DNA of 36,519 bases from Rhizobiales bacterium Ga0077524 (lineage in GTDB: Bacteria > Pseudomonadota > Alphaproteobacteria > Rhizobiales > Hyphomicrobiaceae), in contig LNDR01000395.1 of the NCBI GenBank assembly GCA_001464755.1, positions 1 to 36,519 of the forward strand, read 5' to 3'. Under the pieces are notes generated by a model. That model did no database searches, was not told where the DNA came from, and saw nothing but the letters and a program-made list of their open reading frames with translations. Each line of letters starts with the position of its first letter. Position 1 is the stretch's first letter. This document shows positions 1 through 36,519 of the stretch, piece after piece. The position numbers and the translations under genes are program-made.

Positions 1-127
1 CTCCCCGTGTCTGGGGCTCGGCCTCGCTCACGCGAAGCAATCCCCGTTGCGCTCACGCGCCTTAGTCGACACGTCGGGGCGGGTCACTCAGCCAGTGATC
101 CGTGTCCCCAGCGGACATGATGGTCTA
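1..127 (-). repeat. IS110-type left end, copy A (direct repeat)
   Basis: Near-identical in the same orientation to 306-435. Both copies finish at the same point (GTCTA on the plus strand), followed by unrelated sequence. Position 1 matches position 306, which lies nine bases before the transposase start codon in copy B, so a second transposase start may lie just left of the window. A possible hairpin (81-108) has GGG-T-CAC facing GTG-T-CCC around a loop that differs completely from copy B over 12 bases (88-99). IS110-group elements are known to encode a bridge RNA in this left-end non-coding region; assigning it here is inference. Confidence 0.75.
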
Positions 128-296
128 GGTGCAGTTGCTGCCCGCCCTTGCCGAGCTTCCTCAGCATCGACCGGATCGCGTCAGGTGTGTTCGGCGTCCC
201 GTAGAAGCGCACGTCGGCTGCCGCACCTCCCTCCACCGTCGCCACCGCGATCGTCTTCTTGTGGACGTCCAGCCCCACGAAAATGGTAGTATCCAT
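84..296 (-). pseudogene. IS110-family transposase, N-terminal fragment
   Basis: The first ~57 residues read as an IS110-family (DEDD) transposase. They begin MDTTIFVGLDVHKKTIAVA, which carries the first catalytic Asp (D10), and run to GKGGQQLHL. Homology then stops at about base 126, exactly where left-end copy A begins, and the frame continues for 13 unrelated residues to a stop. The rest of the RuvC-like domain and the C-terminal Ser-containing domain are missing (full proteins are about 300-400 aa), so this fragment cannot be active. The natural start is the ATG at 294-296, just inside left-end copy B. Confidence 0.8.
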
Positions 297-305
297 CTTG
301 ATCCG

Positions 306-435
306 CTCCCCGTGTCTGGGGATAGGCTTCGCTCACGCGAAGCAACGCCCGTTGCGCGTCACACGCGCCTTAGTCGACACGTCGGGGCGGGTCACCGATC
401 AGGTCAACCGTGTCCCCAGCGGACATGATAGTCTA
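306..435 (-). repeat. IS110-type left end, copy B (possible bridge-RNA region)
   Basis: Direct-repeat partner of 1-127 and the upstream non-coding end of the transposase fragment at 84-296. The element terminus is placed at 435, because similarity between the copies stops there. The hairpin at 389-416 has the same stem as copy A (GGG-T-CAC with GTG-T-CCC) but a different 12-base loop (396-407). Other differences are scattered single bases, a small variable patch after the CTGGGG near 321, and a short indel near 350. No experimental promoter or RNA is known to me, so the RNA role is inferred from the family. Confidence 0.7.
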
Positions 436-454
436 AAGGCCTTGCAGCCAGCCG

Positions 455-1309
455 TCAGCTCGATTGGTCCGCGCGCCTTGTTTCGCCAATCCCCCAAGCC
501 TGCGGCGCCAGATGGCGCAGCTTGTAGATCGCCGTGTGGAGCACATGGGCGACGGGACGGTCGCCCGCGAGCAGCAGGCAATCCAGATCGACGAGGCGGT
601 GGCCTTTCTTGTCGTAGTTGGCGACGACGCGCGTGCGTGCCGACAAGACCTCTCCGACGCGGGCGAGCGACAGGTTGCGCATCGTGCTGCCGACGTGGAT
701 CCAAGGCGGAAGCACGACGTTCTCTCGGAGCGCCGAGTTGCACAGACGCAAAAGAATGCCCGGATGCGCGATGCCCTCGTCAGCATAGATCGGATTCGTT
801 TCGCGGACATCGCGCAAGTAGGTTTCGTGACGCTCGCGGTCGAGCACGGCGGGCACCGTCGACAAATACAAGCCGACCGCGAGGCTCGCCTCGTCAGCTG
901 GAGGACGAGCGCTGAGATCGGGTGGCGCCATAAAGGCGTAGTCGGCGAGGCGCGGCGCATGACCAGGCGTTGAGAGCAGGCGCGCGGTGCCGGTCGCGCA
1001 CTCGACGCCCTCGCTCTCGACATGAATCTGGAGGCTGCCATCTGGCGCTTCCACCGCCGAAGCGGTTGCCATACGACCGTCGTAGACCGGCTTGCCGAAC
1101 TTGGCCGCAAGCTCGCCGCGCTCGAGAAACGCCCTACCCCAGCGCTCGACCGGTAGATGCGAGGCGTAGGCGAAAACCTCGACGCCGGGCACGAGACCAC
1201 CCGTGAAGCCCAGCTTCTTGGCAACGGCGTCGTCGTGGATCTTGTTCTCGGAGGCGTGCGATACGTTGTAGGCCTCAATCGTGTAGGCGAGGCGGCGGGC
1301 TTCGACCAT
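455..1309 (-). CDS. MaoC-like hotdog-fold protein (double hotdog)
   Basis: A 284-residue protein resembling MaoC/hotdog acyl-CoA hydratase-like proteins. The N-terminal half contains TGGLVPGVEVFAYASHLPVE, typical of the substrate-tunnel helix in this fold, and the second half has a related block around HPGILLRLCNSALRENV. I cannot assign a substrate. The family includes enoyl-CoA hydratases and catalytically inactive relatives, and the classic D-x5-H dyad is not obvious here. I chose the ATG at 1309 because GAGGAG lies nine bases upstream; a longer frame to 1342 has no better signal. It is the downstream gene of a two-gene minus-strand run, 110 bases after the kinase/TRAP fusion. The left neighbour is insertion-sequence debris, so anything further downstream in the operon may have been lost. 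Confidence 0.75.
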   Translation of the reverse strand: MVEARRLAYTIEAYNVSHASENKIHDDAVAKKLGFTGGLVPGVEVFAYASHLPVERWGRAFLERGELAAKFGKPVYDGRMATASAVEAPDGSLQIHVESEGVECATGTARLLSTPGHAPRLADYAFMAPPDLSARPPADEASLAVGLYLSTVPAVLDRERHETYLRDVRETNPIYADEGIAHPGILLRLCNSALRENVVLPPWIHVGSTMRNLSLARVGEVLSARTRVVANYDKKGHRLVDLDCLLLAGDRPVAHVLHTAIYKLRHLAPQAWGIGETRRADQSS

Positions 1310-1419
1310 TGGGTTGGACTCCTCGGGAAATGAGCCGGACAACCGGCGAACCTTAGCTCAGGCTATGCGGAGCGGCGCCAATTAGCCAAGTGACGGCGCA
1401 AAGCCCCTCTCCCACCGCC

Positions 1420-3978
1420 TTACCGGCGGAACCGGTTGTAGCTCTCGAGCACCTCCTTGAACCGCGGGCTCCTGGAGGCCTCCTCGGCGAGCGTCGCATC
1501 CACGGCTTTCAGCAAAGCTTCACGGACGGGACCGGTGAAGGGTCGCACGACGATGCGTTGCGTGCGGATGCGGTCGAGGACGTCGTTTTGAGAACTGGGA
1601 AACAGTTGCGCCCAGCGATCCAGATTACGCCGGCAAGCTTCGTCGATCAGGCGTTGTTGGGGCTCGGACATCGCGGCCCATGTCGCGGGTGCCAGGACGA
1701 GGGTCAAGAGATAGGTCGGCTGATGCACGCCCGGATAGTGGTAGACGCCGGCGACCCGAGGCTGGGCCAGGAAGACACCAGTCAGGGGCGTTACGCCGAA
1801 ATTCGCATCGAGGCGATCGGCGGCGAAGGCCGGGCCCAGCTCGCGGCTCGACGGCAGGGCCACGTTTTGGGCATCGAGCCGGGTCAACGCGCGCGCCAGG
1901 AGATGCGGAGCTCGCACCTTGAGGCCGCGGAAATCGGATGGCGAGCGCACCTCTTTTTTGAACCAGGCTCCGACCCCACCAGCAATGCCGCAAGGAATGA
2001 CGCGCATCGGGTTGGCGTCGTCGATATAGGCCTGCTCGAGGAACCGCGCTCCGTCCGCACGCAGCCATCTGACGTGATCACTTGGCTCGAGGCCGAAGGG
2101 AACGGCACCGGAAAGAACGGCCAGCTCGAGCTGCCGGCCGGAATCACGCGATGGGGCCTGCCACGCCAGGAGGTCGCGCGCCGCCGCCAGTCGTTGCGCA
2201 AGCTCAGCGGGAGAGGCGTTTCCCTCCTCGGTCAGCAGTGACACACCAAGCTTGTTGCCGCTCAGCTTCTCTAGCTCGGCGATGAAATCGCCAGACTGGT
2301 CCGTAAATCCGGGGACGCGGTCGGTTCCAAAAAGGCCAGCCCAGAGGCGCATTCGACCTGAAGGCACGGCTGCGGCGAGGCGGGCTGCCTCCTGATCGGA
2401 CAAGGCCGATGGCAGGGTGGAGCGCGCCCGGAACGTGCCGGTGAATGCGGCAGAAGGCGGCGTCGGCGGCGGAGTGCGGGTGCTCAGGGGAGGGCTGGGG
2501 CTCGACGGAGGATCAGGTGGCCTCTCAGGGTTTCGGGTCGCGATCGGGCTCGGCTCGGGAGGCGCTGCGGGTGGCGCCGGTTGCGTCGACGCTTCCGCGG
2601 GTGGCGCAACGACCGGTGGCGAGGGCAGTCTCTCAGGAACAGCCTGAGGCTCAGGTGCCGTTTGGACGGGAGGCTGGCTCGCAGCAAGCGCGACGCCGGT
2701 GGTGGAAGCGGCGGGCCGCTCGGCCTCGCTTCGGCGGCGCTGCGCCTCGGTTATGTAGCGCTCGTAGGCTGCGGGCGTGCCGGCCGCCAGGGCGCGTTGC
2801 CAGGCTACGGCATCGCGAGCGGGGGCGGCGACACCGATCCAGTAGCCAAGACCGCCCAAGGCGACGAAACCGGCGACAAACGAGCCGACGACGAACCGAC
2901 GAGCGCCCGACGCGCCGCCGTTCGGCGTGGACACCGGCTGCGAAATCTCATCGAACGACAAGCGTCGAGGCGCCCCTGCCACGGCGGACCGTGTAGAAGC
3001 GGCGTCTCCCCCGGGCAGCGGTCGCTGGGCAGGTGTCCCCGTGCGGCTCGCTGCCGACGCCGAGGACACCGGCCCGGACGCGGTTGTGGGCCCACCGAGC
3101 AACATGGCCCGCCAAGCCGCAACCGATTGCGGGCGGTCCTCGGACCGGACGCTCATCGCGCGATCGATCGCTGCCAGAAAGTCTGGTCGCCAGGTTCCGG
3201 TTGCAGAGGCAGCCGTCTTCATTTCCTCTCCCAGATCGCGAGAGAGCGCGTCCGGCGGGGCCCTGCCACTGACCAGAAAATACAGCGTCGCGCCGAGCGC
3301 GTAGACGTCGCTCCACGCGCCTTGCCGGTCGAGATCGACGGCGTACTGCTCCTTGGGCGAGTAGCCCGGGGTGACGATGGCGTGCACCGTGCGCGACTGC
3401 GCCGACAGTGCCTGCCGCGCCGCGCCGAAGTCGATCAGCACCGGGTCCGTGCCGTCGCGCATGATGACATTGGCAGGCTTGATGTCGCGATGCAGGATGC
3501 CCGCATCGTGCACGGCTCCGACGGCATCGAGAAGGCGCGCGACGATGCTGTCGGCCTCCGCCTGCGTGGGCTCGCGACCAAGCCCGGCACGCCATTCGGC
3601 GAGGCTTGGTCCCATCTCGAAGTCGAGCACCATGTAGGCTGTATTGTTCGCCTCGAACAGTCGGGAGACCCGAACGATCGAGGCATGACGGAATCGAGCG
3701 AGGGTACGGGCCTCCTCCAGGAACTTGCCCCGGCCCCATTCGAGCACGCCCTGCTCACGGGCGGATCGCGGCACCACCGTCGAGCCGTGCTCGCGCAACG
3801 CCAACTCGGCGGGGAAATACTCCTTGATGGCGACCGGCGCGTGGAGCCGCAGATCCTCCGCCTTGTAGGTGATCCCGAAGCCGCCCTGGCCGAGGACGCC
3901 GGTGATGCGGTAGTCGCCCGCCAGGATTGAGCCCACGGGCAAGGCCTGACGGAATTCTGCCAAGTGCGCCTCCGCCAT
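1420..3978 (-). CDS. Ser/Thr protein kinase fused to a TRAP DctP-like binding domain
   Basis: An 852-residue protein with an unusual architecture. Residues 24-295 form a Hanks-type kinase: glycine loop GQGGFG (30-35), Lys52 in VAIK, HRDIKPAN with Asp165, DFG at 183-185, and an activation segment ending PGYSPKEQ. A single membrane segment follows at about 362-383, then a linker rich in Pro, Ala and Ser (about 415-515). Residues 540-850 match DctP-type TRAP solute-binding proteins along their length: VPFGLEPSDHVRWL-like block, FKKEVRSPSDFRGLKVRAP (R689 matches the carboxylate-binding Arg of the family), YHYPGVHQP, and a C-terminal SYNRFRR. The usual E-W-x-G-P ligand block is replaced by NFGVTPLTG. 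The inferred topology is cytoplasmic kinase and periplasmic ligand domain, so an organic-acid receptor kinase is plausible. No TRAP membrane subunits are nearby. It is divergent from the oxaloacetate-decarboxylase-like gene. Confidence 0.9.
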   Translation of the reverse strand: MAEAHLAEFRQALPVGSILAGDYRITGVLGQGGFGITYKAEDLRLHAPVAIKEYFPAELALREHGSTVVPRSAREQGVLEWGRGKFLEEARTLARFRHASIVRVSRLFEANNTAYMVLDFEMGPSLAEWRAGLGREPTQAEADSIVARLLDAVGAVHDAGILHRDIKPANVIMRDGTDPVLIDFGAARQALSAQSRTVHAIVTPGYSPKEQYAVDLDRQGAWSDVYALGATLYFLVSGRAPPDALSRDLGEEMKTAASATGTWRPDFLAAIDRAMSVRSEDRPQSVAAWRAMLLGGPTTASGPVSSASAASRTGTPAQRPLPGGDAASTRSAVAGAPRRLSFDEISQPVSTPNGGASGARRFVVGSFVAGFVALGGLGYWIGVAAPARDAVAWQRALAAGTPAAYERYITEAQRRRSEAERPAASTTGVALAASQPPVQTAPEPQAVPERLPSPPVVAPPAEASTQPAPPAAPPEPSPIATRNPERPPDPPSSPSPPLSTRTPPPTPPSAAFTGTFRARSTLPSALSDQEAARLAAAVPSGRMRLWAGLFGTDRVPGFTDQSGDFIAELEKLSGNKLGVSLLTEEGNASPAELAQRLAAARDLLAWQAPSRDSGRQLELAVLSGAVPFGLEPSDHVRWLRADGARFLEQAYIDDANPMRVIPCGIAGGVGAWFKKEVRSPSDFRGLKVRAPHLLARALTRLDAQNVALPSSRELGPAFAADRLDANFGVTPLTGVFLAQPRVAGVYHYPGVHQPTYLLTLVLAPATWAAMSEPQQRLIDEACRRNLDRWAQLFPSSQNDVLDRIRTQRIVVRPFTGPVREALLKAVDATLAEEASRSPRFKEVLESYNRFRR

Positions 3979-4140
3979 CCGTCCGAGGAACGATACGAGC
4001 CGACCCTGACCGAATTCCTGTCAAGGTGCAAGGCAACGCCGCGTGAGGCGCACGTGAACGCTGCTCTCGGCGCTTGCCAAAGCGGCTGAAGCAGCGTCGG
4101 ATACCCGCGAACCGACACCTTCAATACGGAGAGACGACCG

Positions 4141-5013
4141 ATGCCTTCACGCTGGACGAGCCGCCGCGAGAGATTCCGCGCCGTAATCGGAGGCGCCCAA
4201 TGCGTGCACCCTGCCTCTGTCCACGATCCGATCTCGGGGCGGATTGCTCACGATCTCGGCTTCGAGGTCGGCATGTTCGCAGGATCTACGGCCTCCCTGA
4301 CCGTACTCGGCGCACCCGACTTGATCACGCTGACGCTGTCGGAGTTCGCCGAGCAGGCGCACCGCATCATGCGGGCGGCGGACCTCTCGCTGATGTGCGA
4401 TGCCGACCACGGCTACGGCAACGCGCTATCCGTGATGCGGACGGTCGAGGAACTCGAGGCGGCGGGCGTGTCGGGCCTCTCGATCGAGGATACCGACCTG
4501 CCGCAGCCCTATGGCCTCGGTGAGAAGCAGCGGATGCTTTCACTCGAGGAAGGCGTCGGCAAGATGAAGGCGGCACTAGCCGGGCGGCGCGACCCGGATC
4601 TCGTCATCGCCGGGCGGACCAGCGCACCAGCCATTGCCGGCATGGATGAGGCGATCCGGCGCGCCAAGGCCTACGCGGCGGTCGGTGTCGATGCGATTTT
4701 CCTCGTCGGTATCAAATCCCGCGCCGAGGTCGATGCGGTGGCGGCGGCCAACATCGGCAAGCCGATCATCCTCGGCGGCACACCGCCCGAGCTTGCGGAC
4801 AAGGCCTATCTCTCGTCGAAGGGCGTGCGCATCGCCCTGCAGGGCCATCAGCAGTTCGCAGCGGCCGTGCAGGGCATCTACGCGACGCTCAAGGCATTGC
4901 GCGACGGGACCAAGCCAGCCGATCTCAAGGGCATCGCTTCAGCCGACCTGATGCGGCAGCTCACGCGCGCGGACGACTACGACCGTTGGGGAAAAGACTT
5001 TCTGGGCGGGTGA
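4141..5013 (+). CDS. Isocitrate lyase/PEP mutase family, oxaloacetate decarboxylase-like
   Basis: A 290-residue TIM-barrel enzyme of the PEP mutase/isocitrate lyase superfamily. It follows the Pseudomonas PA4872-type oxaloacetate decarboxylase closely: an HPASVHDPISGRIAHDLGFE-like start, the metal-site block DADHGYGN (Asp87, Asp89), SIEDT with Glu116, Arg159, and GHQQFAAAV with His236. A His at that position marks the decarboxylase branch in my recollection. Expected reaction: Mg-dependent oxaloacetate to pyruvate plus CO2 in the cytoplasm. GGAGAG lies about eight bases before the ATG. The gene stands alone, divergent from the kinase/TRAP fusion with a 162-base gap that probably holds both promoters. 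Another oxo-acid lyase specificity remains possible. Confidence 0.85.
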   Translation: MPSRWTSRRERFRAVIGGAQCVHPASVHDPISGRIAHDLGFEVGMFAGSTASLTVLGAPDLITLTLSEFAEQAHRIMRAADLSLMCDADHGYGNALSVMRTVEELEAAGVSGLSIEDTDLPQPYGLGEKQRMLSLEEGVGKMKAALAGRRDPDLVIAGRTSAPAIAGMDEAIRRAKAYAAVGVDAIFLVGIKSRAEVDAVAAANIGKPIILGGTPPELADKAYLSSKGVRIALQGHQQFAAAVQGIYATLKALRDGTKPADLKGIASADLMRQLTRADDYDRWGKDFLGG

Positions 5014-5045
5014 GGCCTGGCTGCGGGCGTGATCCGTGTCGGCCG

Positions 5046-5064
5046 CGGCGAGGCTTTCTCGCCG
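5046..5064. terminator. Hairpin between convergent genes
   Basis: A perfect 7-bp stem, CGGCGAG/CTCGCCG, with loop GCTTT, sits between the ends of the oxaloacetate-decarboxylase-like gene (stop at 5013) and selO (stop at 5073). There is no U-run on either strand, so it is a weak intrinsic terminator at best, but the position fits a shared transcript end. Confidence 0.4.
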
Positions 5065-5072
5065 ACCGTCGC

Positions 5073-6569
5073 TCACGTCCCGCAGAATGTCTGCTTCACG
5101 ACCTCCTCGGGCTTCGGCGGCAGCGTGTAACGCTCACGCCCTGGCTGATCGTCGAAGGGGCGGGCCAGAACGGCAACGAGATCCTCAAAGGGCTGGAAGT
5201 CCTCCCGGCGGACGGCGGCGGCGATGGCCTCCTCCACCAGATGATTGCGCGGAATAAAGGCCGGGTTGGCCTGCCGCATGGCCTCGCGACGGACCGAGGG
5301 AGTGCCACTTTCCAGCTCGAGGCGAGCACGCCAGCGCGACGCCCACTCGGTGAAGACCGCCGGATCCTTGAAGCGCCCGGCGACCTTGGCGTCGGCCGAA
5401 GGAGCGGCGGCTGCATCGGCAAGGTCACGGAAGGTCAGGGTAAAATCCGCCTCTCCCTTGGTCATCCGGTCGAGCAGGTCGTGGGCAAGGTCGAGATCGC
5501 CGTCACGCGCCTCCATCAGGCCGAGCTTGGCGCGTAGCTCACGCGTATAGGCGGCCTCGAACAAGCCGCCAAAGCCCATCAAAGAGGCTTGTCCTGCTTC
5601 CAGTTGCGCCGCCTCAGTCTCGGCGAGTAGCGGCAGCAGCGTCTCCGTCAAGCGCGCAAGGTTCCACTGCGCGATCTGGGGCTGGTTCGCATAGGCGTAG
5701 CGGCCCTGGGCGTCGATCGAGCTGAAGACCGTGCCAGGGTGGTAGGTGTCCATGAAAGCGCAGGGTCCGTAGTCGATGGTCTCGCCGGCGATCGACATGT
5801 TGTCTGTGTTCATGACGCCATGAATGAAACCGATAGCGAGCCATCGGGCTATCAGCGCGGCTTGCCGGGCGATCACCGCATCAAGGAGTGCGAGGTAGGG
5901 ATTAGGCGCGCCCGCGGCTTCGGGATAATGGCGCGCGATGACGTGATCCGCGAGCTGACGAATACCGTCGGTGTCGCGGCGCACGGCAAAATATTGGAAG
6001 GTGCCGACTCGAATGTGGCTTGCCGCCACGCGCGTGAGCACGGCACCGGGCAGGGCCTCCTCGCGGAAGACGTGCTCGCCACTGAGAACGGCGGCCAGAG
6101 AGCGGGTCGTCGGCACCCCCAGCGCGTGCATGGCCTCGGCCACGATGTACTCGCGCAGCACGGGGCCGAGCGCGGCGCGGCCGTCGCCACGGCGCGAGAA
6201 CGGTGTCGGGCCCGAGCCCTTCAGCTGGATGTCGCGGCGAACACCGGCTCGATCAATGATCTCACCCAACAGCACGGCGCGCCCGTCGCCCAGTTGGGGA
6301 ACGAAGCCGCCAAATTGATGCCCGGCATAGGCCTGGGCGATCGGCTCGCTGCCGTGCGCGATCCGGTTGCCTGCAAGCACCTCGATGCCTTCGGGGCTGG
6401 CGAGGCGGGCCGGGTCGAGGCCGAGATCCCGGGCCAGCCTCTCGTTCAGCTTGACCAGGCGCGGGGTCGCAACCGGCGTCGGTGGCAAGCGGGCGAAGAA
6501 GCGGTCTGGCAGGCGCGCGTAGCTGTTGTCGAAGGCGAAGGGCGCAGCATGAGTCGCAGCGAGGGTCAT
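5073..6569 (-). CDS. selO: Protein adenylyltransferase SelO (YdiU family)
   Basis: A 498-residue SelO pseudokinase-fold enzyme, which transfers AMP from ATP to Ser/Thr/Tyr of target proteins and is linked to oxidative-stress responses. Visible signatures are [35 protein letters not shown] (Lys117), REY with Glu140, [12 protein letters not shown], and [19 protein letters not shown] with Asp256, Asn257 and Asp266. The protein ends in TFCGT with Cys496, where eukaryotic SelO has selenocysteine. The stop after it is TGA, but bacterial homologues normally end here, so it is a true stop. Length is normal for the family. It is a single gene, convergent with 4141-5013 and divergent from the CoA-transferase. 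Confidence 0.95.
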
Positions 6570-6756
6570 CGGGCGCTTCCTGCGGGTTCGGTCGGCTGAT
6601 TCTCAAACCTCATATCGAGCCTAGGCGGAGCCACGGCAAGGGGGGCGACCAGCTTCCCACGGATCGGGGTCGAGAACAGCTTGCCTTCGGAGGCCGTCGC
6701 TGTCAGCCTTCGCAAGGCAGATGATAGTCGGCACGCTATTCAACGGGAGTGTAGCC

Positions 6757-7986
6757 ATGAGCGTCGGCGTCGAACTCGATTGCCTCGAAGGCATCCGGGT
6801 CGTGGATTTCACGCAGTTCGAGGCGGGCCCCTCGTGCACCGAAAGCCTCGCTTGGCTCGGCGCCGAGGTGGTGAAGATCGAGAACCCCGGCCTGGGCGAT
6901 CCCGGTCGGCGGCTGCAAAAGGGCCAGCCAGACAACGACCCCTGGTACTTCCATCAGTACAACGCCAACAAGAAGTCGCTGACGCTGAACCTCAAGTCGC
7001 CGCGTGGGAAGGAGATCGTGCGCGATCTCATCCGAAAGGCCGACGTGATGGTCGAGAACATGGCGCCCGGCACCATCGAGCGGCTCGGTCTCGGCTACGA
7101 TGAGGTCAGGAAAATCAACCCCGGCATCATCTACTGCCAGATCAAGGGTTTCGGAACCGGGAGCCCCTACGAGACAAGCCTTGCGTTCGACATGATTGCG
7201 CAAGCGGCCGGCGGCACGTTCAGTGTCACGGGCGACAGCGACCGGCCACCCGTCAAGCCCGGACCGTCGCTCGGCGACACGGGCACCGGGATGCTGATGG
7301 CGATCTCGATCCTGGGCGCATTGTTCAAGCGAGCCAAGACCGGCGAAGGCCGTCGCCTGCAGGTGGCCATGCAGGACGCCATGATCCACTACATGCGCGT
7401 GCCCCTGTCCCGCACCCAGGCGACGGGCAAGGCCGTGCCGCGCGATGGCTCCAGCCGCTCGACGCCCGGCGGTCTCGTCCCGAACGCGCTCTATCCATGC
7501 AAGCCCGGCGGGCCGAACGACTACGTCTACGTATTCTGCAGCCGGGCCAATCCCGAACACTGGCAGCGCCTACTGAAGGTGATGGGACGCGAGGACCTGG
7601 CTGGCGATCCTCGCTTCGACACGCAAACTGCTCGCGCCGAGCGCCCGGCCGAGGTCGACGCTCTCATTGCCGAATGGACGCGAAAGCACACCAAGGAAGA
7701 GGCGATGACGCTGATCGGCGCCGCCAGCGTACCGGCGGGCGCCGTGTTCGACACGCTGGAGCTGATGAACGACCCGTCGCTGGCCGAGCGCGGCATCATG
7801 CAGACAATCGATCATCCCACGACAGGCAAGGTGAAGATGCCTGCGTGGCCGGTGCGCTTCGACGGCGCGCCCGTGCAGGTGAAGCCGTCGCCAACGCTCG
7901 GCCAACACGCGGACGACGTGCTTAGCTCCTGGCTCGGCATGGACGGCAAGACCGTGGCTGCGTTGCGCGAGGAAGGGATCGTGTGA
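6757..7986 (+). CDS. CaiB/BaiF (class III) CoA-transferase
   Basis: A 409-residue class III CoA-transferase, moving CoA between carboxylic acids in the cytoplasm. It shows the N-terminal LEGIRVVDFTQFEAGPSCTE block, LAWLGAEVVKIENP, the NKKSLTLNLKSPRGKEI block, and SLGDTGTGM, whose Asp174 corresponds to the catalytic aspartate of formyl-CoA transferase. The acid substrate cannot be read from sequence. I took the ATG at 6757, with GGGAG just upstream, rather than an earlier in-frame ATG at 6721. It is followed after 30 bases by the gene at 8017 and then by the UGSC selenoprotein, so the three are probably co-transcribed. Confidence 0.88.
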   Translation: MSVGVELDCLEGIRVVDFTQFEAGPSCTESLAWLGAEVVKIENPGLGDPGRRLQKGQPDNDPWYFHQYNANKKSLTLNLKSPRGKEIVRDLIRKADVMVENMAPGTIERLGLGYDEVRKINPGIIYCQIKGFGTGSPYETSLAFDMIAQAAGGTFSVTGDSDRPPVKPGPSLGDTGTGMLMAISILGALFKRAKTGEGRRLQVAMQDAMIHYMRVPLSRTQATGKAVPRDGSSRSTPGGLVPNALYPCKPGGPNDYVYVFCSRANPEHWQRLLKVMGREDLAGDPRFDTQTARAERPAEVDALIAEWTRKHTKEEAMTLIGAASVPAGAVFDTLELMNDPSLAERGIMQTIDHPTTGKVKMPAWPVRFDGAPVQVKPSPTLGQHADDVLSSWLGMDGKTVAALREEGIV

Positions 7987-8016
7987 CGGCGCGATAGCCT
8001 CCAGGAGCCAACCACC

Positions 8017-9093
8017 ATGCCTCTCGATATTGCGCGTGTGCACGAGGTGCCGGACGATCTGCTCGCCGCGATCGATTATTGCTACGAGCAAGGCTGGACG
8101 GACGGCCTCCCCGTCGTGCCGCCGACGGTGGAGCGCGTGCACGCGACGCTCGTCTACGAGGGCCGTCCAGCGGAGACCGTCGTCGCGACGCATCCGGCGA
8201 CGGGGCTCGAACTTTCGATCCACGCCACGGCGGTCAATGCCGCAATGGCCGGATGCCTGCCCGAGTACCTGCCGGTGCTGATTGCAGCCTTCGAGGCGAT
8301 GAACCAGCCCGATTTCAACTTCCATGGCTCGACAGCAAGCACGGGAGGTTCAGCGCCAATGCTGATTGTCTCTGGTCCAGTGGTCGACGACATCGGCATG
8401 AACGGGGACGTCAACCTTTTCGGTCCCGGCAATCGGGCGAATGCCACGATCGGGCGGGCCGTGCGCCTGATCCTGCGCAACGTCTTCCAGATGATCCCCG
8501 GCATCTCCGACAAGTCGACGCAAGGCAATCCCGGCAAGTACAGCTTCTGCATCGCAGAGCGGGCGAGGGGCAACCCTTGGCCGTTGCTTTGCGAGCAGCA
8601 AGGTTATCCGCAGGGGGTTTCGAGCGTCACCGTGTTCGCAGGCGGCGGGTTCTGCAATGTCGAAAACCACGGCGGCAATACGCCGGAGCAGGTGCTCGGC
8701 TCTGTCGCGGACGCTATGGCGAACTATGGTTGCATCACGCTCGGGCAGAGCGTCGTCGTCCTGGCGCCCGAGCACATGAAGATCGTCGCCGACGCGGGGT
8801 GGAGCCGACAGGACGCGCAGGCCTTCCTCTTCGCCCAGGCCAAGCGCTCGGTCGAGGGGATGCGAACCGTCGGCAAGTACCGCGATAGCGAGTACGCAAA
8901 GCAGCACGATGCCAAGGCGCACGCGCTGGTCCAGGAGGGCTTCGTGCACCGCGGCCTCACGCCGGACGACATCCTGATTACCCTCGGCGGCGGCGACGCG
9001 GGCGGCCACTCGTGCTTCATTCCCTCTTGGAGCCGGGGACGCGGCTCGATCATGCAGCACCGCGCCATCGGCGTGTGCATCGACTGCAACTGA
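8017..9093 (+). CDS. Conserved protein of unknown function, UGSC partner
   Basis: A 358-residue protein whose family I cannot name. It begins with an acidic/aromatic stretch followed by WTDGLPVVPPT (residues 27-37). It also has GDVNLFGPGNRANATIGRA near 130-148, GGGFCNVENHGGNT near 209-222, a Gly-rich ITLGGGDAGGHSC near 321-333, and ends in GVCIDCN. Cysteines at 333, 354 and 357 could be redox-active or bind metal. There is no signal peptide or clear membrane segment, so it is probably cytoplasmic. AGGAG lies about nine bases before the ATG. It sits 30 bases after the CoA-transferase and 23 bases before the selenoprotein, so a shared function is likely. Whether it handles the UGSC protein's substrate or is its reductant is unknown. 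Confidence 0.8.
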   Translation: MPLDIARVHEVPDDLLAAIDYCYEQGWTDGLPVVPPTVERVHATLVYEGRPAETVVATHPATGLELSIHATAVNAAMAGCLPEYLPVLIAAFEAMNQPDFNFHGSTASTGGSAPMLIVSGPVVDDIGMNGDVNLFGPGNRANATIGRAVRLILRNVFQMIPGISDKSTQGNPGKYSFCIAERARGNPWPLLCEQQGYPQGVSSVTVFAGGGFCNVENHGGNTPEQVLGSVADAMANYGCITLGQSVVVLAPEHMKIVADAGWSRQDAQAFLFAQAKRSVEGMRTVGKYRDSEYAKQHDAKAHALVQEGFVHRGLTPDDILITLGGGDAGGHSCFIPSWSRGRGSIMQHRAIGVCIDCN

Positions 9094-9116
9094 ACCGAGC
9101 GAAAGACGAGCTTGCC

Positions 9117-9638
9117 ATGCGACTCTACGATCCGACCTCCTCGGGACCGAAGCGGACGCTGCGGCGTGCGCCCCCGCTCGCCAGCCTCGAAGGCAAGACC
9201 ATCGGCGTCCTCGAAAACGGCAAGCTCAACGCGGCGGAGATGCTGGGCGAGGTGGCATTACTGTTCAAGGAGCGGCACGGTTGCACCATTGGCGCGGTCT
9301 ACTCGAAGAGCAATGCCAGCGCGCCAGCGCCCAAAGAAACGCTCGTCCAAGCCGCCCGGGAGGTGGATTTCCTCATCACCGGTCTCGGCGACTGAGGCTC
9401 CTGCTCAACGTGCAGTTTGCACGACGGACTGACTTTCGAGCAACTCGGCAAACGGACGGTTGTGCTATGCACCGAGCCGTTCGAGGTGACGGCTCGCAAC
9501 ATCGCCCGGGTCCTCGGCTGCGCTGACTATCCGTTCCTTCTGGTGCAGCATCCGATCGGGAGTTGCACCCTACCAGAGCTGAAACACAGGGCCGAAGTCG
9601 CCTATGCGCAAGCACTGCCGATCCTTCTGAAGGGCTGA
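9117..9638 (+). CDS. UGSC-family selenoprotein (in-frame TGA as Sec93)
   Basis: A 173-residue protein read through TGA at 9393-9395. Upstream of the TGA the frame gives MRLYDPTSSGPKRTLRR and ends ITGLGD; downstream it continues without a break as GSCSTCSLHDGLTFEQLGK to ILLKG, stop at 9636-9638. The join gives GLGD-U-G-S-C, the motif that names the UGSC (seleno)protein family. U93 with C96 makes a UxxC redox pair like the CxxC of thioredoxins. Relatives with Cys for Sec should exist. A hairpin of bacterial SECIS type begins just after the TGA. The start is the ATG at 9117, with a modest GACGAG upstream, 23 bases after the previous gene. Substrate and exact reaction are unknown. Standard callers will report two broken pieces. 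SelA, SelB, tRNA-Sec and SelD must be encoded elsewhere. Confidence 0.9.
9402..9442 (+). promoter_or_regulatory. Putative bacterial SECIS element
   Basis: Inside the selenoprotein gene, starting seven bases after the TGA. The inner hairpin is a perfect 6-bp stem CGTGCA/TGCACG (9409-9414 with 9418-9423) and loop GTT. An outer stem, TGCTC (9402-9406) with GAGCA (9438-9442), encloses it. The loop begins with G, and 19 bases separate the TGA from it. Both fit the published bacterial SECIS pattern (small apical loop, G in the first two positions, about 16-37 bases from the UGA). It would recruit SelB with Sec-tRNA. Confidence 0.75.
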
Positions 9639-9663
9639 TGCCGACAAGGCCGCGGCCCGTCAC

Positions 9664-10455
9664 TCAGATTCGCCAGCCGGAGTGGATCGCCGCCACGCCG
9701 CCGGTCAGGTTTCGATAGCTGACGCGCTCGAAGCCGGCCGCGCGGATCATGTCGGCGAAAACCTCCTGCTTGGGGAAGCGCCGGATGCTCTCGACGAGAT
9801 AGCGGTAGGGCTCGCTGGCGCCCGCAGCGAGTTGGCCCAGTAGGGGAATCGCCTCGAACGAGAAGAGATCATAAAGTCGGTCGAGCACGGGCACGTCGAC
9901 GTGGCTGAACTCGAGGACGAGCAGCCGGCCACCGGGCTTCAAGACGCGAAACATCTCCGCCAGTGCGTGGTCGATATGCGTGACGTTGCGAATGCCGAAG
10001 GCAATGGTCGCAGCATCAAACGTACGGTCGGCGAAGGGCAAGGCCTCGGCATTGCCCTCGACAAGGGAGATACGATCCGTGAGGCTAGCGGTCTCGACCT
10101 TGCGACGTCCGACCTCGAGCATCTCTGGGCTGATGTCACAGATAACGGCGGTGGTGCCCGGGCCACCCGCGCGCACGATACGCATGGCGACGTCGCCGGT
10201 GCCACCCGCCAGGTCCAATACGCGGAATGGCTCCGCCGAGCGGGGAGGATTGAGGGCAACGATCAGATCGTCCTTCCACAGCCTGTGGAGACCGCCGGAC
10301 ATCAGGTCGTTCATCAGGTCGTAGCGCTCGGCGACGGTGGCGAAGACCTCGTTGACGAGGCCCTGGCGCTCGCGCGGCTCGACGGGTCGAAAGCCGAAGC
10401 TCCCCGAGGTGTCCCCCGTCGGACCGAGTTCTGTTTCATTGGTCATGGCAGACAT
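9664..10455 (-). CDS. ubiE: Ubiquinone/menaquinone biosynthesis C-methyltransferase UbiE
   Basis: A 263-residue class I SAM-dependent methyltransferase that C-methylates the benzoquinol (or demethylmenaquinol) ring in quinone synthesis, at the membrane face. Signatures are [25 protein letters not shown] near residues 37-61, the SAM-binding [12 protein letters not shown] (79-90), [16 protein letters not shown], and the C-terminal [10 protein letters not shown]. The N-terminal ~20 residues are variable, so translation could also begin at the ATG three codons in. Convergent with the selenoprotein gene, only 25 bases apart. Confidence 0.95.
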
Positions 10456-10616
10456 ACTACAAGAGCAGAGGCATCCGGCGCCAATGACGATATGCCGCCC
10501 ATCGGGTGGGCGAGGCGGTCATGCCCACAGCGCATTTGCGGGGCTTTCCATCATCAGACTGGCTGCTGGACAGAATAAGGCTTTGGCACGCGCGGCAACG
10601 GGGACCCGAGGACGAG

Positions 10617-12444
10617 ATGGACAAGAATTACCTTCTCCAGGCAGTCGTGCTGCTGGCGGCGGCGGCGGTCGCAGCACCGCTGGCGCGTCGCCGCCGGCAT
10701 TCTGATCGGACCACACGCACTCGGCCTTTTCACCCATGTCGAGAGCATCCTGCACGTCGCCGAACTCGGCATCGTTTTTCTTCTGTTCCTGATCGGGCTG
10801 GAGTTGCGCCCCCTGCGCATCTGGACCATGCGTCGAGCCATCCTGGGGGCGGGCGGCGTTCAAGTGCTGGCGACGGGCCTTCTCCTCGGTCTCGCGGCAG
10901 CCATGCTGTTCACCACCCCGCCCGTCGCAGCGGTGGTCGGCATGGCGCTCGCCATGTCGTCGACGGCGTTCGTGCTGCAGGTGCTCGAGGAGCGTAAGGA
11001 GCTGTCACAGAAGCACGGCCGCCTGGCATTCTCGATTCTGCTCTTCCAGGATCTCGCGGCCATCCCTTTGATTGCGGTCGTGCCGATGATGGCCGCGAGG
11101 GGCGCTGCTGATGCGACGCAGTCGGCCATCGCTATCGGTACGGCACTGTCCACGATCGCCGCCGTCGTGCTCGTCGGGCGTTTCCTGCTCAATCGTGTCT
11201 ACAAATTGATTGCGGCCTCGGGAGTTCGCGAGGCGATGACCGCGACGGCCTTGCTGACGGTGATCGGCGTTGCCGTGCTCATGCAGCTCGCCGGGCTATC
11301 GGCAGCGCTCGGGGCTTTCATCGCTGGCGTGATGCTGGCCGACAGCGCGTACCGGCATCAGATCGAGGCCGACATTCAACCGTTTGAGGGACTGCTACTC
11401 GGGCTGTTCTTTACCGCGATCGGCATGTCGCTCGACCTTGCGCTCCTCGTTCGCGAATGGCCTTTGATCTTCGCCCTGGTGGTCGGGTTGGTGACGCTTA
11501 AGGCTATTGTTCTGTTCGTCGTCGGGCGCGTCAACGGCTTGGCCACACGCCAAGCCCGGCGCCTTGCCATCGCACTCGCCCAAGGCGGTGAGTTCGCTTT
11601 CGTTATTCTGGGCTTGGTGACGGGGGCACATCTCCTCGCCGAGACGACAGCCAATCTGATGGCCGTGGTGGTGACACTGTCGATGGCCGTGACCCCAGTC
11701 CTGCTTCTGACCGACGACTGGCTGGCCAAGATGAACAAGATGCCGCTCGAGCCGGACTACGAGTCGCCACCGCCCTCGGCGGGGCGCGTGGTGATTGCGG
11801 GACTTGGGCGGTTCGGCCAGATCGTGGCGCGCATCCTGAGGGCGCGCGGCATCGCATTCACAGCCTTGGATATCAGCCCCGACCAGATCGAGCTCGTGCG
11901 CCGGTTCGGTGCCGAGGGCTATTACGGAGACGCGAGTCGGCTCGATATTCTTGAGGCGGCGCAGACCGGCAAGGCAACCGCCTTCGTCCTTGCCATCGAT
12001 GACGTCGACGCGTCGCTACGCACGGCCGAGATCGTGCGGCACTACTTCCCGCACGTGCCGATCTACGCCCGCGCCCGCAACCGGCAGCACGTACATAAGC
12101 TGATGGATCTCGGTGTCCAGGAGATGCGGCGCGAGACCTTCCTGGCCGCGATCGAGCTGACGCGCGACTTGCTCGAAGGGCTCGGCGTGCGCGAGGCTGA
12201 GGCCAAGCGGCTGACCGAGACATTCGCCGCTCTCGACCGCAAGCGCCTCTACGACGACTACGAGCACGCCAGCGACCGACAGAAGCTGGAACTCAACGCC
12301 AGACGCTTCGCGGAAGAACTCGAGGAGTTGTTCCAACGCGACACCGAGGAGGCCGAGCGCATCGCGGACGGACAACTGCCGATCAAATCCGACACGCGCG
12401 CAGGCCGCCAAGCCCTCGAAGCAGACGCGACCAAGGCCTCCTGA
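10617..12444 (+). pseudogene. Kef-type K+/H+ antiporter, frameshifted near the N-terminus
   Basis: A monovalent cation:proton antiporter-2 protein with a C-terminal TrkA-N/RCK domain (VVIAGLGRFGQIVARILRA). The natural start is the ATG at 10617 after GAGGACGAG, giving MDKNYLLQAVVLLAAAAVAA then PLARR. The next expected stretch (roughly ten residues containing a GLGSVLGYL-like segment) is absent, and homology resumes in the +1 frame as AAGILIGPHALGLFTHVES at about 10690. A deletion of some 30-35 bases, possibly between GTCGCC-like microrepeats, explains both the missing residues and the frame change. From there the frame is open to 12444. A TTG at 10804 could start a protein lacking the first helices. 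The sequence is either a recent pseudogene or an assembly error. Confidence 0.8.
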
Positions 12445-12467
12445 GCCCTGGTCGCTTCAGATCATGC

Positions 12468-13256
12468 TCAGTACGTCTTGGCCGTGACGCGGTCGGACTC
12501 GCCGCGCGTCTCCTTGACCATGTTGGTCGCCGCGACGGTCAGCGAGCGCGCGTCGTTCATCAGCGTGACGAAATTATAGCCCTGCTCGAAACGCTTCTTG
12601 GCGGTGGCGGGGCCGTCGGTGTGCACCCCCGCGATCAGTCCCTTCGAGCGGGTCACCTTGGCGATCTGCTCGATGGCCGCGATCACCTCGGGGTCTGAGG
12701 GATCCAGCGTCGGCGGCTTGCCCATGGCCATCGAGAGATCGGACGGGCCGACGTAGACACCGTCCAGGCCCTTTACCGAGAGGATTTCCTCGAGGTTCTT
12801 CAGGCCGGCCCGGGTCTCGATCATGGCAAGCAGAAGCACCTCCTCGTTGGCGCCCTGCCAATAGTCGGCACCGGCGTACTGCACGGCGCGGTTGGGACCC
12901 ATGGAGCGCGTGCCGAGCGGCGGGTAGCGGCCGAACGAAACGAACTGCTCAGCCTCGGCCTTGGTGTTGATCATCGGGCAGATCAGCCCGTAGCTGCCGG
13001 CATCGAGCAGCTTCATGATGATGGCCGCATCGTTCCAGGGCACGCGGCACAAGGGCACGACGTCGGTCGTCGAGATGGCCTGCAGCATGGTCAGCGCCGA
13101 TGGGAAATCCACCGGCCCATGCTGCATATCGATGGTGACGCTGTCCCACCCGCAATGGGCATAGATTTCGGCGGCGTAGGAACTCGGGATTGCCGACCAA
13201 CCGTTGATAATGCGGCCGCCATCCTTGGCGATCTGGCGGAGCTTGTTCTTGCGCAT
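12468..13256 (-). CDS. HpcH/HpaI-family aldolase
   Basis: A 262-residue class II pyruvate aldolase of the HpcH/HpaI (2,4-dihydroxyhept-2-enedioate aldolase, macrophomate synthase) family, cleaving or forming 4-hydroxy-2-oxo acids with a divalent metal. Visible are TIDMQHGPVDF with His46, CRVPWND with Arg71, the metal-ligand Glu147 in MIETRAG, and GPSDLSMAMG with Asp173. Length is normal. The ATG at 13256 has AAGGA seven bases upstream, so the longer frame from 13337 is not used. The substrate is unknown. A FixK/FNR-type box lies 111 bases upstream of the start. Convergent with the broken antiporter gene. Confidence 0.88.
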   Translation of the reverse strand: MRKNKLRQIAKDGGRIINGWSAIPSSYAAEIYAHCGWDSVTIDMQHGPVDFPSALTMLQAISTTDVVPLCRVPWNDAAIIMKLLDAGSYGLICPMINTKAEAEQFVSFGRYPPLGTRSMGPNRAVQYAGADYWQGANEEVLLLAMIETRAGLKNLEEILSVKGLDGVYVGPSDLSMAMGKPPTLDPSDPEVIAAIEQIAKVTRSKGLIAGVHTDGPATAKKRFEQGYNFVTLMNDARSLTVAATNMVKETRGESDRVTAKTY

Positions 13257-13561
13257 GGGGTTTCCTTGAAGGCGCTTGATGTGGAGCTGCCGATCCGGCG
13301 CACCATCCTTCCGAGCTAAACAGAAGTGCAACGGCATGCCAACGGACGCCGCGAGCAGCGTCGTCCTTGACCTGGATCAAAATGAGAAATATCCTTTGAA
13401 GGCGTGCCAGACTGCGATCGAGAATTATTCTACCCGATATATTTTTCGCCAGCTCTCGAGATTGCCAGCAATTGGAACGCCTCGGACCGCAGCCGACACT
13501 GCAATTGTCTGGCGTGAAGCGCCAGGAGATTTGCACCACTATTCCAGGGAGATTACGGCCC
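13257..13561. promoter_or_regulatory. Divergent regulatory gap, AT-rich centre
   Basis: A 305-base intergenic stretch between the aldolase (-) and the TPR protein (+). Its middle (about 13377-13447) is markedly AT-richer than the rest of the window and includes AATTATTCT and GATATATTTTT, so promoters probably lie here. I see no convincing coding frame. The FixK/FNR-type box is at 13367-13380. Confidence 0.55.
13367..13380. promoter_or_regulatory. FixK/FNR-type binding site (anaerobox)
   Basis: TTGACCTGGATCAA matches the alphaproteobacterial FixK/FnrN consensus TTGA(T/C)-N4-(G/A)TCAA at every fixed position, and the E. coli FNR consensus at all but one. It could act on the aldolase, the TPR gene, or both. 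For the TPR gene, AATTAT at 13423-13428 would suit a -10 with the box near -61; this placement is speculative. Confidence 0.55.
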
Positions 13562-15157
13562 ATGCAGCGCCTATGGTTGTCAGCCTCGGTATCAGCTGCT
13601 GCACTCGCAGCATTTTCTCTAACCAATCTGGCAAGCGGTCAATCGCGAGACAATCAGCTTGGAAAAGTGAAGTTCGAAACGTCGTGCGCGTCCGCCGCGC
13701 AAGCGCAATTCAATCGCGCGATGCTCTACCAGCATTCGTTCTGGTATCGCGCCTCACAAAAGGCATTCGAGGAGGTGCTGAAGACGGACCCGGCCTGCTC
13801 CATGGCCCATTGGGGGGTGGCGCTCAGCCTACTTTGGAATCCGCACGTGCCGCCGCCGGCGAAAAACCTCGGCGAGGGTGCCGCTGCCCTCGAGAAAGCC
13901 AAGGCCAATCCTCCGAAAACGCAGCGTGAGCGCGATTATGTCGCCGCCCTCGCCGAGATGTACAAGGACCACGACAAAGTCGACCACCGCACTCGCATGA
14001 CGAATTACACCGCGGCCATGGAGAAGCTCGCCGCTGCCTATCCGAAGGATGACGAGGCGCAGATCTATTACGCGCTGGCACTCAACACGAGTGCGTCGCC
14101 GGGCGACAAGACCTTCGCCAACCAGCTCAAAGGCGCAGGTATCCTGGAAAAGATCTGGAAGAGTCAGCCGCAGCACCCGGGCGTATCGCACTACCTGATC
14201 CACCTTTACGATTACCCGGCGATCGCGGCCAAAGGCCTCGATGCTGCGCGCCGCTACGCCAAGGTGGCACCCGACGCTCCGCACGCGTTGCACATGCCGT
14301 CGCATATCTTCACGCGTGTCGGCTACTGGAAGGATTCGATCGCTTCGAACGTGCGGTCCGCGCAGGCGGCGAAGGAATCGAAGGAGCTGCACGATCAGCT
14401 GCATGCGATGGACTACCTGGTCTATGCGCATCTTCAGCTCGGTCAGGAAAAGCAGGCCAAAGCCGTGCTGAACGACATGAAGGCGGTGACCGGCTACTCT
14501 GAGACGTTTTTCGTCGGGCCGTTCGCTCTTGCGGCGTCTCCGGCACGATTTGCCGTCGAGCGAAACGCCTGGGCCGAGGCGGCGGCGCTCGAGGTCAAGG
14601 CCAATCCGGCAGCACAGGTCCTGGCAATGACGCACTATGCTCGCGCGCTCGGCGCGGCCAAAATGGGTAATGTCCCTGCGGCCAAGACCGAGATCGCCAA
14701 GCTCGACGAGTTGCACAAGGTGCTGATCGACAAGAAGGACGCATACTGGTCGGGGCAGGTCGATATTCAGCGTCAGGTGGCCTCTGCGTGGGTACTGCAG
14801 GCAGAAGGCAAGACGGATGAGGCCTTGAAGGGTCTCGCCGCCGCTGCCGACGCCGAGGACAAGACGGAAAAGCACCCGGTGACGCCCGGGCCGCTGGCTC
14901 CAGCCCGCGAGCTATATGGCAACTTGCTGCTCGAGCGCGGCCAGACAAAGGACGCACTCGCCGCCTACGAGGCGACGCTGCAGAAGGAGCCGAACCGCTT
15001 GCTCGCCTACGTCGGTGCCGCGCGTGCGGCCGAGCGGTCCGGCGATAAGGCAAAGGCCCGGCGGCACTACGCAAAGGTGGTCGAGCTTGCCACCGGTGCC
15101 GATACGGTAAGGCCCGAGATCGCGGAGGCTCGCTCCTTCGTCGGCAAGAAGGGCTGA
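13562..15157 (+). CDS. Secreted tetratricopeptide-repeat protein
   Basis: A 531-residue protein with an N-terminal signal-peptide-like stretch (MQRLWLSASVSAAALAAFSL, then probable cleavage near ASG-Q). Helical TPR-like pairs follow along its length, the clearest near the C-terminus (ARELYGNLLLERGQTKDALA and AYVGAARAAERSGDKAKA). It belongs to a recognisable secreted TPR family with the conserved histidine blocks HPGVSHYLIHLYDYP (205-219) and HALHMPSHIF (241-250), whose six His residues could bind metal; no activity is known to me. The ATG at 13562 follows AGGGAGA and precedes the signal peptide, so it is preferred over the upstream frame from 13472. A FixK/FNR box is 182 bases upstream. The small membrane protein at 15229 follows. 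Confidence 0.82.
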   Translation: MQRLWLSASVSAAALAAFSLTNLASGQSRDNQLGKVKFETSCASAAQAQFNRAMLYQHSFWYRASQKAFEEVLKTDPACSMAHWGVALSLLWNPHVPPPAKNLGEGAAALEKAKANPPKTQRERDYVAALAEMYKDHDKVDHRTRMTNYTAAMEKLAAAYPKDDEAQIYYALALNTSASPGDKTFANQLKGAGILEKIWKSQPQHPGVSHYLIHLYDYPAIAAKGLDAARRYAKVAPDAPHALHMPSHIFTRVGYWKDSIASNVRSAQAAKESKELHDQLHAMDYLVYAHLQLGQEKQAKAVLNDMKAVTGYSETFFVGPFALAASPARFAVERNAWAEAAALEVKANPAAQVLAMTHYARALGAAKMGNVPAAKTEIAKLDELHKVLIDKKDAYWSGQVDIQRQVASAWVLQAEGKTDEALKGLAAAADAEDKTEKHPVTPGPLAPARELYGNLLLERGQTKDALAAYEATLQKEPNRLLAYVGAARAAERSGDKAKARRHYAKVVELATGADTVRPEIAEARSFVGKKG

Positions 15158-15228
15158 GCCCAGCATGACCGGGGGCAGCGGTTGCCTCTTAACGCGCTTT
15201 TTTCGGCGGCGTCGCCGGGGAGCAATCG

Positions 15229-15645
15229 ATGCCCACTCCATTACAATGGATCGTCGCCGCCGCTTTTTTCCTCGGAGGGGTTCTCGCCACGTGGGCGGGC
15301 CTTTCCTGGGCAAGCGCGCCGATGCCCGCATCGGCCGAGATTAGCGGATTCACGGGCAATGCCGGCGAGTGGGAACTCACGGCGACGCTCACGCGCGACG
15401 GCGACACCCGTGAACTCTCCGGTCCGATGAAGATGACGCACGTGGGCTGGTGCAGCCAGGATGGGCCGCAGGAGAAGACCGGCAACCTGCGCGTGCGCAT
15501 GCATCGGATGCTCGCGAGCATCGACGCCACCGTGTCGTTCGACGGTGTCGCTTGCAGCTATGAGGGCTCCCTGTCGGACGTCTACGAAGGCAAGATGACA
15601 TGCCCCGACCGCCGCCCGATGCAGCTGCTGTTGTGGATCCGGTGA
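15229..15645 (+). CDS. Small membrane-anchored hypothetical protein
   Basis: A 138-residue protein I do not recognise. Residues 6-29 form a hydrophobic segment (WIVAAAFFLGGVLATWAGLS), either a signal anchor or an uncleaved signal peptide. The rest looks like a small exported beta-rich domain with three cysteines (in VGWCSQDG, VACSYEG and MTCPDRRP), two of which could form a disulfide in the periplasm. GGGGAG stands seven bases before the ATG. It lies 71 bases after the TPR gene on the same strand and may share its transcript. Confidence 0.7.
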   Translation: MPTPLQWIVAAAFFLGGVLATWAGLSWASAPMPASAEISGFTGNAGEWELTATLTRDGDTRELSGPMKMTHVGWCSQDGPQEKTGNLRVRMHRMLASIDATVSFDGVACSYEGSLSDVYEGKMTCPDRRPMQLLLWIR

Positions 15646-15678
15646 ACGCTTCCGGAGCTGCGACTTAGAGCGACGCGC

Positions 15679-16560
15679 TCAAGCGCCGTATGTGAGGTCC
15701 ATGCGGACCGCGAGGGCGCTGGACTTGTCGATCACCCAGCAGGCGGCGCGGCCGTCAACCGGGGTGTCTCCGGCGATGGTGATGTCGTCGCCGACCCAAA
15801 GCGGGCGCAACAGGCGGGCCTCGAAGCCGGTCAGCGCGCCAGGGAGACGGGCGGAGACTGCCTGCAGCATGAGTTGCATTGAGAGCCCACCGTTCTGGAC
15901 GAGGGCAGGATAGCCTTCCTCGTCGCGGGTGTAGTCGGCGTCGTAGTGGATGCGGTGGGCGTTCCAGGTGAGCGCGGAGTAGCGAAACACGAGCGATGAC
16001 GCGAGGCTTACGCGCGACGACCAGGCCGGGTCGGCGGGCGGCGCGACCGGCGGCAGCGCGGCGTTCTTCTGTCCGGGTGGAAGTGCCTCGCGATAGACGG
16101 CATCGAATTCCTCGATAGCGATCGGCTGACCCGCTACGGCATAAGTGTGGCGCATGGTCAGCACGATCAGGTGGCTCGTGCGTGCCCCTTTCGGCTCGAC
16201 TGCCACCACCTCGGCGGTGCGGGTGGCCGCCTGGCCGACCTTCAGAGCACCCATGATGCGCACGCGGCGGCCGGCCGCCATGCGCCTCGGCAGCGGGATC
16301 GGCGGCAGGAAGAGGCCTTTGTTGGGATGCCCGTCAGGGCCGATATCGCGCTGCAGGGCGTTGCTCGCGAAGAAGAGAGAGAACCAGGAGCGCGGCAGCT
16401 CGCTCCCCGGTCCGATCACCTCCGGTGCGACGTCGAGCATGGCCGCCGCGCGCCGCGCTGTCGTAAGCGGGATGTCGTCCTCGACAATCTCCTTGCGCCC
16501 GATCCATGACCGAAGCTCCGGCATCGCGGCCGCGATCACGTCGGCGGTGCTGTCGGCCAT
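15679..16560 (-). CDS. HTD2-like hotdog hydratase (FAS1-like dehydratase domain)
   Basis: A 293-residue protein of the HTD2/mesaconyl-C4-CoA hydratase type. The N-terminal hotdog includes WIGRKEIVEDDI, LPRSWFSLFF and FLPPIPLPRRM. The C-terminal hotdog carries RYSALTWNAHRIHYDADYTR, with the N200-x-H202-R-x-H205-Y-D pattern characteristic of the family. Expected activity is reversible hydration of an unsaturated acyl-CoA in the cytoplasm; the substrate is not evident. The ATG at 16560 has GGGAG seven bases upstream; the longer frame to 16815 runs through the intergenic gap. It lies 145 bases downstream of the PEP mutase-superfamily gene on the same strand. Confidence 0.85.
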   Translation of the reverse strand: MADSTADVIAAAMPELRSWIGRKEIVEDDIPLTTARRAAAMLDVAPEVIGPGSELPRSWFSLFFASNALQRDIGPDGHPNKGLFLPPIPLPRRMAAGRRVRIMGALKVGQAATRTAEVVAVEPKGARTSHLIVLTMRHTYAVAGQPIAIEEFDAVYREALPPGQKNAALPPVAPPADPAWSSRVSLASSLVFRYSALTWNAHRIHYDADYTRDEEGYPALVQNGGLSMQLMLQAVSARLPGALTGFEARLLRPLWVGDDITIAGDTPVDGRAACWVIDKSSALAVRMDLTYGA

Positions 16561-16705
16561 GTTAGGGCTCCCGAAGGTCCTCTCTTTCGTAGGTCGATCG
16601 AGCCTTTCGCACGACCAAAAGCGCCGTTCCAGCAGGCGAAAAAACGGGTCGGATCTCACACATGCAAGGCTCGCCCGACCTATGCTGGCACCTGCCGACG
16701 CAAGC

Positions 16706-17569
16706 TCACCCCTTCGCGAGGAAGCGCTTTGCCTGCTCCTCGTAGGCGCCGTAGCCCAAGGTTTCACGCAGCTCGGCGGGGGAAAGCGCGGCCTTGGATT
16801 CCGCCTCTCCGGCAACGAGCGCCGCGAGGCCGGCCTTCATGCCTGCAATCGCCGGGGAGAGCATGCCGGTCGGGTAAGTCCCAATCTTGAAGCCCAGCTC
16901 GGCGGCGCGCTTCCTGTCGGGCGTTGCGCGCGGCGCGCCGGGCGAGAGGACGGCGAAGGACGGGCGACCCTTGGCGGCAGCAACGGCGCGGGCGATCTCG
17001 GCCTCGTCGGTCGGGCTATCGAGAAAGAGAATGTCGGCACCTTCCTCGACGTACATCTCGATGCGGGCGACGGCCTCGTCGATGCCGGCGGTCGGGCGGC
17101 AATCCGTGCGGGCCAAAATCAGAATGCCGCTTTCCTTCGCGGCCTCGACCGCGGCGCGGATCTTCATGCGCGCTTCCTCGCGCGGGATGCAGGGCTTGCC
17201 GCCGGCCGTCAGCGCCCGCGGCGTGATCTTGTCTTCGATCAGTATCGCGGCGGCGCCCGCCCGGCCGTAGGCGCGCACAGTACGCTGCACGTTCATCGGA
17301 TTGCCGTAGCCATGGTCGCCGTCGGCCAGAACGAGCGTGCCTGGGGCGGCTTGGCGGACCATGTTGAAGCTGTCGAACATCTCGGCGAAGGAGATGAGGT
17401 CCAGGTCTGGGCCGGCGAGGCGGCTCGCGGCGACGCACGAGCCCGACAGAAACGCCGTCTCGAAGCCGGCTCCTGCGGCGAGCTTGGCAGAGATGCCGTC
17501 CCAGACGGCAGGCATGACGACGAAGCCGGGCTTCGAGAGGAGGGCGCGCAGGCGCTCGGGCGCAGACAT
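16706..17569 (-). CDS. Isocitrate lyase/PEP mutase-superfamily lyase
   Basis: A 287-residue TIM-barrel enzyme resembling methylisocitrate lyase and carboxyphosphonoenolpyruvate mutase relatives. Shown are MPAVWDGISAKLAAGAGFE, AFLSGSCVAASRLAGPDL, the metal block DGDHGYGN (Asp83, Asp85), ILIEDK with Glu112, GGKPCIPREE with Cys127 in the gating-loop region, and Arg154. The complete KKCGH motif of true isocitrate lyases is absent, so a 2-methylisocitrate-like or other oxo-acid lyase is more likely. The ATG at 17569 fits the family's usual N-terminus; its ribosome site is weak. It is distinct from the oxaloacetate-decarboxylase-like enzyme at 4141 and divergent from the MASE1 kinase. Confidence 0.83.
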   Translation of the reverse strand: MSAPERLRALLSKPGFVVMPAVWDGISAKLAAGAGFETAFLSGSCVAASRLAGPDLDLISFAEMFDSFNMVRQAAPGTLVLADGDHGYGNPMNVQRTVRAYGRAGAAAILIEDKITPRALTAGGKPCIPREEARMKIRAAVEAAKESGILILARTDCRPTAGIDEAVARIEMYVEEGADILFLDSPTDEAEIARAVAAAKGRPSFAVLSPGAPRATPDRKRAAELGFKIGTYPTGMLSPAIAGMKAGLAALVAGEAESKAALSPAELRETLGYGAYEEQAKRFLAKG

Positions 17570-17694
17570 CGGGACTCGCTTTCGGTCAGGGTTGCAGATG
17601 AGCGAATTCGCATTGTTGCCGTGCTCGCCGATCTGCGGCAAGGGAAAGTGATCGCTGGCAACTTTGCTGCGAGGTAACCCGAAAGCGCCCAAAG

Positions 17695-19392
17695 GTGGAT
17701 GACCCGCCCAACTCGACGATCTCCCCGCTTTCCCCGCCTCCAGCAGGGACGCAGCCGACCGCCGCGGCCGAGCGCAAATTTCCTGATCCGTTGGCCTCGC
17801 TCGGGCTCGTAGCACTCTATCTCGGCCTCGAGTGGCTGAGTTTCCTGCACGAGCACGACGGCCTGCCCGTGACGCCCTGGAATCCGGCTCTCGGACTGAT
17901 GTTCGCCGTGATCATCCTGAAAGGCACCGCTTACGGACTTGTTCTCTTCGTTTCCGTCTTGCTTGCAGCCGTAATGGTGCTCGGCAGCGCACTTGGCTGG
18001 CCAACCCTGCTCCTTGTCGCGGCAATCGTAGCGGCATCCTACACTGGCGTTGCGGGAGTGGTACGGGATCTGCTTCGTTTGAGTACCCCTCACTTTCACA
18101 CCCGTGACATGGTCGTCGTTATTGCAGGCGGGATCGCCGGAGCCGTGATCGCGTCGACCAGTCTCGGCATAGGGAGGCTGCTGATCCGACCTCTCGACTG
18201 GAGTGAGGCCCTGACCACCGCCGGTCTTTCGATTCTCGGCGACGTGATCGGCATCGCCGTGGTGACTCCGCTGGTACTGCGGGCCTACCGGCATCGCGAC
18301 CGGCTCAAATCCGTTCCGCCCGAGGTACTCTTCGAGTTCGGTGGCTATTCGGGGGTGATCTTGATAGCTCTGGGCATCATCATGCGGCCGGACCAGCCAT
18401 TCGGGCAGGGGCTGTTCTACCTCCTGTTCGTGCCCGTCGTCGTGGCAGCCGTGCGGCACGGCATCGACGGAGCTTGCGCCGCGCTGACGATCGCTCAGCT
18501 CGGATTGGTCGGTTTCTTGCACCTCTACGGGTTCGACCTCACGCGTTTCGCCGAGTACCAGCTCCTGATGCTGGTCATGACTGTAACCGTGCTGCTGGTC
18601 GGGGCTGTGGTCAGCGAGCGCGATGCAGCCGACGAGGCGGCTCGCGATGCGGCGCGGCGGCTCCAGGACATGCAGAACGAGGCTGCTCGAACGGCACGAC
18701 TGAACCTCGTCAGTGGCATGGCAGCCGCATTGGCTCATGAGATCAGTCAGCCCATGACGGCAGCACGGGCTCTGGCCCGTTCGGTCAGCCGCCTTCTCGA
18801 TGCCGAGGACGGCGACAGAGCCCGCGCCGTCCGCAATGTGCAATCGATGGTTGAGCAGATCGACCATGCGGCAGCCGTAGTGCGGCGCATGCGTGAATTC
18901 CTGCGGCGCGGAGAGCCGGACGCGAGGAGCGTCGATGTACCGGACGCCGTTGCCGATGCGCTCGCATTGGTGCAGCCACTGGCCGGCTCCGAGGGTATTG
19001 CGATCATCGAGCCCAGTGGCGGTATGGCCCTGCCGCCAGTGGTCGGGGACCCGGTACAGATCCAGCAGGTCATCATCAATTTGGTGCGCAACGGCATCGA
19101 TGCCATCAAGGAGAGCGCCCGCACCGATGGATGGATCGCGGTTACCATCGAACCGGCTAGCGAAGGGGCAGCCGTGGAGATCGCCATCAGCGACAACGGG
19201 ATAGGTATTGCACCCGACCGCGTGGACACTATCTTCGACCCGCTCAGCACGACGAAAGCCGACGGACTAGGTCTCGGACTATCGATCTGCAAAATGATCG
19301 TCCAGGCACACGGCGGGCGCATCCGGGTGCACCAGACGTCACCGGAAGGAACGGAAGTCCGTTTCTCGCTTCCGGTCGCAAAAAGGAGATAA
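17695..19392 (+). CDS. MASE1-domain sensor histidine kinase, FixL-like
   Basis: A 565-residue membrane histidine kinase. Residues ~31-305 hold about eight hydrophobic segments with the WNPALGLMFAVII and GDVIGIAVVTPLVLR blocks of a MASE1 sensor. A short coiled coil (about 307-335) leads to the dimerisation helix with His348 in AAALAHEISQPMTAARAL. The ATPase domain follows, with Asn466 in NLVRNGIDA, SDNGIGI (Asp500) and GLGLGLS (524-530). The HEISQP-type His box is of the FixL/DctB class. Translation starts at GTG 17695, which has no strong ribosome site, so the start is uncertain. The FixJ-like regulator begins ten bases after its stop. The sensed signal is unknown. Confidence 0.9.
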   Translation: MDDPPNSTISPLSPPPAGTQPTAAAERKFPDPLASLGLVALYLGLEWLSFLHEHDGLPVTPWNPALGLMFAVIILKGTAYGLVLFVSVLLAAVMVLGSALGWPTLLLVAAIVAASYTGVAGVVRDLLRLSTPHFHTRDMVVVIAGGIAGAVIASTSLGIGRLLIRPLDWSEALTTAGLSILGDVIGIAVVTPLVLRAYRHRDRLKSVPPEVLFEFGGYSGVILIALGIIMRPDQPFGQGLFYLLFVPVVVAAVRHGIDGACAALTIAQLGLVGFLHLYGFDLTRFAEYQLLMLVMTVTVLLVGAVVSERDAADEAARDAARRLQDMQNEAARTARLNLVSGMAAALAHEISQPMTAARALARSVSRLLDAEDGDRARAVRNVQSMVEQIDHAAAVVRRMREFLRRGEPDARSVDVPDAVADALALVQPLAGSEGIAIIEPSGGMALPPVVGDPVQIQQVIINLVRNGIDAIKESARTDGWIAVTIEPASEGAAVEIAISDNGIGIAPDRVDTIFDPLSTTKADGLGLGLSICKMIVQAHGGRIRVHQTSPEGTEVRFSLPVAKRR

Positions 19393-19402
19393 GTGGCAGG
19401 CC

Positions 19403-20026
19403 ATGAACACGAAGTCGGGACCGACCGTCTATATCGTCGACGACCAGCCGGCGGTTTGCCATGCCCTCAGCGAGATGCTGAGCGTGCTTGGCTACCAGAT
19501 CGCGACGTTCGGCTCTGCAAATGCGTTCTTGATGTCCGACTCGCCAGCCAATGCGGGGTGCCTCATTGCCGATGTGCGCATGCCGGGCATGGATGGTATC
19601 GAGCTGATGCACGAGCTCGGTCGGCGCGGCAACAAGCTCCCAGTCATACTCATCTCAGGTCACGCCGACGTACCCATGGCCGTTGCGGCAATCAAGGCCG
19701 GGGCCGAGGATTTCATCGAAAAGCCGGTGGACGATGCCCAACTGATTGCCGCGATCAACCGATGTCTGGCTCAAGCATTCGAGGATCTCGCAGGGCGCCA
19801 GTCATTACAGGACCTGGAGCGACGTCACCTGTCGCTGACACGTCGCGAGGCCGAGGTGCTCGACCTCGTAGTACAGGGCTTCACGAGCCACGCCATCGCG
19901 AGCCGCCTCGGCATCAGTCCGAGGACCGTCGAGAGCTACAGGGTACAGATCATGGACAAGATGCAGGCCGAAAGCGTGGCAGTCCTTGTCCGCCAGGCGA
20001 TTCGACTCGGACGGCTGGAACCCTAG
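19403..20026 (+). CDS. FixJ-family response regulator
   Basis: A 207-residue transcriptional regulator. The receiver domain has Asp13/Asp14, phospho-acceptor Asp57 (LIADVRMPGMDG), Ser85 (ILISGHAD) and Lys107 (FIEKPVDD). The LuxR/FixJ-type helix-turn-helix spans about residues 142-205 (LTRREAEVLDLVVQGFTSHA, ISPRTVESYRVQIMDKM). An AGGAG overlapping the end of the kinase gene lies about 12-14 bases upstream. With the MASE1 kinase it forms a complete two-component pair. Targets are unknown; the FixK/FNR box at 13367 would be bound by a FixK-type protein, not by this one directly. Confidence 0.92.
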   Translation: MNTKSGPTVYIVDDQPAVCHALSEMLSVLGYQIATFGSANAFLMSDSPANAGCLIADVRMPGMDGIELMHELGRRGNKLPVILISGHADVPMAVAAIKAGAEDFIEKPVDDAQLIAAINRCLAQAFEDLAGRQSLQDLERRHLSLTRREAEVLDLVVQGFTSHAIASRLGISPRTVESYRVQIMDKMQAESVAVLVRQAIRLGRLEP

Positions 20027-20170
20027 ACCCCAGGGCGCGTGGTCTCCGCGATGAAGCGCCACTCAGAGCGCCGGTAGACAACATCACGCGGCGGGCATCT
20101 CTGAGGACTGGGCCAGCCGATGACCGAGTAGGGGCCAACGGGATCGCCGGTCCATGCCGACCGGCGATCA

Positions 20171-22621
20171 TCAGGCTGCGTAGCCGTCGATCGACCCGTC
20201 GCGCGGGGACTGCTCGGTGGCGCACCACTTCTGAAGTAGCGCCTCCAGCTCGGTGCGGTCGAAGGGCTTGGCCAGGTAGTCGTCGAGGCCCGCCTCGAGA
20301 CACCGCTTCCTGTCCTCGGCGAAAGCATTGGCCGTGAGTGCAACGATGGGCGGCGCGACGCGGCCGCAGGCCGCGAAGAGACGGCGAACGCGGCCAGCGG
20401 TCTCGAACCCGTCCATCTCGGGCATGTGAATGTCCATCAGCACGAGGTCCACCGTATCGCTGACGCCAAGCAGATGCGCGCACCAGTCGAGTGCAGCGGG
20501 TCCACTTGGCGCGTGATGCACGATGCAGCCGGCTTTCTCGCTCATGCGGCGCGCGAGGAGCGCATTGATGTCGTTGTCCTCGACCAGAAGGATACGCCGA
20601 CCGCGTGGCATCGTTAGGAGGCGGCTCCCGGTGATTGTCCGGGCTGCGGCTTCGACGCCCAGTGCGCTTGCCTCGGCACAGATCTCGTCGAGGTCGAGCT
20701 GCGTGACGAGAGAGGCTGGTCGGACGGGACGGACGAGATAGGCGTCGCAGCCCACCGACTTGAAGGCCTCGAGGCGGCTACCGCCTGGCTGATCCACGAC
20801 GAGAACCGCGCGAGGCTGCCGCTGGCCCTCGGCGCAAGCCTCGGAGATCAGGAGGCCGACAGCCTCGGGCCCTTCCTCGACGTCGGCGATGAGAGTATCA
20901 AACGCGAGCCCCGATCGACGGGCGCGCGCCAGGGCGGCAGCTGCCGTCTCGCGATTGCTGACTTCGCTGGCGACGCCCAGGGATTGCAGCGTCTCCTGCA
21001 TGATCGTGCGCTGCTGAATGCGGTTCGATACAAGCAGGACCAAGCGCGCGCGACGGTCGCGCGGAGCAGGGAGGACAGGGCGCGCCCCAGGTTGCGCGAG
21101 CAGAACCATGCGCGCGCGGAAGACTGAACCGACGCCGAGCGTGCTCTCGACCTCGATGTCACCGTCCATGGCGCGCGCGAGGCGACGCGAGATCGCCAGA
21201 CCGAGCCCCGTGCCAGTGCGCTTGCGGCGGACCGCATCGTCGGCCTGCTCAAACTCGGCGAATAGGTTCTGGATCAGGTTTTCGGCGATGCCGACGCCGG
21301 TATCGGCGACCTCCATCTCGAGACAGAGCCGTCGTGGCTTTTCGGGTGAACCATCGCCTGGCATCGGTAGCTCGGCGGAAGCTCCGCGAAGGACACGAAC
21401 CGTGATGCCGCCGGAATCGGTGAACTTGACCGCGTTGCCCAAGAGATTGAGCAGGATCTGGCGCACGCGCGTCTCGTCACCGATGACGGTGCGGGGCAGG
21501 TCCGGATCCAGGCGCCATGCGAGATCGAGGCGCTTCTCACGGGCGCGCGGCCCCATCAACTCGACGACGCTCTGCAAGCATTCGTCGAGAGGGAACGGTG
21601 CCGAGTGAATCTCGAGCTTGCCTGCCTCGATCTTGGAAAGATCCAGGATCTCGTCGATGATCGTCAGCAGGTTTTTTGCAGAATGGTCGACCGCAATGAC
21701 GTAGGAGCGCTGCTCCGCAGACAGCTCGGTCTCGGACAGAAGGTTGGCCATGCCCAGAATGCCATTCATAGGCGTGCGGATCTCATGGCTCATAGCGGCG
21801 AGAAAACGCGACTTGGCGCGGTTTGCCGCCTCGGCCTGGTCGCGCGCCTCGGCGAGAGCCGACTGAATGCGGCGCTGTTCGGTGACGTCGCGGCCGAGAA
21901 GCTGGATCTCGCGTACGGAGCCATCGTCGGCGGAAATGGCATGCTGCTCGAAGGCAAACCAGCGAGCACCGTCGGCAGTGAGAACGAGTTCCTCGAAGCG
22001 CTGACGGCGGCCTTGTTCGGGTGCCTCGCGTTGTTCACCGTCGCGCTGGAGAACCTCAGGTCTGAAGGGCGTGCCCAGAACCTCGCCGGCCTCCACCGCG
22101 AACGTCCGGCAGAACGCCCGGTTGACGAACGTCAGACGGCCGCGCGTGTCGACGCGTGTGATGATATCGTTCTGACTGTCGAGAAGATCGCGATAGCGGG
22201 TCTCGTTGTCGGTGAGTTCCCACTGCAGGTCTTTCAGCTTTTCGATGCCCTTCTCGAGACGGTCGCTGAGCGCCTGGAAGCGATCGATCTCGCGAGCATC
22301 ACCAGCTGGCGGCGCGTCGCGTTGGCCGAAACCTGCGGCGATAGCAGCAACCGCCAGCCCGATCGCGCCGATGAGAGCAAGACGGATTGGCTCCGCGTGC
22401 GTCTCCATCGCCATGAGCGCGATCAGGAGGGTGGTCGTGCCGAGGGCCAGCAGGGGCATCACCGGCCATCCGCGCCGGTCTGGCACGAGGCTCGCGCGCA
22501 GAGCGGCCACGGCACGCCCCAGCGTCGCCGAGGCCTGAGCCAAGACGCTTGCGAGCGTGCCTGCAGCCTGCAGCAGACGGCTGCGGCCGGCGTCACGCAT
22601 TGGCCTCAATACATTCCTCAC
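20171..22621 (-). CDS. Hybrid sensor histidine kinase with two receiver domains
   Basis: An 816-residue inner-membrane hybrid kinase. Two membrane segments (about 54-71 and 79-99) are followed by a PAS domain (about 141-248), a HisKA helix with His279 (MSHEIRTPMNGILGM), and an ATPase domain (N-box near 392-395, DTGVGI at 440-445, GTGLGLAISR at 470-479). A first receiver-like domain (about 525-640) is degenerate: it has SN in place of the acidic pair and Arg631 in place of Lys. The last receiver (about 675-800) is intact, with Glu681/Asp682, Asp730 and Lys785. The longest frame begins at GTG 22621; an ATG at 22600 with GAGG close upstream is equally possible. No partner phosphotransfer protein is in view. 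Located convergently beside the two-component pair. Confidence 0.9.
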   Translation of the reverse strand: MRNVLRPMRDAGRSRLLQAAGTLASVLAQASATLGRAVAALRASLVPDRRGWPVMPLLALGTTTLLIALMAMETHAEPIRLALIGAIGLAVAAIAAGFGQRDAPPAGDAREIDRFQALSDRLEKGIEKLKDLQWELTDNETRYRDLLDSQNDIITRVDTRGRLTFVNRAFCRTFAVEAGEVLGTPFRPEVLQRDGEQREAPEQGRRQRFEELVLTADGARWFAFEQHAISADDGSVREIQLLGRDVTEQRRIQSALAEARDQAEAANRAKSRFLAAMSHEIRTPMNGILGMANLLSETELSAEQRSYVIAVDHSAKNLLTIIDEILDLSKIEAGKLEIHSAPFPLDECLQSVVELMGPRAREKRLDLAWRLDPDLPRTVIGDETRVRQILLNLLGNAVKFTDSGGITVRVLRGASAELPMPGDGSPEKPRRLCLEMEVADTGVGIAENLIQNLFAEFEQADDAVRRKRTGTGLGLAISRRLARAMDGDIEVESTLGVGSVFRARMVLLAQPGARPVLPAPRDRRARLVLLVSNRIQQRTIMQETLQSLGVASEVSNRETAAAALARARRSGLAFDTLIADVEEGPEAVGLLISEACAEGQRQPRAVLVVDQPGGSRLEAFKSVGCDAYLVRPVRPASLVTQLDLDEICAEASALGVEAAARTITGSRLLTMPRGRRILLVEDNDINALLARRMSEKAGCIVHHAPSGPAALDWCAHLLGVSDTVDLVLMDIHMPEMDGFETAGRVRRLFAACGRVAPPIVALTANAFAEDRKRCLEAGLDDYLAKPFDRTELEALLQKWCATEQSPRDGSIDGYAA

Positions 22622-22688
22622 GCCGGTCCCTGCGACAAACGCCTACTCTTGTGCGAGACGAAGAGACCACAGAGGCTATTGATAAACC

Positions 22689-22694
22689 TTTGAC
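22689..22694 (+). promoter_or_regulatory. Possible -35 element for the racemase operon
   Basis: A perfect TTGACA lies 120 bases before the first gene of the four-gene run. The -10 is not clear: TAAACC is only 14 bases on and ACCTTC is 17 bases on. Weak evidence, listed because it is the only consensus hexamer in the divergent gap. Confidence 0.25.
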
Positions 22695-22808
22695 AGGTCG
22701 GGTTAGGCTTAAACCTTCGTTGACGACTGGGTCGATCTTGGCAAATGGCCCGGGTCGAGGCATGAAATCGGGCGGTCCGACGACGGGGTCGGCCAGCGAG
22801 GAGGCGAA

Positions 22809-23960
22809 ATGGGACCGCTCGAGGGCACCAGGGTGATCGAGATGGCCGGCATCGGACCGGCGCCATTCTGCGGAATGATGCTGGCCGACATGGGCGCAGA
22901 GGTGATCCGCATCGACCGGCGTGAAAAGGCGGATCTCGGCCTTGACCGGGCACCGGCCTACGAGGTGATGAACCGGGGGCGGAAATCGATCGCGGTCGAC
23001 CTCAAAAAGCCCGAGGCGGTCGAGATCGTGAAACGACTGGTCAAGGATGCCGATGCCTTGATCGAAGGGTTCCGGCCGGGCGTAATGGAGCGGCTCGGCC
23101 TTGGACCCGATGTCCTCGCCGCCATCAACCCAAGGCTCGTGTTCGGACGGATGACGGGCTTCGGACAGGAGGGGCCGCTCGCCCAGCGCGCGGGTCACGA
23201 CATCAACTACATCGCGCTGGCGGGCGTGCTCAACCACCTGGGACGGGCCGGCGAGAGGCCGCTGCATCCGCTGAACCTCGTCGGCGATTTCGGCGGAGGC
23301 GGGATGTATCTGGCCTTCGGGGTCGTCTGCGCCATGCTGGAGGCTCAGCGTTCGGGCAAGGGGCAGGTGGTCGACGCGGCCATGGTCGACGGTGCCGCCA
23401 GCCTGATGGCGATGTTCCACGGCATGTGGTCGGAGGGCATTTGGCGCGAGGAGCGCGGCACCAACATGCTCGATACCGGGGCACCCTGGTACGACGTCTA
23501 CGAGACGAAGGACGGCAAGTGGGTCTCGATCGGGTCGATCGAGAAGCGTTTCTATGCCGATCTCCTGCAACGGCTAGGGGTTGCCGGCGAGCCACTTCCC
23601 GCCCAACATGACAGGAACGGGTGGCCCACGTTGCGGTCCCGGTTCACCGAGATCTTCAAGTCCAGGACGCGGGCCGAGTGGGAGGTCGCCTTCGAGGGTA
23701 GCGATGCCTGCTTCGCGCCGGTTCTGGCAATTTCTGAGGTAACCAAGCACCCGCACAATTCGATACGTGCTACCTTTGTCGAGCGAGACGGCGTGCAGCA
23801 GCCCGCGCCAGCGCCACGCTTCTCGCGGACCCGACCGGAGCTTGCGGCTTCCCCCCGCGAGGCCGGCATTGAAACGCGGCAACTGCTTGCAGCGGCAGGG
23901 TTCGGCGAGGCAGAAATCGCAAGACTCGAGGCCGACGGCGTCGTCGGCCGCACGAAGTAG
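22809..23960 (+). CDS. Alpha-methylacyl-CoA racemase/CaiB-type CoA-transferase
   Basis: A 383-residue class III CoA-transferase-fold protein closest to alpha-methylacyl-CoA racemases. It has LEGTRVIEMAGIGPAPFCGM, LADMGAEVIRIDR and NRGRKSIAVDLK, plus the racemase catalytic pattern His130 (AGHDINYIALAG), Asp160 (LVGDFGGGG) and Glu232 (APWYDVYETKDG). These correspond to His126, Asp156 and Glu241 of the mycobacterial racemase. It would interconvert (R)- and (S)-2-methylacyl-CoA, feeding branched acyl-CoAs to beta-oxidation. GAGGAG precedes the ATG. The acyl-CoA dehydrogenase begins 22 bases downstream, consistent with such a pathway. Confidence 0.9.
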   Translation: MGPLEGTRVIEMAGIGPAPFCGMMLADMGAEVIRIDRREKADLGLDRAPAYEVMNRGRKSIAVDLKKPEAVEIVKRLVKDADALIEGFRPGVMERLGLGPDVLAAINPRLVFGRMTGFGQEGPLAQRAGHDINYIALAGVLNHLGRAGERPLHPLNLVGDFGGGGMYLAFGVVCAMLEAQRSGKGQVVDAAMVDGAASLMAMFHGMWSEGIWREERGTNMLDTGAPWYDVYETKDGKWVSIGSIEKRFYADLLQRLGVAGEPLPAQHDRNGWPTLRSRFTEIFKSRTRAEWEVAFEGSDACFAPVLAISEVTKHPHNSIRATFVERDGVQQPAPAPRFSRTRPELAASPREAGIETRQLLAAAGFGEAEIARLEADGVVGRTK

Positions 23961-23982
23961 ACACCAGGGAGCAAGCTTCGAG

Positions 23983-25149
23983 ATGATGACCGGACCGACC
24001 GCCGAGCAGCAGGAGATCCGTTCCGCCATAGAGCGCATCTGCGCGCGTTTCGGCGATGACTACTGGCTGAAAAAGGACAAGGAAGGCGGCTTTCCGACGG
24101 AGTTGCATCAGGCGCTCGCTGCAGACGGCTGGCTCGGCATCGCGATGCCGGAGGAGTACGGCGGGTCCGGCCTCGGCATCACCGAGGCAGCGCTTATGAT
24201 GCAGACGATCGCCGAATCGGGCGCCGGCATGCAGGGCGCCTCGGCTGTGCACATGAACATCTTCGGCCTGCATCCGGTCGTCCTCTACGGCACGGAAGAG
24301 CAGAAACGGCGGATGCTGCCGCCGCTGATCGCCGGCAAGGAGAAGTCCTGCTTCGCCGTCACCGAGCCGAATACCGGCCTCGACACGACCCGCCTCAAGA
24401 CCAAGGCCACGCGCGAGGGCAACCGCTATCGCGTGGATGGACAGAAAATCTGGATCTCGACAGCGCAGGTGGCGGACAAGGTCCTGCTCCTCGCCCGTAC
24501 CACTGATCTGGACAAGGTGAAGAAGCCCACCGAAGGGCTGTCGCTGTTCTATACGACACTCGACCGGAAATACGTCGAGGTGCGTGAGATCGAGAAGATG
24601 GGCCGCAAGGCTGTCGACTCGAACCAGGTCTTCATCGACGGGCTGCCGGTTCCGATCGAGGACCGGATCGGCGAGGAGGGGATGGGCTTTCGCTACATTC
24701 TCGACGGCATGAATCCCGAGCGCATCCTGATCGCCGCCGAGGCGGTCGGACTTGGCCGCGTGGCACTGAAGCGGGCAACACAGTACGCTAAGGACCGCAT
24801 CGTATTCGGTCGCCCGATTGGCCAGAACCAGGGCATCCAGCACCCGTTGGCGAAATCCTGGATGAGCCTCGAGGCGGCCAATCTGTTGGTCTACAAGGCT
24901 GCATGGCTCTACGATCAGGGCAAGCCCTGCGGCGTCGAGGCCAACGCCGCCAAGTATCTCGCGGGCGAAGCGGGTTTCGAGGCCTGCGAAACGGCGGTGC
25001 TGACACACGGCGGCATGGGATACTCGAAGGAGTTCCACGTCGAGCGCTACATGCGCGAGGTGATGCTCTGCCGGATCGCACCAATCAGCCGCGAGTTGAT
25101 CATGTCGAACATTGCCGAGCGCCAGCTCGGGCTCCCGAAGAGCTATTGA
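23983..25149 (+). CDS. Acyl-CoA dehydrogenase
   Basis: A 388-residue FAD-dependent acyl-CoA dehydrogenase, which introduces an alpha-beta double bond into an acyl-CoA and passes electrons to ETF. Typical blocks are MPEEYGGSGLGITEAALMMQ, CFAVTEPNTGLDTTRLKTKA, GQKIWISTAQVADK, AAEAVGLGRVALKRATQYAK, FGRPIGQNQGIQHPLA and THGGMGYSKEFHVERYMREV. The last would include the region of the flavin and active-site contacts. Chain-length preference cannot be told. The ATG pair at 23983/23986 follows GGGAG at a rather long spacing; the longer frame from 23767 runs inside the racemase gene. Second gene of the four-gene operon. Confidence 0.93.
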   Translation: MMTGPTAEQQEIRSAIERICARFGDDYWLKKDKEGGFPTELHQALAADGWLGIAMPEEYGGSGLGITEAALMMQTIAESGAGMQGASAVHMNIFGLHPVVLYGTEEQKRRMLPPLIAGKEKSCFAVTEPNTGLDTTRLKTKATREGNRYRVDGQKIWISTAQVADKVLLLARTTDLDKVKKPTEGLSLFYTTLDRKYVEVREIEKMGRKAVDSNQVFIDGLPVPIEDRIGEEGMGFRYILDGMNPERILIAAEAVGLGRVALKRATQYAKDRIVFGRPIGQNQGIQHPLAKSWMSLEAANLLVYKAAWLYDQGKPCGVEANAAKYLAGEAGFEACETAVLTHGGMGYSKEFHVERYMREVMLCRIAPISRELIMSNIAERQLGLPKSY

Positions 25150-25156
25150 GAGCGGC

Positions 25157-25552
25157 ATGACCACAGCCCCCACCGCAACGACCAGTCAGTTTGTTCCCAA
25201 CGAGGTGTTCCGGCGCGTCCGGCGCATCTATCTCGGTTCAGTTCTGATTGCGATCGTGATGCTGTTCCTCGCCTTCATCACAACAGTCGAGGGGATCGGC
25301 TATGGCGTGCTCCCGACGCTGCTGCTGATCGGCGGCGTCGGCCTGCTGATCGTCGCGATGTTGACGCGGGCGGCGGCAAGTTGCCCGCGCTGCTCGACGT
25401 CGCTGATGTGGAAGAAGGGCCCGATCGGCACGGGCCGGCTGTCGATTGGCGTGAAGTCACACTGCACCGGCTGCGGGCTCGACCTCAACAGCCCCTGGAC
25501 GCCGGAGAGCGGCGACCCAACCGACCAAGAGCAAAGCGAGAAACCGACATGA
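25157..25552 (+). CDS. Small membrane protein with zinc ribbon
   Basis: A 131-residue protein of unknown function. Two adjacent hydrophobic helices (about residues 25-45 and 50-68) are followed by a cytoplasmic-looking CPRC...CTGC pair (CPRCSTSLMW and SHCTGCGLDL), which should bind one zinc. The C-terminal tail is acidic. It begins seven bases after the acyl-CoA dehydrogenase stop, and its TGA overlaps the next gene's ATG (ATGA), indicating translational coupling. I know no assigned role for this kind of protein beside acyl-CoA dehydrogenases. Confidence 0.8.
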   Translation: MTTAPTATTSQFVPNEVFRRVRRIYLGSVLIAIVMLFLAFITTVEGIGYGVLPTLLLIGGVGLLIVAMLTRAAASCPRCSTSLMWKKGPIGTGRLSIGVKSHCTGCGLDLNSPWTPESGDPTDQEQSEKPT

Positions 25553-25845
25553 GCAGCACCCGCCCGAAGGCACAGCCGACGGTTCTGCTGGACGACGCCC
25601 GCACGATCGCCACCGAATGGCGGTTCCCGCCCGGTGCGGAGACCGGATGGCACAAGCATGGCCATGACTACGTCGTCGTGCCGATGACCACCGGCAAGCT
25701 GCTGCTGGAGGAGCCCGGTGGCACCTCGCGCACCGCTGACCTGACGACCGGCAAGCCCTATGCGCGCGGGGAAGGCGTCGAGCACAACGTCGTCAATGCC
25801 AACGACTACGAGTTCGTGTTTATCGAGATCGAACTTAAGCGCTGA
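25549..25845 (+). CDS. Small cupin-domain protein
   Basis: A 98-residue single-domain cupin. It shows FPPGAETGWHKHGHDYVVV (His35, His37 and nearby His39) and a second cupin box around GEGVEHNVVNANDYEFVFIE (His79), the usual metal-binding set. Small cupins of this kind bind or isomerise small acids or sugars; no substrate is suggested here. The start overlaps the preceding stop by four bases, so it is the last gene of the racemase/acyl-CoA dehydrogenase operon. Convergent with the metallohydrolase gene 42 bases on. Confidence 0.85.
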   Translation: MSSTRPKAQPTVLLDDARTIATEWRFPPGAETGWHKHGHDYVVVPMTTGKLLLEEPGGTSRTADLTTGKPYARGEGVEHNVVNANDYEFVFIEIELKR

Positions 25846-25887
25846 CGTCGGCGTTGTTCGCGTGCGCGCGTATTGCCGTGCGGCAGA

Positions 25888-27060
25888 TCAAATGATCTCG
25901 TCCTCGTCCATCACGGCCTCTGGCTCGGCGTCGGCTCCCTTGTCCTCGAGTGGCTCAGCCGATCTGTCGGCATCACGCGATATCACGGGGCGAGCGTGCT
26001 CGTCGGCCCAGGCGATGTGGAACAGGGCATCACCCATGTTGACGATCGGCAGTGTCGTTGCGCCGACGATGATGCCCCGGCGCGGGCTTCGAACTTGAAT
26101 CTCGCTGCCCTCGTAAGGGTTTGATACGACGCCGATCGGCTCGTCCTCGCTGACGGCGTTGCCGATGCGCTTCACCGAGCGAAAAACTCCTCCGTCGGGA
26201 GCGCGGACCCACTTCGACGCATTGGCGAAGACTGGACGGCGCATCTCGTCGGATGGGTTCAGCTCGATGCCATCGGGCAACTCGAGCATGCCGGTCTTGA
26301 GCATCACGCCGGCAATGCCGTCGACGCCGGCCTTGATCGCGAACTCATCGAAGCGAAGGCCCTCCCCACCCTCGTAGACGAGGACGTCGACGCCGCTATC
26401 GCGAGCGGCGCGTCGCAGGGAGCCGGCCCGCTCCGGGCTCTCGAGCACGACGGGGGCACCGAAGGCCTCCGCCAACTCGCGACAGCGTGGGCGGCGCGCG
26501 AAGTCGGCGCGGATTTGCGGCAGGTTCACACGATGCACTGCGGCGGTATGGAGGTCGATCCCGACCTGGCAGCGGCGAACAACCTCTTTCAGGAACAAGT
26601 TCGCAAGACGGGCAGCCAGCGAGCCGGTGCCGGAACCAGGAAACGATCGATTGAGATCTCGCCGGTCGGGGAGATAGCGCGAGCGGCCGATGAACCCATA
26701 CGCATTGACCACGGGAATGGCGAGCAGGGTACCCGAGATGTTGCCAGGTTGCAGGGTACGCAGCACCCGGCGAATGATCTCAACACCGTTCAGCTCATCC
26801 CCATGAATCGCCGCCGAGATGAACATCGCCGGACCGGGCCGCGGGCCATGCAGCACATGCACCGGCAAAGTCACGGGTGTGTGGTTCGACAGCTTCGAGA
26901 CATGCAGATCGACCAGCGCGCGCTGTCCCGCGGGCACCTTGTGGCCACCGATCTCGAAGTCGCTGCGCAATGGGCTGGCTTTCGGCGTGAGGTCTCGGCT
27001 GACCTTATACCAGCGCCTGCCGAACCGCGGCAGGGCCTCGTTCGTCGCGCTGGCGAACAT
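25888..27060 (-). CDS. Succinylglutamate desuccinylase/aspartoacylase-family hydrolase
   Basis: A 390-residue M14-like zinc hydrolase of the AstE/AspA family, cleaving an N-acyl or amide bond of a small molecule. Counting from the ATG at 27060, zinc ligands are His86 and Glu89 in AAIHGDELNG and His171 in GIDLHTA. DRRDLNRSFPG holds the substrate-binding Asn-Arg, and Glu230 in VYEGGEG is the probable catalytic base. The C-terminal third is the beta-barrel extension typical of these proteins, ending in an acidic tail. A GTG at 27147, after AGGAG at long spacing, would add 29 residues, but it overlaps a good tRNA promoter, so I prefer 27060. The substrate is unknown. Confidence 0.85.
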   Translation of the reverse strand: MFASATNEALPRFGRRWYKVSRDLTPKASPLRSDFEIGGHKVPAGQRALVDLHVSKLSNHTPVTLPVHVLHGPRPGPAMFISAAIHGDELNGVEIIRRVLRTLQPGNISGTLLAIPVVNAYGFIGRSRYLPDRRDLNRSFPGSGTGSLAARLANLFLKEVVRRCQVGIDLHTAAVHRVNLPQIRADFARRPRCRELAEAFGAPVVLESPERAGSLRRAARDSGVDVLVYEGGEGLRFDEFAIKAGVDGIAGVMLKTGMLELPDGIELNPSDEMRRPVFANASKWVRAPDGGVFRSVKRIGNAVSEDEPIGVVSNPYEGSEIQVRSPRRGIIVGATTLPIVNMGDALFHIAWADEHARPVISRDADRSAEPLEDKGADAEPEAVMDEDEII

Positions 27061-27140
27061 TTCCGTTGGCGCGAGCCCGATAGCGATATGCGGAGCCGAC
27101 CGCCCCTCCCCCGTATGGGAATTAAAGCTGCGTTTGCCGG

Positions 27141-27169
27141 TTGACACCGCCGGGCGCGCTCCTCATAAA
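27141..27169 (+). promoter_or_regulatory. Sigma-70-type promoter of tRNA-Tyr
   Basis: TTGACA (27141-27146), a 17-base spacer and CATAAA (27164-27169) match the housekeeping promoter well. It would start RNA about 90 bases before the mature tRNA. The leader contains a UUCG-capped hairpin, CCACC-TTCG-GGTGG (27244-27257), ten bases before the tRNA. Confidence 0.55.
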
Positions 27170-27266
27170 CCCTGTCGTCGCGCCGATCCTCTCGGACCGG
27201 TGCGCTTCAGCGTATGATCTGCTAGACTTCGGGTCGGCAGTGTCCACCTTCGGGTGGCCGCGCGAT

Positions 27267-27351
27267 GGAGAGGTGCCCGAGTGGCTAAAGGGGACGGACT
27301 GTAAATCCGTTGGCTTCGCCTACGTTGGTTCGAATCCAACCCTCTCCACCA
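27267..27351 (+). tRNA. tRNA-Tyr (anticodon GTA)
   Basis: An 85-base class II tRNA with encoded CCA. The acceptor stem GGAGAGG pairs perfectly with CCTCTCC (27341-27347), followed by A and CCA. The anticodon GTA is at 27301-27303 within an ACTGTAAATC context. The long variable arm GGCTTCGCC-type and the T-arm GTTGG-TTCGAAT-CCAAC are clear. The type and long arm fit bacterial tRNA-Tyr. No attachment-site repeat or integrase is seen next to it. Confidence 0.97.
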
Positions 27352-27440
27352 ATGACTTTAGGCCCCAACCGCCGCCTTCATTCTAGGCCCAAGCGCTAAA
27401 CCGCCGGGGCGATCTGGAACAAGTTCAGACGGGGTGGCAG

Positions 27441-27821
27441 TTGACCGGACGCAGCACTTTCCCAGCGGCAACCTCCGCCCGTCTCATGGGCGCAGTGGCA
27501 GCGGTTGTCGCAATCGCTTCGTGGCTGTCGCTCCTGTGGTTGCCGTACAAGCCGGTTGCCGCGGTCCATCCGAGAGCTCTGCCTTGTGTGTCCCAAGCGG
27601 CCTGCGCCGAAGTCAGAGCCCTGCTCCCTTCTGTCGCCACGCTGAAGCGTTGGTCCACCGTCGTTGATCGACCGGGCGAGCCGGATCCCGAGCCGGCCTC
27701 CTGCGTCTTGAAGGATAGCGGTTGCTATGCCCGCCGCAGGGCTTCCGACTACCCCGCCTTGCGGTGCAGTCCCCGATTCTCCGAATTGGCCGCGCCGCGC
27801 ATCCGCGATCCGCCCGCATAA
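27441..27821 (+). CDS. Possible small exported hypothetical protein
   Basis: A frame of 126 codons from a TTG start (or from the ATG at 27486, shortening it by 15). A hydrophobic stretch, MGAVAAVVAIASWLSLLWLP, could be a signal anchor, followed by Cys-containing sequence (ALPCVSQAACAEV, ASCVLKDSGCYARR). There is no strong ribosome site and I recognise no family. It is the best coding candidate in the 562-base stretch between the tRNA and 27914, but it may be spurious. Confidence 0.4.
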   Translation: MTGRSTFPAATSARLMGAVAAVVAIASWLSLLWLPYKPVAAVHPRALPCVSQAACAEVRALLPSVATLKRWSTVVDRPGEPDPEPASCVLKDSGCYARRRASDYPALRCSPRFSELAAPRIRDPPA

Positions 27822-27913
27822 AGGGCTCTTTCCAATTTCCCGGAATGAACCAGTCAGCGTCGCACCGCGCGGCGCTGCCTAGGCGGTCGCATGCCAAATC
27901 GGAGACAAGACCT

Positions 27914-28054
27914 ATGAAGCCAAAAGACCCGTCTTCGGACACGGACGAAAGCCAATCCGCTGCCGAGTGCTCGAGCAAAGGAGCGGGGCTAGTCCTAGCA
28001 ATCTTCGTCGCAACCCTCGTCTTGGTCGTTATCGCCGGCGCCATGATGCGCTAG
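27914..28054 (+). CDS. Small single-pass membrane protein
   Basis: A 46-residue protein beginning MKPKDPSSDTDESQ, with one membrane helix near its C-terminus (GLVLAIFVATLVLVVIAGAM). GGAGA lies about nine bases before the ATG. The hydrophilic, acidic N-terminus probably faces the cytoplasm. No family is recognised. A hairpin follows 12 bases after the stop. Confidence 0.6.
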   Translation: MKPKDPSSDTDESQSAAECSSKGAGLVLAIFVATLVLVVIAGAMMR

Positions 28055-28066
28055 TGCTGTGGGGCT

Positions 28067-28084
28067 CCGGCGCTTTTGCGCCGG
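28067..28084. terminator. Hairpin between convergent genes
   Basis: A perfect 7-bp stem CCGGCGC/GCGCCGG with loop TTTT, between the small membrane protein (stop 28054) and hyuB (stop 28168). No U-run follows on either strand, so termination is plausible but unproven. Confidence 0.45.
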
Positions 28085-28167
28085 GCTTCGGCCAACCTGA
28101 ACGGTGATTCGAACGGAGCTGACTCTGGTTGCATCAGCTCAGCACGATCCCTCCGAGCGGCGCGCAG

Positions 28168-29844
28168 CTACACCTTCCCATCGGCACGGTCACGGCCGAC
28201 AGCATCCACGGCGCGGGCGTCGGGTGGGCCGTAGCCGCCACCGCCAGCCGTCGTGATGACGACGTGATCACCGGGCGCGAGGCGCGTCACGATCTTTGAC
28301 GGGATGACTTCCTCGGTGCCGTCGGCGCGGGTGATCCACGATCGAGCCAGGGCGCCAGGCTTTCCGCCGGCCAAGCCATCGGCGGCGATGAAATGGCGCT
28401 CGCCGCGATGCGAGTACGACATCGTGCCCGCGACGTCTTCCAGAATCTCGTACTCCTTGAGCTGACCGCGCCCTCCGCGAAAAGTGCCGTCGCCTCCCGA
28501 GCCCGCAACGAGCTGCCAGCGCGTGACCCGGATGGGCGCGTCGAGCTCCATCGCCTCGACGGGGAGGTTCATGCAATTCGTCGCATCGGTCTCGATAGCA
28601 TCAACGCCATCGAAGCCGTTTCCGGCACCGGCGCCGCCGGCCAGCAACTCCCCGGTAACGAACGATGTGCCGTCGCGGCGCTGGCCACCCCAGGCCATGA
28701 CCAGCAGCTCGCCGGAGTTCGGTGCCGGAACGCGGTCGGGCGCCACCCCTGACAGCGCTTTCAGCATGGTGTTTGTGATCCGTTTGATGGTGGCGGTGCG
28801 GGCGTTGACGGGGGCCGGCTCGCGCGGGTTGACGATCGAGCCTTCGGGCAGCGTCAACGTAATCGGCCGGAAGCAGCCGCCGTTGCTCGGGATGGCAGGA
28901 TCGGTGACCGCGCGCACGGCGAAGCATGCGGCGGCGAGACTGCCTGAGGGCACGCAGTTGATCGGGCCCTTCACCTGAGGGCTCGAGCCGGTCAGATCGA
29001 AGTGAATGGTGCCATCGGCAATCGTGGCGGCAACCTCAATGCGGATGCGCCGGTCGAGATCGATGCCGTCGTTGTCGAGGAAATCAACGGCGCGGTAGGT
29101 GCCGGGAGCCAGCTTGCGCAGCGCATCGCGGGTCATCGCCTCGGCGCGGTCGAGCAGCACGGAGAACGAGGTGAGGAGAGCATTGTCGCCGAACTTCTCG
29201 GCGGCCTCGCGCAGACGTATCGCGGCGATCTTGCAGGCGGCGATCTGGGCATGGAGATCGCCCATGAAGATATCGGGGATGCGCACATTCTGCCGGAGGA
29301 CGGCGGTCAAGGTGTCGTCGAAGACGCCGGCGCGAGCCCAGGCGACCGGAGGGATGCGGATGCCTTCCTGGAAGATCTCGGTCGAATCGGTTGGAACCGA
29401 GCCGGCCGTCTTGCCGCCAACGTCCTGATGGTGGGTCATGGTGGCGGCGAGCGCGATCGGGCGGCCACCCGCGAAGACGGGCATGACAACGGCGAAATCG
29501 GGCAGGTGCGTGCCGCCGCAATAGGGGTCGTTCAGAATGTAGACGTCGCCCTCGCGCATCTGCTCGACGGGGAACTTGGCTCGGATCGCACCAACCGCCG
29601 GAATGAGGGTACCGAGATGAATGGCGATGGCGCAGGCTTGGGCAAGCGTCGTACCATCAAGGGTGAAGAGACTCGCCGAGGCATCGAGGCCTTCCTTGAC
29701 GATGGGCGAGCAGGACGACTTCAGCAGTGTCGCTTGCATCTCCTCGGCGATCTTGTCGAGGCGGTGCCGAATTACCTCGAGGGTGACAGGATCGAATCGT
29801 TCTGCAGCGAGGTCGATCCGGTGGGTGGCGCCGGTTGCCGTCAT
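28168..29844 (-). CDS. hyuB: Hydantoinase B/oxoprolinase-family subunit
   Basis: A 558-residue HyuB-type subunit. With HyuA it forms an ATP-dependent amidohydrolase of the N-methylhydantoinase/5-oxoprolinase/acetone carboxylase group. It shows DPVTLEVIRHRLDKIAEEM, SCSPIVKEGLD, MREGDVYILNDPYCGGTHLP, MTHHQDVGG, and the C-terminal GGGGYGPP. Length is in the normal range. GAGGAG stands seven bases before the ATG at 29844. The start overlaps the hyuA stop by four bases (ATGA), so the two are translationally coupled, as expected for equimolar subunits. The actual substrate cannot be told. Confidence 0.92.
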   Translation of the reverse strand: MTATGATHRIDLAAERFDPVTLEVIRHRLDKIAEEMQATLLKSSCSPIVKEGLDASASLFTLDGTTLAQACAIAIHLGTLIPAVGAIRAKFPVEQMREGDVYILNDPYCGGTHLPDFAVVMPVFAGGRPIALAATMTHHQDVGGKTAGSVPTDSTEIFQEGIRIPPVAWARAGVFDDTLTAVLRQNVRIPDIFMGDLHAQIAACKIAAIRLREAAEKFGDNALLTSFSVLLDRAEAMTRDALRKLAPGTYRAVDFLDNDGIDLDRRIRIEVAATIADGTIHFDLTGSSPQVKGPINCVPSGSLAAACFAVRAVTDPAIPSNGGCFRPITLTLPEGSIVNPREPAPVNARTATIKRITNTMLKALSGVAPDRVPAPNSGELLVMAWGGQRRDGTSFVTGELLAGGAGAGNGFDGVDAIETDATNCMNLPVEAMELDAPIRVTRWQLVAGSGGDGTFRGGRGQLKEYEILEDVAGTMSYSHRGERHFIAADGLAGGKPGALARSWITRADGTEEVIPSKIVTRLAPGDHVVITTAGGGGYGPPDARAVDAVGRDRADGKV

Positions 29845-31928
29845 GGTGCGCTCCTCGTCAGCAAAAGGGCCGCGCCGCCCGTCACCTCGGCAGACCAGCC
29901 GGGGGGCAGCAAGGTGGTGGAATCGCTCTGCTCGATGACGGCGGGGCCGTGGAGGCACTCGCTGGCACCAATCAGGGCCCGGTCGTGGATGGCTGTATCG
30001 AGGCGAACCGTCTCGCCGGGGAAGAGCACGTGGCGGCGGCCTTTGAGGGAACGGCCAGTGTCCGGCGGCGCGGCTGATCCGACTGCCACGGCGGGGCGAT
30101 GCGCGCGGTGGACCACCCGCAGATTCACGATCTTCGCAGCCGCTCCGGTCTTGTGGCCGTTGAGCCGCTCGTGGGCCGCTTCGAAGGCGCGGTAGAGCGC
30201 GGGGAGCGGGTCGCTGGCGGCGAGGTCGATTGGCACCTCGATGTAGTGGCTCTGGCCCATGTAGCCGACGTCGGCGAGGGTAAGGCGCTCGCGGGCGAGC
30301 CCACCAATGCGCTCTGCCCGCATCAGTCCGTCGGCGCGGGCATCGAGGCCTGCGAAGGCATCGGCAAGATCAGCGAGGCGTGCGTCAGCTATGGGCGTCA
30401 GGAAGGCGCCAGAAACCTCGTGTTCGATCGGGGCCGCGAGAAGTCCCGCCGCGGCGAGGACGCCCGGATAGCGCGGCACGAGAACGCGGCCGATTCCGAG
30501 TTCCAGCGCCAGCGGCACGGCATGCAGACCACCGGCGCCGCCGAGCGGAACGAGTACGAACTCACGCGAGTCGTAGCCCCGATTAATGGAAACGAGGCGC
30601 ATGCCGTCGGCCATATGGGCATTGGCGATGCGATGGATGCCGAGCGCGGCCTCCTCCACGGTGAGGCCGAGGGGGCGAGCTACCCGCTCATCGACAGCTT
30701 TCAACGAGAGTGCTGGATCGAGTCGAATGCTGCCGCCAGCGAAGAACGAGGGATCGAGGAGCCCCAGCACGATGGAGGCATCAGTAACGGTGGCCTCGGT
30801 TCCACCGCGGCCATAGCAGGCCGGCCCCGGATCGGCCCCGGCCGATTGCGGCCCGACGCGAAGTCCGCCGCCGGTATCGATCCAGGCGATTGAGCCTCCA
30901 CCGGCACCGAGCGTGGTGACGTCGAGCATCGGCACGCGGACCTGATAGCCCGCGATGTCGGTCTCGCTTTTGACGAGAACGCGGCCACGGTCGATCAAGG
31001 CGATATCGCTTGAGGTTCCACCGACGTCGACGGTGATCAGATTGTCGAGGCCGGCCTCACGACCTGCGGCCTGGCCACCTATGGCACCGGCCGCCGGGCC
31101 CGACAGGAAAAGGCGCACCGGCCGCTCGCGCGCAACCTCACCGCCCGCGAGCCCCCCCCGCGACTGCATGATCTGCAGTGGCACGGGAACGCCTGCCTTG
31201 GCGAGATCGCGGTCCATGGCGGCGAGATAGCGCGCCACAACAGGCTTCACGTAGGCGTCGAAGGTGGTGACGACCGTTCGCTCGTACTCGCGGAAAACCG
31301 GATCGACCTCGCTCGAAATGGACACGGGAATGCCCGGCATGGCGGCCTCGATGGCCGTGCGCACGCGTCGCTCGTGGGTCGGGTTGAGAAACGAGAACAG
31401 AAGCGCGACGGCGACAGCCTCTACGCCTTCTGCCTTCAGCTTGGCGATGGCATTCGCGAGCGAAGTCTCGTCGAGCGGTGTCAGCGCGGCGCCCGTGGCG
31501 TCGATACGCTCGGTCACCTCCACGCGGCGGGCACCGGGCGCGAGCCAGCCCGGCGTCTCAGGCGCAAGGTTCAAGTCGTACATCTGGCGGCGGATCTGGC
31601 GGCCAATCTCCAGGACGTCGCCGAAGCCGCGCGTCGCGACGAGGCCGACGCGGGCGCCCTTGCGCTCCAGCACGGCGTTGGTCGCAATCGTCGTGCCATG
31701 CGTGAAGCTGGCGATCGACTCGGGTGCGATGTCGAAGCGATCACGCAGCAGAGCGAGCGCGGCAAGGACGGCGCGGCCCGGATCATCACGCGTGGTCGGC
31801 ACCTTCAGTATGTGAGTGCCATCCGCAGTGGCACATACGACGTCGGTGAACGTTCCGCCGATGTCGATCCCGATGCTGACGCCAGCGATGGCAGCGCCCT
31901 CCGCCGTCGATGTCTTGCTGGCCGTCAT
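29841..31928 (-). CDS. hyuA: Hydantoinase A/oxoprolinase-family subunit
   Basis: A 695-residue HyuA-type subunit with an actin/Hsp70-like ATPase fold, which phosphorylates the substrate amide or carbonyl. It has the phosphate-1 motif GIDIGGTFTDVV, FTHGTTIATNAVLERKGA, a SEVDPVFREYERTVVTTFDA-like block, the second phosphate site TVDVGGTSSDIALI, GAGGGSIAWID, and SAGADPGPACYGRGG. The ATG at 31928 has GGAGG about eight bases upstream, so the longer frame to 31967 is not used. It is the first gene of the hyuA-hyuB operon. Confidence 0.92.
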   Translation of the reverse strand: MTASKTSTAEGAAIAGVSIGIDIGGTFTDVVCATADGTHILKVPTTRDDPGRAVLAALALLRDRFDIAPESIASFTHGTTIATNAVLERKGARVGLVATRGFGDVLEIGRQIRRQMYDLNLAPETPGWLAPGARRVEVTERIDATGAALTPLDETSLANAIAKLKAEGVEAVAVALLFSFLNPTHERRVRTAIEAAMPGIPVSISSEVDPVFREYERTVVTTFDAYVKPVVARYLAAMDRDLAKAGVPVPLQIMQSRGGLAGGEVARERPVRLFLSGPAAGAIGGQAAGREAGLDNLITVDVGGTSSDIALIDRGRVLVKSETDIAGYQVRVPMLDVTTLGAGGGSIAWIDTGGGLRVGPQSAGADPGPACYGRGGTEATVTDASIVLGLLDPSFFAGGSIRLDPALSLKAVDERVARPLGLTVEEAALGIHRIANAHMADGMRLVSINRGYDSREFVLVPLGGAGGLHAVPLALELGIGRVLVPRYPGVLAAAGLLAAPIEHEVSGAFLTPIADARLADLADAFAGLDARADGLMRAERIGGLARERLTLADVGYMGQSHYIEVPIDLAASDPLPALYRAFEAAHERLNGHKTGAAAKIVNLRVVHRAHRPAVAVGSAAPPDTGRSLKGRRHVLFPGETVRLDTAIHDRALIGASECLHGPAVIEQSDSTTLLPPGWSAEVTGGAALLLTRSAP

Positions 31929-32106
31929 TCCGGGGGAGTCCTCCACTCGCGGGCCTCCAGGCGACACATGCCACCCAGACTGCCTGCATCACAGCATGCG
32001 CACGGCAAAACCGTCTAGGCAGTGAGGCAGTCGGGCAGACCGCTTGGCAAGAGGGAACCGACGCGCAGTTGGGCCGTTGGCCAGAAAACCAGCAGGAGAA
32101 GCCAAG

Positions 32107-32580
32107 ATGCAAAGCAGAATTCTGGCCGCGATCGTTGTCGTCGCTCTCGGGGCGGGGGGCACTTGGGCGCAGGGCGGTGGAGGTGGAGGTGGCGGAGCTG
32201 CCTCGGGCGGCACCTCGGGCAGCACCGGCGCAGCAACGGCAGCGCCGGGGGCCACCACGCCCGGGACAGGTGCAGGCAACCCGACAGGCACACGGCCCGG
32301 CGCAGGCATCCCGGCCGATTCGACGGGTACGCGCCAGCGCGCCCTCACGGCTCCAGCCGATTCCCAGTCCGGCACCTTGAACACCCCAGGAGCGCCGACC
32401 CGCCAACCAGACGGGGGAACGCTCAACGGCCCCGGTAGCGCTGCGACAGGCGGCGCATCGGGTGGCGCGGGCCAATCTGGCGCGTCGGTCGTACCACCTA
32501 CGGCGACCGAGTGCTCGCGGGGGTGGCATGCCGACTCGCGTTGGACACGTACCGAGCTCACCCAGCTTTGCGCTCGGTAG
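32107..32580 (+). CDS. Gly/Thr/Ala-rich secreted hypothetical protein
   Basis: A 157-residue protein with a signal peptide (MQSRILAAIVVVALGAGGTW, cleavage likely at WAQ), a run of eight Gly, and a long low-complexity Gly/Ala/Thr/Pro region. It ends in a short Cys-containing tail, ECSRGWHADSRWTRTELTQL then CAR. AGGAG is eight bases before the ATG. The ordered tail with two Cys could be a small anchoring or binding motif. The family is not recognised. It is convergent with the penicillin-binding protein gene, with only three bases between stops. Confidence 0.72.
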   Translation: MQSRILAAIVVVALGAGGTWAQGGGGGGGGAASGGTSGSTGAATAAPGATTPGTGAGNPTGTRPGAGIPADSTGTRQRALTAPADSQSGTLNTPGAPTRQPDGGTLNGPGSAATGGASGGAGQSGASVVPPTATECSRGWHADSRWTRTELTQLCAR

Positions 32581-32583
32581 AGG

Positions 32584-34944
32584 TCACTTCGTATCGCGGT
32601 CACCGTTGACCCCGAGCCCCATGCGGCGTTCCGAACGCGGGGCAACAGTGTTGCTCAGCGTCTCGCGAACCCGACGCGGATCGAAAGTGACGCCCGGGGC
32701 ATCAGGCTTGATCGAGGTTGAAAGGGGGGCATCGGACCGGGGCGACGGCTCGACGGCGAGCGCCTTCGCGAAGAGGTCGGCGTCAATCGGCTCGGACGGC
32801 ATCCGGGGTGCAGTTATGGCCGGGCGGGTTGCCTGCGCAGTCCCGGGGCTTGCGACGGGAGGCGCAGATCGCTTCTCCTGCGGCGTCTGCGGGCGTGTGC
32901 TCCGGATCGGAGTAGGAATGGTTGTGTCTGCCGTCGCCGACGCTGGCGTGACCGCCCCTGATGTGCCGACCGCGGCCGATACTTTAGCGGGCGAGTAGGA
33001 GTGCGGGACAGGGCGGCGCCGTTCGATGGGTTCGGGAGGGCGGGTCGGATCCAGTACTCCGTCGATTGCTGGAAGCGAGCGGGGGAGCAGGCTGGCGTGT
33101 GCCGGCTCCATCACATCGCGCCAGACGAGTGCCGGCAGACCACCGCCTGCGACACGGCTCATCGGGCTGCCATCGTCGTTACCGAACCAGACGCCCGCCA
33201 CCAGATGCGTGGTATATCCGACGAACCAGGCGTCCCGGAAATCCTGCGTCGTGCCCGTCTTTCCAGCGGCCTGATGCCGGGGGAACGCGGCCCGCCGCCC
33301 CGTACCGGAGACGATGGTGGCATTGAGCATCGTGTTGAGGGCGCCAACGGTATCAGGCGCGACCAGCATGCGTGGCCGAGGCTCGTTGCGCTCGTAGAGC
33401 ACCTCGCCTTCAGCGGTCCGGATTCGCCGAACGACGTAGGGCTCGACCGAGAGGCCGCCCGCCGCAAGCGTGCCGTAGGCTCCGCACAGCTCGAGGAGCC
33501 CAACCTCGGAGGTGCCCAGCGCCATCGACGCATCGGGGCGCAGGGGCGATCGGATGCCGAGACGCCTGGCGACGCTCGCGACCTTCTCACCGCCGATATC
33601 CTGTTGGAGGCGAACGGCGACCGTGTTGACGGAATGTGCCAATGCCTGCGTCAGAGTGATCGGACCGCGAAAGCGGCCGTCTTCATTGCGCGGGCTCCAC
33701 TGGCCGATCTCGATCGGCGCATCGACGACGGGAGAGTCGGGCCACAAGCCGCTCTCCACCGCAGCCAGATAGACGAATGGCTTGAAAGCCGAGCCCGGTT
33801 GGCGGCGCGCCTTGACGGCACGATTGAACTGGCTCTCGGCGAAAGAGCGACCACCGACGAGTGCTCGGATGCCACCGCCCGTATCGAGAACGACGACCGC
33901 GGCCTGACCGGCTTTCGCCGCGGCGCCCTCCTTGGCGAGAGTCGCGGTGATCGTCGCCTGCGCCCGGACCTGGATGTCCGGGTCGATGGTTGTCTCGACG
34001 ACGACAAGACGCTTGCCGACGCTGGCAAGCGGCGGCAGTGCATCGAGGACGTGATCGATGGCGTACTCGAGCCCCGTGGTTCGCTTCCCCGCCTCGGAAT
34101 CGGCAAATTGCACGGACTGGCGCATCGCCGCTGCCGCGGACACCGGGCTGATCACCCGCGCCGCTTCCATGGCGTGGATGACGACGCGGGCGCGAGCGCG
34201 GGCATGTCCAGGATTGGCGAACGGCGAATACTTCGATGGTGCCTTCAGGAGGCCGGCGATCACGGCGGCCTCGGCGACATTGACGGTGCGGGCCGACTTG
34301 TTGAAGAAGCGTCGCGAAGCCGCCTCGACGCCGTAGGCGCCACCACCGAAGTAGACGCGATTGAGATAGAGTTCCAGGATCTCGCGCTTGGTCAGGCGGA
34401 CTTCGAGCCAGAGCGCCAGAACCATCTCCTCGACCTTGCGGCTCAATGTGCGGTCGGTGGACAGAAACAGGTTCTTGGCGAGTTGCTGGGTCAGCGTCGA
34501 GCCGCCTTGGGACGTGCGGCCCGCCCGGAGGTTGGCAAGCGCGGCGCGTGCGAGCCCCGATGGATCGAGCCCCCAATGTGTGAAAAAGCGCCGATCTTCG
34601 GTAGCAAGGACAGCATCGACCAGATGCCGCGGCAAGCGGTCGAGGGGAACGAAATCGTTGAGCTCACCACGCTCGGCGATCACGGAGCCATCGCGAGCCA
34701 GAATGCGCAGCGTCGGACCTGGCTCGTTGACCGTGAGCGCTCGAGGGTCCGGAAACCGAATGGTATAGCGGATCAGCTGAATGGAAACGGCGATGGTGGC
34801 GAGTACGCCAGCGTAGAGCGGTAGCAACAGCAAGAGCCGCACATGCCAGGGGCGGCGCGCCAACCACCGCTTCCGCGGTAACTCCAGCGTTTCACGGTCT
34901 CGATTGACTGCGAAAGCGCCTTCCGGCGGCGGATCGCTCCCCAC
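32584..34944 (-). CDS. Class A penicillin-binding protein (PBP1A-like)
   Basis: A 786-residue bifunctional peptidoglycan synthase anchored by one membrane helix (about residues 35-56). The GT51 glycosyltransferase domain contains catalytic Glu116 in ATEDRRFFTHWG, GGSTLTQQLAKNLFL, RKVEEMVLALWLE and REILELYLNRVYFG. The transpeptidase domain has Ser385 in SAFKPF, the SVN motif at 438-440, and KTGT at 562-565. After about residue 625 comes a long Pro/Ala/Thr-rich tail of roughly 160 residues with no clear fold. The GTG at 34944 has AGGAG seven bases upstream and is preferred to GTG 34962. It polymerises and cross-links peptidoglycan in the periplasm. Confidence 0.93.
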   Translation of the reverse strand: MGSDPPPEGAFAVNRDRETLELPRKRWLARRPWHVRLLLLLPLYAGVLATIAVSIQLIRYTIRFPDPRALTVNEPGPTLRILARDGSVIAERGELNDFVPLDRLPRHLVDAVLATEDRRFFTHWGLDPSGLARAALANLRAGRTSQGGSTLTQQLAKNLFLSTDRTLSRKVEEMVLALWLEVRLTKREILELYLNRVYFGGGAYGVEAASRRFFNKSARTVNVAEAAVIAGLLKAPSKYSPFANPGHARARARVVIHAMEAARVISPVSAAAAMRQSVQFADSEAGKRTTGLEYAIDHVLDALPPLASVGKRLVVVETTIDPDIQVRAQATITATLAKEGAAAKAGQAAVVVLDTGGGIRALVGGRSFAESQFNRAVKARRQPGSAFKPFVYLAAVESGLWPDSPVVDAPIEIGQWSPRNEDGRFRGPITLTQALAHSVNTVAVRLQQDIGGEKVASVARRLGIRSPLRPDASMALGTSEVGLLELCGAYGTLAAGGLSVEPYVVRRIRTAEGEVLYERNEPRPRMLVAPDTVGALNTMLNATIVSGTGRRAAFPRHQAAGKTGTTQDFRDAWFVGYTTHLVAGVWFGNDDGSPMSRVAGGGLPALVWRDVMEPAHASLLPRSLPAIDGVLDPTRPPEPIERRRPVPHSYSPAKVSAAVGTSGAVTPASATADTTIPTPIRSTRPQTPQEKRSAPPVASPGTAQATRPAITAPRMPSEPIDADLFAKALAVEPSPRSDAPLSTSIKPDAPGVTFDPRRVRETLSNTVAPRSERRMGLGVNGDRDTK

Positions 34945-35086
34945 GTGCCCACTCCTGCACACAGCTCAGGGCCGGGGCTCCCCGCCGGCTCTTGCAGGAA
35001 AGAAGGTACAGGGACACCTGTTAAGGCCGGCTTAAGTATGCCGACCGAATGTCTGGGAAGCACCGTTCGAGCAACCAACCTCACGC

Positions 35087-36325
35087 CTACCGGGCAGTGA
35101 CTGCCGTGGTCTCCGCCTCGGGGATGCGCTGCGGCAACAGAGACACGGCGGCCAAGATCAAGGCGGCGGCGACCGCGAGCACCCGGAACAACGTGTCGAA
35201 GCCATAGGCGCCGTGTATCCAGGCGATCAGCGGCAGCGCGGCCGCCAGCACCGAGAAGCTCACCACGTAGCGGATGCCATAGACCGTGGCCCGTAATTCC
35301 GATTTCGCCATCTTCCCGATCATGTAGTCGTTGATCGGGATCTGACCGAAGGCGCCGAGCATGAAGCCCAGTGCAATGGCGAGCGCAGTCCAGTCGGTGA
35401 AGCCCGGCATCACGGCGAAGAACACAAGTTGCAGGAGCGCCGCCCCCATGAAAACGGTTCGGGGCCCAAGCGTATCGAGGAGGCGGCCGACGACGAGTTG
35501 CGCCAGCGAGGCGATGGCGAAGATAACGAACGCGAGCCACCCAACCATGGTCGCCGATCCCGCAATGCCCTGTAGGCGCTCGTCGAAGACTTTGGGTAAG
35601 GCGAACGTGGTCGACTGGAAGACGAGGCTCGAGACGGCGGTCGTGAAAAAGACGATCGCCGTCAGGCGCACCAGCGCCGCCTTGGCCTCGGCTGAGACGT
35701 GCGGCGTGGCGGCGCCGCCGGAGCTCATGGCCTTGGGCTTCGCTTGCCGGGCCAAAGCCGCGGCACGAATGTCGTCGCGAACGTGCCACCAGTAGGCCAG
35801 TCCTATAAGAACGGAAATCAGACCCGGCACGATGAAGGCCGCGCGCCAGCCGCCGTTGTCGATGAACCAGCCTGTAATCAACGCTGCACAGCCGACGCCG
35901 AGATTGCCCCAGACGCCGTTGATGCCGATCGCCATGCCGGTGCCAGCCGACTTGGCGCCATCGACGACCATGGCGAGGCCGACGGGATGGTAGATCGCCG
36001 CCAGCATGCCGACGACGAAGAGGAGGATGCCGATCTGCAGAGGTGTTTGCGCAAAGCCAGTGGCGATGGCGGCGAACCCGATACCGATGAAGAAAATCAC
36101 CATCATGCCGTGCCGGCTCCAGCGATCGGCAATCCGACCCGCGGGCAGCGAGAACAGGCCGAAAGCGACGAAGCCCGGCATGGCATAGGGCACGAGCTGG
36201 GCGTAGGTGAGCCCCCATTCCTTGCTGAGCGCGAGTGCCGCCACCGTCGCAAAGACGAGCGTGAACAGGTGATCGAGGAAGTGCCCGATGTTCAGATAGA
36301 GGAAGCTCAATCGATCGCGGGTCAT
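35087..36325 (-). CDS. MFS transporter
   Basis: A 412-residue major facilitator with about twelve hydrophobic segments in two halves, split by a hydrophilic loop near residues 195-215 (ALARQAKPKAMSSGGAA). The signature between helices 2 and 3 reads PAGRIADRWSRHGMM. IYHPVGLAMVVDGAKSAGTG resembles fosmidomycin-resistance-type (Fsr) members, but the substrate is uncertain. GGAGA is six bases before the ATG at 36325. It is upstream of the penicillin-binding protein gene on the same strand, with a 142-base gap; co-transcription is not clear. Confidence 0.87.
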   Translation of the reverse strand: MTRDRLSFLYLNIGHFLDHLFTLVFATVAALALSKEWGLTYAQLVPYAMPGFVAFGLFSLPAGRIADRWSRHGMMVIFFIGIGFAAIATGFAQTPLQIGILLFVVGMLAAIYHPVGLAMVVDGAKSAGTGMAIGINGVWGNLGVGCAALITGWFIDNGGWRAAFIVPGLISVLIGLAYWWHVRDDIRAAALARQAKPKAMSSGGAATPHVSAEAKAALVRLTAIVFFTTAVSSLVFQSTTFALPKVFDERLQGIAGSATMVGWLAFVIFAIASLAQLVVGRLLDTLGPRTVFMGAALLQLVFFAVMPGFTDWTALAIALGFMLGAFGQIPINDYMIGKMAKSELRATVYGIRYVVSFSVLAAALPLIAWIHGAYGFDTLFRVLAVAAALILAAVSLLPQRIPEAETTAVTAR

Positions 36326-36519
36326 GGCGACTCTCCAGGCGGCGCGCCCTCGCGCCACACGAAGCCTACACGATCGGCAAGGACCGGGAATGCCTTTCGC
36401 CAGCTCTCCTCGGCAAAGTGCGGGCTCTTATGTCCGCTCTGTCAACGTCGAGGCGCGCCTCTTCGATCCGCTTGCGCGGTACAGTCGTTGATCGATGCCC
36501 AAGGCAGGCGACAGGGCGA

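Follow-up and report, generated by a model that had tools for sequence, protein, structure and literature searches.

The window analyzed here, a 36,519-nucleotide stretch of DNA from Rhizobiales bacterium Ga0077524, contains on its forward strand a UGSC-family selenoprotein gene (9117 to 9638) that begins with ATG at 9117, closes with a terminal TGA at 9636 to 9638, and encodes 173 residues when the TGA at 9393 to 9395 is read as selenocysteine (Sec). Read in this way, the frame has a single in-frame TGA, codon 93, which supplies the first residue of the U-G-S-C motif in the context GLGD-U-GSC-STC; the codon for Cys96, which would be the resolving cysteine in the U-x-x-C pair, follows at 9402 to 9404, and a SECIS-like hairpin at 9409 to 9423. 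An unannotated gene on the same strand (8017 to 9093), which we refer to as the partner gene, encodes 358 residues and stops 23 bases short of the UGSC start. It is preceded by a class III CoA-transferase gene (PF02515; 6721 to 7986, forward strand) that lies 30 bases upstream and may belong to the same operon. A SelO gene (protein adenylyltransferase, PF02696) occupies 5073 to 6569 on the minus strand, divergent from the CoA-transferase gene and 151 bases before it; its product ends in F-C-G-T and hence has no Sec at that position.

The in-frame TGA codon of the UGSC gene

The original prediction held that the frames on either side of TGA 9393 to 9395 are one and the same, joining as GLGD-U-GSC and staying open to 9638, and translation confirms this. 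It also anticipated that a normal annotation would truncate the protein, as does the standard open reading frame list, prepared without recoding, in which this frame breaks off at 9395. The 173-residue reading matches the Pfam UGSC family (PF24696) over nearly its full length, with 155.3 bits against a cut-off of 25 and residues 3 to 170 aligned to profile positions 2 to 170 of 172, which bears out the family identity that had been proposed. Because its score against the NCBIfam equivalog model NF041046 (115.9 bits) falls narrowly below the cut-off of 125, we call the window protein a member of the Pfam family only and not an NCBI equivalog. The family itself has been described before (PMC2398784), and this protein adds a member to it; the passages on UGSC there place the family among 20 major selenoprotein families, with 255 Sec sequences, in marine and fresh water. 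UGSC is given elsewhere as 8.2% of selenoprotein genes (PMC9402790), and the family is also listed in passages of PMC13188914, PMC9312934, PMC9402790, PMC5029168, and PMC7539508; the literature passages on the family give no function for it. A literature search for SAR202 selenoproteins found no paper.

Across 71 aligned UGSC proteins, with TGA read as C, residues P6, U93, C96, D103, F122, and P146 never vary, and K36, K64, and H145 are nearly invariant. A comparison of 13 loci with the orthologous gene (12 distinct, as L063 and L141 give the same values) indicates purifying selection on both sides of the TGA, with dN/dS well below 1, dN of 0.08 to 0.19 downstream of the TGA versus 0.08 to 0.28 upstream, and dS of 0.64 to 2.4, so that conservation after the TGA is no weaker than before it. 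All five UGSC copies of the window's genome have a single in-frame TGA. Among 40 genomes (its own and relatives), UGSC is present in five and absent from 35, and all 15 matches have one TGA. In 385 genomes of the class, UGSC occurs in 38; with at most eight candidates scored per genome, 101 matches are listed, which is a lower bound, and 96 of these 101 contain a single in-frame TGA and lack both TAA and TAG. Five have no in-frame TGA, one of them a fragment (profile positions 2 to 77) that ends before the motif. TGA-free forms include L178 and L179, with TGT at the Sec codon, and L177 and L180, which have no stop and carry Cys at the Sec position; L180, outside the 71-row alignment, reads C-G-S-S, so that the second motif cysteine is missing. 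Among the 76 UGSC copies in the named partner loci described below, 72 have TGA and four have TGC (L091, L097, L106, and L117), including those of Mycobacterium gordonae (L106) and M. szulgai (L117). Cysteine homologs with TGC or TGT at the Sec codon thus exist, and the frames of homologs run past this codon rather than all ending before it. Each of the eight TGA-free homologs examined has Cys at this position, and none has Trp.

A search of the window's genome (5.1 Mb in 415 contigs, 88.1% complete) for the Sec machinery found every component above its cut-off: a tRNA-Sec on contig C83 (70.7 bits, cut-off 47), called SeC with anticodon tca by ARAGORN, SelA on C252 (568 bits, cut-off 267.9), SelB on C285 (421 bits, cut-off 242.25), and SelD on C411 (252.7 bits, cut-off 125). 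Because 14 of 14 control genomes also match the tRNA-Sec, SelB, and SelD models at E ≤ 0.001, only matches over the cut-offs and the ARAGORN SeC call were used. At L010, in another genome, a tRNA-Sec match exceeds the cut-off yet is called tRNA-Ser by ARAGORN. When the SelA and UGSC lists for the 385 genomes were compared by eye, SelA exceeded its cut-off in 34 of the 35 genomes that carry UGSC with TGA, in one of three with only Cys forms, and in 21 of 347 without UGSC. The one exception with TGA forms (G050) has four TGA-containing UGSC matches and no SelA match in a genome that is 77% complete, and the absence is probably an assembly gap.

The SECIS-like hairpin (9409 to 9423, forward strand) consists of a 6-bp stem and a GTT triloop (9415 to 9417) with its G 20 nt after the TGA, and it is the minimum free energy (MFE) fold of the 48 nt that begin with the TGA. 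Because the 53-nt stretch has a different optimum structure, we applied a fixed rule to all distinct genes: a stem of at least 4 bp and a loop of 3 to 8 nt that starts 15 to 32 nt after the first base of the TGA and has G as its first or second base, in line with published criteria for bacterial SECIS elements. Of 119 distinct TGA genes, 115 have a hairpin that fits this rule, versus one of six Cys genes. In this set of related, nonindependent sequences, the TGA genes average −8.14 kcal/mol versus −2.12 for synonymous recodings (p ≤ 0.05 in 61 of the 119 and p ≤ 0.2 in 108), and the small sample of six Cys genes averages −0.65 versus −2.45. The hairpin of the window gene has p = 0.03 on the synonymous-codon null. 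Taken alone, the MFE of the 42-nt stretch behind the codon does not distinguish the classes (−15.89 for TGA genes versus −15.23 for Cys genes); only the placed G-loop hairpin does so. An Rfam search of the window at gathering thresholds returned only a tRNA and no SECIS.

Two other readings of the TGA can be weighed against these data. An assembly of 415 contigs at this completeness is of a kind that carries errors, and the TGA could be a sequencing error or a true stop followed by a decaying fragment. We reject this pseudogene or error reading as very improbable because a single TGA is present in 96 of 101 listed class matches; TGA also stands at the same motif in four further copies of the genome and in 72 of 76 named-locus copies, and the downstream codons are under purifying selection. 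Tryptophan at TGA throughout the organism (code 4), under which the frame would look identically open, is more improbable still and is likewise rejected, given that the UGSC gene and the neighboring partner gene both terminate in TGA, that the TGA-free homologs have Cys in eight of eight cases and never Trp, and that tRNA-Sec, SelA, SelB, and SelD are all present. From the sequence evidence, the window gene is almost certainly a real selenoprotein gene in which UGA 93 specifies selenocysteine, and the original interpretation is supported in this respect.

The partner gene and its pairing with UGSC

Searches of Pfam, NCBIfam, and PHROGs with the partner protein gave no credible match. Sequence searches of the PDB, run with profiles of the partner, of UGSC, and of PrdB-like proteins, likewise returned nothing credible, the best match being to a designed repeat protein (4.9e-4) with no stretch passing by itself. 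Cys80 of the partner (8254 to 8256, forward strand) belongs to a near-invariant N-x-x-M-A-G-C motif and is invariant in 10 aligned rows and present in at least 90% of 54 rows. At its C terminus, the window partner carries a lineage-specific tail with C-I-D-C (9076 to 9087, forward strand), so that the protein ends with C-x-x-C plus one residue. A CxxC within the last 30 residues is found in 36 of 118 complete partner entries, among which a few genes are counted twice, and in 15 of 79 among named loci. Tails differ by lineage (L090, L106, L117, L128, and L132 to L135), with C-x-D-G-x-C in some partners and C-x-D-C or no cysteine in others.

A scan of named genomes with a partner profile found at least 581 relatives, the best 80 of which were taken as loci. 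These 80 loci span Proteobacteria, Chloroflexi, Acidobacteria, Actinobacteria, Methylomirabilota, Rokubacteria, Binatia, and Poribacteria. UGSC is present in 75 of them and lies within 1 kb of the partner in 71, with both genes on one strand in 70 of the 71. The loci without UGSC are L094, L112, L120, L124, and L127; the L112 locus breaks off within the partner gene, and L120 and L124 are the two Poribacteria loci, both of which have the partner without UGSC. Across the 385 genomes of the class, the identical 38 carry partner and UGSC (lists compared by eye), with partner copies counted as a lower bound from at most five candidates scored per genome. Within the genus, partner homologs are immediate neighbors of UGSC, either upstream or downstream, or form fusions with its C terminus; as an exception, a subfamily represented by L044, L045, and L047 has no partner in its 3-kb loci. 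One partner copy of the window's genome lies on contig C359, where no UGSC match is listed, so the pairing holds per genome and not per copy. A fusion of UGSC to a domain termed Unknown_1 is reported in the passages on the family in PMC2398784.

Several of these arrangements have features of their own. In a fused UGSC-partner subfamily (L051, 1483 to 3210; L162 to L168, L170, L174, and L176), the motif reads G-M-G-C-U-G-S-C, placing a Cys directly before the Sec, and the two may form a vicinal S-Se pair; at most of these loci, a further partner copy starts downstream. On contig C374 of the window's genome (L185, 9818 to 11478), the UGSC and partner halves are in different frames, unlike in the G003 relative (L051, L181), which reflects either a split gene or an assembly error. 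A UGSC subfamily starting near L-L-D-P-T-G-E-H immediately precedes an enoyl-CoA hydratase gene in L183 (12257 to 13678, on contig C411 of the window's genome) and in L045, without a partner next to it. A CoA-transferase theme noted in the window, on C374, and on C411 was considered and set aside, as only five of the 80 named loci have such a gene within 3 kb and six at 3 to 8 kb. These neighbor counts for the named loci rest on 11 query proteins, acyl-CoA dehydrogenase and AMP ligase not being among them. No third fixed neighbor of the UGSC-partner pair was found around the named loci, and hence no pathway points to a substrate. Judged from gene order and co-occurrence, the product of 8017 to 9093 can with high confidence be proposed as a functional partner of UGSC.

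Predicted fold and probable relation to GrdB and PrdB

An AlphaFold2 model of UGSC built on the 71-row alignment (pLDDT 94.4) alternates strand and helix five times and places U93 between strand 3 (residues 85 to 91) and the helix at 94 to 108. Foldseek against the PDB returned alpha/beta proteins (best E of 1.8e-4 at a TM of 0.43), and VIA gave a best Z of 10.6, with 3.0 Å over 131 residues; because VIA Z scores of 7 to 8 are common, the PDB matches are taken to indicate fold class only. The predicted fold is a doubly wound alpha/beta sandwich. In the thioredoxin order, the redox motif follows the first strand. A thioredoxin fold, which has been suggested in print, is rejected because it does not agree with the model, in which five strand-helix units are predicted and the motif follows the third strand; this verdict rests on the model, since no fold is excluded by the lists of PDB matches taken alone. 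The natural fusion L051 was modeled with a pLDDT of 91.3 and a pTM of 0.91. A fold search with this fusion against the PDB gave no match at E ≤ 0.001, and its VIA list tests mainly the UGSC half.

Proteins resembling PF07355 occur in 11 of 115 class genomes. Of 20 PrdB-like loci fetched, the 17 readable ones were used, and their sequences have TGA in 14 and Cys in three cases at the Sec position, within U/C-P-x-C in 15 and U-P-x-D in two. The window's genome itself encodes three PrdB-like proteins, L197 (contig C329), L204 (C339), and L208 (C98), with TGA at the Sec position of U-P-x-C. All three match the PrdB model TIGR04483 at E of 5e-28 or better, below its cut-off, and by their sequences they are likely to be further selenoproteins that standard annotation would cut.

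Alignment of the 71 UGSC proteins with the 17 PrdB-like sequences by hhalign superimposed Sec on Sec (probability 78.2%, P = 1.8e-5, score 40.7), with homology spanning about 60 columns. The score was 46.5 (probability 89.4%) with the roles swapped and 41.1 with the four motif columns masked. By comparison, the reversed control scored 14.0, the best of 100 column shuffles 19.4, and the best of 20 other window genes 20.2. Four single PrdB-like sequences gave 21.2, 29.5, 36.3, and 36.3, the lowest of which is hardly above the 20.2 background. In family searches, 31 of the 71 UGSC proteins matched gly_red_sel_B (TIGR01917) at E ≤ 1, with a best value of 5.3e-7, and at the same threshold 16 matched GrdF (NF040794), 11 the mixed B family (TIGR01918), nine PrdB, and eight GrdH (NF040795); besides UGSC and the GrdB/PrdB group, no family was matched by more than three of the 71. 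In the reverse direction, one of the three PrdB-like proteins of the window's genome matches the UGSC model (E = 0.0026). These comparisons make it very likely that UGSC is homologous to the Sec domain of GrdB, the selenoprotein B of glycine reductase, and of PrdB from D-proline reductase. The window protein itself matches only UGSC models, with no match to the GrdB families at E ≤ 1, and does not exceed the cut-offs of PF07355, TIGR01917, or TIGR04483; by sequence it is a distant GrdB/PrdB relative and not a family member.

Searches for the pyruvoyl subunit GrdE/PrdA (PF09338) and for protein A (GrdA, PF04723) each gave no match in 115 genomes, but none in the control genomes either, and these zero counts speak neither for nor against the presence of the subunits. 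No partner-type gene was found in the 20 PrdB-like loci of about 3 kb each. Literature passages around the term UGSC contain neither a link to GrdB/PrdB nor a name for the partner beyond Unknown_1. The GrdB/PrdB link and the genome-wide pairing of UGSC with its partner may therefore be new, although they could stand elsewhere, for example in the text of Pfam.

Candidate function and comparison with known systems

According to passages of PMC10838667, the C-N bond of glycine is polarized so that Sec can attack it, and a carboxymethyl-selenoether is predicted from a fluoroacetate-specific GrdB-type complex. Cleavage of the C-F bond of monofluoroacetate is assigned there to FarE/FarB from genome and transcript data, FarE being without the pyruvoyl-forming cysteines and FarB without the CxxC residues. 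The reading of U93 and C96 as a redox center in the original prediction can be sharpened to that of a domain distantly related to the GrdB/PrdB Sec domain and linked to a partner. UGA 93 is very probably decoded by the organism's own SelA, SelB, SelD, and tRNA-Sec, aided by the hairpin just downstream, and we propose that the UGSC product would serve as the small catalytic subunit, and the product of 8017 to 9093 as the other subunit, of a two-subunit enzyme. We infer formation of such a complex from adjacency, fusion, and co-occurrence of the two genes. The predicted fold and the distant homology would put Sec93 where GrdB and PrdB carry Sec. Its selenolate could then act as the nucleophile toward a small organic molecule that the partner holds and polarizes, with reductive cleavage of a carbon-heteroatom bond, after which Cys96 would close on the selenium and an external thiol or flavoprotein reductant would reopen the Se-S bond. 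Two hints of a link to such a reductant are the C-x-x-C tail of the window partner and the pyridine nucleotide-disulfide oxidoreductase gene upstream of the C402 copy. As a whole, this explanation, a small Sec-containing catalytic subunit acting with its partner in GrdB-like cleavage, seems to us reasonably probable; for the chemistry taken separately, with selenoprotein, partner, and homology granted, we lean slightly toward the GrdB-like type by analogy.

Two alternatives grant the selenoprotein and dispute its chemistry. UGSC could be a general thiol-disulfide or peroxide oxidoreductase that has the partner as client or electron donor and cleaves no carbon-heteroatom bond. U-x-x-C is the usual redox arrangement, a pyridine nucleotide-disulfide oxidoreductase gene lies directly upstream of the UGSC copy on contig C402, and the window partner ends in C-x-x-C. 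Such a gene, however, lies within 3 kb of only one of the 80 named loci, the CxxC tail is confined to 36 of the 118 partner entries, the predicted five strand-helix units with Sec after strand 3 depart from the thioredoxin order, and GrdB/PrdB are the only families besides UGSC that more than three of the 71 members match. We therefore regard this oxidoreductase reading as unlikely. Less likely again, and in our view doubtful, is a non-redox role in which Sec93 acts as the nucleophile or a metal ligand of a lyase or transferase, with K36, K64, and H145 in acid-base catalysis. Many alpha/beta enzymes carry their nucleophile at a strand-to-helix turn, which is where the model places Sec93. The six invariant residues and three nearly invariant ones would suit an active site of this kind, and the Cys form L180 does without C96. 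The invariance of C96 across the 71 rows, however, is more in keeping with an Se-S redox pair than with a plain nucleophile, and the known relatives are reductases.

To return to the two-subunit enzyme with GrdB-like cleavage, a broader proposal, which we put forward only tentatively, is that UGSC and its partner constitute a separate class of two-subunit selenoenzyme, in which a minimal GrdB-like Sec domain is combined with a partner that replaces the pyruvoyl subunit for carbon-heteroatom cleavage of environmental compounds. Were this so, the several paralogs of one genome would each have a substrate of their own, and the class would extend across Proteobacteria, Chloroflexi, Acidobacteria, Actinobacteria, and also other bacteria, many of which, to our knowledge, are not known as amino-acid fermenters. 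The passages on the family rank UGSC with the commonest selenoproteins of marine and fresh waters, and annotation that stops at UGA hides the half of the gene after the Sec codon. The link to GrdB/PrdB and to a partner would turn an unknown redox protein into a concrete and testable two-protein enzyme.

Among known systems, the window protein is closest to the UGSC family itself (PF24696, NF041046), with which it shares a whole-length Pfam match, the U-G-S-C motif, the SECIS-like hairpin, and a predominance of Sec with rare Cys forms, although it scores under the NF041046 equivalog cut-off. PrdB (TIGR04483) and its short relatives align Sec over Sec with UGSC, with E-x-x-G-[IV]-P-T next and P-[LI]-G farther on, and PrdB-like proteins occur in the same genome; unlike UGSC, they mostly have U-P-x-C, with U-P-x-D in two, and a UGSC-type partner gene is absent from the loci searched. 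GrdB, GrdF, and GrdH, the selenoproteins B of glycine, sarcosine, and betaine reductase (TIGR01917, TIGR01918, NF040794, and NF040795), also have U-x-x-C with Sec, as listed in passages of PMC13188914, but their models extend over 431 to 435 positions versus the 173 residues of UGSC, and the UGSC partner matches no model. FarE/FarB of Cloacibacillus differ in coming from an anaerobe and in joining a GrdB relative to a GrdE-type second subunit, but, as described in passages of PMC10838667, they resemble the proposed UGSC-partner enzyme in that a GrdB-type Sec subunit is combined with a second subunit without pyruvoyl-forming cysteines.
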